This document shows positions 1-64,000 of a stretch of DNA of 64,000 nt, in pieces. Made by a program: the position numbers and the translations under genes. How positions within the stretch are numbered: the stretch's first letter is position 1; each line of letters begins with the position of its first letter. The stretch is from Anaerolineae bacterium (GTDB taxonomy: Bacteria > Chloroflexota > Anaerolineae > Anaerolineales > Villigracilaceae), in assembly GCA_021324435.1 (NCBI GenBank), contig JAJPIZ010000032.1, positions 18,646 through 82,645 on the forward strand, read 5' to 3'. The notes under the pieces were generated by a model that saw only the letters and a list, made by a program, of their open reading frames with translations, had not been told where the DNA came from and did not search any database.

Positions 1-1623
1 TGTCATGCGCAGGTACATCATGACCAATGCACCGCGATGACCTGACTGGCAAAGCACAACAATAGGCGCGGCTTTGTCGGCGGGTAGCTGTGTGATGTTG
101 GCGGGTACATCTTTGATGTTGAAGTTGAGTGAGCTTTCAATGTGTCCGGTTTTGTATTCGTCGGCAGTGCGAACATCCAGTACAACAGGCGCGGGCGATC
201 CGGTCAATTCAACTTGCAGATCCGCGGCTTTCACTGTGTAGAAACCATCGGGTAAATTAGCAAGGAATTTGTTCAGGTCCCGCAGACGGGTGGCGTCCAC
301 TTGAGGAGCGATTCCCGCTGTCGGGGCGGTTGGAGCACCAGTCGCGACATTCAATTTGGCCGCCTTCCAAGCATTAAATCCGCCTGCAAGATTCTTGACG
401 TCGGTGTAGCCAAGCATTTGTAAAGAGGCCATGATCATTGCACCGCGATGACCTGAGGCACAGTAGATCACAATGGGCTGATCTTTGGCTGGAAGTTTAT
501 CGAGATTGTTCAACACCTCGCGCACAGGGATGTTAACCGCGCCAACAATGAAACCGTCTTTTTCAACTTCCGCGGCCTCGCGCACATCCAGCAGGAAGGG
601 GGCTTTTTCAGTGAGAGCGGTGTTCAAATCCGCTGCTTTGATGGTGTAGTAGCCTTCCGGGATATTGGTGAGATAGTCACTCCAGACGGTTGACCAGTCT
701 ACCCAACCTACAACCGGGAGTTTGGCGGCTTTCCAAGCGTTGAGGCCGCCAGCCAGGTTGACTACATTGGTATAACCCATTAAGTGCAGGCCCATTACAA
801 CAATGGAGCCGCGATGCCCTGAAACACAGTGCACTGCAATGGGTTGATCTTTGGCAGGTAGTTTATCGAGATTGTTGAAGAGTTCCTGCATCGGCACATT
901 GATCGCTCCCTCGATATGGCCGTCTTCGTTGAATTCATCTGCAGTGCGGATGTCAATAATGGTGGGAGGCGCGGCACTGGTCAATGCTTCCGCTAGTTTG
1001 TCGGATTTGATCGAATAAAAATCATCCGGCATGTTTCCGAAAAAGCTCGTGAGTATATCGAACAGCGCCTGATCTGTGATAATCGGCGTGCTGATAGCCG
1101 CGGCCGCTGGCAGAGGGGCGGTCGCAACCACGAGGTTCGCCTTCTTCCAGGCATTGAGGCCGCCAGCTAGATTGCGGATATTGGTATAGCCCAACAATTC
1201 GAGGGCCGCCATGGCCATGCCGCCGCGATGGCCGGAAGCACAATAGACAACAATGGGCTGGTCGGTAGCGGGGAGTTTATCCAAATTTGCCATCAATTGG
1301 CGAATAGGGATATTAACAGCGCCTTCGATGTAGCCATCCTTTTCAACTTCAGTTGGTTCGCGTACATCGAGGAGGAACGGCGGCTTATCGGCTAGCTCTT
1401 CGTTCAGTGTTGCAGGCTTAACTGTGCCATAGCCTTTATCCGCCGGCAGATTTGCGATCAGACTGTTGAAGAGCGCCTGTATGTCCGGACCTGATGCAAC
1501 CACAGAGGCAGAAGCCGGCGCCACCCCTGTTGCTTCTGTAGCCGGGGCGGCTGTACTGCAAGCACTCAACACGAGACTGAGCGCCATGAACAAGCCGAAA
1601 AGAGCGTGCAATTTCTTGGACAT
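1..1623 (-). CDS. Lipoprotein with four tandem rhodanese-like domains (partial, runs off left edge)
   Basis: Manual translation of the minus strand from ATG at 1623 shows no stop to position 1. N-terminus MSKKLHALFGLFMALSLVLSACSTAAP (lipobox). Four copies of C-x-S-G-H-R-G (YCASGHRGG, HCVSGHRGS, YCASGHRGA, LCQSGHRGA) spaced ~360-420 bp. Not in the supplied ORF track because it is open-ended. Confidence 0.9.
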   Translation of the reverse strand, partial: MSKKLHALFGLFMALSLVLSACSTAAPATEATGVAPASASVVASGPDIQALFNSLIANLPADKGYGTVKPATLNEELADKPPFLLDVREPTEVEKDGYIEGAVNIPIRQLMANLDKLPATDQPIVVYCASGHRGGMAMAALELLGYTNIRNLAGGLNAWKKANLVVATAPLPAAAAISTPIITDQALFDILTSFFGNMPDDFYSIKSDKLAEALTSAAPPTIIDIRTADEFNEDGHIEGAINVPMQELFNNLDKLPAKDQPIAVHCVSGHRGSIVVMGLHLMGYTNVVNLAGGLNAWKAAKLPVVGWVDWSTVWSDYLTNIPEGYYTIKAADLNTALTEKAPFLLDVREAAEVEKDGFIVGAVNIPVREVLNNLDKLPAKDQPIVIYCASGHRGAMIMASLQMLGYTDVKNLAGGFNAWKAAKLNVATGAPTAPTAGIAPQVDATRLRDLNKFLANLPDGFYTVKAADLQVELTGSPAPVVLDVRTADEYKTGHIESSLNFNIKDVPANITQLPADKAAPIVVLCQSGHRGALVMMYLRMT

Positions 1624-1660
1624 AGATTCTCCTTTTGGTTTTATATGTTTTACGCACAAG

Positions 1661-3175
1661 TCATTTTAGTAACTTGTGACAACTCTCGCAGTTTGTGTCA
1701 GTGTAGTTCGCGTGATCTGGTGGACTTACGGGCGCGTTGCGAATGCCCGGCGTATGGCAGGCCGTGCATGAATTTGAGACATGTTCAACATGGTCAGCGG
1801 GAATTGATGAAGCCTTGAGAATCTTCTCGATGGGAGGCGGTAGTGTTTCGACAATCACGGACGCGTTCGCTTCCAATTCCTCCGGCTTGACTTTGTCTGC
1901 CGTTAAAAAGAGGGATGAGTCGCCGCCGTGGCATTTATCACACGACGCGTTCTGCGGCGTATTGAGCTGAATGTTGTGTGGTGTTGCGTAAGCCCAAGTT
2001 GGAAGTGTGTTGAAGTTGGGCAGGAGGTTTTTGCCGTAGTAGGAATAACTATCGGCGTCTATTGGTATGTGCCGCACTGTGACATATTGATAGGGTCGGT
2101 CTGCGCTTCGGATTGGATTCCGGCCAATCAGAAATGTAGAGTACGTGTCTTGTGTCTCATAGAAAGGTTTTTTGCTTTTGTCGCTGATCGCCACATGACA
2201 GCCATCGCAACTCGTATACGTGACTGAGTGGCAGACCTCGCAAGAAAGTATATTTCCGTGCGACTGGTGCATTGGATTCTCATCGCCGCCCGGCGCCACA
2301 TTGGGATGGCAATCCACACATTTTGGAGTTTCGGCGTTGGCATAACGATTTGCAGGCGTGGTCGTCGTTCCTTGATCGCCATGTAGATTGGTCTCTGTAT
2401 GGCATTTAACGCAGTTCATACGCGCTTCGCGAAAATGGACATCGCCTGGTATGCCTTCGTTCTTTCCAAGAAATTCATTGCCAACGCGGCTCCCATGGCA
2501 AGCCGTACACGAGCGTGTCATCGGGGGAGTCTTTTCAAAGAGGTGTCCATTGAATAATCCGCCGCCCACATTCGATGGTTGACTTACATGGCATTCACCA
2601 CAGGTGGTGTGGCATGTGGCGCAATGATTGCCAAACATCTTTTCCAACGCGGCATGATTCTCAGGCATACTACGCATGTCAATTGCGGTCCAATAACCCT
2701 GCTGAGTAGCGTGCAAACTGAACAAGTATGCATTCACCTGATTAGCATGACAGTCTGCACAGAATTTTTGCGGCTGTGCGCTTGGGCTGATAATCAGGCC
2801 TTGATGGGCCGTCTCTTTATTGGATGATTGCACCCCTCCATGACAATCTATGCAGGCCTTTTTTCCATGCGCAGATTGCGGGAATTTCTCGTTATTCACC
2901 AAAACTTTCTCCCATGGCTCCAACGGAGCCACATCGCCCCCTCAGCCAACTCCTTTTGATTCGCTTTCTTTCTTCTCTTCTGGTTTTGCGGTCTCAATCA
3001 ATCGCTGTTTATCGGCATGGCAACTCAGGCACTCGTCAGTCTTTTGCTCCGCGGTTGGTGGATCTATATTGGGCGCGATGGTGTCTCTGACAGTTGGTAT
3101 GGCTTTGACGGATCCGCATGCTGAGAGAGCAAATAAGAGTACAAATATCATTGAAATGAATCTTGTTTTTAACAA
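1661..3175 (-). CDS. Multiheme c-type cytochrome lipoprotein (13 CxxCH) interrupted by one in-frame TGA at 2942-2944; ORF track splits it into 2942..3175 and 1661..2932
   Basis: ORFs 3175->2942 (signal/lipobox LSACGS plus one CLSCH) and 2932->1661 (12 CxxCH, no signal peptide, GTG start) are in the same frame, separated only by TGA GGG GGC GAT. Confidence 0.75.
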
Positions 3176-3398
3176 ATCGGGCCTCGAAAATCGTGTTATT
3201 TTTCACAAATAATTTAATTCTTTCCCCCTATTGATGCAAGTGATTTAGATAATATGTATGTATTAGATTTGCTTATAGTGATTCATAACCCAGGGCAACC
3301 CGAGCGGATAAGAGTCTTTAGAGTCCCTCATGCCTGTCCCAAGAAACAAAAACGGAGACGAAATCCTAGTCTCCGTAAAAGGTTTTCCACAGTAATTT

Positions 3399-5015
3399 TT
3401 ATTTGCTGATATCGTTGACGTAATCCCGGGCCGGCACGCAGACATCCGTGAAATGATTCGCCATTGCATCCCATGTGAGTTTGTGTTCTGTGTTCCATGT
3501 CTCGTTGACGGCCAGGCCGAGGCACCCTGCGCCGGCATTGTAATCAACGAGCGTGAACTTCCACAGGTCTTCGTAGGAAGCAATAGCGCCCGGCTCTTGG
3601 CCGGTATTATTTTGAATCACCTGCCCGGTCTGCTCGCAACTTGCAAGCAATGTGTGAGCGAAGACGCCCACGCTAAAGTTGGCTTGACTCAAGTCAATGC
3701 CGAGCGGACAGTTCTCGCAGGTCGCGTTGACGCTGCCGACCAACGCCTGACGCAGAAGCAGTTGATCCTTGGCCTTCAGATGCACATAGCCTTTGCTACA
3801 TGCTTCTGATGAAAGCACGAGCGGACAATATTTGTTATAAAACGACGGATTCCAAAGCAGGGCTGTGTCTGCGCCATTTTCAGTCAATTGACCGAGTCCC
3901 GCATCGGGGCTGGCCTTGAAAACGCCCGGCCAAAATTGGCTTTCGCGTGCAAACAGGTTCTTGAGCAATTGCGCGGGCACACCCGTTTCCTGCGAGACGT
4001 TGATGATGAGCGCGTCGAATTGATTCTGCCATGCATCCACATCGGCGCGCGCGGCCTCCTGTCCACATTGATTCGCGCCGCCCTCCGGCAGAAGCCCTCC
4101 ATCGGGGCAACCGCTTGCATCCACAATGCCCTGCAAGATCAAGTTTGCAGAAAGATAGTTATAGGGAATATCACTGCTTAATTCAGATGGGTCTTGCGGT
4201 GTGATAAGCCAGTCAGGTGGTCCGCCAACGGGCGGAAATGAATCCCATGTCACAGAACAGGACGCATTTGGAGTTCCCCTCCATTGACTCGATAAAACAT
4301 CCACGTACCATGAGGATTGATCCGGGTTGCCTTCATCTGCAGTGGCGACGCGTACCTGCGCGGTGAATTCCGGGCTGGTATCGCCATAACTTGACCACGC
4401 CCAGAAATCCAATTTGACGCCGTTATCATCTGTTGGTGAGAGGCGGAGCTTGCAGGTGGCGTCGCAGGTGAAAGACTGGCCGTCCATTGTCCCCTCGATG
4501 CGCACGATATGTTCATTGGGAAGCGGCTCTACGCCTTTAAGTATGAGTATTGGAGGGGATTCACATATGTTCGTGCCGGACCTGGTAACGCCCGCGCAAT
4601 TTTCAAGCGACATCTCCACGGAAGCCGGAGGCAACGTCACGGCGATCTGACGCTGGGAGGTCTTCATGTCCACGAGGTAAAGATAAAATCCCGTGCAAAC
4701 TCCATTGATGCACGGCTTCTGTCTTTTCCACCCGAAATAGGTGTTGTAATCGCAATTGTTGTAGATTTCGCCAAGCGTCGGCTGACCTTCGTGATCAACC
4801 ACCAGGGAGCAAACGACCTCGTTCTTATCCCAAGTGGCGATCCACCAGGTGTAGGCGGTGTAGTCCACAGTGATGGGGGCGACGCGGTCGGGGCCGGGAG
4901 GGCCTGCAGGTTCGGCGGCCCGGCTGGAGGTCGCGGGAAGAAGCGCCAAACTGCCCAAAGTCAGCACGATGGCGAATATCCAAATGAGCAGGGTCGCGCG
5001 GCGCGATTGAGTCAC
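3399..5015 (-). CDS. Secreted protein with C-terminal lytic transglycosylase (SLT-like) domain
   Basis: N-terminal signal peptide; C-terminal 'LLKNLFARESQFWPG...AGLGQLTENGAD...YNAG' resembles SLT/goose-lysozyme-like folds. Confidence 0.65.
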   Translation of the reverse strand: MTQSRRATLLIWIFAIVLTLGSLALLPATSSRAAEPAGPPGPDRVAPITVDYTAYTWWIATWDKNEVVCSLVVDHEGQPTLGEIYNNCDYNTYFGWKRQKPCINGVCTGFYLYLVDMKTSQRQIAVTLPPASVEMSLENCAGVTRSGTNICESPPILILKGVEPLPNEHIVRIEGTMDGQSFTCDATCKLRLSPTDDNGVKLDFWAWSSYGDTSPEFTAQVRVATADEGNPDQSSWYVDVLSSQWRGTPNASCSVTWDSFPPVGGPPDWLITPQDPSELSSDIPYNYLSANLILQGIVDASGCPDGGLLPEGGANQCGQEAARADVDAWQNQFDALIINVSQETGVPAQLLKNLFARESQFWPGVFKASPDAGLGQLTENGADTALLWNPSFYNKYCPLVLSSEACSKGYVHLKAKDQLLLRQALVGSVNATCENCPLGIDLSQANFSVGVFAHTLLASCEQTGQVIQNNTGQEPGAIASYEDLWKFTLVDYNAGAGCLGLAVNETWNTEHKLTWDAMANHFTDVCVPARDYVNDISK

Positions 5016-5073
5016 CTGAGCCCCGGAAATGATAAGTCCGCCATTATTATAGCGGACTCCATTTGGTTTGTGG

Positions 5074-5277
5074 TCACTTTTGTGTGACAGATTTTTGCTT
5101 TGTTTTCATGGGCTTGTTGCCCTCTTTCTGCATGTCTTCGAGCACAGTTAAATCACGCTTCAGATTTCGAGAGCGAATGAAAAGGCTGAGAAGGTAAACA
5201 GCCATGACGATAAAAAAAACGGCATAGCCTGCAATCATGTAGATGGAAGTATCGGGGGGCGTTTCCTGGAAGAACAT
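5074..5277 (-). CDS. ccmD: Small CcmD-like membrane protein
   Basis: 67 aa, single TM, directly downstream of ccmC in the ccm cluster. Confidence 0.6.
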   Translation of the reverse strand: MFFQETPPDTSIYMIAGYAVFFIVMAVYLLSLFIRSRNLKRDLTVLEDMQKEGNKPMKTKQKSVTQK

Positions 5278-5286
5278 GAAGCGCTC

Positions 5287-5985
5287 CTATTGCATGACAT
5301 TCAGTTTGAGTTGTTCGACCTTGGCCGCCAGATTGCCCATGCGGATGCGGTTCCAGAACAAATCAACGAAGACGACGGTGAAGGTGAACAGCGCGAAGAA
5401 GAAGGCGACTTTCATGCCCCCGGTCATCGCGAAGGTGCCTTGTGCGCCAGGGTCGCCGCTACCGATGATCACAGGATGGATGGTGCGGAACAAACGAATC
5501 ACCATGAAAGTGATGGGCGCACTCACGCCGCCGATCAATGTATAAACCGCGCCGAAACGCGCACGACGGTCAGGATCTTCAATGCCTTCGCGCAACATGA
5601 AGTAAGCAATGTAGATTAATTCTGTGATGGCGGCGGTGGTGAGACGCGGGTCCCACGTCCACCAGGTGTTCCAAACCGGACGCGCCCAGATCGAACCGAG
5701 GATGATCGTGATCAGGAAGAAGACGAGGCTGATCTCGACTGCCGCAACCTCAATGATGTCCCATTTTGCATCTTTCGTGACCAGATACGCCACGCCGGTT
5801 CCCGCCGCGAGAAGAAAACCTAATAAGCCGACCCAGGCTGTTCCGATGTGAAAATAAAATACGCGTTGAACCTGTCCCATGACGGCCTCGGTGGGGGCGA
5901 AGACAAGGGCGAGATAGGTGGCAACGCCGAGCAAAATAATCGAGATGACGTCGAGGACTTTAAGAGCGATTGGTTTTGGTTCCAT
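5287..5985 (-). CDS. ccmC: Heme exporter/cytochrome c maturation protein CcmC
   Basis: MEPKPIALKVLDVISII...FYFHIGTAWVGLL...WGTWWTWDPRLT-type WWD motif (NTWWTWDPRLTT). ATG at 5985 preferred to the track start 6216, which runs through a repeat. Confidence 0.9.
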   Translation of the reverse strand: MEPKPIALKVLDVISIILLGVATYLALVFAPTEAVMGQVQRVFYFHIGTAWVGLLGFLLAAGTGVAYLVTKDAKWDIIEVAAVEISLVFFLITIILGSIWARPVWNTWWTWDPRLTTAAITELIYIAYFMLREGIEDPDRRARFGAVYTLIGGVSAPITFMVIRLFRTIHPVIIGSGDPGAQGTFAMTGGMKVAFFFALFTFTVVFVDLFWNRIRMGNLAAKVEQLKLNVMQ

Positions 5986-6029
5986 AAAACTCCTTTGGTT
6001 TGATGGCAGATGAGCGGAGATTGGGGTCT

Positions 6030-6165
6030 GTATGCAAATTCGTCTCATGTCATTCTGAGCGACCAACGGGAGCGAAGAATCTCGTTTTTTTTTTTCGTTC
6101 AAAATTTGAGATTCTTCGTCGCTTCGCTCCTCAGAATGACACATGAAAGTGATTTTGCATACACA
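6030..6165. repeat. Long inverted repeat element (GTCATTCTGAG...GAAGAATCTC / GAGATTCTTCG...CTCAGAATGAC)
   Basis: Arms tgtatgcaaa..catgtcattctgag..gaagaatctc and gagattcttcg..ctcagaatgacacatg..ttttgcataca are inverted. Confidence 0.85.
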
Positions 6166-6234
6166 CTCTAGATAATTAGAGGTTAGAGAACGGGTTTGGT
6201 GAAAAATGTTTGTCAAGCATTTGTCATCTACTCT

Positions 6235-6993
6235 CTATTCTTCTACTACGTAATCAAATACCATGAACGCGATAGCGATGAAGATTACATCATAAACAAT
6301 CAGAAGATTGACCCACGGCAGGATGTTGGCAAAGTCATCGCCGGTCAAGAATCCGCCGCTGGCTTTGACGGCCGCGATAAGCACCGGCACTGCAACCGGG
6401 AAAAGCAGAATCGGGAGGAGCACGTCCCGCGTGCGCGTTTGTACGGCCATGCTGGAGAGCAGAGTCCCGACGGCAGTATAACCGATGGAGCCAAGCAGGA
6501 TGACAAGCAGGAGTCCGGCTTTGAATAGATTGACGTTGTACAGAAACGAATAGACCGGCAACACAAACGCTTCGACGATCAACATGAAAGCCAGGTTGCT
6601 GATGACTTTGCCAAAGTAAATCGCGGCGCGGTCAACTGGCGCGAGCAGGAGGCCATCGAGACAGCCTCGGTCTTTTTCGACGGCCATGGAGCGGTTGAGG
6701 CCGAGGGTGCCTGCGAAGGCAAATGTGACCCACAGCACGCCCGAAGTCACAGATTGACGCGTTTTGATGTCGAGTTCGAGGGCAAAGTTGAAGATCAAAA
6801 TTACGAGCAGGGAAAAGACCAGCATGGCCGAGAAGAGTTCGCGCGAGCGGAACTCGGCGGCGAGGTCTTTCCACGTGACCGCGAGGGTGGCTTTTAAAAA
6901 GTTCGACAATGGACGGGGGGCGGCGGACGATATTTGAGCAGGCGTTTTTATGGTCAATGGCCTATCGCCTGCACTGCGTTCTTCAGTGTCCAT
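6235..6993 (-). CDS. ccmB: Heme exporter CcmB
   Basis: 252 aa, multiple TM, 'ATLAVTWKDLAAEFRSRELFSAMLVFSLLVILIFNFALE' typical CcmB; next to ccmA. Confidence 0.9.
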   Translation of the reverse strand: MDTEERSAGDRPLTIKTPAQISSAAPRPLSNFLKATLAVTWKDLAAEFRSRELFSAMLVFSLLVILIFNFALELDIKTRQSVTSGVLWVTFAFAGTLGLNRSMAVEKDRGCLDGLLLAPVDRAAIYFGKVISNLAFMLIVEAFVLPVYSFLYNVNLFKAGLLLVILLGSIGYTAVGTLLSSMAVQTRTRDVLLPILLFPVAVPVLIAAVKASGGFLTGDDFANILPWVNLLIVYDVIFIAIAFMVFDYVVEE

Positions 6994-6995
6994 CG

Positions 6996-7694
6996 TCAGT
7001 TAGCCAGCGCTTTCTTATAGAATTCGAGCAAATTACTTTTTCTGAGTTCTTTGCGCGAGGCAGAGGCCGCGATGACACCGCGAGACAAAATGTCGAAGCG
7101 CGTTGCCAAATCTTCGGCGCGGGCCAGGTCGTGCGAAGTCATGACGACCGTGCGCCCCTGCGCGGCCACCGAGCGGAGCACATCATCCAGCATGGATGAT
7201 GCATCCTGATCGAGGCCGGTGTATGGTTCATCGAAGAGCATCACGTCCGGGTCATGGAGCACGGCGCGGCCAATGGCGAGGCGTTGTTGCATTCCGCGCG
7301 AAAATGTGCGGACCAAATCGCGGCGGCGATTTTCCAACCCGACCATCTGCAAAACTTCCGAAATTCGATTTTCGATTTTTGAGACGCCGTACATTCGTCC
7401 GTAGAAGCGCAAATTTTCTTCTGCCGTCAGGTCGCCATAGAGCAATGGCAAATGGGAAACGACACCAAGTCTGGCGCGAACCGCCGCGGCCTGATCAGGC
7501 AGACGGTAGCCTGCAACATTCACCTGACCTAATGACGGACGCGAGAGCGAAGCGAGGATGCGCAGGAACGTTGTCTTTCCGGCTCCATTCGGACCGAGAA
7601 GCGCGACGAACTCCCCGGGCTGGACTTCAAAATCCACGCCGCGCAGGACGGTCTTCATGCCGAAACGTTTGACGAGTTTTTTGACGGTGATCAT
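6996..7694 (-). CDS. ccmA: Heme exporter ABC ATPase CcmA
   Basis: Walker A GPNGAGKTT, signature FSRGMQQRLAIGRAVL, Walker B VMLFDEP; ccm context. Confidence 0.88.
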   Translation of the reverse strand: MITVKKLVKRFGMKTVLRGVDFEVQPGEFVALLGPNGAGKTTFLRILASLSRPSLGQVNVAGYRLPDQAAAVRARLGVVSHLPLLYGDLTAEENLRFYGRMYGVSKIENRISEVLQMVGLENRRRDLVRTFSRGMQQRLAIGRAVLHDPDVMLFDEPYTGLDQDASSMLDDVLRSVAAQGRTVVMTSHDLARAEDLATRFDILSRGVIAASASRKELRKSNLLEFYKKALAN

Positions 7695-7733
7695 GTTGCT
7701 TTTTACGAATTACGTATTACGTAATTCGTAATC

Positions 7734-9572
7734 TTATACCATCTCTTTCAAAATCTCTTTCAACTCATCACGCCGCTTGCGATAGGCCGCATCCGAAATC
7801 TTTCCGGCGCGATGCAAGTCGTCGAGGGCCAGGATGGCGTCCATCACTTCGTCGGAGGAGTCGAATTCATTTTCATCTTCATCGCTCTCGTCCGCGTTGC
7901 GATCGCGGAAGTAGAGCCAGGCTCCGGCTCCGATCAACGCGACGCCCAAAATACCCGCGCCGATCAAAAGGGATTGCGTGGTGTTCGGCGCAGTCGCAGA
8001 GGCCGAACTGGTCTTGGGCTGGCCGCTGATGGTGAAGGCGAGTGTATCACCGGCCTTCAATCCGCCGCTGGAGAACTCCTCATAGCTCACGTTCTGAAAC
8101 GATTGAACGCCTCGGCTGGTCAGTTGATCGCTTTGTACTTTGATGCCCTCGGGGAAAAGCAGAATCACCGACGAGGTATCCAGCGCGAACGGTTGAGCGA
8201 TTTCCAATTTCTTTTCGTATGGCAAAGTGAAGAAGGCGATGATCGAATACGGCTTGTCGCTGGGCACCACCGCTACGCCTTTATCCGCCGACACAAAGGA
8301 GGCGCTGTCCTGCCCGGCTTCGTATCCAACGCTCTGCGCATTCGCCGGGATTTTGATAAACGGAATGCTCGTTCCATCGGTTGAAATCACAACCGCCTTG
8401 TCGCTTTTGTTGGAGAATGCGTAGATTTCATAGAACTGCACCGATCCAGCCGTTGCAAAATCCGGATAGATGTGGACTTGATCCATGCTCAACAGGCTGA
8501 TGTCTTCGCTCGATTCATATAACTTGACAGCCGGCAGAGTTATTTGCGCCGTCTCTTCTTTAACCGCGCCGAAATCGGATTGGAATTTGATTCCGCCGAA
8601 ATCCACTTCGGCCACAAAGATTCGGTTGATGGGTATGTCAACATTTTCGAACGCGTACGAGCCGTCTGCCGCGGAGGTGGCAGTCAGAGTCAACACTTCC
8701 TGCGGCCCGGTGGTTTGATCCTGTGCGTGATCAAAGCCATGCAATGTGACGGTCAACCCGGCGGGGACAGTTCCACCCGCCAACTCAATCGTGCCGTTGA
8801 CGATTCCTTTGCCCGGCATGGGCGTCGCTTCAGGCGCGGACCCTGAACCGGTCGCGGCTTCGGGGGTTTCGCTCACAGCCGCGGCTGACTCCGTTGAAAC
8901 GGTGGCCGCCATCGGCGTCGGAGTAAGAGGCGGGGCAAACGTCAACGTGCGGATGTAGGCCGCAACTGCGGAGGCTTCGTCATCCGTAAAGTTTTTTCCA
9001 AAGGCGGGAATGTCGCCCTCGCCGTTCTTGACGATGCGAACGAGGTCGGCTTCGCTCAACGCCGACATTTTCTCCTGATCGGCAAATTTGCCGGCGCAGT
9101 CCGCGCAATTGCTTTCAAACAAAGATTTTCCCTGCGCGAGTTGATCGGGCTTTGTGTGAAGCGTGAGCACATAGGCGATCACATCCCAACGATCCTGCTC
9201 GCTCAAGACCCCCGCGAAAGGAGGCATGAAGCGATCCAGGTTTCCCTGCGAAACGATTTTGTACCATTGTGCAGGTGAAGCGGACTGCGCGATCTCGGGC
9301 AGACCGATGCCGGGAACAGTGACAGGCAGTTGCATACTTTGCGGCCCATCGCCGAGACCGGTGACGCCATGACACGGCGCGCATCGCTCCGCGAAGATGG
9401 CCGCGCCGTTTTGCACATCCGGCGCGGAAGCGGGATACAACGCGCCGAGCGTTGGCATGGGAGTCGGCGAGACATAATTGGGCGGGGGAGTGATGTCGGA
9501 GGCCAGAGTAAAGTTGCAGGCGGCAAGCAGAAAGGCCGCGAGCAATACAATGATTGCGTAACGAAATTTCAT
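7734..9572 (-). CDS. Lipoprotein with two cytochrome-c-like domains and C-terminal membrane anchor
   Basis: Lipobox LLAACNF; first domain CAPCHG; second domain CADCAG (degenerate); central carboxypeptidase-regulatory-like region; C-terminal TM. Confidence 0.75.
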   Translation of the reverse strand: MKFRYAIIVLLAAFLLAACNFTLASDITPPPNYVSPTPMPTLGALYPASAPDVQNGAAIFAERCAPCHGVTGLGDGPQSMQLPVTVPGIGLPEIAQSASPAQWYKIVSQGNLDRFMPPFAGVLSEQDRWDVIAYVLTLHTKPDQLAQGKSLFESNCADCAGKFADQEKMSALSEADLVRIVKNGEGDIPAFGKNFTDDEASAVAAYIRTLTFAPPLTPTPMAATVSTESAAAVSETPEAATGSGSAPEATPMPGKGIVNGTIELAGGTVPAGLTVTLHGFDHAQDQTTGPQEVLTLTATSAADGSYAFENVDIPINRIFVAEVDFGGIKFQSDFGAVKEETAQITLPAVKLYESSEDISLLSMDQVHIYPDFATAGSVQFYEIYAFSNKSDKAVVISTDGTSIPFIKIPANAQSVGYEAGQDSASFVSADKGVAVVPSDKPYSIIAFFTLPYEKKLEIAQPFALDTSSVILLFPEGIKVQSDQLTSRGVQSFQNVSYEEFSSGGLKAGDTLAFTISGQPKTSSASATAPNTTQSLLIGAGILGVALIGAGAWLYFRDRNADESDEDENEFDSSDEVMDAILALDDLHRAGKISDAAYRKRRDELKEILKEMV

Positions 9573-9591
9573 GAGTTCCTCAAATGTGCAT

Positions 9592-10125
9592 TTATTTCAA
9601 CGCTTTGCCGCAGTTCGGGCAGAACTGATCCGTGGCGAGCACGGGCTTGCCGCAACGCGGACAAAAACCCGCGGCCCTTGATTTACGCGCTTTACGCCGC
9701 GCGGCCAGCATTGACTCGATCTCGTCATCGTTGAGCGGCTCGTCTTTCGCGGCGGAGTCGGCGCGGCGCGCGGCCGCGGCTTTTTCCAATCGTGATTCGA
9801 CGCTTCTCCCCTCACCCCTGCTTCGCGACCCTCCCCCTTTGGTAGAAGGGGATAATTCATCCAATTTCCTCAACACATCCGCGCCTTTTTGCAGAAGTTC
9901 AGCGCGCTGAGTCGGGTAATCTTCTTCGGGAATCTTGCCGAGTTTGAAATCGAAATCCAGTTCCTGCAGGGCGCTGATGACGCGGTCGCGTTCGGCCATG
10001 AGCGAGGAGACTTCCTGAGTCTCTTCTGGGACGCGGCGCACGCGATTATTCAGCAAGGGCGCGGCCAGGTAAAGTCCCACGCCCAAAAGAAGAGCGATCA
10101 GCAAAAGAATTACACCGAGGTCCAT
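9592..10125 (-). CDS. CcmI-like membrane protein with C-terminal double zinc ribbon
   Basis: N-terminal TM, coiled region, C-terminus FCPRCGKPVLATDQFCPNCGKALK; position between ccmG and cytochrome gene. Confidence 0.6.
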   Translation of the reverse strand: MDLGVILLLIALLLGVGLYLAAPLLNNRVRRVPEETQEVSSLMAERDRVISALQELDFDFKLGKIPEEDYPTQRAELLQKGADVLRKLDELSPSTKGGGSRSRGEGRSVESRLEKAAAARRADSAAKDEPLNDDEIESMLAARRKARKSRAAGFCPRCGKPVLATDQFCPNCGKALK

Positions 10126-10133
10126 ATCCCCTC

Positions 10134-10742
10134 CTATTTCAGCAAAGGATCAATGATGACTTGAATTTGCGATACGCCGTCCATCACTACATTGCCCTGA
10201 CTGTCCACTTTGTCTACAAACGGGCCGATCTGCACGTAGCGAAGCACGCCATCTTTGTCAATGAAGTATGTTTCAGGCACACCTTTGATGCGGAACAATT
10301 GCGAGACTTTCGTTCCCACGTCCGGGCCATTTGCAAACGTGATGCCAAATTTTTTGAGATAGGCGCGCGCTTCCGGTTCTGTATCTACATAGTCCACGCC
10401 GAGAAAAACCACTTCGCCGGATGGTTCATAGAGTTTCCAGGCATTTTCCAGATTCGCGGCTTCCTGTTCGCAGGGTTTGCACCACGAAGCCCAGAAGTTG
10501 ATCACCACCACCTTGCCGCGATGATCCGCGAGATCGAATTGGCTCTTTCCATTTAATTCATAACCGCTGAACAGCGGCAGGGAAAAATCCTTGATTTTGT
10601 CGCCCGGCTGAACTGTTCCCTGTTGTGAGCGGTTGAGTCCGATGGCGACGATGGCAAGCAACCCCACCAGAAAAGCCCAGATGATGATCTGCGCCCAGAG
10701 CGGGACGCCGCGGTGAGGCGCCGTGTTTATGTTTTCCGTCAT
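10134..10742 (-). CDS. ccmG: Thioredoxin-fold protein CcmG/ResA-like
   Basis: INFWASWCKPCEQEAANL...GVPETYFIDKDG motifs; ATG at 10742 (MTENINTAP). Confidence 0.85.
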   Translation of the reverse strand: MTENINTAPHRGVPLWAQIIIWAFLVGLLAIVAIGLNRSQQGTVQPGDKIKDFSLPLFSGYELNGKSQFDLADHRGKVVVINFWASWCKPCEQEAANLENAWKLYEPSGEVVFLGVDYVDTEPEARAYLKKFGITFANGPDVGTKVSQLFRIKGVPETYFIDKDGVLRYVQIGPFVDKVDSQGNVVMDGVSQIQVIIDPLLK

Positions 10743-10764
10743 GACATTCTCCCGCCCTCGCCTG

Positions 10765-10806
10765 GACCCCTCTCCCAATTTGGGAGAAGGGCAAGGGGCG
10801 AGGGGA
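10765..10806. repeat. G/C-rich palindromic repeat (CCCCTCTCCCAATTTGGGAGAAGGG type) between ccmG and ccmH
   Basis: ccctctcccaatttgggagaagggcaaggggcgagggg. Confidence 0.75.
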
Positions 10807-10808
10807 AA

Positions 10809-11309
10809 TTATTTTCTCTTTTTCAATTCTTCTTCGAGCCGCGCGACGTATTCATCCTTCGGCGCTTCTTTCTTTGACCGTGGAGCGGCCGCGGTTGTGG
10901 ACGGCTTTGTCCACGCCCGGAGCGCGCGGAAAAGCAGGATCGCCCCAGCCAAAATAATCGCGGGCGGCAAAATGTAAACCAGCCAGTTGAGTCCGGTGCG
11001 AGGCGGTTCGCCCACCACACGCACGCCGTATTGATCAATGAAATATTGCTTGATCTGATCTTCCGTCCAGCCCTGTGAAAGTTGCTGGCGGATCAGATCG
11101 CGCCACTGACGGCACGCCTCGGTGGGACATACATCCAGCGGTGTATTCTCGCACACGGGACAATACAATTGGTGCGCGATTCGATTAACTTCGTCGTCGG
11201 TGGGGGTGGGGTTTTGCGCCAAAGCCGTTTGATTTCGTTGCGCCGTGAAAAGAAGGGCAAGTCCTATTGCAAGTAAAGCGTAATGCGTGATGCGTAAATA
11301 GTTCTTCAT
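10809..11309 (-). CDS. ccmH: Cytochrome c maturation protein CcmH
   Basis: LYCPVCENTPLDVCPTEACRQWRDLIRQQLSQGWTEDQIKQYFIDQYGVRVV then TM; CcmH/CycL/Ccl2 signature with extra Cys. Confidence 0.85.
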   Translation of the reverse strand: MKNYLRITHYALLAIGLALLFTAQRNQTALAQNPTPTDDEVNRIAHQLYCPVCENTPLDVCPTEACRQWRDLIRQQLSQGWTEDQIKQYFIDQYGVRVVGEPPRTGLNWLVYILPPAIILAGAILLFRALRAWTKPSTTAAAPRSKKEAPKDEYVARLEEELKKRK

Positions 11310-11317
11310 GGTTTTAT

Positions 11318-13378
11318 TCAGTCCGCCGCACTGGGTTGATGTACTCGCTTTGTCCGCGCTGGCACGACCTCACTCTCGCGCTCCGGCCAGGCGGCGATCA
11401 GAATCCCGAAGAAGAAAATGATAGCGCCAATCCACAGCCAGTTGACCAGCGGGTTGACGAAAATTTTGAACGTCGCGCCGTTGGCTGAAACAGGTTGCCA
11501 ATCCACCAACAAGACATAGAGATCGTCTCTCAACGTTGGGCGTTCGCCAGGGATGGTCATGTTTTGTTGCGCGTCGGGATAATAGTCAATGCGCGGGTGA
11601 AGTTCGCCGAGATAATTTCCCTTCTGGTCATAAACGCCCACGACCGCTCGGGTCACTTGACGATTATCCGGGCCGGTGAACTGAGCAATTGATTCGTATT
11701 TGACGGAATATTCGCCTAACTTCAAAGAACCGTCCAAAGGCAGAGTTCCCTGCGTTTGGATTTGAAAGACTTCGATGCCGAGGATGCCGATGGCCATCAG
11801 CATCATGCTCATGTGGATGACATATCCGCCATAGCGGCGGCGATTGCGACCAACCAGAGTCAAAAGTGCGGTGAAGAAATTCTCATTTTGAGCGTTCATG
11901 CGGGCGCGGGTTGCGCGCCAAAACTCGATCAATGTGACGAACAAGACGAAGGCAATTAGGAAGAAGCCGATCAGCGCGATTGCATTTTTGGTGTAAGTGA
12001 AGAATAAAAGACCGGTCACCGCCAACGCCGCCAAAGCAGATTTCCATAAAGCGCGGCCAAGCGTGAGGAGGGTGGAATTTCCCCATGCAGAGAGCGGCGC
12101 GACGCCCATTAAGAACATCAAGGTCGCAAACAGTGGGGCTGTCGCCCGTTCATAGAATGGCGGGCCGACGGTTACTTTTTGTCCTGTCACCAGTTCGGAG
12201 ATGAGCGGGAAGATCACGCCCCAGAAACAAATCACCAGCACACTCATGAACAGAAGATTATTTAATAGGAAGAGCGCTTCGCGTGAGAGCATGGATTTCA
12301 TCTCGGTTTCGCCGCGCAGTTCGGGCCAGCGATAGATCACCAGAGCGATGGAAGTAATGAAGGTCGCGCCGATAAAGGCGAAGAAGGCGGGGCCGATGGC
12401 GCTTTGAGCGAAGGCATGGACCGAGGAGAGCACGCCGGAACGGGTCAGGAACGTTCCGAAGATGACCAGCGCGTAGGTCAATATAATGAGGATCATGTTC
12501 CAGTGCTTGAGCAGGCCGCGCTTTTCTTGAATCATCACGGAATGCAAAAAGGCTGTGCCTGTCAGCCAGGGCATGAAGGCCGCGATCTCGACCGGGTCCC
12601 AGCCCCAATATCCGCCCCAGCCAAGGACATCATATGCCCAGCGTCCGCCGAGGACGAGGCCAAAGGATAAGAACAGCCAGGCCCACAACGTCCAGCGGCG
12701 CGTGAGGCGAATCCAACGATCATCGGTGCGGCCCGTGATGAGAGCGGCCATCGCAAAGGCGTACGGAATGACGAATGAAACAAAGCCAAGATACAACATC
12801 GGCGGGTGGATGATCATTCCTGGATGGCGAAGCAGGGGATTGAGGCCGCGCCCGTCTTGAGGGAAGAAGGCGGTCGCGTTGGCTGGGGCAAACATACTCG
12901 CAACAACCTGACCATCGAAGGTCTGCCAGTAACGCGCAAATGGATTTTCAAAGAAGATAACGAGACCAAGGAAGAAAGCAGTAGTAATTGAAGTGACGAC
13001 GATCACCCATGGGAGGAACTCGCGATCGCGATCCCATTTGCGGAGAGTGACGAGGGATGCAAATGCCGACATCAGCCATGACCAGAAGACCAGCGAGCCG
13101 GCTTGTCCGCCCCACCAGGCTGTAACCTTGAGATAGGTCGGCATCTCGCGGCTGGTCACTTCATAGACAAATGAAACTTCAAAATGGTTGGTGACGAGCA
13201 AATAAATGAGAGTTGCGGCAGAAAGTGAAATCAGCGGCCATGTCAATAACATGGCGCGCCGCGCAGATTCAACAAAGGCGGGAGATTTCTTTCGCTCACC
13301 GTAGATCGCCGCGCCGACGCTGTATAAAGCAACAATAAACGTTACAACTAAAATTCCGTATCCGATTTCAGCCAACAT
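11318..13378 (-). CDS. ccmF: Heme lyase subunit CcmF
   Basis: WGGYWGWDPVEIAAFMPWLTGTAFLHS (WWD domain), multiple TM; start MLAEIGYG at 13378. Confidence 0.92.
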   Translation of the reverse strand: MLAEIGYGILVVTFIVALYSVGAAIYGERKKSPAFVESARRAMLLTWPLISLSAATLIYLLVTNHFEVSFVYEVTSREMPTYLKVTAWWGGQAGSLVFWSWLMSAFASLVTLRKWDRDREFLPWVIVVTSITTAFFLGLVIFFENPFARYWQTFDGQVVASMFAPANATAFFPQDGRGLNPLLRHPGMIIHPPMLYLGFVSFVIPYAFAMAALITGRTDDRWIRLTRRWTLWAWLFLSFGLVLGGRWAYDVLGWGGYWGWDPVEIAAFMPWLTGTAFLHSVMIQEKRGLLKHWNMILIILTYALVIFGTFLTRSGVLSSVHAFAQSAIGPAFFAFIGATFITSIALVIYRWPELRGETEMKSMLSREALFLLNNLLFMSVLVICFWGVIFPLISELVTGQKVTVGPPFYERATAPLFATLMFLMGVAPLSAWGNSTLLTLGRALWKSALAALAVTGLLFFTYTKNAIALIGFFLIAFVLFVTLIEFWRATRARMNAQNENFFTALLTLVGRNRRRYGGYVIHMSMMLMAIGILGIEVFQIQTQGTLPLDGSLKLGEYSVKYESIAQFTGPDNRQVTRAVVGVYDQKGNYLGELHPRIDYYPDAQQNMTIPGERPTLRDDLYVLLVDWQPVSANGATFKIFVNPLVNWLWIGAIIFFFGILIAAWPERESEVVPARTKRVHQPSAAD

Positions 13379-13434
13379 TCGATGCTCCTTGGAAAATAAG
13401 ACCTGACAGGACAAGCTCCGTCAGGTCTTGTATC

Positions 13435-13914
13435 TTAACCACCGGTTTGACTCGGTACGGCTTCCTGGTATTTAGTCGGGCACTTGAGCAGAAGTTCATC
13501 CGCGTGGAAGACGCCGTCCGCAGAGAGTTGGCCGGTCATGATCGCCTGGGCTTCGTTCTTGAGCAGATCCGGCTTGGGGCCTACGTAAACTACTTTGATG
13601 CGCGACCGGTTCGGGTCCACGACTGCGGCGTGAAGCACGGCGGCCAATCCGCCTTCCGCGTCCACTTCCTTATTATCGCCCGGAACATGCGCAACTTCGA
13701 AGGTCAGCGTCAGCGTTTGTGGATCATATTGAATCGTGTCGCCAATCACGGCGCCGGACACGCGCAGATTCTTTCCGATCACACCGGACCCCCGAGCCTT
13801 GAGTTCGTCAATTGTCATAAAGTATTCGGCATTGGCTTGCGTGGAGGAAGCGATCAAATACACAACTGCCGCCAGAATGAGCACACCGCCGATGATGAAT
13901 TTCATGCGTCCCAT
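13435..13914 (-). CDS. ccmE: Heme chaperone CcmE, CxxxY variant
   Basis: Single TM, OB-fold-like core, HADELLLKCPTKYQE (Cys in place of canonical His; CxxxY). Confidence 0.85.
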   Translation of the reverse strand: MGRMKFIIGGVLILAAVVYLIASSTQANAEYFMTIDELKARGSGVIGKNLRVSGAVIGDTIQYDPQTLTLTFEVAHVPGDNKEVDAEGGLAAVLHAAVVDPNRSRIKVVYVGPKPDLLKNEAQAIMTGQLSADGVFHADELLLKCPTKYQEAVPSQTGG

Positions 13915-14293
13915 GAATATCTCCGATCCATCAAAAAGTTCAATCTTCCGAGTCTCATTCTACATGACGAGATTAATAGACGCTGAAAACAAGTCAGACA
14001 TTTGTCATGGAATTCACCCAATTTTATCCCAATTGAAAAATGATTTGTACGGGTTGGGGTTTGCCGCCACTGAAGTGAACGGAAGAAAATGGGTCTTGTG
14101 GGCAAAATAAGATTATGACATCTGTCATGTCTATTTGGTCTGATTTTAACTTGTGATTAATGTTGCAAAAACTTACAATCTTTTTGTACACCCCGAAATA
14201 TAAGGAACTTTATCCTGTTTGATACGAGGAGGTGACCTGCTAACAGTCTTAATATGAGTCTGTGCTCAACCCTATGAAAAGGAGAATGAAACA

Positions 14294-16516
14294 ATGTCGC
14301 TAAAGAAAATGCTCGTTTTGTTGGGCGTCATGATCATTGCCGCAGTCATTTTGGTCGCTTGTGGAAACAAGACCCCCACGACAACTGAAGCCCCGGCAAC
14401 GACCGCCGCCCCTGTTTTGGAAATTCCATTCAAAGACGCCTTCCTCGGTTCCGGCCATGCGGACACAACGGCTGAGGCTTTCAAACATTGGGATAGCGCT
14501 AACCCCGCAGAGATTCCAACCTCCTGCGCGAAGTGTCATAGCACGGCAGGATACATTGACTTCCTGGGAGGCGATGGAAGCGCAGTTGGCGCAGTGGATA
14601 AAGCTGTGCCCGCTCCGGCTGGAACGTTCAGTTGCACGACCTGTCATAACCCTGCCGCGATCGCGTTGACTTCGGTCACTTTCCCCTCTGGCAAACAAGT
14701 TGACAACCTCGGCCCTGAGGCTCGTTGTATGCAATGCCATCAGGGACGCGAGTCCAAGGTCAGTGTGGACAAGAAGATTTCCGATTTCAAGATCACCGAT
14801 GTTGATGCTGTCGTCGCTCCGATTAAGGATGATAAAGGCAACACGGTCAACTTCGGCTTCATCAATGTCCACTACTTTGCCGCCGGTGCGACCCTCTATG
14901 GTTCTCAGGCTCAGATGGGTTATGAGTACGATGGCAAAGCCTACGATCCGAAATTCCGTCACGTGGAAGGATATGACACCTGCCTCGGCTGTCACGACCA
15001 GCACAGTTTGCAAGTAAAGGTCGAGCAGTGCGCGTTTTGCCATGAAGGCGTCAAGACCGTTGATGACCTGAAGAACAATCGTGAACCAAGCTCCCTTGTT
15101 GACTACAATGGCAACGGTGATACCAAAGAAGGCATCTACTATGAGATCAAGGGCCTGCAGGATATTTTGTATGGCTCGATCCAGATGTATGCCAAGGAAG
15201 TGGCCGGTACGGGTATTGCTTATGATCCCGCCGCGTATCCCTATTGGTTCGCGGATGCAGATGGCGATGGCAAGGCCGATCAAAAGGATGGCAAGTCCGT
15301 CTCTTATGCGACCTGGACTGCCCGCCTGCTGAAAGCCGCGTACAACTACCAGGCCTCCGTCAAGGACCCCGGCGATTTTGCCCATAACGCCAAATACGTC
15401 ATTGAATTGCTCTATGATTCAATTGCCGACCTGAATGGCAAAATCTCCAAGCCGGTTGATATGAACAAGCTGGCCCGCGATGACGCCGGACATTTTGCAG
15501 GAGATACCGAAGCCTTCCGTCACTGGGATAACACGGGTGAAGTTCCTGCCGGTTGTGCCAAGTGCCACAGCGCTGGCGGCATGTCTGAATATATTCACAA
15601 CGGCGGCACGCTCGTTGTCACAAAATCGGGCGTTCAGATCACCGGCGTTGTCGGTCAGCCGGTTGCCAATGGTTTCATGTGCGTCACCTGCCATGACGAA
15701 TCCAACTGGCCCAATCGTTACGCGGTCGTGAACGTCCCGTTCCCGTCCGGTGTCTCTCTCACGTTCAGCACCGAGAAGGATGACAAAGGCAACTTGAAGC
15801 CCGTGGATGCGAACTTGTGCATCGAGTGCCACCAGGGACGCGAGTCCACCGTCACTGTCAACAATTATCTGGCTGGCAAGCCCCTCGATACAGCGGATGC
15901 CAAGATCAGCTTCAAGAATGTTCACTACTTTGCGGCGGGCGCGACTCTCTTCGGCACGGACGCCAAGGGCGCCTATGAGTATGACAAGCAGACCTACCTC
16001 GGCTACAACGCGATCCATCCGTTGAACAAATGCACCGACTGCCATGATGTCCATGCGTTGAATGTCAAAGTGGACGCGTGCAAGGCCTGCCACACCAACG
16101 TCGCGGGCGTGGAGGATCTCCAGAAGATCCGCGCCACCACCGATACGACCGATTGGAATGGTAACGGCGATACAAGCGAAGGCGTTTACGCAGAGATTGA
16201 CAGCTTCCGCTCCGCGCTGTATGCCGCCATTCAAACTTACGCTGAAAAGAACGGAACGCCGATCACGTACAACGCCGCATCCTATCCATACTTCTTTGTG
16301 GATGCGGATAAAGATGGCAAGCCCGATAAGAATGACAAGGGCGCCAACATTGCCTACAATGCCTGGACTCCGCGTCTGCTGAAAGCCGCCTACAACTATC
16401 AATATTCCATTAAAGACCCCGGCGCTTTCGCTCACAATCCGAAGTATGTGCTCCAGTTCCTGTACGACTCGATCAAGGACCTGGGCGGGGACGTCTCGAA
16501 GTTCAAGAGACCGTAG
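14294..16516 (+). CDS. Decaheme c-type cytochrome lipoprotein built of two homologous pentaheme repeats
   Basis: Lipobox ILVACGN; 10 CxxCH; halves share EAFxHWD...CAKCH...CTTCH/CVTCH...CxxCHQGRES...NVHYFAAGATLxG...CxxCHDxH...CxxCH and C-terminal 'FAHNxKYVxxxLYDSIxDL'. Confidence 0.88.
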   Translation: MSLKKMLVLLGVMIIAAVILVACGNKTPTTTEAPATTAAPVLEIPFKDAFLGSGHADTTAEAFKHWDSANPAEIPTSCAKCHSTAGYIDFLGGDGSAVGAVDKAVPAPAGTFSCTTCHNPAAIALTSVTFPSGKQVDNLGPEARCMQCHQGRESKVSVDKKISDFKITDVDAVVAPIKDDKGNTVNFGFINVHYFAAGATLYGSQAQMGYEYDGKAYDPKFRHVEGYDTCLGCHDQHSLQVKVEQCAFCHEGVKTVDDLKNNREPSSLVDYNGNGDTKEGIYYEIKGLQDILYGSIQMYAKEVAGTGIAYDPAAYPYWFADADGDGKADQKDGKSVSYATWTARLLKAAYNYQASVKDPGDFAHNAKYVIELLYDSIADLNGKISKPVDMNKLARDDAGHFAGDTEAFRHWDNTGEVPAGCAKCHSAGGMSEYIHNGGTLVVTKSGVQITGVVGQPVANGFMCVTCHDESNWPNRYAVVNVPFPSGVSLTFSTEKDDKGNLKPVDANLCIECHQGRESTVTVNNYLAGKPLDTADAKISFKNVHYFAAGATLFGTDAKGAYEYDKQTYLGYNAIHPLNKCTDCHDVHALNVKVDACKACHTNVAGVEDLQKIRATTDTTDWNGNGDTSEGVYAEIDSFRSALYAAIQTYAEKNGTPITYNAASYPYFFVDADKDGKPDKNDKGANIAYNAWTPRLLKAAYNYQYSIKDPGAFAHNPKYVLQFLYDSIKDLGGDVSKFKRP

Positions 16517-16541
16517 TCAATAAAATTTGGGGAAACATCAA

Positions 16542-16569
16542 GATGATGGGCGCATTGCCGCCCATCATC
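16542..16569 (+). terminator. Rho-independent terminator after decaheme gene
   Basis: gatgatgggcg cattgc cgcccatcatc followed by tctttaat. Confidence 0.75.
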
Positions 16570-16715
16570 TCTTTAATAAAAGTGTGCGACAACTAATCAT
16601 ATCGAATTGGTGATATTCCACACTTCTGCTAATCTTCCGCTAATCATAGAATGGGGGTGTTCACCCCATGTGAATGTATTTTCGAGAAAGTTTGTCGGGA
16701 ATACAGGAGAATGCA

Positions 16716-17894
16716 ATGACAAAATGGTTTTCGAACCATCTCAAACCGATTTCTTTTCTTATCGGCATCTGTCTTATCCTCGTAGCCGCGGCCGCTCTAA
16801 CGTCACGCGTAGACGCGGCCAGGTCTTTGCAACCGCCGGTCGAACCTGCCGCGCAGGCAAAGCCGTCGAACGATTATTGTCTGGGATGTCACGGTCAGTC
16901 CACGTTGAGCAAGACCTTGTCAAGCGGCGAGATTCTTTCCCTTTATATTGACCCCAGCTTGTTTCATGCGGGAGTTCACAATCAGGAAGATGTTGCCTGC
17001 GTGGACTGCCACACGAACATCAGCAGGTTTCCTCACCCGGACTTCAAAGCGGATACGCTTCGAGACGTTTCGATTCAACTTTATACCTCCTGCCAGAATT
17101 GCCATGCCGAGCAATACAACAAAGTGCTTGATAGCGTCCATCAAAAAGCATTGGCGGGCGGGAACTTCAACGCCGCGGTCTGCACCGATTGCCATAACCC
17201 GCACCAGCAGACTCGCATCACTGATAAACAGACCGGTGAACTTTTACCAGAAGCCCGCTTCCGCATCCCGCAGACTTGCGCGCGTTGCCACAACGCGATC
17301 TATGAAACATATAAAAGCAGTGTCCACGGCGCGGCATTGACCATGCAAGGCAATCTGGATGTTCCCACTTGCATTGATTGCCATGGCGTTCATAATATTC
17401 AGGACCCGACCACTGCGCGCTTCCGCAATGACACGCCTCAACTATGCGCGAAGTGCCATACCAATGCCGAGATCATGAACAAGTATGGCATCTCGACTCA
17501 AGTGCTCAATACCTATGTCTCGGATTTTCACGGCACAACCGTGACCCTCTTCGAGCAGGTCTCGCCTGATACTCCCACGAATAAACCAGTCTGCACGGAC
17601 TGCCACGGCGTGCACAACATCAGTAAAGTGGATGACCCCGCCACGGGCATCGCCATCAAGGAGAATCTGCTGGGCAAATGTCAGCGTTGCCATCCCAACG
17701 TGACCACGGAGAACTTCACCGACGCGTGGATGAGCCACTACGTCGCCAGCCCGACACATTTTCCGCTGGTGTATTACGTCAATCTCTTTTACAAAATTTT
17801 GATCCCGGCAGTGATCGGCGGCATGTTGCTCTTTGTCGTCACAGACTTTATCAGACGCATGATCGAAGCGCGGAAAGGAACCAGGCATGGTTAA
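16716..17894 (+). CDS. Nonaheme c-type cytochrome with C-terminal TM anchor
   Basis: Signal peptide MTKWFSNHLKPISFLIGICLIL; 9 CxxCH; C-terminal TM 'ILIPAVIGGMLLFVVTDFIRRMIEARK'. Confidence 0.85.
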   Translation: MTKWFSNHLKPISFLIGICLILVAAAALTSRVDAARSLQPPVEPAAQAKPSNDYCLGCHGQSTLSKTLSSGEILSLYIDPSLFHAGVHNQEDVACVDCHTNISRFPHPDFKADTLRDVSIQLYTSCQNCHAEQYNKVLDSVHQKALAGGNFNAAVCTDCHNPHQQTRITDKQTGELLPEARFRIPQTCARCHNAIYETYKSSVHGAALTMQGNLDVPTCIDCHGVHNIQDPTTARFRNDTPQLCAKCHTNAEIMNKYGISTQVLNTYVSDFHGTTVTLFEQVSPDTPTNKPVCTDCHGVHNISKVDDPATGIAIKENLLGKCQRCHPNVTTENFTDAWMSHYVASPTHFPLVYYVNLFYKILIPAVIGGMLLFVVTDFIRRMIEARKGTRHG

Positions 17895-19098
17895 AAAGAC
17901 TTCTGCTCCTGCGCGTTCTCACTCGTATCTTCGCTTCTCGTTTGCAGACCGAGTCCAGCATTTGGCGATGTTGCTCTCGTTTACGACGCTCGCCGTGACC
18001 GGCCTCGTACAAAAATATCCACTGAATGCAGTTTCGTTGTTCATCGTTCGCCTGTGGGGCGGGATTGAAAATATCCGCGCCACGCACCACGTGGCCGCGA
18101 CCCTGCTCATGCTGGTTGCCATTTATCACCTCATCGGCATGGGCTACAAGATTTTTGTTTTGCGTCATCGTATGACAATGCTTCCCAGCCTGCAGGATGT
18201 CAAAGATGCGTGGATGGCTTTCACCTATAACATCGGTCTCGGCAAATCGCGGCCTCAGATGGGACGTTACACCTTCGAAGAAAAAGCCGAGTATTGGGCG
18301 TTGGTCTGGGGCACAGTCATCATGGGCATCACCGGCTTCATGATGTGGAATCCGCTCGCCACGGTCAAACTTCTGCCCGGCGATTTCATCCCCGCCGCGA
18401 AAGCCGCGCATGGCGCGGAAGCCTTGCTCGCGGTCCTGGCGATCATCGTCTGGCACATGTACGGCGTGCATCTCAAACGATTCAACAAATCCATGTGGAC
18501 CGGTGAATTGAGCGAAGAAGAAATGCTTCACGAACATCCGCTTGAACTGGCCGATATCAAAGCCGGTATTGCAGATCGTATGCCGTCAGCCGCCACGCTT
18601 CGTAAACGCCAGATGATCTATTATCCGATTGCGACGATTCTCGGCCTCGTCATGTTATTTTCGGTTTATGGATTTATAAATGGCGAACAAACGGCAATCA
18701 CGACCGTCCCGCCGCAAGCCGCGACGATTCCTGTTTATGTGCCTGAGACACCGACTCCTTTGCCGCCGACTCCGACTCCGCTTCCGTCTCCGACTCCGCC
18801 CGCGGCGGCAGAGGGAACCCAGGCCTCGTCCACATCCTCAACCTGGATTCAAGTCGGCCCGATCTTTGCCGCGAAATGTTTGCAGTGTCATGGCGCTCTG
18901 GCCTCGGGTGGACTTAATCTAAGTACGTATGCAGACGCGATGAAGGGCGGGAAGGACGGCCCGGTCATCGTCCCGAATGATGCGGCGAACAGCAAGTTGT
19001 TCATCGTCCAATCCGCGGGCGGGCATCTGGGTCAGTTATCCGCCGACGAATTGGAAGTCATCAAAGAATGGATTGACGCCGGCGCGCTCGAAAAGTAA
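17887..19098 (+). CDS. Membrane cytochrome b (FdnI/thiosulfate reductase gamma-like) fused to a C-terminal monoheme c domain
   Basis: Multiple TM with conserved His; PTPTPLPSPTPP linker; C-terminal KCLQCHGALASGGLNLSTYADAMKGGKDGPVIVPNDAANSKLF...IDAGALEK; overlaps previous gene by 8 nt. Confidence 0.8.
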   Translation: MVKKTSAPARSHSYLRFSFADRVQHLAMLLSFTTLAVTGLVQKYPLNAVSLFIVRLWGGIENIRATHHVAATLLMLVAIYHLIGMGYKIFVLRHRMTMLPSLQDVKDAWMAFTYNIGLGKSRPQMGRYTFEEKAEYWALVWGTVIMGITGFMMWNPLATVKLLPGDFIPAAKAAHGAEALLAVLAIIVWHMYGVHLKRFNKSMWTGELSEEEMLHEHPLELADIKAGIADRMPSAATLRKRQMIYYPIATILGLVMLFSVYGFINGEQTAITTVPPQAATIPVYVPETPTPLPPTPTPLPSPTPPAAAEGTQASSTSSTWIQVGPIFAAKCLQCHGALASGGLNLSTYADAMKGGKDGPVIVPNDAANSKLFIVQSAGGHLGQLSADELEVIKEWIDAGALEK

Positions 19099-19158
19099 TT
19101 CAGAAGGCGACAGTCGCTTCTCAAGTGACTATCACCTTTATTCTGGAGGAGGTGTCTT

Positions 19159-20838
19159 GTGAAATTGAGGGAACGTTTGAATAAATTTTTCTTTCCGCCC
19201 GCCGGTTCGCCGCGCTGGATGCTCATTGCCCCTTACACTATCTTGGGTGTGTTAGTCATTGCTTTGCTGGGGGGAGGAACGTACGCGTGGGATTACACCA
19301 ACTCGCCAACGTTCTGCGGCACATCGTGTCATACTATGCCCCCGCAAAATGTGACGTATCTCGCTTCACCTCATGCGAATGTGTATTGCACCGAGTGCCA
19401 CATCGGCCGCGCCTTTGTGGGCCAACAGTTCGCGCGCAAAACGGAAGATGTGCGTGAGATTATCGCGATGACTTTTCACTTGTATGAGTTCCCGATTCGC
19501 GCCAGCCGTACCCGGCCTGCGCGCGAGACGTGCGAGAAATGTCATCAGCCGGAGGCTTTTGCCAACGACAGTCTGGTCATGCTGAAGCATTATGCCAGCG
19601 ATACGGATAATACGGCTACCACGACGTATCTCATTCTGAAAACAGGCGGTGGAACAAAACGGCAGGGATTGGGGCTCGGCATCCACTGGCACATTATGAA
19701 CAAGGTCGAGTATTACGCGATGGATGAATTGGGGCAGGACATTCCCTATGTTCGCGTTTACAACGATGACGGCACCACCACCGACTACGTGGATATTCAA
19801 TCGGGGTTCGACCCCAAATCCATCACCGACAGTCAACTCAAGCCCATGGACTGCGTGACCTGTCATAACCGCGTCACGCATGACTTCATGCCGCCCACAC
19901 AGTCCGTGGACTTGGCGATGTCACGTGGTTTGATTGATCCGGCCATTCCGAATATCCATGCGAAAGCAATCGAACTTCTGAGCGCGAAATATGAATCGCG
20001 CGACGAGGCCGCCAAAGCCTTCAACGGACTCAAAGCCTATTATCAAAATTCGACCTACAAAGATCTTGGCAAAGTAGACGCGGCCATTCAAGTGATCCAG
20101 GGCATCTACGATAATACGGTCTTCCTCGATCAGAAAATAGATTGGACCACCTATCCCAACAACCTCGGCCACATCGGTTCACCGGGATGCTTCCGTTGCC
20201 ACGATGGCAAGCATCTGGATTCGAATCAACAGGCGATTCGACTCGAATGTAATTTATGCCATTCCATTCCGGTCGTGGCGGGACCTCAGGACTTTGTCAC
20301 CCGCATCGAGGTCAGCCGCGGGCCCGAGCCGGATTCGCATCGCAACCCAAACTGGATCAGCCTCCACAACAAATCCATTGACACCTCCTGCGCGGCCTGC
20401 CACACGACGGACGACCCGGGCGGCACGAGCAACACCTCCTTCTGCTCGAACAGCGCCTGTCATGGAAACGTCTTCCAGTACGCGGGCTTCGACGCGCCGA
20501 AACTGCGCGAAGTCCTGCAGGCTCAAATTCCAACGCCTGCGCCGACTCCAACTCCCGCGCCGATTGTGGGCAACCCAACTTACGATGCTAACATTGCTCC
20601 CATCCTTTCAACGAAATGCGGCGCATGTCACAACACAACGACACTAACAGGCGGTCTTGATTTGACCACTTACGCGGGAATGATGAAAGGCGGAAAAGAC
20701 GGCACGGTGGTCCTGCCAGGTGATTCCGCGAACAGCAAAATTGTCCAAATGCAAAGCAGTAAGCATTTTGCGAATCTCTCCATCGAAGAACTTGAACTCG
20801 TCAGGCAATGGATTGACTCCGGCGCGCTCGAGAAATAA
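19159..20838 (+). CDS. NapC/NirT-like membrane multiheme cytochrome with C-terminal monoheme c domain
   Basis: TM then FCGTSCHTMPPQ (CX3CH), CTECH, CEKCH, CVTCH, CFRCH, CNLCH, CAACH, CSNSACH (CX4CH), CGACH; C-terminus homologous to that of 17887..19098. Confidence 0.82.
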   Translation: MKLRERLNKFFFPPAGSPRWMLIAPYTILGVLVIALLGGGTYAWDYTNSPTFCGTSCHTMPPQNVTYLASPHANVYCTECHIGRAFVGQQFARKTEDVREIIAMTFHLYEFPIRASRTRPARETCEKCHQPEAFANDSLVMLKHYASDTDNTATTTYLILKTGGGTKRQGLGLGIHWHIMNKVEYYAMDELGQDIPYVRVYNDDGTTTDYVDIQSGFDPKSITDSQLKPMDCVTCHNRVTHDFMPPTQSVDLAMSRGLIDPAIPNIHAKAIELLSAKYESRDEAAKAFNGLKAYYQNSTYKDLGKVDAAIQVIQGIYDNTVFLDQKIDWTTYPNNLGHIGSPGCFRCHDGKHLDSNQQAIRLECNLCHSIPVVAGPQDFVTRIEVSRGPEPDSHRNPNWISLHNKSIDTSCAACHTTDDPGGTSNTSFCSNSACHGNVFQYAGFDAPKLREVLQAQIPTPAPTPTPAPIVGNPTYDANIAPILSTKCGACHNTTTLTGGLDLTTYAGMMKGGKDGTVVLPGDSANSKIVQMQSSKHFANLSIEELELVRQWIDSGALEK

Positions 20839-20877
20839 GCCATTTCCCCTCACCAAGGGGAGGGGAAACGGTGAGAT

Positions 20878-20914
20878 AACCAAAAAGCCGACCTTTCCGG
20901 TCGGCCTTTTGGTT
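20878..20914. terminator. Bidirectional terminator between convergent cytochrome modules
   Basis: aaccaaaaagccgacc tttcc ggtcggccttttggtt, 16-bp stem with one mismatch, A/T tracts on both sides. Confidence 0.85.
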
Positions 20915-20924
20915 ATTATATGTT

Positions 20925-22193
20925 TTATGCAACTACATGTTCTACGGATTTGACTGCAACTTTTTCGGTCTCTTCTTCCTCCGCGTAGCGGTGATCCACG
21001 ACTCGCAGATATTTCACGCCCAGCGAAAAGGCCAGCAGACCGTATGCGATCACGCCCGCGCCTGTAATGAACTCGATCAACGATGGACGATAAGATGTAT
21101 ATGCCACAGTCGGTTGACCCGGTAGATACGAGATGACCATCAGCAGGCCGGATATATTTGTGTCCCAGCGATAGGCGACAACGCCTCCGACGACTAATCC
21201 AAGTGCAACCATCCGCCAGAAGGGGTGTCTGCGCGTGGCGTGTGTTAGCAACAGAATCATCGGGACGAGCGTGCCAAGTAATATCTCACCGAACCAGAAG
21301 TTGAAAGCCAGCGGGCCGCTGGTGACAAGTTGCAAGCCTTCTGTTCGTCCGGGTTGATAGGTGTAGTTCTGGGCGAGCGTGTCCCAGAAACGGAAGTAAA
21401 GATATCCGACCAATGCCCACGCCACGAAATAGGAAACGCGTTCGATCAATCCGTCATTGATGCGGGCTTTGGAGGTCAATCGCGCGGAAAGCATCGAAGC
21501 GAACAGAGTCAACGAGATGCCGCCGACGATGGCCGAGTACATGAACAGCACAGACATCTCCGGTTTGAACCAGAATGGCCGCGCCTTGATCACGCCGTAG
21601 GTCGCGCCGAGCGAAGACTGATGAAGCATCGAAAGGAACAATCCTGCAATGGCGAGATACGGCGCGTAATGATGAAGGTGACTCATCCATGCGGCCAGTT
21701 TGGGCCGGCGCTTCTTGAGCCAGTCGAAGCCTGCAAAGATCGGCATGGACTCGAAGACAAGCACGGTGAGATACAACACCACGCACATCGTCACTTCCCA
21801 CAGCAGGGAATGTTCGTTCCAATAAACGAGCGCGTGCCAGAAGCGGTCAGGTCGGCCAATATCGAGCAGGAGCGAGAGCATCGCCATTGTGTAGCCGATC
21901 AATCCGACAAAGGTCGCGGTGCGCGCAATCGGCTGGTAGCGTCTGAGTCCGATCAAATAGACTGCCGCGCACAGCGTGAAGGCGCCGGCGCTCAACGCGA
22001 TGGAGGAAAGATCAATCGTGATCCACAAACCCCACGGCACGAGGTCGGTGAGATTCGTGATCCACAATCCGTTCCAGAAGACCGCGATGCCGCCGATCAG
22101 CGCGGCGACCAACAACAAACCGAGGAAGCCGAGCCACATCGTCCACGGTGTGATCTTCAACGATGAAAGTTTGGTCTTCAGATTTTTCAACAT
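20925..22193 (-). CDS. NrfD/PsrC-family quinone-interacting membrane subunit
   Basis: 422 aa, multi-TM 'LVPWGLWITIDLSSIALSAGAFTLCAAVYLIGLRRYQPIARTATFVGLIGYTMAMLSLLLDIGRPDRFWHALV' typical NrfD. Confidence 0.88.
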   Translation of the reverse strand: MLKNLKTKLSSLKITPWTMWLGFLGLLLVAALIGGIAVFWNGLWITNLTDLVPWGLWITIDLSSIALSAGAFTLCAAVYLIGLRRYQPIARTATFVGLIGYTMAMLSLLLDIGRPDRFWHALVYWNEHSLLWEVTMCVVLYLTVLVFESMPIFAGFDWLKKRRPKLAAWMSHLHHYAPYLAIAGLFLSMLHQSSLGATYGVIKARPFWFKPEMSVLFMYSAIVGGISLTLFASMLSARLTSKARINDGLIERVSYFVAWALVGYLYFRFWDTLAQNYTYQPGRTEGLQLVTSGPLAFNFWFGEILLGTLVPMILLLTHATRRHPFWRMVALGLVVGGVVAYRWDTNISGLLMVISYLPGQPTVAYTSYRPSLIEFITGAGVIAYGLLAFSLGVKYLRVVDHRYAEEEETEKVAVKSVEHVVA

Positions 22194-22195
22194 GG

Positions 22196-22972
22196 CTAGC
22201 CTTCCATCTTCTCAGCATCCGCGGGGAGGTAATACACGCGCGGACTCGTGCCCAAATCATCGCGCAAACGATATGAAACATTCTGCTTCAACAACTTGCT
22301 GACGTTGGAATTCGGATCGTTCAAATCGCCGAAGACGCGCGCCCCGGTGGGACAAGCCACCACGCAGGCAGGCGTCGCATCCGCATCGCCCCCGGGCCGG
22401 AGTCCCAGTGCCAGGCCGCGGTCAATCCGCTGATAGCAGAACGCGCACTTCTCCACGACGCCGCGCGGGCGACGCGCCACTTCGGGCTGCCCCCATTTCG
22501 GCACCGCGGGATTCGTTCCATCAAATGTTTTCCAGTTGAACGAACGCGCCTGATACGGGCAGGCCACTTCGCAATAACGGCAACCGATGCAACGGTCGTA
22601 ATCCATCATCACGATTCCGTCGGGACGATAATAGGAAGCGTTGACCGGGCAGACCTCCACGCAGGGCGCTTTGGCGCATTGCATACAAGGCCGCGGCAGG
22701 AAAATGTCTTTGCCATCCACTTCACCGGCGGCCAGGACGCGGTTCCATTGAATATCCGGGTTGATGTCGTTGTGCGCCTGACAGGCCAGCGTGCAATACC
22801 CGCATCCGATGCACTTGGATTGATCAATCACCATCACCCATTGATTCGGTCCGCTCTCCACGTCCTCGGAGGCTTTCGCTTTTTGAAGGGCTTGAGTCGC
22901 GCCCATCGCGGCCGCGCCCACTGCGGCAACTTTTAGAAAATCACGGCGGTTGATGGACTTAGTCATTTTCAT
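22196..22972 (-). CDS. 4Fe-4S ferredoxin-type electron transfer subunit with Tat signal
   Basis: NRRDFLK Tat motif; CIGCGYCTLACQ, CMQCAKAPCVEVCP, CIGCRYCEVACP, CAFC...CVVACP. Confidence 0.9.
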   Translation of the reverse strand: MKMTKSINRRDFLKVAAVGAAAMGATQALQKAKASEDVESGPNQWVMVIDQSKCIGCGYCTLACQAHNDINPDIQWNRVLAAGEVDGKDIFLPRPCMQCAKAPCVEVCPVNASYYRPDGIVMMDYDRCIGCRYCEVACPYQARSFNWKTFDGTNPAVPKWGQPEVARRPRGVVEKCAFCYQRIDRGLALGLRPGGDADATPACVVACPTGARVFGDLNDPNSNVSKLLKQNVSYRLRDDLGTSPRVYYLPADAEKMEG

Positions 22973-23933
22973 CCTCCCCGTTGTGCCTGACGACGCGGCG
23001 GTACCACTTCTCGAGCCAGGGAGCGGCCACCATGCCGGCGGCCAGGCCCAAAAGTCCCGCGAGACCCGCATATCCCAGCGGGCTGACCGGACTCGGCTCA
23101 GTATTCAATCCGGCCTGGTTCATCGCAGTCTGTGTGGGAGTCGTCGCGGCTGTGGAAGGTTGAGCCGTTTCAGACGTCGGTGTGTTGCTGTGCATTTGGT
23201 CGGAATGACATGCGTTGCAGCTGTCAATGCTGGCCTTGAAGGAGTGATCGGGCAGAGCGTGTGCGTTGCTCGCATCTTTGACCGTGTGCGTGACGTGACA
23301 GTTGATGCAGGTGACGCCCTGCTGATGATGTTGCGAGTATGGAAAATCCATGCTCACATCTTTGTGACATGTGACGCACAACTGCGATGCGTCGGTGTAT
23401 TGCGCGCTTCCATCCAGCGGCTTGGTGATCTTCAATGAGGCGCTGTGCGGATCATGACACGTAATGCAATTCATGCCGCGCTGATAATGCGTGCTTCCCT
23501 GCCAGTCCTGCCAATCGAAGCGCGTGTCGCTGTGGCAACGCGCGCACAGATCGGGCGTGCGATTCACCGGCATGGGTTCCTTCGGATGACCTTCTTTCAT
23601 TGGGCCATGACAGGCCTCGCACGAAACGCCGTCTGCCAGCCATGTGGCTGTCGCGGGATCATAACCCGTCACATGACAAACAAGACAAGCCCCCGGCTTG
23701 CCCTGTTTGGTCCATTCATCCATAAAAACCGGATCACTGACGGCCTGGCCATGCGGTCCGCTCTGCCATTCATTTGCGAATTGTGTGTGGCATGAGACAC
23801 AAGTTGGAGTTTGGGTTTGCGAGGCAGGCTGAGTTGGTCCGCCGCTTTGTGCCTGTGCGATCGCGAGCGTTACGCCCGCGATCAGCAGGGCAAACATCAG
23901 GGCGATCAAAAAACGTTCGAAGCGTGAAAACAT
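22959..23933 (-). CDS. Octaheme c-type cytochrome with C-terminal TM anchor
   Basis: Signal peptide; 8 CxxCH (CVSCH, CLVCH, CEACH, CARCH, CITCH, CVTCH, CINCH, CNACH); C-terminal TM; overlaps next gene by 14 nt. Confidence 0.88.
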   Translation of the reverse strand: MFSRFERFLIALMFALLIAGVTLAIAQAQSGGPTQPASQTQTPTCVSCHTQFANEWQSGPHGQAVSDPVFMDEWTKQGKPGACLVCHVTGYDPATATWLADGVSCEACHGPMKEGHPKEPMPVNRTPDLCARCHSDTRFDWQDWQGSTHYQRGMNCITCHDPHSASLKITKPLDGSAQYTDASQLCVTCHKDVSMDFPYSQHHQQGVTCINCHVTHTVKDASNAHALPDHSFKASIDSCNACHSDQMHSNTPTSETAQPSTAATTPTQTAMNQAGLNTEPSPVSPLGYAGLAGLLGLAAGMVAAPWLEKWYRRVVRHNGEDEND

Positions 23934-23955
23934 CTTGCATTCTCCTTGTTAAGTT

Positions 23956-24306
23956 TTATGCATGTTTTGGTGCGGACATTTTCTTCGTTACGGATGTCCC
24001 GATAAACACCTCGCAATCGAGGCATTCATCGCGCAGATAGCCGTTGGGCAGGCGTTTATATTGCCAGCAGGGAAGGGGCGAGGCCGCGGCTTCGCAGTCC
24101 GCGCGTTCTTCGGGCGTACACCCGCGAATCTCCCAGCATTTGGGTTTCCTGACCCGCGGCGCCCTGGCTTTGCTTTCAGCGCGCCAATCTTCATCGAGCC
24201 GGCGCAGGAAGAACACCACCAGCGCCGTGATGAAGATCGGGATGGCCAGCCGCAGGAGGATTCCAACCGCCACCGCCAGCCATGTATTGAAATCGTTCAT
24301 GGCCAC
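23956..24306 (-). CDS. Small membrane protein with cysteine-rich cytoplasmic-type tail
   Basis: TM then KCWEIRGCTPEERADCEAAASPLPCWQYKRLPNGYLRDECLDCEVF; same operon direction. Confidence 0.65.
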   Translation of the reverse strand: MAMNDFNTWLAVAVGILLRLAIPIFITALVVFFLRRLDEDWRAESKARAPRVRKPKCWEIRGCTPEERADCEAAASPLPCWQYKRLPNGYLRDECLDCEVFIGTSVTKKMSAPKHA

Positions 24307-24307
24307 C

Positions 24308-24430
24308 TTACCTTCGATAGAATTGGGCGCGTTCGCGGCGGTGCATCCATTCGCCGAACATCAGCAGGAGTCCAAACGGCAGGACGAGCCGGATGAGGAT
24401 CAGTGTGAGTAAAACTTCAGCGGCGTTCAT
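24308..24430 (-). CDS. 40-aa single-TM membrane peptide (not in ORF track)
   Basis: Manual translation: MNAAEVLLTLILIRLVLPFGLLLMFGEWMHRRERAQFYRR*; preceded by aaggagaatgcg (RBS-like) and just upstream of 23956..24306. Confidence 0.6.
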   Translation of the reverse strand: MNAAEVLLTLILIRLVLPFGLLLMFGEWMHRRERAQFYRR

Positions 24431-24446
24431 CGCATTCTCCTTCTAA

Positions 24447-24469
24447 TCCCTCTCCCATCGGGAGAGGGA
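24447..24469. repeat. Palindromic repeat TCCCTCTCCCATCGGGAGAGGGA
   Basis: Perfect inverted repeat in the leader of the minus operon. Confidence 0.7.
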
Positions 24470-24639
24470 AGGGTGAGGATCATTTCATCTACACTTTACA
24501 TTTCGAGACATGAGAAGTAAATTCGTGCGTTTCCCCAACTTTTGATTTTTTATCTGCGGCTCATTCCGGACCTTTGGCCTGCGGCGCGCGCCCCATACTT
24601 CGTCATAGCTGATGGGTGATTCACCCCATGAAAACAAAA

Positions 24640-24667
24640 CCTCCCGCAGAGCTGAATCTGCGGGAGG
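24640..24667 (-). terminator. Terminator for DUF454-like gene
   Basis: cctcccgcaga gctgaa tctgcgggagg, followed on minus strand by TTTTGTTTT. Confidence 0.75.
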
Positions 24668-24716
24668 GCGATGGCTGAAAAGAGACGGCGGGCTTGAAAT
24701 TATGCCTGCATGGTTG

Positions 24717-25142
24717 CTAAGAATCGCCAAACTCAGACGATTCAGGCACAGCAGTTTTGTGATCGGGTCCCGGTTGATAGGTCTTGATCATCACCAGATG
24801 AATGGTCACCGCGATAGCGATCACGATGAGCAGTAACTTCACCCACCAGAGCGAAACCGCGAACGTAGCCGAGAGACCGATGGTCAGCCATAAAGCCGTG
24901 ATGGTGAGAAACTTTTCGCGCCGCGGAATGCCATGCCCTTCGCGATAGTTTCGGATGTAAGCCCCAAACCAACGGTTATAAAGCAACCAGCGCAGGAATG
25001 TATCCGAACTGCGCGCGTAGAAAAAGGCCGCCAGAAGGAGGAACGGTGTAGTAGGCAGAATCGGCACAAAGATGCCCACGACGCCGAATGCCACCGACAA
25101 AGTACCCAGAGCGATAAAAAGAGCCTTGATGATTGGATTCAT
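24717..25142 (-). CDS. DUF454/YbaN-family membrane protein
   Basis: LGTLSVAFGVVGIFVPILPTTPFLLLAAFFYARSSDTFLRWLLYNRWFGAYIRNYREG typical DUF454. Confidence 0.85.
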   Translation of the reverse strand: MNPIIKALFIALGTLSVAFGVVGIFVPILPTTPFLLLAAFFYARSSDTFLRWLLYNRWFGAYIRNYREGHGIPRREKFLTITALWLTIGLSATFAVSLWWVKLLLIVIAIAVTIHLVMIKTYQPGPDHKTAVPESSEFGDS

Positions 25143-25584
25143 GAATACCTGTAAGGTTTTGTCGGGCAATTGTACCGCGTTCAGAATCGGCCTCACCTAT
25201 ACTATTCAGCCCGGAGTGCCTAAAATCGAATTGATGATGTGTCACCCTGAGCGTAGCGAAGGGTCTCAAACTTCTTGACTTGCCCTTGAAAATTGTTGGA
25301 GATTGCCCTCGCCCTGTGATGGAAACCATGGAAAGCCGATCTATTTCGAGGGTGTGGGTATGAGAAAGTTCCTGACCATCCTCAACGCCATATTGCGTGA
25401 CAAACAGCCCTTCCATCGTGTTGCCAACGCGTACATATTTCATGCCTTCCAACTCAATAAAAAACAACAACTGCCCTTGACGTTCAAGGCAGTTGTTGCG
25501 AAGTGCTGGGTGTATTTCCCAGTGCACGCTGTGTTCGACAGCGTTTCTGTGCCATATGCGAATTGCGAATCTGCTGTAAATTTA

Positions 25585-26226
25585 TTAATTCTCGCTAGCA
25601 TTTATTATGAATGGCACTGCTGGCAAATCCTCGAACTTAAAAAAGATAGTCTTTCCTAGGTTAGTATCTTTGATAGTGAAATGAAAACGCAGATAACTCT
25701 CATTCTCAATCTTCATAGTATATATGTTGCCGGTCTGACAACCAACAAAAGTAAGTTCAAGTAGATCCTTTCCTTGCACTTTAGCTACATCGTGAGCGCC
25801 CCAGCATGTAGCAAGCTGAGTTTCCCCCTGCGCATCAATAATCACATCGTTTTCTACATTGGTTGAAAGATTTGATGTGGGACTTAGGTTCTTGACTTTC
25901 ACAATCACGTCAAACCCCATGTAGCCGGGTTTTGGGGTATAGATAGTTCCAGCAATCGAAATACTTTTCCGATAGACTGCTTGAACAATTGTGGCTTCCC
26001 AATTCTCGCTTCTAAGGATATCACCTATGGCAGGAACAGGTGTTGAAGATGGTGTTGGCGAAAGCGTTGAAGTTGGTGTAAGCGTGGGCGGTTGCGTGAA
26101 TGTTGCTGTAGGTATTGTAGTTACGCTTGCCGCAGTTGTAGCAGGCGATTTACTGCTGCCGCAGCTTGCAGCGAAAATGCTCAGCAAGACAAGACAGATT
26201 GATAAACTTTGTTTTTTTATCTTCAT
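25585..26226 (-). CDS. Lipoprotein with DUF4352-like domain
   Basis: Signal with lipobox SIFAASCGSS; Thr/Pro-rich linker; beta-rich 'GYMGFDVIVKVKNLSPTS' region. Confidence 0.55.
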   Translation of the reverse strand: MKIKKQSLSICLVLLSIFAASCGSSKSPATTAASVTTIPTATFTQPPTLTPTSTLSPTPSSTPVPAIGDILRSENWEATIVQAVYRKSISIAGTIYTPKPGYMGFDVIVKVKNLSPTSNLSTNVENDVIIDAQGETQLATCWGAHDVAKVQGKDLLELTFVGCQTGNIYTMKIENESYLRFHFTIKDTNLGKTIFFKFEDLPAVPFIINASEN

Positions 26227-26338
26227 TTTGAACTCCTAATTTCCTTGCGGTTTCCTTTAGATTCAAGCCGCCTAACTATGGCCTACAGCATAATCGCTGT
26301 ATAACAGCTTATATGCAAGATTATATCCTTACCTTGGC

Positions 26339-26989
26339 TCACGCCTTGATAATTCCCTTCCGGATTGCGTATCTCACCAATTCGGATCGCGAATGTAAAT
26401 TCAACTTGCGCATGATGTTCTCGCGGTGACGTTCGACCGTCTTGGGGCTGATGACCAGCGCCGCGCCGATCTGGTTGTTACTGGCGCCCTCGGCGAGATA
26501 GGTGAGCACTTCGCGCTCGCGGTCGGTGAGACCGTCGAGATTGTTTTTCTCGTCCGCGGGATGTTCCTGATTCAAATAATCTTTCACCAGTAATTTCGCC
26601 AGCGACGGGTACAAATACACCTCACCGCTTGCCGCGGCGCGGATGGCGGTCAGTAGTTCGTCGGGCGCGGCGCGCTTGGGCACGTAACCGGACGCGCCCG
26701 CCTCGAGCATCTTGAAAAAATATTCTTCATCCTCGTGGATGGTCAACGCCACGATGGCAACTTTTGGGAATCGCTTTTTGATCTCGCGCGTGGCCTCAAT
26801 GCCGGAGAGATCGGGCAGGCCGATATCCATCAGGATCACATCGGGCCTCAGTTGTTCAGCGGCTTCGATAGCCTCCCTGGCGGTGCCGGCCTCCCCGACA
26901 ATTTCCACATCGCTTTCGGAGCCGAGCAACATTCTCAACCCCGACCGGACAACAGCATGATCATCCACCAGCAGAAGGTTTATGCTCAT
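26339..26989 (-). CDS. NarL/FixJ-family response regulator
   Basis: MSINLLLVDDHAVVRSGL...DVILMDIGLPDLSG...LTDREREVLTYLAEGASNNQIGAALVISPKTVERHRENIMRKL. Confidence 0.92.
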   Translation of the reverse strand: MSINLLLVDDHAVVRSGLRMLLGSESDVEIVGEAGTAREAIEAAEQLRPDVILMDIGLPDLSGIEATREIKKRFPKVAIVALTIHEDEEYFFKMLEAGASGYVPKRAAPDELLTAIRAAASGEVYLYPSLAKLLVKDYLNQEHPADEKNNLDGLTDREREVLTYLAEGASNNQIGAALVISPKTVERHRENIMRKLNLHSRSELVRYAIRKGIIKA

Positions 26990-28514
26990 CGTGCTTCTCG
27001 CTTTCATTTGAATACGGGATGAAGATTTCGATCAACGTGCCTTGACCCGGCCGCGATTGGATCGTCATTGTGCCTCCGAGTAACGCGGCGCGCTCCTGCA
27101 TCCCGGCCAATCCAAGCGACGGGCGGCTGGAGGATTGCACCACTTTGATGTGATCGAGGTCAAAGCCGCAACCGTCGTCGCGCACATGCAAATACAGACC
27201 ATGCTCTTCAAAGTTCAAATCTATGTTTACATTTTTTGCGTCCGCATGTTTGATGACGTTGTTCAACGCCTCTTGAATGATGCGGAATGTGGCAATGCGC
27301 GCCGCGTCGTCAATGGGTTGTTCATAACCCGTAATCTCCACCTTGACTTTGAGCGGGTAGCGCTCCGCGACCCTCCCCGCGTACCAGCGCAATGTCGCAG
27401 AAAGACCGAGATCGTCGAGATGCGAGGGGCGCAGGTCGGTTATCAATCGCTGGAGTTCTTCGAGAGAATCAGCCGCCAGCGTTTGAAGTTCGTGCAGGGT
27501 ATCGGCGGCCCGCTTCGGGTCCCGCGCGAGGCGGCCTTCGAGTCCGCGCAAGCCCATGCCAATGGCGGTCAAAGCCTGCCCGGTCTCATCGTGCAGGTCG
27601 CGCGCAATGCGTTGACGTTCCGATTCCTGTGCGGCCACCACGCGTCGAAAGAGTTCGCCGCGCATGGCTTCGCGTTGCTGAGATTCCTTGAGTCGTTCTT
27701 CCTGCAAGGCTGCGATCTTTTGCTCGGTCTCCACTTGAAATGCGCGCAAAAAACGGATCACATAAATGGAGGCCGCGCTGGCAAGGAAAGCGCGCAGGAG
27801 CTGAATTGGAAATCCGAAGGTGCGCAGAAAAGTTTGCTCGTTGATGAAGTTGGAAGGTGGAAGCGCGCTGGCGTTGGTGAACAGTTGGCCGAAGATGCCA
27901 TACCATGCAAACGCGATGGCGGCCCACATCGCATCCTGCCCAAAGCGCACGAGGCCGACGCGCCGGAAGGCGCGTTGCTGTGCGATAAGCCCGATGGAGG
28001 CCAGGATGCTGGCGGGGATGGCGAGCGAATAACGCGTCCAGGCGTGAACTGCGTCAAAGAAATCTACAAATGGATAATTGCCTTTGATGATGGCAATGCC
28101 AAAAATCCAGATCGCTTCCAACCCAAGTGGAATCAGCAGACTGACGCGCTGGGCAATTTCATCTTTGGCGAGCAGGTATCCCCCGAAGGCTGCCAGGGAG
28201 AGAAATGAAAATGAAAGGGTGGCAAGTTGCAGGGCGGAAAGAAGCGGCGTTGCGCTGTGGCCGGTGAGTGTGTTGATCGGCGCGAACATTTCCAGCCATT
28301 CGTGCGCGGCATGGACGAGTCCGAATCCAGCCAGCGGGCGCAGCGCCTTGCGCACGCGTTCATCGGAGGAGCGGCCTCCTTCCATGGCGACCAGCAGGCC
28401 CATGCTGAAGAAGGCCAGGCCATAGAAGAAGTAGATGATGATGATGGTTTGTATCTGCACGATCTTTATCCGCAGATTGCACTGATTGCTCAGAACTCTA
28501 ATGTAAAGCGGCAA
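26961..28514 (-). CDS. Membrane sensor histidine kinase (HisKA_3 type); exact start uncertain
   Basis: RQRIARDLHDETGQALTAIGMGLRGLE; HATPase 'ALNNVIKHADAKNVNI...DDGCGFD'; paired with downstream response regulator. Confidence 0.88.
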   Translation of the reverse strand: MPLYIRVLSNQCNLRIKIVQIQTIIIIYFFYGLAFFSMGLLVAMEGGRSSDERVRKALRPLAGFGLVHAAHEWLEMFAPINTLTGHSATPLLSALQLATLSFSFLSLAAFGGYLLAKDEIAQRVSLLIPLGLEAIWIFGIAIIKGNYPFVDFFDAVHAWTRYSLAIPASILASIGLIAQQRAFRRVGLVRFGQDAMWAAIAFAWYGIFGQLFTNASALPPSNFINEQTFLRTFGFPIQLLRAFLASAASIYVIRFLRAFQVETEQKIAALQEERLKESQQREAMRGELFRRVVAAQESERQRIARDLHDETGQALTAIGMGLRGLEGRLARDPKRAADTLHELQTLAADSLEELQRLITDLRPSHLDDLGLSATLRWYAGRVAERYPLKVKVEITGYEQPIDDAARIATFRIIQEALNNVIKHADAKNVNIDLNFEEHGLYLHVRDDGCGFDLDHIKVVQSSSRPSLGLAGMQERAALLGGTMTIQSRPGQGTLIEIFIPYSNESEKHDEHKPSAGG

Positions 28515-28591
28515 GGCGCGAAGATTTTACATTTTTCTTTTGAGTCTTCGCGCCTAAGCCCTTTGCCTCTTGAGGGTCGCGTTGAATCTCT

Positions 28592-29497
28592 CTACTCGCC
28601 CAATCTCAACTTCGTCCCGCACACGCGGCAGAAGCGGTCGCCGAGGTGAGAGCGCGTTCCGCATTGATGGCAATACACATCGCTGTTCGCCTCCTCATTT
28701 TGGGCGGGATGCTTTCTGCGTCCCTGCGCTTTGCGTCCGCGGCTCGACTGCCAGAAATAGACAAAGCCTCCAACGATCAATCCCGCGCCGACGACGCCGA
28801 GAATGTAAGGCAGATAATTGCTGAGCATCACGCGGCCGGTAGTGTTAGAGCTGAGCGGTTGAGACGGCTTAAGTTGCTGAGAGGAAACGCTCAACGTGTC
28901 GCTGGCCTTTTCGTAACTGATCGAGAGAGAAAGGGATTGCCCGGCGGCCAGCGCGCCGAAGTCGTTGCTGTAATACGTCATCGTGTCACTGCGCGTCTCG
29001 GACGAAGGCAGGACAGGCGAAGTTTGCAGGTTTGTCGCTCCGATGGGCTGTTGGAGAGTCAAGCCGAATGAGTCAATGCGATAATCTGTGACCCATTGAT
29101 AGGCATATGTGCGACTTGTTCCGTTCTTTTGAATCGGGTCGTAATATTCGAGTTGAATGGCGGGACCGTCCGCCGTGACGGTTAAGTCCACGTAATTTCC
29201 CTGCGGCGCGACGGAGTATTTAATTCCCTGATCAGAAACGCTGTCGAACGTTTGTCCCACAGCCAGAGCGCTGGGTTTGCCGGCATTGACTGTTCCCGGT
29301 AGATGAAAAACGAGCGTGGCAGGCAGGTTCGTATCCGGCGACAGCATGATGTAATTGATCACCAACATACCGGGCTGGTCGTACTCGGGCCAGAGCTGTG
29401 CCTGGAAACTCGATATTTTGATGGTGTTCTGTGCGTGTGCAGAAAAAGGGAATGCGAGCGTTCCCAGTAAAAGCAAAACGGCCAGCCACTTTCGCAT
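28592..29497 (-). CDS. Secreted/membrane protein with C-terminal zinc ribbon
   Basis: Signal peptide; TM; VYCHQCGTRSHLGDRFCRVCGTKLR. Confidence 0.6.
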   Translation of the reverse strand: MRKWLAVLLLLGTLAFPFSAHAQNTIKISSFQAQLWPEYDQPGMLVINYIMLSPDTNLPATLVFHLPGTVNAGKPSALAVGQTFDSVSDQGIKYSVAPQGNYVDLTVTADGPAIQLEYYDPIQKNGTSRTYAYQWVTDYRIDSFGLTLQQPIGATNLQTSPVLPSSETRSDTMTYYSNDFGALAAGQSLSLSISYEKASDTLSVSSQQLKPSQPLSSNTTGRVMLSNYLPYILGVVGAGLIVGGFVYFWQSSRGRKAQGRRKHPAQNEEANSDVYCHQCGTRSHLGDRFCRVCGTKLRLGE

Positions 29498-29585
29498 GGA
29501 TGCCTCCGACGGTAAGTTTCATGAATCTTACCATGCAAGCGGGGGCGGAGATACTCATAAACTGCACGAAGTCGAAAGAAGAATG

Positions 29586-30581
29586 TCACTTATTGGATGG
29601 GATTTGTCCTTCAACCGCGGCCTTCACCAACCGCCAGCAGGCCGCGTTGATCGGCGTTGGGATTCCATATTTTTGTCCGGCTTGTGTCACCGCGCCGCAG
29701 ATGGCGTCAATCTCGGTCGGCGCGCCGCGTTGAATATCCTGAAACATGGACGAGCGATTCAGCGCGGTCTTGCGCGCCACTTCTTCCGCCGCAACCGCGG
29801 CGTCATGGAATGCAAGTTTAATATTTTCAGCGGACGCGACTGCCGCGGCTTCTTCTGCCAAGGCGCGCATCAAAGCGCGCGCAGTGGGGCGATTCAACAA
29901 TTCACCGTTTGGGACGCGCAGTAAGGCGGTCAATGGGTTGATCGCGGCGTTGATGACCAGCTTGCCCCACACCAGTGAGCGCGCATCGTTGACGATATCC
30001 ACTTTGAAATTTGCAGACTTCAACGCTTCTTCCACCGGACCTAAGGCCGGGTGTGCTTCGATGGAGATGACTCCCTCACCCCCGGCCTTGACCAGCCCCG
30101 GCCCAAGGAGCGTCGCGCCGGTGGTGGTGGTCCCCAATGCGACGCGCGACTTTTTCTTAGCCACAGAGTCCACAGAGAGCGCTGAGTCTTTATTTTGTTT
30201 TTTTCCAGCGCTCTCCGTGGCTAAGGGATCATCGAGATATTTCGCGAGGATCTCGCGATTGCCGAGTCCGTTTTGAAGCGTGATGGCGAGACCGTCCTCC
30301 GCGAGACATTCTTTCAATTGACGCGCGGCGCGTTCGGTCTGCCAGGCCTTGACCAGCACGAGGGCATATTTCGCGCCGCGGCAGGTCTTCGGGTCATCCG
30401 CCACGCTGACGCTGAATACTTGCTCATCACCGTTCGGGGCCACGAGGCGCGCGCCGTTTTCGCGCAGAGCGCGAATCCCTTCGGGCCAGGTGCCAAGCAT
30501 GGTGACGCGGTGCCCGCTTGAAGTCAGGCGCGAGGCGAAGAGCGTCGCCAGCGCGCCGGTGCCGAGGATGAGGATGTCCAT
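29586..30581 (-). CDS. panE: 2-dehydropantoate 2-reductase (contains in-frame repeat insertion)
   Basis: MDILILGTGALATLFASRL; 'LVKAWQTERAARQLKECLAEDGLAITLQNGLGNREIL'; KLVINAAINPLTALLRVPNGELL. Confidence 0.88.
   Translation of the reverse strand: MDILILGTGALATLFASRLTSSGHRVTMLGTWPEGIRALRENGARLVAPNGDEQVFSVSVADDPKTCRGAKYALVLVKAWQTERAARQLKECLAEDGLAITLQNGLGNREILAKYLDDPLATESAGKKQNKDSALSVDSVAKKKSRVALGTTTTGATLLGPGLVKAGGEGVISIEAHPALGPVEEALKSANFKVDIVNDARSLVWGKLVINAAINPLTALLRVPNGELLNRPTARALMRALAEEAAAVASAENIKLAFHDAAVAAEEVARKTALNRSSMFQDIQRGAPTEIDAICGAVTQAGQKYGIPTPINAACWRLVKAAVEGQIPSNK
30157..30225. repeat. Inverted-repeat element inside panE coding sequence
   Basis: ttagccacagagtccacagagagcgctga...ccagcgctctccgtggctaa. 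Confidence 0.75.
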
Positions 30582-30626
30582 CGTGGCTTTTTACGTATCA
30601 CCTGTTACGTAATACGTGATGCGTGA

Positions 30627-31526
30627 TTATCCCAACTCTCTTTGCAGTGCTTCCCACTCTTTCTCATCCATCTCAACCGAATGTTCCGCGGCGGGAAAGC
30701 GTTTGGTCTCCACGTCTTCGATGTACTCGCTGAAGGCGCGTTGCATCTCGGCGTGGAAGTTCGCATACTTCTTGACGAACTTCGGCGTGAAGCGGTCGAA
30801 GAGTCCGAGCAGATCGTGTGTGACAAGCACTTGACCGTCGCAACCGACGCCCGCGCCGATGCCGATGGTTGGAATGGAAAGTTTCTTCGAGATCAATTCC
30901 GCCAGTTTCGCAGGAACGGATTCAAGCACGATACTGAAGCAACCGGCTTCTTCGAGGAGCAAGGCATCTTCGACGAGATGTTTCGCGGCGGATGCAGTTT
31001 TGCCCTGCGGTTTGAACCCGCCAAGTTGATTGACGGATTGCGGCGTGAGGCCAAGATGCCCCATGACGGGAATGCCCGCCCCGACAATGGCGCGGATGGC
31101 GTCGACGCGTTCGCGTCCGCCTTCGAGCTTGACCGCGTCCATGCCGGCTTCCTGCAAAAATCGTCCGGCGTTGCGCACCGCTTCCTCGGTCGAGACTTGA
31201 TACGACATGAACGGCATGTCGCCGATGAGCAGTGCGAACTTCGCACCGCGTGAGACGGCTTTGCTGTGATGAAGCATGTCGTCCATTGTGACGGGCAATG
31301 TGTTTTGATAGCCAAGCACCACCATGCCGAGCGAATCGCCGACGAGAATCGAGTCGACTCCGGCCTGATCCTCCGCCAGCGCGGTGGGATAATCGTAGGC
31401 GGTCAGCATGGTGATGGGTTCGCCGCGTTCCTTCTTCTGGCGAAAGGTCGTCGTTGTGATTTTCTTACGCGGAGCCGCGGCTGTGCCGATAGTCGCAGTG
31501 GTTAAAACAGGAGCAGTGGTAGACAT
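30627..31526 (-). CDS. panB: 3-methyl-2-oxobutanoate hydroxymethyltransferase
   Basis: TTTFRQKKERGEPITMLTAYDYPTALAEDQAGVDSILVGDSLGMVVLGYQNTLPVTMDDMLHHSKAVSRG. Confidence 0.93.
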   Translation of the reverse strand: MSTTAPVLTTATIGTAAAPRKKITTTTFRQKKERGEPITMLTAYDYPTALAEDQAGVDSILVGDSLGMVVLGYQNTLPVTMDDMLHHSKAVSRGAKFALLIGDMPFMSYQVSTEEAVRNAGRFLQEAGMDAVKLEGGRERVDAIRAIVGAGIPVMGHLGLTPQSVNQLGGFKPQGKTASAAKHLVEDALLLEEAGCFSIVLESVPAKLAELISKKLSIPTIGIGAGVGCDGQVLVTHDLLGLFDRFTPKFVKKYANFHAEMQRAFSEYIEDVETKRFPAAEHSVEMDEKEWEALQRELG

Positions 31527-31773
31527 GGTACCCTCCAAAGGTTTGGTAGAGTCCGCCGGCGTCGTCCCCTGAATCGCGCCTCGGTTGTACGGATAAGATG
31601 CGCCGTCGCGCTCATCGCGAAGCATGATGCGCGCGGCAGGGACTATTATTCCACAAATTTGTTTTTTCGCCTATAATGATTTTGTAGGAAATTTTCACCA
31701 CGAAGGCACAGGGCAAGCAAAGGCTTTTCTTTGCGACCTTCGTGTCTTTGTGGTGAATTACAAGGAGAATGTT

Positions 31774-31992
31774 ATGCGTCGCATGTTTGGCTTTTTGATC
31801 GGGATTTTGGTCGGCGGGCTGGTCGGCTCGACAGTGGCGCTTCTGCTCGCGCCGGAAGCAGGGGAGAAGTTACGCAACGAAATCCGCGCCCGCGGCGAGG
31901 GACTGATCAATGATATTCGCCGCGCAGGCGAAGCGCGCCGGATTGAGCTGTCTCAGCATTTGGAATCGTTGAAATCCCCGCACACGGACTAA
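31774..31992 (+). CDS. YtxH-domain small protein
   Basis: MRRMFGFLIGILVGGLVGSTVALLLAPEAGEKLRNEIRARG; RBS aaggag upstream. Confidence 0.8.
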   Translation: MRRMFGFLIGILVGGLVGSTVALLLAPEAGEKLRNEIRARGEGLINDIRRAGEARRIELSQHLESLKSPHTD

Positions 31993-32060
31993 AAAAGGTT
32001 TTTTAACCACAAATAAACACGGATGGACTTTGATCTTAACGTCAGTCAGGGATAAGGTGT

Positions 32061-32176
32061 CTTATGTCATTTTGAGGGAGCGCTTTGCAAGCGACCGAAG
32101 AATCCCGCCGCTTCGAGGCGGAGACCCTTCGCCTGCCCCTTCGCTTCGCTCAGGGCTTCGGCTCAGGGTGACACTT
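32061..32176. repeat. Dispersed inverted-repeat element (GTCATTTTGAGGGAGCG...CTCAGGGTGACA)
   Basis: Same family signature as 6030-6165 (cattctgag / gaagaatc / cagggtgac). Confidence 0.65.
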
Positions 32177-33371
32177 TCTGTATTACTTTTTGATAAAACT
32201 CTTCGACGCGTTTCATCGTGCGAGCATACTCGGCGCGTTGCTGGATAATCTCAGCGTTCAAACCTGCGGCTTTTTGTCGCAGGTTTTTGTTTTCCAAGCC
32301 TTCGAGAATCGCGTCCGCCAGATTTTGCGGGTTGGCCGCGTCTACCAGTAGACCGTTTTCGCCGGGCGTGATCCACTCGCGGATGGACTCTAAATCTCCC
32401 GCGACGGGGAAGCATCCGCAAGCCAGGCCTTCGAGCAGGGAATTCGGCGTGCCGTCGTGAACGCTCGGTGAGACGACGATCTGCGCGCGGCGGAAGACTT
32501 CCGCCATTTGCGCGTGAGGGAGCGGCGGTAGTAACTCGACCGCGTGCGCGATGTTGAGGTGTCCAACCCATTTCAGGGCTTGGGACTCTCCGGCCATCGA
32601 AGCGCAGATGAATTTTGCGTTCGGAATTTTTTTCAAGACAAGTGGAATGGCTTGAAAGAAAACATCGTTGCGAACATAACTCCGAAAGCCGCGCGGGTTG
32701 ATGATGATTGGATCATCCACTGGCTTGGATGGCGGATAAAAAACGTCGGTCTTGATTCCTCCATTGCCCGGCGCAACCAGCGTTGGCCGCGACGCGTCAA
32801 AGCCCCATTGTTTGCCAAGCCGAATATCGCGCTGACAATCCGCGTGAAGCGCGTCGGCGACTTTCATTGTCCATGCGGTGTAATGTTTCATTAACAAAGT
32901 GGACGAGGCGTGCAGTGTGAAGTCGTTGCCCCAGACGGAAACGATCAGTGGCGGCGCTTCGACTTCGGGTCTCGATACCTTCGTACTCGACCCTCCGCTT
33001 TGCGCGGCAGGATACGCGTCCGCGGCCAACATGCCTTCGTACGGAATTCGCATCGCATGAATTAAATCAGGTTGGACGCGCTCGATGAATCCGCGCAATC
33101 GTTTTGCGGCGCGCGGAATGGTCAACGGGCCGATGAAATGTCGAATGGCGGTACGCAGGCCAAGGGTCCGGGATGAAGCGGCGCCCGGGCGTTGACTCGA
33201 TTTTTTTGCGCCGCTAAAAGCCACGGGCGTGAATTCGTATCCGGCAAGCGGGAAGTCCACAGAACAATCAAATGTGGACGCGAGATGGACTTCATCACCG
33301 CGTTCGGCGAAATATCGAATCCAATTTTGTGCAATCGGGGAACGGCCATCGGCTACAAACAACAATCGCAT
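32163..33371 (-). CDS. Glycosyltransferase (group 1 / GT4-like)
   Basis: MRLLFVADGRSPIAQNWIRYFAERGDEVHLAS...VSPSVHDGTPNSLLEGLACGCFPVAGDLESIREWI. Confidence 0.88.
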   Translation of the reverse strand: MRLLFVADGRSPIAQNWIRYFAERGDEVHLASTFDCSVDFPLAGYEFTPVAFSGAKKSSQRPGAASSRTLGLRTAIRHFIGPLTIPRAAKRLRGFIERVQPDLIHAMRIPYEGMLAADAYPAAQSGGSSTKVSRPEVEAPPLIVSVWGNDFTLHASSTLLMKHYTAWTMKVADALHADCQRDIRLGKQWGFDASRPTLVAPGNGGIKTDVFYPPSKPVDDPIIINPRGFRSYVRNDVFFQAIPLVLKKIPNAKFICASMAGESQALKWVGHLNIAHAVELLPPLPHAQMAEVFRRAQIVVSPSVHDGTPNSLLEGLACGCFPVAGDLESIREWITPGENGLLVDAANPQNLADAILEGLENKNLRQKAAGLNAEIIQQRAEYARTMKRVEEFYQKVIQKVSP

Positions 33372-33437
33372 GAGTTCAATATACCAGAAGTTGCCCCTCC
33401 AGATAAGCCGTAGTATCATTGACCAGCCTGGAGCAAA

Positions 33438-33845
33438 ATGGGAAATGCCCGCGTGCTTATTGTTGAAGATAATATTGATAATTATGAACTGGTGCGCTTT
33501 TTGCTAGAACGTGCCGGACATACGACGATGTGGGCGCGCAGTGGAAAAGAAGGCATTGACATGGCGAAGACGGATCACCCGGATTTGATTCTGATGGACC
33601 TCTCTTTGCCGGAGATGGACGGTTGGACCGCCACCGAGCGCCTCAAATCGGACCCGCTGACGAAACAAATCCCGGTGGTGGCTCTCACGGCTCACACTTT
33701 GCCCGGCGACCGCAAACGCGCGCTGGAAGCCGGATGCGACGGCTATCTTTCCAAACCCATGAATATTGCTTTGTTCAATGAAACAATCGAGGAAACGCTG
33801 GAAAAATTCTCGAAGAATCGAAAAACAGGTGGACCAAGGCTATAG
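33438..33845 (+). CDS. CheY-like single-domain response regulator
   Basis: VLIVEDNIDNYELVRFLLERAGH...HPDLILMDLSLPEMDGW...PVVALTAHTLPGD...GCDGYLSKPM. Confidence 0.9.
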   Translation: MGNARVLIVEDNIDNYELVRFLLERAGHTTMWARSGKEGIDMAKTDHPDLILMDLSLPEMDGWTATERLKSDPLTKQIPVVALTAHTLPGDRKRALEAGCDGYLSKPMNIALFNETIEETLEKFSKNRKTGGPRL

Positions 33846-33884
33846 AAGCTTTGCACACTTAGATCATTTTCAAAGAGGAAAACC

Positions 33885-35177
33885 ATGAAACAAATTTGTG
33901 TGGTGGGCGTGGGGTACGTTGGCCTTGTCACGGGGGCATGTTTTGCCGACCTCGGCAACAAGGTCAGCGCGCTGGATGTCAATGAAAAGCGAATCGAGAA
34001 TCTAAAGAAGGGTATCATGCCCATTTATGAACCGGGTCTCGATGAATTGGTGAAACGCAATGTGAAAGCGGGAAGGCTTTCATTCACCACGTCGTACGCC
34101 GAGGCGTTGAAGGACGCGGAATATGCGTTCATCGCAGTTGGGACTCCTTCGGCGAACAACGGCGAAGCGGACTTACAATATGTGGAGGCCGCGGCCAAAT
34201 CCATCGCGACGAATATGAGCGCGCCGCTCATCATCATCAACAAGTCCACGGTTCCCATCGGGACCGGAGACTGGGTCGCCGATATCGTGACCAAAGCCCA
34301 GCCCAAGCCGATTCCGTTTTCGGTCGTCTCGTGCCCGGAGTTTTTGCGCGAAGGCGCGGCCATCGGCGACTTTATGAATCCGCATCGTACCGTGATCGGG
34401 TCTCTGCATCGCGACGCGGCGGAGAAGGTCGCGCATCTGCATCTGCCTCTGCGCGCGCCGATTGTCATCACCGATCTGCGTACCGCGGAAATGATCAAAT
34501 ATGCCTCGAACGCCTTTCTCGCGACCAAAATTTCCTTCATGAACGAACTGGCGGATCTGTGCGAGCGCGTCGGCGCGGACGTGAAGGAAGTCGCTGCGGG
34601 CATGGGCTACGACAAGCGCATCGGCCCGTCCTTCCTCGATGCGGGTCTGGGTTGGGGCGGCTCGTGCTTTCCGAAGGATGTCAAAGCGCTGGCGTTCATG
34701 GCTGAAGAGAAAGGCCTCGAGCCGCGTATTTTGAATTCAGTGATGAACGTCAACTATGATCGCCGCCCCGAAGCGGTCAAGCGACTTGGTGAAATGGTCG
34801 GCGGACTCAAAGGCAAAACCATCGGTGTGCTTGGCCTGGCCTTCAAGCCCAACACAGACGACATGCGCGAGGCTCCCTCGATAGACATCGTGGACGAATT
34901 GAAGAAAGCCGGCGCAAAGGTCCGCGCCTACGACCCGGTGGCGATGGAGGTGGCGCGCGGCATCATCAACGGCATTGAATATTATGACGACGCCTACAAG
35001 ATGGCCGAAGGCTGCGACGCGTTGATGGTCGTCACCGAATGGAATGAGTTCAAGCAACTCGATCTTGATCAAATCAAATCGCTTCTGAACAAACCGATCA
35101 TCTTCGATGGGCGCAACATCTACGACCCGGCGGTGATGAAGGAATTGGGATTCACCTATCGCGGGATTGGAAGATAA
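33885..35177 (+). CDS. UDP-glucose/GDP-mannose 6-dehydrogenase family
   Basis: [24 protein letters not shown]...[14 protein letters not shown]...[16 protein letters not shown]. Confidence 0.93.
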
Positions 35178-35254
35178 CCAGTCGCCAGTTTTCAGTGATC
35201 AGTGTTCAGGGGCGATATGCTGAACACCGGTCACTGGTTTAAATGGGAGCGTAG

Positions 35255-35698
35255 ATGAGTGCATTAGTCCATGCCAAAAGTTTTCGTGATTTGATCGTTT
35301 ATCAAAAATCAAGAATGCCAGCACAGGAGATTTTTGCACTTACGCGTGCATTTTCGAAGGAAGAAATGTTTTCGTTGACCGATCAGGTGCGCCGTTCCTC
35401 TCGCTCGATTGGCGCGCAGATTGCGGAAGCATGGGCGAAGCGTCGATATGAGAAGCACTTTGTCAGTAAACTGACCGATGCAGACGGCGAACAGCAAGAA
35501 ACACAACATTGGATCGAAGTTGCATTTGATTGCGAATATGCCTCACGCCCTCAAGCCGATTTGTTACTGGCGCAGTGTGCAGAAATTGGTCGTTTGCTTG
35601 GCGGTGTGATGGCAAAGGCCGAAATGTTTTGTAACCCTAACGCTCTTACAGTCCGCGAAGAGCAAGCGCCTTATTTTTTGGATGACATCAACGACTGA
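35255..35698 (+). CDS. Four-helix bundle protein (S23/23S IVP-like)
   Basis: SFRDLIVYQKSRMPAQEIFALTRAFSKEEMFSLTDQVRRSSRSIGAQIAEAWAKR. Confidence 0.88.
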   Translation: MSALVHAKSFRDLIVYQKSRMPAQEIFALTRAFSKEEMFSLTDQVRRSSRSIGAQIAEAWAKRRYEKHFVSKLTDADGEQQETQHWIEVAFDCEYASRPQADLLLAQCAEIGRLLGGVMAKAEMFCNPNALTVREEQAPYFLDDIND

Positions 35699-35718
35699 TC
35701 ACTGAGCACTGATTGCTG

Positions 35719-36609
35719 ATGACGAACCCTCCCGTTTGCAATTACGAAGACTCCGATTATCAATCCTCCTTTTGGGATAAAGGTGGGCGCGAATACGAAG
35801 ACCGCGTTGAGGCTATCGCGCTGAAACGCCTTCTCCCAAAAAGCGGACGCCTCCTGCTGGAACTGGGAGCGGGCGCGGGACGCAACACACCGCGCTACGT
35901 CGGCTTCGAACGCATTGTCTTGCTGGATTATTCGCGCACTCAATTGGAACAAGCGCAAGCTCGGCTCGGCGGATCGGACAAATACATCTACGTCGCGGCG
36001 GATGTGTATCGCCTGCCTTTCGTGGATGGTCTGTTCGACGCGGCGACCATGATCCGCGTTTTGCATCACATGGCGGATGCGCCGAAAGCATTGGGACAGG
36101 TGAGGAATGTTTTAGGTCCGGGCGGAGCGTTCATCCTCGAATTCGCCAACAAACAGAATCTCAAATCCATTCTGCGTTACTGGCTTGGACGACAGAAATG
36201 GAGTCCATTCACGCTGGAGCCGGTGGAGTTTGTGAAACTCAACTTTGATTTCCATCCGAGGGCCGTGTTTCGCTGGTTGAAGGATTTGGGCTTTACAGTG
36301 GAAAAGAAACTGACTGTGTCGCACTTTCGCGCAGAATTCTTCAAACGGATCATTCCAGTTTCAGCGCTGGTCTTCTTCGATTCGCTTTTCCAATGGACAG
36401 GTGCATTGTTTCAATTGACGCCAAGTGTGTTTGTACGAGCAGTAGCCAGCGGTCAGCCGTTAGTGGTCAGTGAGCCAGAGGCATTCTTCAAATGCCCTGA
36501 ATGTGGACAATCTCCCTTAGCGGAAAAGAAAGACCATTTCGAATGTCCCAACTGCAAACATAAGTGGGGATTCAAAGATGGGATTTATGATTTCAGACAG
36601 CCGATGTAA
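35719..36609 (+). CDS. SAM-dependent methyltransferase with C-terminal Trm112/zinc-ribbon-like segment
   Basis: LLELGAGAGRNTPRYVGFERIVLLDYS...FVDGLFDAATMIRVLHHM; C-terminal FKCPECGQSPLAEKKDHFECPNCKHKWGF. Confidence 0.82.
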   Translation: MTNPPVCNYEDSDYQSSFWDKGGREYEDRVEAIALKRLLPKSGRLLLELGAGAGRNTPRYVGFERIVLLDYSRTQLEQAQARLGGSDKYIYVAADVYRLPFVDGLFDAATMIRVLHHMADAPKALGQVRNVLGPGGAFILEFANKQNLKSILRYWLGRQKWSPFTLEPVEFVKLNFDFHPRAVFRWLKDLGFTVEKKLTVSHFRAEFFKRIIPVSALVFFDSLFQWTGALFQLTPSVFVRAVASGQPLVVSEPEAFFKCPECGQSPLAEKKDHFECPNCKHKWGFKDGIYDFRQPM

Positions 36610-36614
36610 AAGTA

Positions 36615-36641
36615 AAGACCCGTTCAATGCGAACGGGTCTT
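36615..36641. terminator. Terminator between convergent genes
   Basis: aagacccgttc aatgc gaacgggtctt then ctttatt. Confidence 0.75.
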
Positions 36642-36650
36642 CTTTATTAG

Positions 36651-37325
36651 TTACGCTTCGTTCGGCCTGCCGAGCAATTTTGCCAATTGCTTGCGTGCGG
36701 ATTCATCCACTAGAGCCAAAATCTCATCGCCCTCTTCGAGCGCGGTCGTGCCGCGCGGCAGGACGATCTCTCCGTGGCGGATGATGCCGGAGATGATGCA
36801 ATTCGGCGGGAGCGATAAATCCTTGATCAACATTCCAACCGCGCGTGCGCCCGGAAAGATCTTCTCCTCAACCAGTGAAAATTTTCCGCGGCGCAATTTG
36901 AACATGGTCATCATGTCGCCCAGCGACATTTCTTCCTGAATCAACTTTGACATCACGTCTGCCTGATTCACTGCCACGTCAATGCCGAAATCGGGATTGA
37001 ACAGCCAGGCGTTGCGCGGATTATTCACGCGCCCGATGACGCGCTGGACGCCGTAATGATGGCGCGCCAAGGACGCCGCGACTAAATTATCCGCGTCTTC
37101 TCTGCCGACTGCGGCCAGCACTTGCGCCCGTTGAATTTCATTGACCTCGAGCACTTGCGGATCGGTGCCATCGCCTTCATAGATGATTTCGGTGGGCAGT
37201 TCGTGATGCAAATTTTCCAACACGCCGGGCCGCTCTTCGATGATGCGGACTTCGTGTCCCTGCTCCAATAACATGGAAGCGAGGTGTGAGCCGGTGCGTC
37301 CGCCGCCTACAATTAAGACATACAT
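36651..37325 (-). CDS. TrkA-type NAD-binding K+ transport regulatory protein
   Basis: MYVLIVGGGRTGSHLASMLLEQGHEVRIIEERP; C-terminal TrkA_C-like region. Confidence 0.87.
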   Translation of the reverse strand: MYVLIVGGGRTGSHLASMLLEQGHEVRIIEERPGVLENLHHELPTEIIYEGDGTDPQVLEVNEIQRAQVLAAVGREDADNLVAASLARHHYGVQRVIGRVNNPRNAWLFNPDFGIDVAVNQADVMSKLIQEEMSLGDMMTMFKLRRGKFSLVEEKIFPGARAVGMLIKDLSLPPNCIISGIIRHGEIVLPRGTTALEEGDEILALVDESARKQLAKLLGRPNEA

Positions 37326-37331
37326 GGTTGC

Positions 37332-38000
37332 CTACTCCTTCTTGTGACCGTTTCCATTTTCATGGACCAGCCCGCGCAGAATCTTTGCGCCTTCCGTCGT
37401 GGCGCTGACTTGTAAAATATCATCTGCCTCGAGAATCGTGTCCATGCGAGGCAGGATACCGCGCCCGCCGCGCGCCAATGTGACGGGGACAACATGTTCA
37501 ACAGGCAGAAGATCGGTCACTTTCCGTCCTTTCCATTCGGGCAGGACGGTCATTTCGAACAATTGCACCTCGCCGTTCCCGGCGGAGCCAATGCTTTGCA
37601 AACCCGGATGAATCAACACCTGCTCGATGCGATGAGCGCCCCACGAAGAGGAAGACACGGTTTGGATACCCAACTTGTCATAGATCGGAGCGCGGCGCGG
37701 GTTGTAGACGCGAGCCACGACGCGGCCCACATGATAGATGTCCCGCGCGATGCGGGCGACGATGGCGTTCACATTGTCAGACGAAGTGACAGCCGCGAGG
37801 GCCTGAGCCGTTTCAATTCCCGCGCGCTGAAGCGCATCTTGATTCAATCCCTCGCCTTGAATCGTCCGGCCTGAAAAGTGCAGACCTAGTTTGTCGAAGG
37901 CGCGAGGCTTTGGGTCAATCACTGTGACCAAATGTTTTTGATGAAGCGAAAGCGCGAGTTCCACACCCACTCTTCCACAGCCAACAATAATGACGTTCAT
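37332..38000 (-). CDS. TrkA-type NAD-binding K+ transport regulatory protein (second copy)
   Basis: MNVIIVGCGRVGVELALSLHQKHLVTVIDPKP; TrkA_C-like C-terminus. Confidence 0.87.
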   Translation of the reverse strand: MNVIIVGCGRVGVELALSLHQKHLVTVIDPKPRAFDKLGLHFSGRTIQGEGLNQDALQRAGIETAQALAAVTSSDNVNAIVARIARDIYHVGRVVARVYNPRRAPIYDKLGIQTVSSSSWGAHRIEQVLIHPGLQSIGSAGNGEVQLFEMTVLPEWKGRKVTDLLPVEHVVPVTLARGGRGILPRMDTILEADDILQVSATTEGAKILRGLVHENGNGHKKE

Positions 38001-38014
38001 GGATTCTCCTTATT

Positions 38015-38150
38015 GTTCACCACAAAGGCACAGAGAACACAAAGTTTTATTTCTTTGCCGTCTCGCGCCGGCGTGCGCCGTTGCGGCGGCACGAACAGTG
38101 TGAGCACAAAAGGACTCTGTGCCCTTTGTGTCTCTGTGGTGAGAGTTATT
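38015..38150. repeat. Inverted-repeat element (CACCACAAAGGCACAGAG / CTCTGTG...GTGGTG)
   Basis: caccacaaaggcacagagaacacaaag ... ctctgtgccctttgtgtctctgtggtg; related element at 31695-31763. Confidence 0.75.
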
Positions 38151-40399
38151 TATTTTTCACTCTCGATGGCGTAAGGCACATCGGTGATGACAATGCCGGT
38201 TTCAAATGGCAGCGCCAATCGCAACAGCACGGCCATTTGGGTACGGGCCAGATTCGACCACCAGCGTGGTTCAATGGATTGTGGCACGACGACTGTGATG
38301 ATTTCGTTTTCCTGTCGAATGCCCATTAGTTTTTGAATATACAAGAGCAAAGGCTCAAGCACCATCTTGTGCGGCGATTCAAGCACTACGAGGCGCACGC
38401 CATCGCCCCATGTGGCCCAGTCACTTTGTAATTTTCTGGTCTCTTCTGCATTCATGGCCACATGCAGAGCGGTCACGTCATCCGATAGTGAATGTGCATA
38501 ACGCAACGCGGTCAGCGTGCCCTGGTTTATTTCACTGATCGGCACCAGGATGCGATGCCGGACGATGCGCGGCGGCAGAAGATAATAATTATCGGGTTTT
38601 GGATTTGACACAATCTTTTGCTCTTTCGGATTCGAGACGGGCGCAATGCGCGCCGTGCTCATGGATTGATTCATAGTGCTGGATATAAACTGAGACATTC
38701 TCACGCTTCCTCCCCCGGCCAAAGCGGCTACCGTTCTCCGGGACATTTGCCCAATCCCGAAGAATTCCATGAAGCCTGTCAACCCGATCATTAATCGGTA
38801 ACGATACTCCTGCATTTTATAAGCCTGCCATTTCACAATGGATGCCATGCCGCCTTCGACGCGTGCTTTCTCATGAACGATGCGACTCACTTGTTTGGCT
38901 CCGCGATATCCAGCCGGGGACAGCAATACTAAATGTGCGGAAAGGAACAGCGTGGTGAAAGTGAGTAGACGCACCCAGCCACCTTCTTCCCACTTCCCGA
39001 CGATCTGACCGACAAACACGACGCCAGCCAACACGGCCGCGAACATTGATGCGGTCGCGCCGATCGTACGCGCCCCGCCTGTGAAGTGTTCCAGCACGTG
39101 CCGCCGCACAGCCAGGCCCATGATCATAATCGGCAGAAAAACTCCAACACCGTAGAATGGAATGGCGACACTGGTGTTGCCGCGAACGAGAAGCATAATG
39201 ACAATCGAGAGGCCAAAGGTGATCGTGACGGATCGTGTAAAAGTACCCCGCACATCTCTCTTGATAATGGCCTCAGGGATTTCACCGATGGCCACGTCGC
39301 GCCATTCAGTGGCTTGCGCGTCCTGAAAGGCAGTCATCGAGGCCGCGGCCAGCATGGCAACGGCCAAAATCTGATAAGCCCAGAATAGAATCTCGCCGCC
39401 GGGGATTTGGGTAAATCCAATGTAAGCAAGGTTTGCAACGAGGGTGCGTCCCAGCGTTCCATCATATGTGTCGAAGTGAATAGCAAAATAAGTCAGGAAA
39501 AATGTAGTAATGCCTCCATAGAACAGGAAGGAGGTTTGCACAAAACGCGCAATACCGGACCTGCCGCTGTAGAAGTCCCACAATTTGTTCAAGCGCGGCA
39601 TGTGTTGCTTGCCCCACTTGACAATGTCAGTGTCCTCTTCGATCATGAATTGCACACCATTTGAGACGGCTTCCAAGCCTGTGAGGGCTACCATGCCTTT
39701 CATGGAGGCTGTCAGCATGTGAAGAATTGCTTGACCAAAGCCCACCGCTTGAGGGGCGGCTTCCAGCGGCACGGGGGGGACGCCTTTCATCTTTGCGATG
39801 ATGAGTCCAATCGCCATTATTATGGTCAGAAGTGCGAAGGTGGCGATCAAAGTGAATACAGTCTTGGCAGACTCTCCTCGACCACGAATTGTGAGATACC
39901 AAGTGACCGCGGCCAGAGCCGCGCCAAGTGCAAAATGCCAAATCCACGGTGCGCCATAGGCGTTCAGAATAGAAAGCAGTTGGTCGCCGCCTGACAAGGC
40001 CGAGACTACAATGGTAAGTACATAGTCTTCAATCAACGTGATTGCCACAATCAGACTCAGGGTGGGCGTCAGGTAGCGCATAGATGCGGTATAAGATCCG
40101 CCGCCTTCGTTGAAAGGGCCCAGCGAATACATGTACAGTCCGCCAAAAACGATATTGGTAAATGCGATCACGCCAGCCGTGATATAGGCGTACTGTTGTA
40201 GACCATAAGGATGCAGAGCACTTAGCATCTCGCCCGCGGCGTAATAATACGAAGTGAAATAATCTACACCGAACAGTGCCAGCGCGGCTAGCAGGGCAAT
40301 TTGCCCCGCGCCGTGTTTGTGAGTATGTTCCTTGTTTTCACGCGGAGCAACTTTATAGGCCAGAAATACAATAATTAACAAGAGAATAATCGAGAACAT
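38150..40399 (-). CDS. APC-superfamily transporter, KimA/KUP-like
   Basis: 749 aa; ~12 TM; 'ALFGVDYFTSYYYAAGEMLSALHPYG...GPFNEGGGSYTASMRYL'; long C-terminal soluble domain; next to two TrkA proteins. Confidence 0.75.
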   Translation of the reverse strand: MFSIILLLIIVFLAYKVAPRENKEHTHKHGAGQIALLAALALFGVDYFTSYYYAAGEMLSALHPYGLQQYAYITAGVIAFTNIVFGGLYMYSLGPFNEGGGSYTASMRYLTPTLSLIVAITLIEDYVLTIVVSALSGGDQLLSILNAYGAPWIWHFALGAALAAVTWYLTIRGRGESAKTVFTLIATFALLTIIMAIGLIIAKMKGVPPVPLEAAPQAVGFGQAILHMLTASMKGMVALTGLEAVSNGVQFMIEEDTDIVKWGKQHMPRLNKLWDFYSGRSGIARFVQTSFLFYGGITTFFLTYFAIHFDTYDGTLGRTLVANLAYIGFTQIPGGEILFWAYQILAVAMLAAASMTAFQDAQATEWRDVAIGEIPEAIIKRDVRGTFTRSVTITFGLSIVIMLLVRGNTSVAIPFYGVGVFLPIMIMGLAVRRHVLEHFTGGARTIGATASMFAAVLAGVVFVGQIVGKWEEGGWVRLLTFTTLFLSAHLVLLSPAGYRGAKQVSRIVHEKARVEGGMASIVKWQAYKMQEYRYRLMIGLTGFMEFFGIGQMSRRTVAALAGGGSVRMSQFISSTMNQSMSTARIAPVSNPKEQKIVSNPKPDNYYLLPPRIVRHRILVPISEINQGTLTALRYAHSLSDDVTALHVAMNAEETRKLQSDWATWGDGVRLVVLESPHKMVLEPLLLYIQKLMGIRQENEIITVVVPQSIEPRWWSNLARTQMAVLLRLALPFETGIVITDVPYAIESEK

Positions 40400-40429
40400 T
40401 TCTAAATTTCTTTCAACGATTGAGATAAC

Positions 40430-41164
40430 TTAGATCGAAACGGAATGCCAGATCCAAAGCAGGCCGATTTCAGACAACACGGACAAATAGATCAGAGCGC
40501 TGTGCGCCCAATCTTTGGACATGCGCACAATGGAAACTTGAAGCCAGAAGAAGACGACGATAACGACGATCGAAACAAGCCAGAAGATGGCTTCTTTGAT
40601 CTTGGTGAAAGCAGATGATTTCATAGGTGGATGAATTCCTTCCAAAGTCCAGATGGGCGCGTTCAGTTTGGTGAGCAGTTCGTGCAAGGGGACGCGCCGG
40701 AGTCCGACGCGCTGTTCCGCTTGGCAGACCACCACGTCGCCTGAATGTAGGATCGCTTTCACCCTTCGCATCCAGTTACGACCAATTTCGAGACGTGTGT
40801 CCACGGAAAGACGCGGATCGCGAGTGAGCGAGGCAAGAGTCGCCAGCCGCCGGTGCATACTCAGTTCTTCGGTGATGTCTTTGCACAGGCCGAGGAACAA
40901 AACCGCCAGGCCCAAAGGCACAGCCAGTTCCCAAACCTGCCGCGCGATTTCAACTTCATCCACGTCCACATCCCAATTGGGGACAAGCACGATTAATCGT
41001 TTGGCGGAGACCAGTCTGCTATCTTCGACATGGAACAACCCGGCAATTTCTGAAGACTCGACCGGCAAAGAATCATCACGCGTTGCAGGAATGATGCTAT
41101 TGCTTTCGTTGATCACGACCGGCAATTCAGGCGGGGATTTTGGCTTCACCGTGGAATCGGTCAT
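40430..41164 (-). CDS. Hypothetical protein: soluble Usp-like region plus C-terminal TM helices
   Basis: RLIVLVPNWDVDVDEVEIARQVWELAVPLGLAVLFLGL... then 2 predicted TM; immediately upstream of the APC transporter. Confidence 0.5.
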   Translation of the reverse strand: MTDSTVKPKSPPELPVVINESNSIIPATRDDSLPVESSEIAGLFHVEDSRLVSAKRLIVLVPNWDVDVDEVEIARQVWELAVPLGLAVLFLGLCKDITEELSMHRRLATLASLTRDPRLSVDTRLEIGRNWMRRVKAILHSGDVVVCQAEQRVGLRRVPLHELLTKLNAPIWTLEGIHPPMKSSAFTKIKEAIFWLVSIVVIVVFFWLQVSIVRMSKDWAHSALIYLSVLSEIGLLWIWHSVSI

Positions 41165-41311
41165 CTCTTGTCACTTTTCTCAAAGCCATCATATCCAACC
41201 GCAATAAAACCCTGACAAAAAATTTGACCAGTGTCGTTAAGAACAAATAAAAAAACGTCCTGACGAGGGACGTTTTTATGACAAAGTTCATGCAATGGTT
41301 AGACTATAGTC

Positions 41312-41411
41312 ATGTCATTCTGAGCCGCGTCTCGCGCTGAGCGGAGGGCGAAGGCTGAAGTCGAAGCCCCTTCGACTACGTGGCGCGGGACGCCACTCCG
41401 CTCAGGGCGAT
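41312..41411. repeat. Dispersed repeat element (GTCATTCTGAGC...CGCTCAGGGCGATGG)
   Basis: Shares GTCATTCTGAG signature with 6030-6165; internal inverted arms. Confidence 0.55.
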
Positions 41412-41414
41412 GGT

Positions 41415-42119
41415 TTACTCCGCATCTTCATCTGCGATGAAGCGATAGCCGATGCCGGGTTCCGTCAAAATATATTGCGGTCGGTCGGGATCGGCTTCCA
41501 GTTTTTTGCGTAACTGCCGCATGTAGACGCGCAGATATTCAGTGTGATCAGCGTCGGCGGGATCCCAGACGTGAGTCAGAATACTTTTGTGAGTCAGCAC
41601 GCGTCCGCGGTTGGCGGCGAGGTAGGCGAGCAGTTTGAATTCGGTCGCAGTGAGTTTGACGTCTTCGCCGCCGCGGGTCACGTGATGCCAGGCGAGGTCA
41701 ATGGTCAAAGGTCCAGCCTTGACGAGGCTGGTTTGCGCACCCCGCGTTCGGGTCGAGTGACGAAGCGCCACGCGCACGCGCGCCAATAATTCTTCGATGC
41801 CAAATGGCTTGGTCAGGTAATCATCCGCGCCTTTGTCCAACGCCGCGACCTTGTCGCGCTCGGTGTCGCGCACCGAAAGCACGATGATGGGAGTCTGAGT
41901 CCATTCGCGCAAGCGCGCGCAGACTTCAATGCCGTCCATGTCGGGCAAGCCCAAATCGAGAATGATGATGTCGGGCGGGTCCGCCGCGGCCAGCGTGAGT
42001 CCTTCCTCGCCGCGATTCGCAACGGTGACTTCAAATCCTTTTTCAGAAAGGATGGTGCGCAGAGCGCGCAGGATTTGCGGTTCATCATCAATCACGAGAA
42101 TGTGCGGCTGGTTGGTCAT
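41415..42119 (-). CDS. kdpE: OmpR/KdpE-family response regulator
   Basis: PHILVIDDEPQILRALRTILSEKGFEV...winged helix 'LTATEFKLLAYLAANRGRVLTHKSIL'; overlaps KdpD-like kinase. Confidence 0.85.
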   Translation of the reverse strand: MTNQPHILVIDDEPQILRALRTILSEKGFEVTVANRGEEGLTLAAADPPDIIILDLGLPDMDGIEVCARLREWTQTPIIVLSVRDTERDKVAALDKGADDYLTKPFGIEELLARVRVALRHSTRTRGAQTSLVKAGPLTIDLAWHHVTRGGEDVKLTATEFKLLAYLAANRGRVLTHKSILTHVWDPADADHTEYLRVYMRQLRKKLEADPDRPQYILTEPGIGYRFIADEDAE

Positions 42120-43612
42120 GTGGTTTCCGGGTCAACAGGCAATTGGGGCGGGGGCGCGCCATCCCATTTGCGCGGCAGAGTGAAGTTGAAGGCGAAACCA
42201 TCGGGCAAATTCTCGGCCCAGATTTCTCCGCCGTGCACCTGAATGATTCCTTTGCAAATGGATAACCCCAAACCGGTTCCGGTCACGCGGTCTGCGGCGG
42301 TGACGCGATAAAACTTGTCGAAGATTTTTTCGATGTGTTCGGGCGGGACCTGCGGGCCTTGATTGCTGACTTTGACGAGAACCGCTTCTTCATCCCGGAC
42401 CCGAACGCTGATTCTGATCAATGAGCCAAGCGGCGCGTACTTGACGCTGTTGCTGATTAAGTTGGTGAAGACCTGTTCCATCTGAACGTAATCTACCGGA
42501 AGGAGTGGCAAATCATCCGGCACATCCGTTTCCACGCGGTGTTGTTCGGTGAGATGTTGCATGCGCGCCAGCACGCCGTCAATGATCTCGGCCAGCAGAT
42601 TCCACTGACGTTGCGGCTTGAGCGCGCCGGCTTCGATGCGCGACATGTCGAGCAGGTTTCCGACCAAAATGTTCAAGCGGTCGGTCTCGTCATCCACCGC
42701 GGCCAGCAAGTCGGCGCGGGCGGAGGATTCCCAATTCACTTCGCCGCTTCGCAGGCTGGAGATCGAGGCTTTGATGGTCGCCAACGGCGTCCGCAATTCA
42801 TGCGAGACCGATGAAAGAATGGCAGATTTGAGTTGATCGCTGTCTTCCAAAAGTTTGGCGCGGCTTTCCACTTGAGCCAGTTGGGCGCGTTCCAAAGCCA
42901 GCGCTCCCTGGCTCGCAAAGGTTTGCAATAATCGTTTCTCTGCCGGAGAAACCGAATGATGGATACGCCAGATGCGAATCTCGCCCAGTTGGCCGCGCGC
43001 CGATAGAAGTGGAATCACGAGTTCGGGCTTTTGCTCCGATGGAGATATATTGATGGGCAGATTCACTTGTATCGGAGGCTTTGCGCGAATCTCAATTTCA
43101 ATGTGTTCGGCTTGCGACACCACTTGAATTTGTTCGGCAATCGTGCATGCAATCGCTTCATCATCTTGCAATCCAGCCAGGGCTGTGCTCAACTCGTAGA
43201 GTTGAGTCGCTTCGCGTTCGCGGGCGGTCGCCGCGGCCAGACCGGCCTGCGCGCGTCCGACCAGTTGGCTGATGACTACGGCTACAAACAAAAAAACCAA
43301 CAACACAAATACATCACTGGTGTGACGGACTTGAAAGGTGTAGTAAGGCTGAATGAAAAAATAATTGAAGGACAGAAATGCGCCCACCGCGCTGAGGATG
43401 CCTGGTCCCAGTCCCCACAAAGCGGTCGTCAGGCCGACGGGCAATAAGTAAAGAAGCGCGACCAAAGGCGTGTTCAACGCTCCGCGTAGAACGAAGAACA
43501 GGAACGCGGTGGTCGCCGCGATCAGACTGATCGCTAAAAAGTATTTCAGAATAAAAGCGAAAGAAGAGCGCATCCGAATCATTATAATCCTCGATGCGTT
43601 CTTGAAATACAA
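42116..43612 (-). CDS. KdpD-like sensor histidine kinase (DUF4118 membrane domain, GAF, HisKA, HATPase; lacks the N-terminal KdpD/Usp domains)
   Basis: TM domain 'PVGLTTALWGLGPGILSAVGAFLSFNYFFIQPYYTFQVRHTSDVFVLLVFLFVAVVISQL' (DUF4118), SSVSHELRTPLATIKASISSL. Confidence 0.85.
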   Translation of the reverse strand: MYFKNASRIIMIRMRSSFAFILKYFLAISLIAATTAFLFFVLRGALNTPLVALLYLLPVGLTTALWGLGPGILSAVGAFLSFNYFFIQPYYTFQVRHTSDVFVLLVFLFVAVVISQLVGRAQAGLAAATAREREATQLYELSTALAGLQDDEAIACTIAEQIQVVSQAEHIEIEIRAKPPIQVNLPINISPSEQKPELVIPLLSARGQLGEIRIWRIHHSVSPAEKRLLQTFASQGALALERAQLAQVESRAKLLEDSDQLKSAILSSVSHELRTPLATIKASISSLRSGEVNWESSARADLLAAVDDETDRLNILVGNLLDMSRIEAGALKPQRQWNLLAEIIDGVLARMQHLTEQHRVETDVPDDLPLLPVDYVQMEQVFTNLISNSVKYAPLGSLIRISVRVRDEEAVLVKVSNQGPQVPPEHIEKIFDKFYRVTAADRVTGTGLGLSICKGIIQVHGGEIWAENLPDGFAFNFTLPRKWDGAPPPQLPVDPETT

Positions 43613-43641
43613 AAAGGCGGACGTTCACCGTCCGCCTTTTT
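43611..43641. terminator. Intrinsic terminator
   Basis: aaaaaggcggacg ttcac cgtccgccttttt. Confidence 0.8.
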
Positions 43642-43654
43642 GATGAAGAGGCGT

Positions 43655-43882
43655 TTACTTTCCCGCGCGGATTTTCGCGCCGCTCAGCGGGTTGCCAAAC
43701 AGCGGAGCAAACACGCAGAAGTCAAACAGCCCGGCCACAAGCGGCACGGCGCCGACAACCATGACGATGATGCCGGTCGTGCCGCTGAGGCCCAGCCAGC
43801 CCCATAAAATTAACGCGATGCCGGCCACGATACGAGTCAGGCGGCCAGTGGTGGAAGCCATGAAAGAAACAAACGGGTTCAT
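43655..43882 (-). CDS. DUF2892 small membrane protein
   Basis: TGRLTRIVAGIALILWGWLGLSGTTGIIVMVVGAVPLVAGLFDFCVFAPLFG. Confidence 0.8.
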   Translation of the reverse strand: MNPFVSFMASTTGRLTRIVAGIALILWGWLGLSGTTGIIVMVVGAVPLVAGLFDFCVFAPLFGNPLSGAKIRAGK

Positions 43883-44018
43883 TTTTATCTCCTTTTCTTC
43901 TGATCTTGTCCCCATTCTAGGAGATGCGAAAGATTTTGTCGGTGACAAAGTCACACTTTAGATGTCATTGCGAGGAGGGCGCCGCGAAGCGTACCTGACG
44001 TGGCAATCTCCTCATCTC

Positions 44019-44684
44019 TCAGAGAGTTTCCAGTCCTTCGACATCCAGCACTTCGACTTCGCCGCGACCCACGCGGATCAGCCCGCGCTCGGCAAAATCT
44101 TCCAGCAGACGGCTGATGACCTCGCGCGAACTGCCCAACTCCGCGGCGATCTCCTGATGTGTGATCCGCATCGGGTTCCGGACCCGGCAACGGGTCAACA
44201 GCAAAGAAGCGACGCGGCGATCCATGCGTTGGAAGGCCACTTCATCCACGATCTCCATGACCGCGGACAGCCTTTGTGAGAGCAAATCGAAGACGAACTC
44301 ACGCCACAAGTCGTAGCGCCGCACCCAATCGCGGAATGTGGCGGATGGGATCATCACGGCTTCCGCGTCCTGTTCCACGGTCGCGATGGCGGGGAAGGTC
44401 TGCTGGCTGAGGATCGCGTTCGCGGTCAGAATGCAGGATTGGCCGAGGCCGAAACGATACAGCGTGATCTCGCGTCCCGTTTCGCCAATTTTATAGACGC
44501 GCACCACGCCGGAGATGAGCAAAGCAATTGCATCCACGCGGTCGCCTTCGATAAAGACATCGCGCCCGGCGGGAATTTTGGCGAAGAAAGCCTCCTGCTG
44601 GAATTCGCGCACGAGGCTGGCGTCCGCGCGTTGCAAGATGGGGAGAACGCGGGAAAGTTGTTTAAATTGTTCCGGCTCGAGCAT
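44019..44684 (-). CDS. Crp/Fnr-family transcriptional regulator
   Basis: cNMP-binding fold 'FIEGDRVDAIALLISGVVRVYKIGETGREITLYRFG'; HTH 'ITHQEIAAELGSSREVISRLLEDFAERGLI'. Confidence 0.9.
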   Translation of the reverse strand: MLEPEQFKQLSRVLPILQRADASLVREFQQEAFFAKIPAGRDVFIEGDRVDAIALLISGVVRVYKIGETGREITLYRFGLGQSCILTANAILSQQTFPAIATVEQDAEAVMIPSATFRDWVRRYDLWREFVFDLLSQRLSAVMEIVDEVAFQRMDRRVASLLLTRCRVRNPMRITHQEIAAELGSSREVISRLLEDFAERGLIRVGRGEVEVLDVEGLETL

Positions 44685-44691
44685 AATCTTA

Positions 44692-44991
44692 TTAGTGGAC
44701 GAAGAACTGAACGAAGACGGCAAAAACGGGAGCGAGAAATCCAATGACGGCGCCAAACAAACCCGCGAGCACGCCGAACAGACTGAGGCAGGTTGGCAGG
44801 ACAACCGTGATGATGAGAAAGATCATGACATACTTTTTCCATTGCGTGACGGTTTGCTGAGTCTCCTGCTCGCGCCAGAGTTCCTCGGGCACTTGCACGA
44901 CCGTGGAGCAATACTGACATTTCATCGTGCGGCCCGCGCCGGAATACTCGATGGCCGCGCCGCAGTTGGGACAATTAAAAGTTTGAGTCAT
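44692..44991 (-). CDS. Zinc-ribbon membrane protein
   Basis: MTQTFNCPNCGAAIEYSGAGRTMKCQYCSTVVQVPEELW + TM. Confidence 0.65.
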   Translation of the reverse strand: MTQTFNCPNCGAAIEYSGAGRTMKCQYCSTVVQVPEELWREQETQQTVTQWKKYVMIFLIITVVLPTCLSLFGVLAGLFGAVIGFLAPVFAVFVQFFVH

Positions 44992-45724
44992 TGGTTTTCT
45001 CCACGACCCAGAAATGCGATAAACCAAAAATTTTCAAAGGCGTCTTCTCCAAAAACTGCAAAATGCCGCGCAAGAGTTTTCCGAACGCGCCGAAGCGGGC
45101 AATCAAGTTGTCGTACGCGCCGAAGATGACCGCGCGCTCGATGAATTTAACAGGCAGGTCATTGAATAGTTTCTGCAAGTCGCGGCTGGAATAAACGCGC
45201 ACATGCGGGGCGAGTTTGTCGCGCCAGACGCGCGGCAGATAATTCACGAAAGGTTTGTTGCCGAAATAATATTTGCCTTTCCAGTAAATGCCGTGCGTCT
45301 CAAATGGATAGCCGCGATTCGGGCAGAAGATTACTACGCGACCGCTGGGACGGAGCACGCGAATCATTTCGCAGATCGCGGCGCGGTCGTCCTGGACGTG
45401 TTCGATCACCTCGTGGCTGAGAATCAGGTCGAGGGTCCCCGAAGGAAGCGGAAGGTATTCGCCCGCGGCATTCATAATACGCGGGGAATTCTGCGCAGCC
45501 TCGGCGGCGCGGTCGAAGTCGAATTCCAATCCGAACACTTTTCCACCGAACGGCGCGAGATGCTCCACGTACATGCCCACGCCGCATCCATTTTCCAGAA
45601 TCCTGCCTTTGATGCGTTCTCCCGCGGCACGGACGATCATATCGAGCCGGCGCTGTTGTCCGTCACGCCAGACGTAGGATGGTTCACCGCGCAGTGCGGC
45701 TTTCTTGAGGTCCCGGTCTGTCAT
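44975..45724 (-). CDS. SAM-dependent methyltransferase (type 11)
   Basis: RILENGCGVGMYVEHLAPFGGKVFGLEFD...LPSGTLDLILSHEVIEHVQDD. Confidence 0.85.
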   Translation of the reverse strand: MTDRDLKKAALRGEPSYVWRDGQQRRLDMIVRAAGERIKGRILENGCGVGMYVEHLAPFGGKVFGLEFDFDRAAEAAQNSPRIMNAAGEYLPLPSGTLDLILSHEVIEHVQDDRAAICEMIRVLRPSGRVVIFCPNRGYPFETHGIYWKGKYYFGNKPFVNYLPRVWRDKLAPHVRVYSSRDLQKLFNDLPVKFIERAVIFGAYDNLIARFGAFGKLLRGILQFLEKTPLKIFGLSHFWVVEKTNDSNF

Positions 45725-45887
45725 GGCGGCAATTATATCTTGCATCTTTTTTGCGCCTATGCTAAAATGGCGGGCGTACGGGAACTCAATATCGAAAGCA
45801 ACGAGAAGTGGGTGACCCCCACTTTTCTGCTTGTATACTGCCAATTGCGCAGCACTTATGTAGAGACTTAACGGAGCAAGAAAAAGT

Positions 45888-47732
45888 ATGCCAACCAAGA
45901 ACGAATTTGCTTTGGCCTTCAACGAAGTGCTCGAGGAGAAACAGTTGTCGAAAGACATCATCCTCAGCGCGATCGAGTCCGCCATGGTTTCGGCCTATCG
46001 GCGGGCTGTCAACGCGTCAACGGCCCAGCACGTGGAAGCCAAGGTTGACCCCGATACCGGTAAAGTTTCCATATTCGCCGAGAAAGAAGTGGTCGAAGAC
46101 GTGCAGGAAGACAAGACCGAGGTAACGCTCGAAGAAGCGCGCAAGGTTAATCCCGAGGCGCAACTCGGCGACATGGTGATCGTTGAATCGACGCCCGCGG
46201 ATTTTGGCCGCGTCGCGGCGCAGACTGCGCGTCAGGTCATTCAACAGCGCATCCGCGAAGCCGAACGCTCGAACCAGATGGAATACTTCGCGCGTCAAAC
46301 CGGTGAGATCGTTTCCGGTTTGGTGCAGGCCACCAACGTTCAAGGCGCGACCATCGGCTTGGACATGAAGGCTGAAGGCATTCTGCCTGCCAACCAAAAA
46401 ATTCCGAACGAACGTTTCAAAGTGCATGATCGTATTCGCGCGGTCGTGCTTGAAGTTAAGGATGGATCACGCGGCCCGCAGATCATTCTCTCGCGCGCCC
46501 ATCGCAACTTCCTGCGACGTTTGCTGGAGAACGAAGTCCCCGAAATTTATCACGGCATTGTCGAGATCAAGGCGATTGCGCGCGAACCCGGCGCGCGCGC
46601 CAAAGTGGCCGTGATGGCAACACAGGCTGGCGTTGACCCGGTCGGTGCGTGCGTGGGGATCAAAGGCGTCCGCATTCAGGCCATCGTCAAAGAACTGCAC
46701 GACGAAAAAATTGACATCATTCAGTGGGATCCAGACCCCGTGATTTACATCTCGAAGGCCATCAGCCCGGCGCGGGTCAGCGGCGTGTATTTGAACGAAG
46801 CCGATGGCGCTCGCACCGCAACGGTCGTTGTGATGGAAGATCAACTGAGTCTCGCCATCGGGCGCGATGGGCAGAACGCTCGTCTTGCCGCGAAACTCAC
46901 CGGCTGGCGCATTGACATCAAGTCTGTGGTCGAGGCCGCGGGCGATGCGCTGGCGAAATTGCAGGGCGATCCCGAATTGGCCGCGTCGCTTCCAGCGGTT
47001 GCAGAGATGATCCCGCAAGTGGAAGAAGTGCTGGCGAAGAAGGCAGAGAACCGCCCGGTCACGCCGGAAGAGTACACTCTGCTCGGTCAATTTGTGGACC
47101 GCGTCGAACGCCGCACGACTCAGATCAAAGAAGAAGCGGTTCGCGCGGACGAAGAGCGGGTCGCGGCGGCACGCGCCGAAGTTCCGTCTGCCGCGTTTAC
47201 CATGCCGCTCGAACAGTTGGGACTCAAAGAACACGTCTTCAACATTTTGGTCGAGGCAGGCTTTGAGAATATCGGCGATCTGATGCTGTCGCTGAAGACC
47301 GACGCGAACAAAGTGCTTGGATTGCCGGGCATCGGTCCGAAGGCCATGCAAAACATCGAAGAGCAGATCGCGGCGATGACGTTCCCCGAGCCGGAGCCTG
47401 CTCCGGTTGCTGAGACTCCATCCGCGCAAGCGGCGGAACCGGTGGCAGTGGAAGAGATGCCCGCGGCGGAGAAGCCGGCCAAAGTCGAGAAGGAAGCGGA
47501 GGAAACCGTCGAAGAAGAGAACGCCAAGGACGGCGTCTCGCTCGATGAGTTGTTCAAGATGAAGCCGGAAATCTTCCAGCCTGCTGGCGATGATGAAGAT
47601 GAGGCTGGCAAGAAAAAAGGCAAGAAGCAAAAGAAGAAGGGCGTCGAGTTGGTGCTCGACGAGGAACGCGGCGAAGTCGTGGGCCGCAAGAAGCACAAAC
47701 GCGGTGATGACGACTTCGGCGATGAAGAGTGA
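45888..47732 (+). CDS. nusA: Transcription termination/antitermination factor NusA
   Basis: S1/KH domains: 'GACVGIKGVRIQAIVKELHDEKIDIIQW', 'QLSLAIGRDGQNARLAAKLTGWRIDIKS'; acidic/Lys-rich C-tail. Confidence 0.95.
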   Translation: MPTKNEFALAFNEVLEEKQLSKDIILSAIESAMVSAYRRAVNASTAQHVEAKVDPDTGKVSIFAEKEVVEDVQEDKTEVTLEEARKVNPEAQLGDMVIVESTPADFGRVAAQTARQVIQQRIREAERSNQMEYFARQTGEIVSGLVQATNVQGATIGLDMKAEGILPANQKIPNERFKVHDRIRAVVLEVKDGSRGPQIILSRAHRNFLRRLLENEVPEIYHGIVEIKAIAREPGARAKVAVMATQAGVDPVGACVGIKGVRIQAIVKELHDEKIDIIQWDPDPVIYISKAISPARVSGVYLNEADGARTATVVVMEDQLSLAIGRDGQNARLAAKLTGWRIDIKSVVEAAGDALAKLQGDPELAASLPAVAEMIPQVEEVLAKKAENRPVTPEEYTLLGQFVDRVERRTTQIKEEAVRADEERVAAARAEVPSAAFTMPLEQLGLKEHVFNILVEAGFENIGDLMLSLKTDANKVLGLPGIGPKAMQNIEEQIAAMTFPEPEPAPVAETPSAQAAEPVAVEEMPAAEKPAKVEKEAEETVEEENAKDGVSLDELFKMKPEIFQPAGDDEDEAGKKKGKKQKKKGVELVLDEERGEVVGRKKHKRGDDDFGDEE

Positions 47733-47803
47733 TTTATTTTGACCTCACCACAACCCCTTGTTTCGAGAAGAGGACAGGGGAAGAGGAGAGGTCTGAGACG
47801 AAG

Positions 47804-48103
47804 GTGACGAAGAAACCTGTTCAACGCGTGAAGCATATTCCCCAGCGCACCTGTGTGGGATGCCGCACTGTGATGGCGAAACGTCAACTGGTGCGCATCG
47901 TCCGCACGACGGATGGGGTGCTGGTTGACCCGACGGGCAAACTGGCTGGACGCGGCGCGTATTTGCATGACCGCCGTTCGTGCTGGGAGGCCGGGCTGAA
48001 AGGAAGCCTGGCTCATGCCCTGAAAACGGACTTGACCGCCGCGGATCGCGAACATTTGCAAGCTTTTATGAACACGCTCCCGGAAGCGGAGCCTGGCGAT
48101 TGA
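47804..48103 (+). CDS. YlxR family protein (DUF448); alternative start 47729
   Basis: IPQRTCVGCRTVMAKRQLVRIVRTTDGVLVDPTGKLAGRGAYLHDRRSCW. Confidence 0.88.
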   Translation: MTKKPVQRVKHIPQRTCVGCRTVMAKRQLVRIVRTTDGVLVDPTGKLAGRGAYLHDRRSCWEAGLKGSLAHALKTDLTAADREHLQAFMNTLPEAEPGD

Positions 48104-48215
48104 TCTATGTGAACGATTAGCCACTCGCTCATAGACCGTCGCCGGTGCAAGTCAGCAATGAACAGATAAGCCTGCTGATTTGCCGATTTGTTTATCTGAA
48201 ATTCGGAGGTGGCCT

Positions 48216-49988
48216 ATGATGAGTAAGAATATTGAACTGCCCGCCAGCATTGTGATTCGTGACCTGGCTCAGAAGATCGAAAAAAGCCCAATCGAGATCA
48301 TCAAGAAATTAATGACGAATGGCGTGATGGCGACTATCAATCAAGCCGTGGATTTTGATACCGCGGCGATTGTGGTGGCTGAATATGGCTTTGAGGCTGT
48401 CCCTGAGGTGCAGGAAGAAGTCAAAAAGGAAGAGACGGGAGAAATCCCGCTCTGGCGGCGATTGATCGCGGACGAAGACGCGAGCAAGTTGATGGCGCGT
48501 CCGCCGGTAGTGACCATTCTGGGGCATGTGGATCACGGCAAGACGTCTTTGCTCGATGCGGTGCGTCAAACCGATGTAGCCGCAGGCGAAGCGGGCGGTA
48601 TCACGCAACACATCGGCGCGTATCAAGTTGAAAAGAAGGGACGCACGATTACCTTCCTTGATACTCCCGGTCACGCCGCGTTCACTGCCATGCGCGCACG
48701 CGGCGCACAAGGCGCAGACATCGTGATCTTGGTCGTCGCGGCGGATGATGGCGTCATGCCGCAAACGCGTGAAGCGATTGCTCATGCCAAAGCTGCGCGT
48801 GTGCCGATCATTGTAGCGTTGAACAAGATGGATAAACCCAACGCCAACCCTGAACGGGTGAAAAAGCAACTCGCTGAACTTGAACTTGTTCCCGACGATT
48901 GGGGCGGCAACACAATGGTCATCCCGGTCTCTGCGAAGCAGAAGCAGGGCATTGATGATCTGCTCGAAGGCATTTTGCTGGTGGCAGATAACGCCGACAT
49001 CCGCGCCAACCCGGAGGGCAAGGTCATCGGCACGGTCATCGAAGCGGAGGTGGATAAAAGCAAAGGAACCATTGCGACGCTTCTCGTCCAGAATGGAACG
49101 CTGGAGTCAGGCAATATTGTTGTAGCGGGCAAAGCCTTTGGCCGCATGAAAGCCATCTCCGATTACAAGGGCAGGGCTGTGAAAAAAGCCGGGCCGTCCA
49201 CGCCGGTGGCGGTCATGGGATTGAACGATGTTCCCTCGGCGGGCGATGTGTTCCAGGTGGTCGGGTCTGAAAAGGAAGCGCGCGCGATTGTGGCGGAGCG
49301 TCTCGAGGAAGAAAAGTCTCACGCGCAGGCGAAGAAGAAAGTTTCTCTCGAGGATTTGTTTGCAAGCGTCCAGGCCGGTGAGACCAAAGAACTGAATCTG
49401 ATTGTCAAAGCCGATGTGCAAGGTTCGCTCGAACCGATCATCAGCGAGTTGGAAAAACTGAATGAGGGCGAGATCGGCATCAAGATTCTTTATGCGGAAA
49501 CAGGCAACATCGGGGAGAACGATGTGATGCTTGCCACGGCCTCGAAGGCCATCATCATTGGCTTCAACGTGCAGGCGGATGTCGCCGCGCGCAAGCTGGC
49601 CGATGCCGAAGGCGTGTCCATTCGTTTGTACGACATCATCTATCGCATGACCGAAGACATCGAAAAGGCGCTCAAGGGAATGCTCGAGCCGGAAGTCGTG
49701 GAAAAAGTCATCGGTCGCGCCAATGTCCTGGCAGTCTTTTCTGCTTCCAAACTTGGACGCGTAGCGGGTTGCCGAGTCACGGAAGGCGAACTGCGCCGCA
49801 ACGCAAAGGTCCGTTTGTATCGCGGCACCGATCTGGTCTTTGAAGGCGAGATGGCTTCGCTTCGCCATGAAAAGGAAGATGTGAAAGAAATCCGCACCGG
49901 TTTTGAATGCGGCGTTGGTTTCAAGAACTTCAACGATATTCAAGTCGGCGATTATCTGATTTGTTACGTGCTGGAGAAGAACGCTTAA
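48216..49988 (+). CDS. infB: Translation initiation factor IF-2
   Basis: [41 protein letters not shown]...[19 protein letters not shown]...NKMDK. Confidence 0.96.
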
Positions 49989-50354
49989 ATGCCATCGGGA
50001 ATTCGTCTTCAACGTATCGCGGACCGCATCCGCCAGGAACTCTCGCAGTTGTTGATTCGCGAGATCAGCGATCCGCGCCTAAAACAAATCTACGTCACCG
50101 ACGTTAAAGTGGATAAAGAACTGGCCTATGCCGATGTTTTCGTCTCGGCTGTTGAAGGCCCCACTCGCTCCAAAGAAATCCTGGATGGGCTAGAATCGGC
50201 CAGCCCGTTCGTGCGTCGGACCTTGGCCGGGCGTGTGGAACTGAGAGTTTTTCCGCGTCTGCGTTTTCACTGGGACCCCACGCCTGAGAATGCGGATCGC
50301 ATCGAAAGGGTTTTGGCTGAAATCCGTGAAAAAGGGAAACCCGGCAAAAAATAG
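49989..50354 (+). CDS. rbfA: 30S ribosome-binding factor RbfA
   Basis: RLQRIADRIRQELSQLLIREISDPRLKQIYVTDVKVDKELAYADVFVS. Confidence 0.92.
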   Translation: MPSGIRLQRIADRIRQELSQLLIREISDPRLKQIYVTDVKVDKELAYADVFVSAVEGPTRSKEILDGLESASPFVRRTLAGRVELRVFPRLRFHWDPTPENADRIERVLAEIREKGKPGKK

Positions 50355-50413
50355 AGTAACATTTGGTTTATTGTTGCGACTAACTAATGATATGGGAGTC
50401 TGTACAAAGAAAC

Positions 50414-51370
50414 ATGGATCAGGATTTGAACGATAAAATTAAAGAACGACTTGCAAATGCCAGGAGCATTCTCATTGCCTCTCATGTCCGCCCGGATGGC
50501 GACGCGATTGGTTCATTGCTTGGGCTTGGGTTGGCTCTTCAGCAGGCAGGGAAGAACGTGCAAATGGTTCTTGCCGATAGTGTTTCTTCGTCTTTCAGGC
50601 ATCTCGAGGGCGCGAACCAGATCAAAACCAAAATTGACGGGGCTTTCGATACCTTTGTCACTGTGGATTGCGCGGACTACAAGCGCACGGGAAAGCCGTT
50701 TGAGAGTCTGGATCAGCCTGACATCAACATTGACCATCACATCACCAACGAAAAATTTGGAAAGTTGAATCTGATCGAAGGCGAAGAAGTGGCAACCGCG
50801 GCCATCCTCACCAATCATCTTCCAGTTTGGGGATACAAGATTACGAAGCCCATCGCCGCGGCATTGCTGACAGGCATCATCACAGATACATTGGGTTTTC
50901 GCACGCCCAACGTCACGCCCGAAGCGCTGCGTCAGGCCGCGACGTTGATGGAGACCGGCGTGGACATGCCTGAACTTTATATGCGCGGTCTCGTTCGCCG
51001 CTCGTATGAAGCGACTCGTTACTGGGGCGGGGGCCTATCAAAATTGCAAAGGAAGGACGGAATCGTTTGGGGCACGCTAACATTGGAAGATCGAAAGATC
51101 GCGGGTTATTCCGGAAACGATGACGCAGACTTGATCAACGTGATTTCTTCGATTGACAATTTCAAAGTCGGCATGATTTTTGTGGAGCAAAAGGATTCGG
51201 TCAAGATTTCCTGGCGCGCTCTTGAGCCGGGGATTGATGTTTCGCCGATTGCCCAGCATTTCGGCGGCGGAGGCCACGCCGCCGCGGCCGGTGCGGATGT
51301 TGCCGGAACGCTCGCCGATGTTCAACCTAAAGTTTTGGTTAAAACCCGTGAAATGCTCGGAATCGGGTAA
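50414..51370 (+). CDS. nrnA: DHH/DHHA1 phosphoesterase (nanoRNase/pAp phosphatase)
   Basis: ILIASHVRPDGDAIGSLLGLGLAL...INIDHHITNEKFG...FGGGGHAAAAGA. Confidence 0.88.
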   Translation: MDQDLNDKIKERLANARSILIASHVRPDGDAIGSLLGLGLALQQAGKNVQMVLADSVSSSFRHLEGANQIKTKIDGAFDTFVTVDCADYKRTGKPFESLDQPDINIDHHITNEKFGKLNLIEGEEVATAAILTNHLPVWGYKITKPIAAALLTGIITDTLGFRTPNVTPEALRQAATLMETGVDMPELYMRGLVRRSYEATRYWGGGLSKLQRKDGIVWGTLTLEDRKIAGYSGNDDADLINVISSIDNFKVGMIFVEQKDSVKISWRALEPGIDVSPIAQHFGGGGHAAAAGADVAGTLADVQPKVLVKTREMLGIG

Positions 51371-51440
51371 TATAATTTGGACGGACCAGCCCAAAATATT
51401 TCTAACGAACTAATGTCTAAAAGACATAGGAGGAAAAAAC

Positions 51441-52358
51441 ATGGATAGCCAGGATGTAAAGAACGCCATATCAGGTGTTTTGGTTGTTGACAAACCCGTT
51501 GGGATGACCTCGCATGATGTCGTGCAGGCGATTCGCAATGGGACAGGGTTGCGCCGCGCAGGTCATACAGGCACATTGGATCCGCGCGCTTCGGGCGTGC
51601 TGGTGATTCTCGTTGGCCCGGCGGTTCGTTTATCGGAATTTGTATCAGCCTCGGATAAACGTTATCAAGCGATCATCCGCCTCGGGTCCACGACCGATAC
51701 GTTCGACGCGGACGGAAAGTTCACGCACTCCGGTGACCCGGTCAACGTGACCGAAGAGCAATTTGAAAAAGTCCTGAAGACGTTTATCGGTGAAATCGAA
51801 CAGACGCCGCCGCCGTATTCTGCCGTCAAAGTGCAGGGACGCAAGGCGTACGAGATGGCGCGTCAGGGCGAGGAAGTTGACCTGGCCCCGCGCAAGATTA
51901 CTGTGCATCATCTTGAGGTGCTGGAATGGGCGCCGCCGGAAGTGGTGATTGATGTGCATTGTTCATCGGGCACATATGTTCGCTCGCTTGCCAATGATCT
52001 TGGAACAGCATTGGGATGCGGCGCGTATCTCGTCGGTCTGCGCCGGACCAAAAGCGGACGCTTCTCTCTGCGCGATGCCACGCCGTTGCGGAAATTGCAG
52101 GAAGCCTTCCATGCCGGGAACTGGTATCAGTATTTGATTCCCGCCGCGGAGGCTTTGGCAGAATGGCCGGCAGTCGAACTCAGCCCTGATGAAGTGGAAA
52201 ATGTTCGCCACGGACATCGCGTCAAGGCCGCGCCAGATGCCAAACCGGGATTGGTGCGCGGCGTGAGCACGCAAGGCGAGCTCGTGGCGCTGATGGACTT
52301 GATGACGGGCGAGACTGGCGAGCCTGAATGGCAGCCGAAGAAGGTGTTCTTCTCGTAA
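51441..52358 (+). CDS. truB: tRNA pseudouridine(55) synthase
   Basis: GVLVVDKPVGMTSHDVVQAIRNGTGLRRAGHTGTLDPRASGVLVILVGPAVRLS. Confidence 0.95.
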   Translation: MDSQDVKNAISGVLVVDKPVGMTSHDVVQAIRNGTGLRRAGHTGTLDPRASGVLVILVGPAVRLSEFVSASDKRYQAIIRLGSTTDTFDADGKFTHSGDPVNVTEEQFEKVLKTFIGEIEQTPPPYSAVKVQGRKAYEMARQGEEVDLAPRKITVHHLEVLEWAPPEVVIDVHCSSGTYVRSLANDLGTALGCGAYLVGLRRTKSGRFSLRDATPLRKLQEAFHAGNWYQYLIPAAEALAEWPAVELSPDEVENVRHGHRVKAAPDAKPGLVRGVSTQGELVALMDLMTGETGEPEWQPKKVFFS

Positions 52359-52359
52359 A

Positions 52360-52397
52360 ATTGTAGGGGCGGAGCGACGTTCCGCTCCTACATAAAA
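52360..52397. repeat. Palindromic intergenic repeat TTGTAGGGGCGGAGCGACGTTCCGCTCCTACA
   Basis: Near-perfect hairpin gtaggggcggagcg acg ttccgctcctac between truB and ribF. Confidence 0.75.
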
Positions 52398-52398
52398 T

Positions 52399-53322
52399 AT
52401 GCAACATTATCGTTCCCTCGCCGATGTTTCTTTAACGAATAGCTGGCTGACGATCGGCGTTTTTGACGGGGTGCATCGCGGCCATCAACAAATCATACAG
52501 AAATTAACGGCAGGCGCGCACAAAGCGAACGCGCCTGCCGTTGTGCTTACCTTTCATCCACACCCTGCGAGCGTTTTGGGCAGGGGCGAGGTCAAATGCC
52601 TGACGACGCCGGACGAGCGCGCCGAATTGCTGTCTGCCCTCAGCGTGGATGTTGTCATCACGTATCCGTTCAATCGGTCCGTGGCGCAATTGACCGCGCA
52701 TGAGTTTATGGCGCAGTTGAAGGAGCACCTTGGCCTCAAGCAGTTGTTGATCGGCTATGACTTTGCACTGGGCCATGGACGTGAAGGCAATGCAACGCGC
52801 CTCGCTGAGATCGGACGCGAGGTGGGCTATGAAGTCGAGATCATCTCTGCCATGAGTGATGAGAGCGGCGTGATCTCTTCGACGGAAATCCGCAAACTGG
52901 TCACAGTGGGTGATGTGGCCGAGGCCGCCAAACTGCTCGGACATTTTTACAGCCTGCACGGACCGGTTGTCCATGGCGATCACCGCGGCCGGGCAATTGG
53001 ATTCCCAACGGCGAATATTCAATACGATCATGTGAAGGTCATTCCGGCCAATGGGATTTATGCCTGCTGGTTGTACGCGGGCGGCGAGAAGTTCGCCGCA
53101 ATGACCAATGTCGGCGTCAACCCGACTTTTACTCCGGATAAACAAACAGCGAATGTGGAAGCCTACATCCTGGATTTTGATGGCGATCTATATGGGCAGG
53201 ATGTGAAACTCGAGTTCGTTCAACGCTTGCGGGATGAGATGAAGTTCGCGTCGGTGGAGGCGCTGATTAAACAGATTCAGGCCGACGTCGAGAAAGGACG
53301 CGGTATTTTATCCCGCAAATGA
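52399..53322 (+). CDS. ribF: Bifunctional riboflavin kinase/FAD synthetase
   Basis: LTIGVFDGVHRGHQQIIQKL...FNRSVAQLTAHEFMAQL...GPVVHGDHRGRAIGFPTANI. Confidence 0.95.
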   Translation: MQHYRSLADVSLTNSWLTIGVFDGVHRGHQQIIQKLTAGAHKANAPAVVLTFHPHPASVLGRGEVKCLTTPDERAELLSALSVDVVITYPFNRSVAQLTAHEFMAQLKEHLGLKQLLIGYDFALGHGREGNATRLAEIGREVGYEVEIISAMSDESGVISSTEIRKLVTVGDVAEAAKLLGHFYSLHGPVVHGDHRGRAIGFPTANIQYDHVKVIPANGIYACWLYAGGEKFAAMTNVGVNPTFTPDKQTANVEAYILDFDGDLYGQDVKLEFVQRLRDEMKFASVEALIKQIQADVEKGRGILSRK

Positions 53323-53385
53323 CGCCTCGTTTATAAAGGGCGGTGTTATAGAAGGCAAATAAGTCAATCTCACGTGGAGGAGATA

Positions 53386-54057
53386 ATGTCGCAAGCAGGG
53401 ATACATGCAATCGTTGGCGCGGCGTCACGCAAATGGATGCCGAAAAAAGAATGGCTTCTGCTGGGCGTGGTGCTTGGCAATCTTTTCCCCGATCTGGATA
53501 ATATCGCAGTGGCGGTCGCCACGATCATCAAATCTTCCACCGAAGGTTTGCATCGCACGTTCACGCACAGCATCTTTACGATTCTGGCTTTGCTGATTCT
53601 GTTTTACGTTGTTTCGTTGCTTACGAAAAACCCAAAATGGACGAATTTCGGAATCGGCTTTGGCATCGGCATTCTCATGCACATCCTGCTGGACCTCGCG
53701 CTGTGGTTCAACGGCGTGGAATTGTTCTGGCCGATCCGCTTCGAGTTGAATTTCTGGTCTCGGTTCGTAACGCCTCATTGGTTGGAAATTCTGCTGGAGA
53801 CCGCCGAGTTCCTGGCGTTTGGCTTGTATTTTTACCTGCTCGCCTCCCTGGCCCGCAGACAAAAAACCGATGAGGATTACGCGCCCCAAGTCCGTGGTCA
53901 GGGAAATATCCAGATCGCGCTCTTCATTCTATTTACGATCCTGTTCTTTCTGCCGCAGCTCGGCGTGCGGACCATCTACGGCGCGCTGTATTTGCTTTCG
54001 CTGTTCTTCGCCATCGGCGTGACTCTTCGAATGAGAAAGACCATCGAAACTTTTTGA
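53386..54057 (+). CDS. YdjM-like membrane-bound metal-dependent hydrolase family (DUF457)
   Basis: GNLFPDLDNIAVA...HRTFTHSIFTILALLI...GILMHILLDL. Confidence 0.78.
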   Translation: MSQAGIHAIVGAASRKWMPKKEWLLLGVVLGNLFPDLDNIAVAVATIIKSSTEGLHRTFTHSIFTILALLILFYVVSLLTKNPKWTNFGIGFGIGILMHILLDLALWFNGVELFWPIRFELNFWSRFVTPHWLEILLETAEFLAFGLYFYLLASLARRQKTDEDYAPQVRGQGNIQIALFILFTILFFLPQLGVRTIYGALYLLSLFFAIGVTLRMRKTIETF

Positions 54058-54128
54058 TACCGCGTTCTGTTGACGTGCAAGCTCTTTTGTTGTAAAGTGG
54101 TCAAAACTTTTCGAGAAGGGAAACAATC

Positions 54129-54665
54129 ATGAACCAGACGTCTCCATCTGCTCCATCGCCTGCGCAGACCTCACAGATGAACCAGGCCATACTCGCGGCG
54201 AATCTTTTGCGACGCGCCAAAGTGGGCGCCAACAATTTCTATTGGATCGCGGTGTTATCCGTGGTCAATTCGTTCATTTCTGCGTTTGGCGGAGGCCTCA
54301 CCTTTGTGGTTGGCCTGGGCGTGACGCAGATCGTGGACGCTCTGTCCGTCATCGTTGCGCGCGATATGCCGGATGCTGCATTGATTGCAAAAGGAATCGG
54401 CTTGGTGTTGAGTATTGTCGTCTCCGGCGTCATTGCCATCTTTGGATATTTCGCGGGCAAAGGTCAGCGATGGGCTTTCTATGTCGGCATGGCGCTGTAT
54501 GGTTTGGACGCGCTTCTCCTGCTGGCTTTTCAAGATTGGCTTGGCTTTGCCTTCCATCTTTATTTTCTGTGGGGCTTATTCACCGGACTGCAAGCCCTCA
54601 ATCAGTTGCAAAAACTATTGCCTCGGCAGGCCTCAGATTTTCCGCAGGACATCGGCGTTTCATAG
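54129..54665 (+). CDS. Hypothetical membrane protein
   Basis: 178 aa with ~4 hydrophobic helices; proper RBS (gagaagggaaac). Confidence 0.65.
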   Translation: MNQTSPSAPSPAQTSQMNQAILAANLLRRAKVGANNFYWIAVLSVVNSFISAFGGGLTFVVGLGVTQIVDALSVIVARDMPDAALIAKGIGLVLSIVVSGVIAIFGYFAGKGQRWAFYVGMALYGLDALLLLAFQDWLGFAFHLYFLWGLFTGLQALNQLQKLLPRQASDFPQDIGVS

Positions 54666-54728
54666 TCATTGGGCGGCCACGTGGCCGCCCTTTCATTTAT
54701 AATCTGTGCGACCCCGAAAGGACGCCTC

Positions 54729-56156
54729 ATGCCTGACCGACAAATTTATCTTCTTTCTCCAAAAGAACTCAGCCCTGAAACCATCGCCGTGGCCTTTGCC
54801 AAAACCTCGCGTTCGCCCGAATCATTTCGCGAGATTGCACAGGGCCTCACCGACGAAAAGTCCGCGCAGTTCCATGAGAAGTGGGTGGTGGGATACGGTC
54901 ACGCGTCCGTGGCCGAGCACGCAGTTCTGCATATCGCGTTTGAAAACGTCTCGCGGCTTGCGATTGAAAGCATCGAGTCGAATCGGCTGGCGTCTTACAC
55001 GGAAAAATCCACGCGCTATCAAAAATGGGGACCGGATGATTTCTTCATTCCAAGCGAATTGGATGGACATCCTCTGCGCGACGAATACATCGAAACTTGC
55101 CGCCTCTTGTTCGGGACCTATGGCCGGTCGCTCGACCCCGTGCGGACTCTCGTCCTTGGCCGCGCCCAGCGCCGCGAAAATGAATCGGACGAGGCGCTGG
55201 ATCGCCGCGTCCGTTCTCAATACGTGGATGTTTGTCGCTTCCTTCTGCCCGCCGCGTCGCTGGCCAATGTGGGCATGACGGCCAACGCGCGCGTGCTGGA
55301 AAATGTGATTCGCAAAATGCTCTCACATGAACTGGCTGAAGTCCGCGAGATCGGCGAACAGGTGAAGAGCGTGGCGCGCAGTGAAGTGCCCACGCTGGTC
55401 AAGTATGCGGATGTAGTGCCGTATCTTGTGGAAGCCCCCCTCCGTCTCCCTCCATTTTCGGAGAAAATGGAGGGAGTGCCCCGAAGGGGCGGGGGTGAAT
55501 GGTGTGAACTCATCGCTTACGACAAAGACGGCGAGAACAAGATCCTCGCCGCGGCGTTGTATCGCTTTAGTGACATCCCTTACGCGGACGCGTACATGCA
55601 CGTCAAGTCTTTGCCGGACGCGATGCGGGTTGACCTCGCCGAGGCATTGCTCGGCAAACTCGACAAGCACGATGTCCCTCTGCGCGAACTGGAATATTCG
55701 ACATACACATTTGATTTGGTCATGGATCAGGGCGCGTACGCCGAATTCAAACGTCACCGCATGATGACGCAGACGCCGCAGATGCTGACGACGCGGCTGG
55801 GATATGCGACCCCGCGTCTCATGACGGAGGCAGGCTTCGGGTCCGAGTATGAGGCGGCCATGAAATCTGCGGCTGAGATGTTCGAGAAGTTATATGAATT
55901 CAATCCGTGCGTCGCGCAGTACATTGTCCCCAATGGGTTCAATCGCCGCGTGCTGGCTCAATTCAATCTGCGCGAGGCGTATGCGTTTTGTCAATTGCGT
56001 TCCGCGCCGAACGCGCATTTTTCCATCCGCCGCGTCGCAAAGCGGATGTACGAGGAGTTAGGCCGCGTCCATCCGCTGTTGACGAAATATATGCGCTTGT
56101 CTGAGGAGACCTGGCAGGGGGTGGAGGAAAATTATTTTGCGGTTGATTCTGCATAA
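54729..56156 (+). CDS. Tandem ThyX-like flavin-dependent thymidylate synthase family protein
   Basis: First half GYGHASVAEHAVLHIAFENVSRLAIESIESNRLASYTEKSTRYQ; second half FKRHRMMTQTPQMLTTRLGYATP...QFNLREAYAFCQLRSAPNAHFSIR. Confidence 0.82.
   Translation: MPDRQIYLLSPKELSPETIAVAFAKTSRSPESFREIAQGLTDEKSAQFHEKWVVGYGHASVAEHAVLHIAFENVSRLAIESIESNRLASYTEKSTRYQKWGPDDFFIPSELDGHPLRDEYIETCRLLFGTYGRSLDPVRTLVLGRAQRRENESDEALDRRVRSQYVDVCRFLLPAASLANVGMTANARVLENVIRKMLSHELAEVREIGEQVKSVARSEVPTLVKYADVVPYLVEAPLRLPPFSEKMEGVPRRGGGEWCELIAYDKDGENKILAAALYRFSDIPYADAYMHVKSLPDAMRVDLAEALLGKLDKHDVPLRELEYSTYTFDLVMDQGAYAEFKRHRMMTQTPQMLTTRLGYATPRLMTEAGFGSEYEAAMKSAAEMFEKLYEFNPCVAQYIVPNGFNRRVLAQFNLREAYAFCQLRSAPNAHFSIRRVAKRMYEELGRVHPLLTKYMRLSEETWQGVEENYFAVDSA
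55434..55497. repeat. G/C-rich palindromic element translated in-frame within thyX-like gene
   Basis: ccctccattttc gga gaaaatggaggg (perfect 12-bp stem) followed by gccccgaaggggc. Confidence 0.8.
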
Positions 56157-56203
56157 GCTCTTGTGAATACATCGGCATAAAGCAAGACAGGCGCATGGCG
56201 ACA

Positions 56204-56584
56204 TCAGCGGAAGAAAGCATTGCTTATGCCGAATGCAAACAGACCTAAACAACCACAGGCAGTCAGAATACCCAGCGCCAGGCCGATGGCCCCGAGAGCC
56301 CTTTTTTCTTTCCGGGCCAGGCTCATAGCGCCGAGCGCGATTCCTATAACGCCAAGAAAGAATCCTGCGTACCTTATGAAATTGGCAATCGTCATTATGG
56401 AGGCGCTGCTGCTGAATGGATCGCGACTGCCAGTGAACCCGGCCATGAAACCAACCCCGGACACACCGCAGAAAAGCACAGCCCCGATGATGGATGTGAT
56501 CAGAGATGCCCGGCCAAAGCGTGCTACGGGAGGAGTTTGTTCAGGCGAAGTGTTTGCGCTGTCCGTCATATCGTCCTCCTTCAC
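56204..56584 (-). CDS. DUF4190-like small membrane protein
   Basis: [25 protein letters not shown]...[32 protein letters not shown]. Confidence 0.6.
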
Positions 56585-57564
56585 TCTTCGTCTTCCTCTT
56601 TTTCGATCCCGAATATGCGGTCTATGCGTTCCATGATCTCCGGTGTAAGTTTGGGCGCGACCTCGGTGGCCTTCATGTTCTCATGCACCTGTTCCACGCG
56701 GCTGGCCCCGGTGATGACCGTGCTGACGAACGGATTCTTCAAACACCACGCAATCGAAAGTTGCGCCAGCGTGCAGCCGAGTTCTTTTGCAATCGGTTCC
56801 AGCGCTTTGACCCTGGCAAGTTTATCCTGATCGGTCATTTGCTTGCGCAACCAGCTGTAACTTTTGAGCGAAGCGCGGCTGTCTTTGGGGATGCCGCTGT
56901 TGTATTTGCCGGATAAGAGTCCCGATGCCAGCGGGCTCCATGTGGTCGAGCCATAACCATATTCCTGGTAAAGCCGCGTGTATTCTTTTCCAAAGCGGGC
57001 GCGTTCGAACAGGTTGTATTGCGGCTGTTCCATGACCGGTTTATGCAGATGGTGTTTGTCCGCGATCTCGATGGCCTGCACGATGTCAGCCGCGGCCCAT
57101 TCGGATGTGCCCCAGTAAAATGCCTTGCCCTGTTCGATGATGTTGTGCATGGCCCACACGGTTTCTTCGATGGGCGTGAACGGATCGGGGCGATGACAAA
57201 AGATCAGGTCCACGTATTCCAGTTGAAGTCGCTGGAGAGAGCCGTTGATGCCCTCGAGCAGACGTTTGCGATTGAGCGTGTTGCGTTCGTTGACCGTGTC
57301 GAACAATCCCCAATAAAACTTAGTCGAAACCAGATAACTGCCGCGCCGCCATCCCAGTTTCTTCAACGCCGCGCCCATCACTTCTTCCGATTTGCCGCCC
57401 GCGTAGACTTCGGCATTGTCGAAAAAATTCACGCCCGCTTCATACGCCGCCGACATCATATCCGCCGCGGCCTTGACGTCTGCCTGATTGCTGAATGTGA
57501 CCCACGAGCCGAACGAGAGTTCGCTCACGCGAATGCCCGCGCGTCCCAGATGACGATATTCCAT
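56581..57564 (-). CDS. Aldo/keto reductase (Kv-beta/YghZ-like)
   Basis: [24 protein letters not shown]...[29 protein letters not shown]...[14 protein letters not shown]. Confidence 0.92.
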
Positions 57565-57613
57565 GTTCTCTCCTCTGAATAAGAATTGTATTTGCTTCTA
57601 TTATAATCATCTC

Positions 57614-58552
57614 ATGCGAAGGATCATTCTCTGCGTTGTTTTCTTTTTGACAGCCTGCACGCCGCAAAACTCAGACGCGACGCCGTTCGCCAAAAATCTT
57701 CAACCGTATCGAACCATCACCCCCAGCGCCGCCGCTTCACAACCGGACGGGTTGGCGGTCTCCGTTGAAACGCCTCTGCCTTCACCGACGCCGTTTACGT
57801 ACACGATCAAGTCGGGCGATACGTTGAGTCAGATCGCGGAGCGATATAACATTTCATTGGATGCACTGCTGGCGGCCAACCCAAACATTGACCCGAACGC
57901 GATGCCCGTAGGGAAGACTCTATTGATTCCAAGCAATCCACAAAACATCACAGGCGAGTCAACGCCGACCCCTGTTCCGTTTCCTGTTCAACAAATCGAA
58001 TGCTACCCGACGATAGATCGCGGGTTATGGTGCTTTGTGCTGGCCCACAATGATTCAAATGACTTCATGGAAAACGTCACTGCACAAATCACGCTGGTTG
58101 ATTCAAATGGAAAAATGATTTCAAGCCAGACCGCCCTGCTACCTCTCAACATCTTGCCGCCGGATACATCCCTGCCATTGGCGACTTACTTTTCGCCTGA
58201 TGTTCCATCCGATGCGAAGCCGCAAGTTCAAATCCTGACCGGCATTCGCTTACTTCCCGGCGATGAACGTTATTTGCCTGCCACAATTCAAAATACGTTG
58301 GTGAAAGTGGACTGGTCCGGGTTGAGCGCGCAAGTCAGCGGACAAGTCTTTTTGCCAGCCGATTCCAGGCCCGCCAAAATCATCTGGGTCGCGGCGACGG
58401 CTTACGATGAAACTGGCCGCGTCGTCGGCGTGCGACGATGGGAATCGAATGCGGGCCTCCAGCCGGGCGGAAGCCTGCCATTCGCGTTTATGCTCTCGAG
58501 CCTCGCAAGGAGAATCGAAAGCGTGGATTTCGCGATGGAGGCGAGACCGTAG
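57614..58552 (+). CDS. LysM-domain lipoprotein
   Basis: MRRIILCVVFFLTACTPQ lipobox; YTIKSGDTLSQIAERYNISLDALLAANPNIDPNAMPVGKTLLIP. Confidence 0.85.
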   Translation: MRRIILCVVFFLTACTPQNSDATPFAKNLQPYRTITPSAAASQPDGLAVSVETPLPSPTPFTYTIKSGDTLSQIAERYNISLDALLAANPNIDPNAMPVGKTLLIPSNPQNITGESTPTPVPFPVQQIECYPTIDRGLWCFVLAHNDSNDFMENVTAQITLVDSNGKMISSQTALLPLNILPPDTSLPLATYFSPDVPSDAKPQVQILTGIRLLPGDERYLPATIQNTLVKVDWSGLSAQVSGQVFLPADSRPAKIIWVAATAYDETGRVVGVRRWESNAGLQPGGSLPFAFMLSSLARRIESVDFAMEARP

Positions 58553-58554
58553 AG

Positions 58555-58643
58555 CAGACGATGGACCATAGACGGTGGACGATTAAAAAGTGAAGACCGA
58601 GGATAAAGTTACCTCGGTCTTCGGTCTATCGTCCATCGTCTGA
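58555..58643. repeat. Inverted-repeat element/terminator between convergent genes
   Basis: cagacgatggaccatagac...gaagaccgagg ataaagtta cctcggtcttc ggtctatcgtccatcgtctg. Confidence 0.8.
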
Positions 58644-58646
58644 AAG

Positions 58647-60347
58647 CTATTTCCCTTCGATCCACATATATCGTTCCAGCGAAATATCAATCGGCGTCAG
58701 GACAAAACCTTTGATGTACGGCTTGACCAGTTCATACGAAAGCGAATGCACGGTGAATAACACCGGTGCATCGTTGATGATGATCTGCTCGGCCTGCTGA
58801 TACATCTGGATGCGTTTGGTCACATCCTGTTCGACGCGCGCGGCTTCGAGCAGCTTATCCAGTTCGGGGTTGGAGTAACCGCCGGTGTTTTGCTCGGAGC
58901 CGGTGTGGAATAAAACGTCCGCGAAGTTTTCGGGGTCGGGATAGTCCGCGCACCAGCCGTTGCCAAGCAGTTGGCCGTGATTGCCGGAATAGATTTGATC
59001 GTAATAGAAGTTTGGCTCGATCTTTTCGATGGTGATCGTCACGCCGAGATATTGTTTCCACATTTGGGCCATGGCCGCCACATCGGGACTGACATACGAG
59101 CCATAGCCCGCGTCGGTATAGACGATGGTCGGCAAGCCGGACGGGCCTCCGTATTTTGATTCGGCCAATAGTTGGCGCGCCCGCTGAGGGTCAAAGGGAA
59201 GACCGGCGAGATTCACGTTGAAGCCGGGCAGGCCGGGCGGATACGGCCCGATGGCAGGCAAAGCATGTCCGTTCATCACCACATCAATATATTTCCTGCG
59301 ATCAAAAGCCATCGTGAACGCCTGGCGCACTTTGACATCATCGAACGGCGGGCGCGTGGTATCAAAGGTGACATACCCCGTGCAGAGATCAACGCCGGTG
59401 TGAAGTTCGCTGTGAAGCGGTTCGGTGGGGTCGAGGAAGCGGTCAATCGAATACAACGAAACGCCGGCCATGTCCACATCGCCGGTCTCGTACAGGCTGG
59501 TGGGGTTGCCGCTGTATAAATTGATCACCACGTATGGGATGCCCGGACGGCCAAGATAAAAATCATCGTTGGCCTGATACACGATCTGTTTGCCGCTCTC
59601 CCATTTGATTAATTTATAAGGGCCGGTGCCGTTGGGATGATGCACCCAATCCGATCCGGACTCGACGTTGGATTTATCAACGATGAACGCGGTCGCGTAC
59701 GTGAGTTTCAGAAGGAAATATGGCTTGGGCGCGTCAATCGTGACTTCGAGCGTGTGCTCGTCGAGGGCTTTGAGTCCGCTGATGCTGGAGGCCGAGCCAT
59801 CATTCATTTCTTTTACGCCCACGATGTCGCTGAGATATGTCAGCACTGTGTCCGATTGGGTCTCCGGGTTGGCGGCGCGCTCCCATGAATAGATCACATC
59901 CTGCGCGGTGACGGGCCGTCCATCGTGGAACTTGGCGTTTGGCCGCAGATGAAAGGTGTACACGGTTCCACCTGTGCTGACATCCCAACTTTCGGCGAGG
60001 TCGGGAATCAAATTCAATTGCGGGTCGAACGCGACCAGGCCGCTGAAGACGAGTTTATCGCCCGAACCGTGTGTGGTGGCTGGATCATAATCGCGTAGAT
60101 TGGTGCTCTCGCCTCCTTCGAGGACGAGGGCCTGATCCAGTGGTACTTGAAGCGGGCGCGCAGCGGAGGCATTGCCTGCTGATAGAGTTGTGACAAGAAG
60201 CAGAGCGAATAACGCCGCGAGACTAACAACATGTCGTTGCGAGTCTTCGAGAAGCAATCTCCTCGTGACGAGAATAGATAACCTGGTTGGAGATTGCTTC
60301 GCGGCGCGCAGCGCCGCTCGCAACGACGTGGCAAATGTGATTTTCAT
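58647..60347 (-). CDS. ABC transporter solute-binding protein, family 5 (peptide/oligopeptide type)
   Basis: LVLEGGESTNLRDYDPATTHGSGDKLVFSGLVAFDPQLNLIPDLAESWDVS...VRQAFTMAFDRRKYIDVVM; start MKITFA with RBS AGGAGG at 60347. Confidence 0.88.
   Translation of the reverse strand: MKITFATSLRAALRAAKQSPTRLSILVTRRLLLEDSQRHVVSLAALFALLLVTTLSAGNASAARPLQVPLDQALVLEGGESTNLRDYDPATTHGSGDKLVFSGLVAFDPQLNLIPDLAESWDVSTGGTVYTFHLRPNAKFHDGRPVTAQDVIYSWERAANPETQSDTVLTYLSDIVGVKEMNDGSASSISGLKALDEHTLEVTIDAPKPYFLLKLTYATAFIVDKSNVESGSDWVHHPNGTGPYKLIKWESGKQIVYQANDDFYLGRPGIPYVVINLYSGNPTSLYETGDVDMAGVSLYSIDRFLDPTEPLHSELHTGVDLCTGYVTFDTTRPPFDDVKVRQAFTMAFDRRKYIDVVMNGHALPAIGPYPPGLPGFNVNLAGLPFDPQRARQLLAESKYGGPSGLPTIVYTDAGYGSYVSPDVAAMAQMWKQYLGVTITIEKIEPNFYYDQIYSGNHGQLLGNGWCADYPDPENFADVLFHTGSEQNTGGYSNPELDKLLEAARVEQDVTKRIQMYQQAEQIIINDAPVLFTVHSLSYELVKPYIKGFVLTPIDISLERYMWIEGK
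60233..60327. repeat. 95-bp inverted-repeat element inside the signal-peptide coding region of the solute-binding protein
   Basis: gtcgttgcgag..gaagcaatctcc ... ggagattgcttc..ctcgcaacgac. Confidence 0.85.
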
Positions 60348-61702
60348 TGGTTGCCTCCTTTGCGTTTCTGCATGGCGATGACTGCGCCCAGGACCAAAAC
60401 GCCGACAACTAATAGCAAGGCGCAACACGTGAACGCCATGAGCAGAGTCAATGAAAGCGGTGGACCGGTTCGTGATGTTGGCGTTGGCGAAATTGGTGTT
60501 GGGAAGTTGAACGGCGTGGGCGTGACAGCCAACGGCGCGCCGGAGATCGGCACGATGGTCGGGACATACGTGGGAGTTGGAATCGCAGTGGGGTTGGCGG
60601 TGACCGCTCGCGGGGCGGCCCCGATCGCTTTTCTCCAGGCGTCCTCCAAACCGTCCACGTTGAATCCATAGGTTTGTGTCAGCGCGTCGTCCACGGTATT
60701 CCCATCGCGCAAAGAAACAAGCAGGGCAGTCATTTTCTGTTGGCCGTAGGTTCCGATCAAAAAGTTGACGAGGCTGAACGACTCGGCATACGAGAGATTG
60801 GCGCGGTCGCTGATCTCGGAGAACGCGCCGCTGATCGAACGCACGCTGAGCAGTTGATCTTGTTTGATGGCTTGATCGAGCGGCTCCTGAAATTGCGCGT
60901 CGAGCGGACCTTCGGAATAAACGGCCAGCCCTTCATTCAACCACTGCGGGACAAAACTGATGCAGGAAAACGTTAAGTGCCCGACTAACACGTGAGTCAG
61001 TTCATGCACCACCGTGCCGTGATCCCAATTGGTGGATGAAGCCGAGATGCCCATGATGAGGATGTTGTATTCGGGGAAGGCCTGCCCGCCCGTCCAGGAT
61101 GGCTCGTAGAGAATCGCATCCTTCAAATCCTGATAGTTGGGATACACATAAAGATCAATCGGCGCGTCGGCTTTGAGACCGGCCTGCTTTTCATTGCGGT
61201 CGAGACCGTCGAGGCCGGCCTTTAGTAAATCCTGCGCGAAGGCTGAGTCTTTTCCGTAATAATGCAGACGCAACATCCCGCCGCTGAGAGTCTGCCACGG
61301 ATGCACACTGTCGAGCCAGGTGACGGTCTTTTGATCGCTGACCGTTTCCGCGCCGGTCTCGTCAGTGTAGCGCCAGCGCCACCAAATCTGCGCGCCGGGC
61401 GGGAGCGAACCGGACTGGCGCATGTCCCACATCCAATCCACGTCCACCGTTTTGCCGGGCGTGATCTGCGGGTAGGCTTTGGCGATGACCGTTCCGCAGG
61501 TCTCTTCCTGATCGCCATACTCCAATACCACGGAGGTGATTCTCGATGCACTTGTGATCCTGGCGTGGAAGGTGATGTTGTTGGGGAAATCAAGCGTAGG
61601 CTGATCGTTCGTCACGTCCGCGGCGCGGGAGGCCGAGGCGGCTTGGAGGGGGAGGAGAAGGGAGATGATAAGAATGAACATAAGTGTATATTTCGTTTTC
61701 AT
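60344..61702 (-). CDS. Secreted peptidase MA-like gluzincin with C-terminal TM
   Basis: Signal peptide; VVHELTHVLVGHLTF...WLNEGLAVYSEG (HExxH-like HELTH and downstream NEG); C-terminal TM. Confidence 0.8.
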   Translation of the reverse strand: MKTKYTLMFILIISLLLPLQAASASRAADVTNDQPTLDFPNNITFHARITSASRITSVVLEYGDQEETCGTVIAKAYPQITPGKTVDVDWMWDMRQSGSLPPGAQIWWRWRYTDETGAETVSDQKTVTWLDSVHPWQTLSGGMLRLHYYGKDSAFAQDLLKAGLDGLDRNEKQAGLKADAPIDLYVYPNYQDLKDAILYEPSWTGGQAFPEYNILIMGISASSTNWDHGTVVHELTHVLVGHLTFSCISFVPQWLNEGLAVYSEGPLDAQFQEPLDQAIKQDQLLSVRSISGAFSEISDRANLSYAESFSLVNFLIGTYGQQKMTALLVSLRDGNTVDDALTQTYGFNVDGLEDAWRKAIGAAPRAVTANPTAIPTPTYVPTIVPISGAPLAVTPTPFNFPTPISPTPTSRTGPPLSLTLLMAFTCCALLLVVGVLVLGAVIAMQKRKGGNQ

Positions 61703-62037
61703 GTGGCCTCTCTGTGAATTCGATTATAGTCCTTGTTTCGCTTCAGTTTGCGTTGGTTGGCTACAAAAAGCATTAGTTAGGCAATCAAATTTTAGGGAAA
61801 CCATACTTGACTTTTGCCGTTAGAAGTTGTATTCTATAAGCAGAAAAGCAATAAGCAATCGACCTGTGTGGGGGAAGTCGTTCGGGTACCCCCCCAATAA
61901 AAAATATAAATTCAATCGCCGAGATCAGAAATGATTTGAAGCCTCTTCTGAGGGAACGATTCTGTGTGTTAATGATTCTTTCTGGCAGATAGTTACCACG
62001 GATAACTTGCTCAGACTGAACGATGTTTCGCAGTTAA

Positions 62038-63423
62038 TTGGAGAGCATGATGATAAATACTCTGCACCGATGTTCCTGGCTGATTTTTATCGCCCTTCTG
62101 GTTGCTTGTGGAACCGCGCCAACGGCGTCAACTTCCCATCGGACACAGACCTTGCTCCCTCCGTCGTTGACACCGCTTCCAACTCTCGCGGCACCTCCCT
62201 CACCTTTTCCGCTTCCAACCATGCCGAATTTACCAATCTCGACTGTTCAGCCGACGCGGACTCCTCTGCCGGTATCGCTTCCCAAATTCCCATTAGATGG
62301 GTATGTCGTGCTCTTTAAAAAGGATAACGACTTGTACTTTCAAAATGGAAACAAGTTACCCGTCAAATTAGCCCACATTGAAGGAAGAACATATCCACCC
62401 TATTTCGTGATACTTTCCGACGATAACCAAAAGGTTGTTTTTTACCAAGACGACGGCAACATTTACTCGATCAACGCGGATGGGACAAAAGAACAAGTAG
62501 TGATCCCGAGTAATTGGTCGGATTCCCTCTCATCGGGGACATTTATGGGAGCTTTGGATTTCATTCCCAAGACCCATCTCTTGTTCTTTGAGGCGGTATT
62601 GTGCAAGGAGAAATCCTCAGTATCGTCATGTTCGACAATAATCTTCATAGCAGACGCGGATACAGGCAGAATTCGGAAACTGGCAGATCTAGGGCTGGCG
62701 CTTCAAAATTATGATCCCGGTATCCAGAATAATATTCGGTTTTCTCCGAACGGAAGGATGATGGCGGCAGGAACCACAGAAGGCATAAATATATTTACTC
62801 TGGAAGGCGAAATTATCCGTCAAAATGTCTTGCCGTTTACACCAAGCAAATCTGTTACGCCTTTTCCTTCACTTTTCTGGCTTCCCGATTCGAGTGGATT
62901 AATCGCGGCACTTCCCACGCAACTTCACCCTGACCCATTTTATATAGATGGCAATGCCCCTGCCTATGCCATTTGGCGTTACAAGATTGGCGACAATTCA
63001 ATGGTTCAAATCCCGTTTGACCCACCTGTGGCAGGCGCGTTTGAAGTTTCTCCCGATGGAAACTGGATCGTTTATGGAGGTATCAGCTCAGCTGAAACTG
63101 AACTCTATCTTGGGAATCTTAGCGATGGCATTACAAAGGTCTTTGGGGATGATCTTATGAGAAATTATCAATGGAGTTCTGATAGCAAGCATTTTATTCA
63201 TGGAAATGTCGTTGTAATCTCATTTGACAAGCCACCTGTTTTTGGAGGGGGAAGTACTCAGTGGATTGATTCTAACCATTTCATTTACCTTGATACTCCA
63301 GACAATAATCCTCTAATTCAGCAAGGAAGAGTTCTTGTTGCTGAAATTAGACAGGATAAAGTCTACTATTACGAAACTGGGCTTACTTATTTGAGCATAA
63401 TAGTGATTGCGCCGAGGCAGTAA
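62038..63423 (+). CDS. Lipoprotein with TolB/WD40-like beta-propeller
   Basis: Lipobox ALLVACGT; repeated 'SDDNQKVVFYQDDGNIYSINADGT', 'RFSPNGRMMAAGT', 'EVSPDGNWIVYGG'. Confidence 0.7.
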   Translation: MESMMINTLHRCSWLIFIALLVACGTAPTASTSHRTQTLLPPSLTPLPTLAAPPSPFPLPTMPNLPISTVQPTRTPLPVSLPKFPLDGYVVLFKKDNDLYFQNGNKLPVKLAHIEGRTYPPYFVILSDDNQKVVFYQDDGNIYSINADGTKEQVVIPSNWSDSLSSGTFMGALDFIPKTHLLFFEAVLCKEKSSVSSCSTIIFIADADTGRIRKLADLGLALQNYDPGIQNNIRFSPNGRMMAAGTTEGINIFTLEGEIIRQNVLPFTPSKSVTPFPSLFWLPDSSGLIAALPTQLHPDPFYIDGNAPAYAIWRYKIGDNSMVQIPFDPPVAGAFEVSPDGNWIVYGGISSAETELYLGNLSDGITKVFGDDLMRNYQWSSDSKHFIHGNVVVISFDKPPVFGGGSTQWIDSNHFIYLDTPDNNPLIQQGRVLVAEIRQDKVYYYETGLTYLSIIVIAPRQ

Positions 63424-63493
63424 ATTCAATCGAGCAGGTTACATAAATGATGTGCCATATATTTGTCTAGCACACATTGACAGGGAGATACAA

Positions 63494-63898
63494 ATGAACG
63501 CTAAGTCGAACAAAATATATCATTTTTGGAAAACTCTTGCCGCTCTGCTTTTAGTTCTTTGCATTAATTCTGTCACCAGTACAACAAATGCCTCCGCGTC
63601 TAAATTTACTTCAACATTTTCTACGGGATCTACTACTGATGCGGTTAGGCAACATATGCTTGACATTGCTTACCTATATGCTCATCATCGCTGGCAGGCG
63701 ACTGTGACCAATGTTATACATCCGCCCTATAGCTTTGAATGCGAAAACAGACTCTGTGAACAAGACCATATTACTAGGAAACAAATTTGGAGTTATGCCA
63801 ATAACTGGCTGGGCGACCTAGATGAAAATGCAATGCAAATATGGGTGGACACTCCAGCATGGATATCTACGCAAGAAGGAACCTATAATGAAGGGTAA
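63494..63898 (+). CDS. Secreted hypothetical protein, probably truncated by IS insertion
   Basis: Signal peptide KTLAALLLVLCINSVTSTTNASA; ORF ends at the start of the IS-like sequence. Confidence 0.45.
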   Translation: MNAKSNKIYHFWKTLAALLLVLCINSVTSTTNASASKFTSTFSTGSTTDAVRQHMLDIAYLYAHHRWQATVTNVIHPPYSFECENRLCEQDHITRKQIWSYANNWLGDLDENAMQIWVDTPAWISTQEGTYNEG

Positions 63899-63899
63899 C

Positions 63900-64000
63900 C
63901 ATCCCCTAAAATAGTACCATTGAAAAGTGGAAAACTTCTGGCAAAATAGGCCAAGGAGTGATCCACATGAAGAAGTCGAAGTTTAGTGAAAGCGAGATCG
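63900..64000 (+). mobile_element. Left end of an IS3-family-like element; ORFA start MKKSKFSESEI at 63967
   Basis: N-terminus matches the typical OrfA pattern (MKKS[KR]F[ST]E.QI); cut by window edge. Confidence 0.55.

Follow-up and report, generated by a model that had tools for sequence, protein, structure and literature searches.

The closest described system is ExtKL of Geobacter (GSU2937-2936), for which selenocysteine (Sec) was proposed in 2007 from a TGA codon, though no SECIS was found and no Cys homologues are known (PMC1914089). ExtKL begins with five N-terminal hemes, which are followed by the Sec region (PMC1914089), and the rhodanese lipoprotein ExtH is encoded in the same gene cluster, as is a divergent LysR (PMC6148476, PMC5877670). 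A selenoprotein inventory of 2026 includes ExtKL and a Sec octaheme cytochrome (PMC13188914). In the bacterial SECIS model, the loop is 3–9 nt long with a G in the first two positions, on a stem of 4–16 bp, and lies 16–37 nt after the UGA, with a minimum free energy (MFE) of -7.5 or lower (PMC13188914).

The locus considered here lies near the left edge of a stretch of 64,000 nucleotides from an Anaerolineae bacterium (the window; Table 1). The minus-strand frame 3175-1661 has a sole interruption, the TGA at 2944-2942, with which the ORF starting at 3175 closes; an earlier note on this DNA had claimed that the frame continues across this codon into further hemes, and indeed it runs on to the terminal TGA at 1663-1661. 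The read-through product has 504 residues and 13 CXXCH motifs in all (49, 108, 139, 185, 192, 223, 255, 286, 312, 323, 412, 470 and 496), with the predicted Sec, residue 78, falling between heme 1 (C49) and heme 2 (C108), so that one heme precedes it and 12 follow. The start at ATG 3151 is preferable to TTG 3175, and the N-terminus carries a lipobox (LSAC, a lipoprotein-type signal). An exported cytochrome of lipoprotein type, carrying 11 to 13 or more c hemes, would be the product.

Table 1. Features of the locus, in window coordinates.
Feature	Position	Strand	Basis
Four-domain rhodanese lipoprotein, ATG 1623-1621	1..1623	-	4 x PF00581 and four C-x-SGHRG active-site loops
Predicted Sec-containing 13-heme c-type cytochrome, lipoprotein-type	1661..3175	-	Frame reading and homologues
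Acidic/Gly-rich insert PEEKKESESKGVGUGGDVAPLEP, between hemes 1 and 2	2915..2983	-	Absent in L070 and L021
Predicted SECIS hairpin, 7-bp stem, GUU triloop (2924-2922)	2915..2931	-	Conservation and published model criteria
In-frame TGA, predicted Sec codon (residue 78)	2942..2944	-	TGA 78/80, TGG 2, Cys 0 in relatives

A protein-level scan of GTDB genomes gave 260 candidate matches, from which 80 relatives were fetched, whose records all place them in Chloroflexota or among Anaerolineae-type bacteria (one is titled Brevefilum, which belongs to the same group). The codon at the Sec site is TGA in 78 of these and TGG in the other two (L114 and L164). The TGA carriers span many genera and families and include the cultured Thermanaerothrix daxensis (L138) and Bellilinea caldifistulae (L155), and the divergent copies L068, L069 and L081, from other families of the phylum, have TGA too. 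When 61 related genomes were searched, the gene was found in 18, each time with a single TGA at the same place. Two of the divergent copies, L068 and L081, are found in one genome (G070), with the contexts GEGUAGELPPLE and CKGUGGYVPPLE, and L027 and L028 (genomes G033 and G024) are longer by an insertion of some 60 residues, which follows heme 3 and carries further heme motifs.

Cys homologues are usual for selenoproteins, though not obligatory. The earlier note had counted Cys or Sec aligned with the TGA as support; no Cys homologue was found among the 80 relatives, where the sole alternatives are the two TGG codons, both beside a decayed rhodanese gene; other relatives are without the segment. 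The TGG of L114 arose by a deletion of 3 nt that joined TGA and GGG, and the cytochrome ORF of L164 is still intact without Sec. These two homologues thus show that a Sec-free protein can exist, in degraded neighbourhoods.

The nearest non-Sec relatives, L070 and L021, align on both flanks of the Sec segment and lack about 22 residues corresponding to the insert, which therefore represents an insertion. An AlphaFold model made with 17 sequences reached a pLDDT of 41, and one made with 60 sequences, without hemes, a pLDDT of 75; in the latter, residues 78–82 have pLDDT values below 50. This is suggestive of a Sec arm between hemes 1 and 2 that is probably flexible or mobile. A Foldseek search with the model found no relative in the PDB, and a sequence search with the cytochrome gave local matches to multiheme cytochromes and nothing more.

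The hairpin downstream of the internal TGA, TGGCTCC-GTT-GGAGCCA, begins 10 nt past the UGA. The 7-bp stem and 3-nt loop noticed earlier are as described, and the loop lies 17 nt past the UGA. With an MFE of -12.9 kcal/mol, the hairpin agrees with the published SECIS model in every respect. As a control, the terminal TGA of the same gene has no comparable structure downstream (-0.9 vs -12.9 kcal/mol), and the two TGAs of one gene can thus be told apart by context, since the hairpin follows the internal one alone. We also considered global recoding of TGA, which the earlier note had held unlikely; we agree and reject it, because the cytochrome gene itself stops at a hairpin-free TGA. A Watson-Crick stem of at least 7 bp in SECIS geometry is seen after 1.9% of 537 ordinary TGA stops and in 16 of 20,000 shuffles, so that the hairpin by itself is unusual, not extraordinary, and it is its conservation in about 80 relatives that makes the case decisive. 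A search of Rfam, which apparently lacks a general model for bacterial SECIS elements, gave no SECIS match.

To look at this conservation we used 84 sequences gathered by a DNA pattern, which missed none of the 78 TGA loci from the protein-level scan. The hairpin codons GTG-GCT-CCG-TTG-GAG (following GGx-GGx-NNN) are identical in 82–84 of the 84, while the share of the commonest codon in the other 70 conserved degenerate columns has a median of 0.49 and nowhere exceeds 0.81. At the TGG locus L164, four of the five codons have changed (GTG-GTC-CCA-CTG-GAC), GTG alone being kept. Paired changes are found in L015, L149, L151 and L068, where GGCTCC/GGAGCC has become GCCTCC/GGAGGC and VAPLEP has become VPPLEA (A to P, P to A), and in L114, where GGCTGC/GCAGCC keeps the stem and VAPLEP has become VAALQP (P to A, E to Q); in L140 the stem is kept through a G-U pair. 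What is conserved is evidently the pairing rather than the peptide, because the double changes keep the stem but alter two amino acids. The near-invariant codons and compensatory changes place the hairpin that had been picked out in one genome under selection at the RNA level. In one divergent copy, L069 (G173), the TGA is present but the standard hairpin is not clearly recognisable; an alternative hairpin (GAGGCG/CGCCTC) that overlaps the TGA is predicted there and may be a modified SECIS.

The components of Sec decoding that the earlier note had named are all present in the same genome, namely a tRNA-Sec with a UCA anticodon, SelA (548 bits), SelB (347 bits) and SelD (350 bits). The SelD is itself of the Sec type, with its own in-frame TGA (L056, G000:C28:26110-27042; context CAGUASK), and so provides an internal standard: its SECIS, GGCGCAG-GUU-CUGCGCC, has 7 bp and a GUU loop 33 nt downstream of the TGA. 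The GUU triloop is thus common to the cytochrome hairpin and the selD SECIS of one genome, and when this selD is taken together with those of 29 relatives, 26 of the 30 genes have a GUN triloop in their SECIS, and in 15 it is GUU. All 18 carriers among the 61 related genomes pass the SelB cut-off, but this co-occurrence is weak evidence alone, because many members of the phylum use Sec (SelA in 322 of 399 genomes).

The cytochrome gene is followed by a multi-domain rhodanese gene, which in the genome studied runs about 75 nt past the left edge of the window (L175:4572-6305), has Cys and not Sec in its active site, and passes the cut-off of NF041203 (143 bits, cut-off 115). A multi-domain rhodanese lies directly downstream of all 78 TGA genes (tblastn; three are cut by contig ends), with a median gap of about 40 nt. 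Both TGG homologues (L114:7880-9335 and L164:7988-9431), in contrast, are followed by broken rhodanese remnants with stops or frameshifts, that is 2/2 vs 0/78 (p ~3e-4, Fisher). As there are two events, the loss of rhodanese together with Sec indicates a link but does not prove it. At L114 the LysR gene is truncated as well. LysR is divergent upstream in 41 loci and after the rhodanese in 24; its best match is NF040786 (selenium metabolism-associated), with 210–228 bits in the members tested, just below the cut-off of 250, and a LysR apparently near this family completes the cytochrome-rhodanese module.

Further neighbours vary between loci. A divergent set of NrfD, ferredoxin and multiheme cytochrome genes is found at about 24 of the 58 loci with enough flank, and the operon in the window's own genome continues with a CCG-domain Fe-S membrane protein. 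Among the neighbour clusters common to at least five loci, none resembles a porin, a kind of protein represented in the Geobacter module by the outer-membrane porin ExtI. Near the TGG homologue L164, genes at 11478-14419 of the locus encode, by eye, a YeeE/YedE-like transporter, a DsrE-like small protein and an Hdr-like Fe-S protein, which suggests a sulfur or selenium context. Upstream of the cytochrome, the gene at 3399-5015 on the minus strand of the window is conserved in 13 loci and matches transglycosylase SLT weakly (19.7 bits, under the cut-off of 21.3), and genes of cytochrome c assembly type lie farther upstream, around 5287-6216.

Comparison across genomes points to one gene with a conserved UGA and a functional hairpin, with the Sec machinery and with linkage to a rhodanese. 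We predict with high confidence that Sec is inserted at residue 78 of one full-length cytochrome, as the earlier note had suggested; the TGA homologues, the machinery and the RNA-level conservation of the hairpin all support this. A nonsense mutation or a sequencing error beside GGGGG, also raised there, has nothing in its favour beyond its appearance in one genome, and is already refuted by the relatives: the same TGA is found in 78 other assemblies across genera and families, the two cultured species among them, which leaves its probability negligible. It is extremely unlikely that the locus encodes two separate proteins of a conserved operon, with the TGA a true stop and translation restarting at GTG 2932. 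Translation could start at this GTG, four codons past the TGA, and the codon is kept in most cases, as part of the hairpin, but it is replaced by CTG in L146 and by GCG in L069, and the second part, being without a signal peptide, could not be matured outside. Moreover, in all relatives a single frame runs across the TGA with conserved residues on either side, and fusions through TGG exist (L114 and L164), which bears out the earlier claim that the two ORFs make one protein; both are very probably parts of one gene whose cytochrome is intact despite the TGA. Programmed readthrough, in which the hairpin would stimulate a near-cognate tRNA (Trp, for instance) at the UGA and the product would be free of selenium, is very unlikely. 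Hairpins are able to stimulate readthrough, and two homologues have TGG at or beside the site; however, TGG is one transition away and yet TGA has been kept in 78 of 80, the hairpin fits the SECIS model with a GUN triloop as in the SelD SECIS of the same lineage, SelB is present in all carriers tested, and the partner gene has decayed at the TGG loci.

On this reading, which the comparison of genomes strongly supports, SelB on the hairpin brings Sec-tRNA(Sec), and the ribosome puts selenocysteine at residue 78. Given insertion of Sec, a mechanism can be proposed. Outside the membrane, the rhodanese would hold sulfane sulfur (or selenium) as a Cys-persulfide, the Sec selenolate on its flexible arm would take or cleave the rhodanese-bound chalcogen, and the heme wire would give or remove electrons one at a time. 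In this way polysulfide, thiosulfate, S0 or selenite-type compounds would be reduced (or oxidised) in respiration, with electrons perhaps supplied by the NrfD/ferredoxin-type module beside many copies, or by the CCG-domain Fe-S membrane protein of the operon itself. We put forward this relay, a heme-driven exchange of chalcogen between Sec and the rhodanese persulfide, tentatively, and would give it somewhat less than an even chance. Just as tentative is the wider idea that a family without a Cys ancestor, in which a Sec on a mobile arm is obligatorily paired with a rhodanese, may be an extracytoplasmic chalcogen reductase/oxidase; ExtH/ExtKL would then be a second case, independent in origin or very remotely related. 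With Sec decoding unchanged, the function might instead be reduction of selenite/tellurite or metals, as has been suggested for Geobacter ExtKL, the rhodanese carrying selenium and not sulfur. This is possible but doubtful: the locus has the same triad as extH, extKL and the divergent LysR, and its LysR is nearest to a selenium-associated family, whereas the cytochrome is not homologous to ExtKL at the model level, and the NrfD-type and CCG-type neighbours suit sulfur or thiol chemistry at least equally.

The paired loss of Sec and rhodanese provides a concrete functional hypothesis, and the cultured carriers make the family testable. At least 80 Chloroflexota assemblies carry the gene, which ordinary annotation would cut in two, leaving a short piece of lipoprotein and, as an orphan, a cytoplasmic cytochrome. 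The predicted family would join the few selenoprotein families that have no Cys homologues, and it ties together selenium, c hemes and rhodanese chemistry.

A search of NCBIfam with the cytochrome gave nothing above cut-off. The decaheme families GSU2203 (NF041028) and DmsE-type (TIGR03508) show weak local similarity, but at 24 bits this is far under their cut-offs of 325 and 192. The TIGR04315 tetrathionate reductase family octaheme cytochrome is alike in that Sec has been reported in a multiheme cytochrome, here through GenBank annotation (listed in PMC13188914), but it differs in heme number, and the window protein has no match to it at E values up to 1. Comparison with the rhodanese-related (seleno)protein NF041203 and the TsoB rhodanese/DsbD selenoprotein NF045694 concerns the partner, not the cytochrome. 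The family is not obviously in the 2026 inventory (PMC13188914), though prior mention elsewhere in the selenoprotein literature is possible. ExtKL is the most similar in kind, being a multiheme c-type cytochrome whose annotation is split by an in-frame TGA and for which no Cys homologues are known, and the extHIJKL module likewise has a rhodanese lipoprotein and a LysR in the same cluster. Unlike ExtKL with its five N-terminal hemes, however, the window protein has a single heme before Sec and 12 after it, and a clear SECIS; compared through the ExtKL model alone (NF040886, cut-off 250 bits), it gives no match. Sec multiheme cytochromes are thus already a known kind, and the present one appears to be a new selenoprotein family in an extH/extKL-like module, distinct from ExtKL, which it may help to explain.
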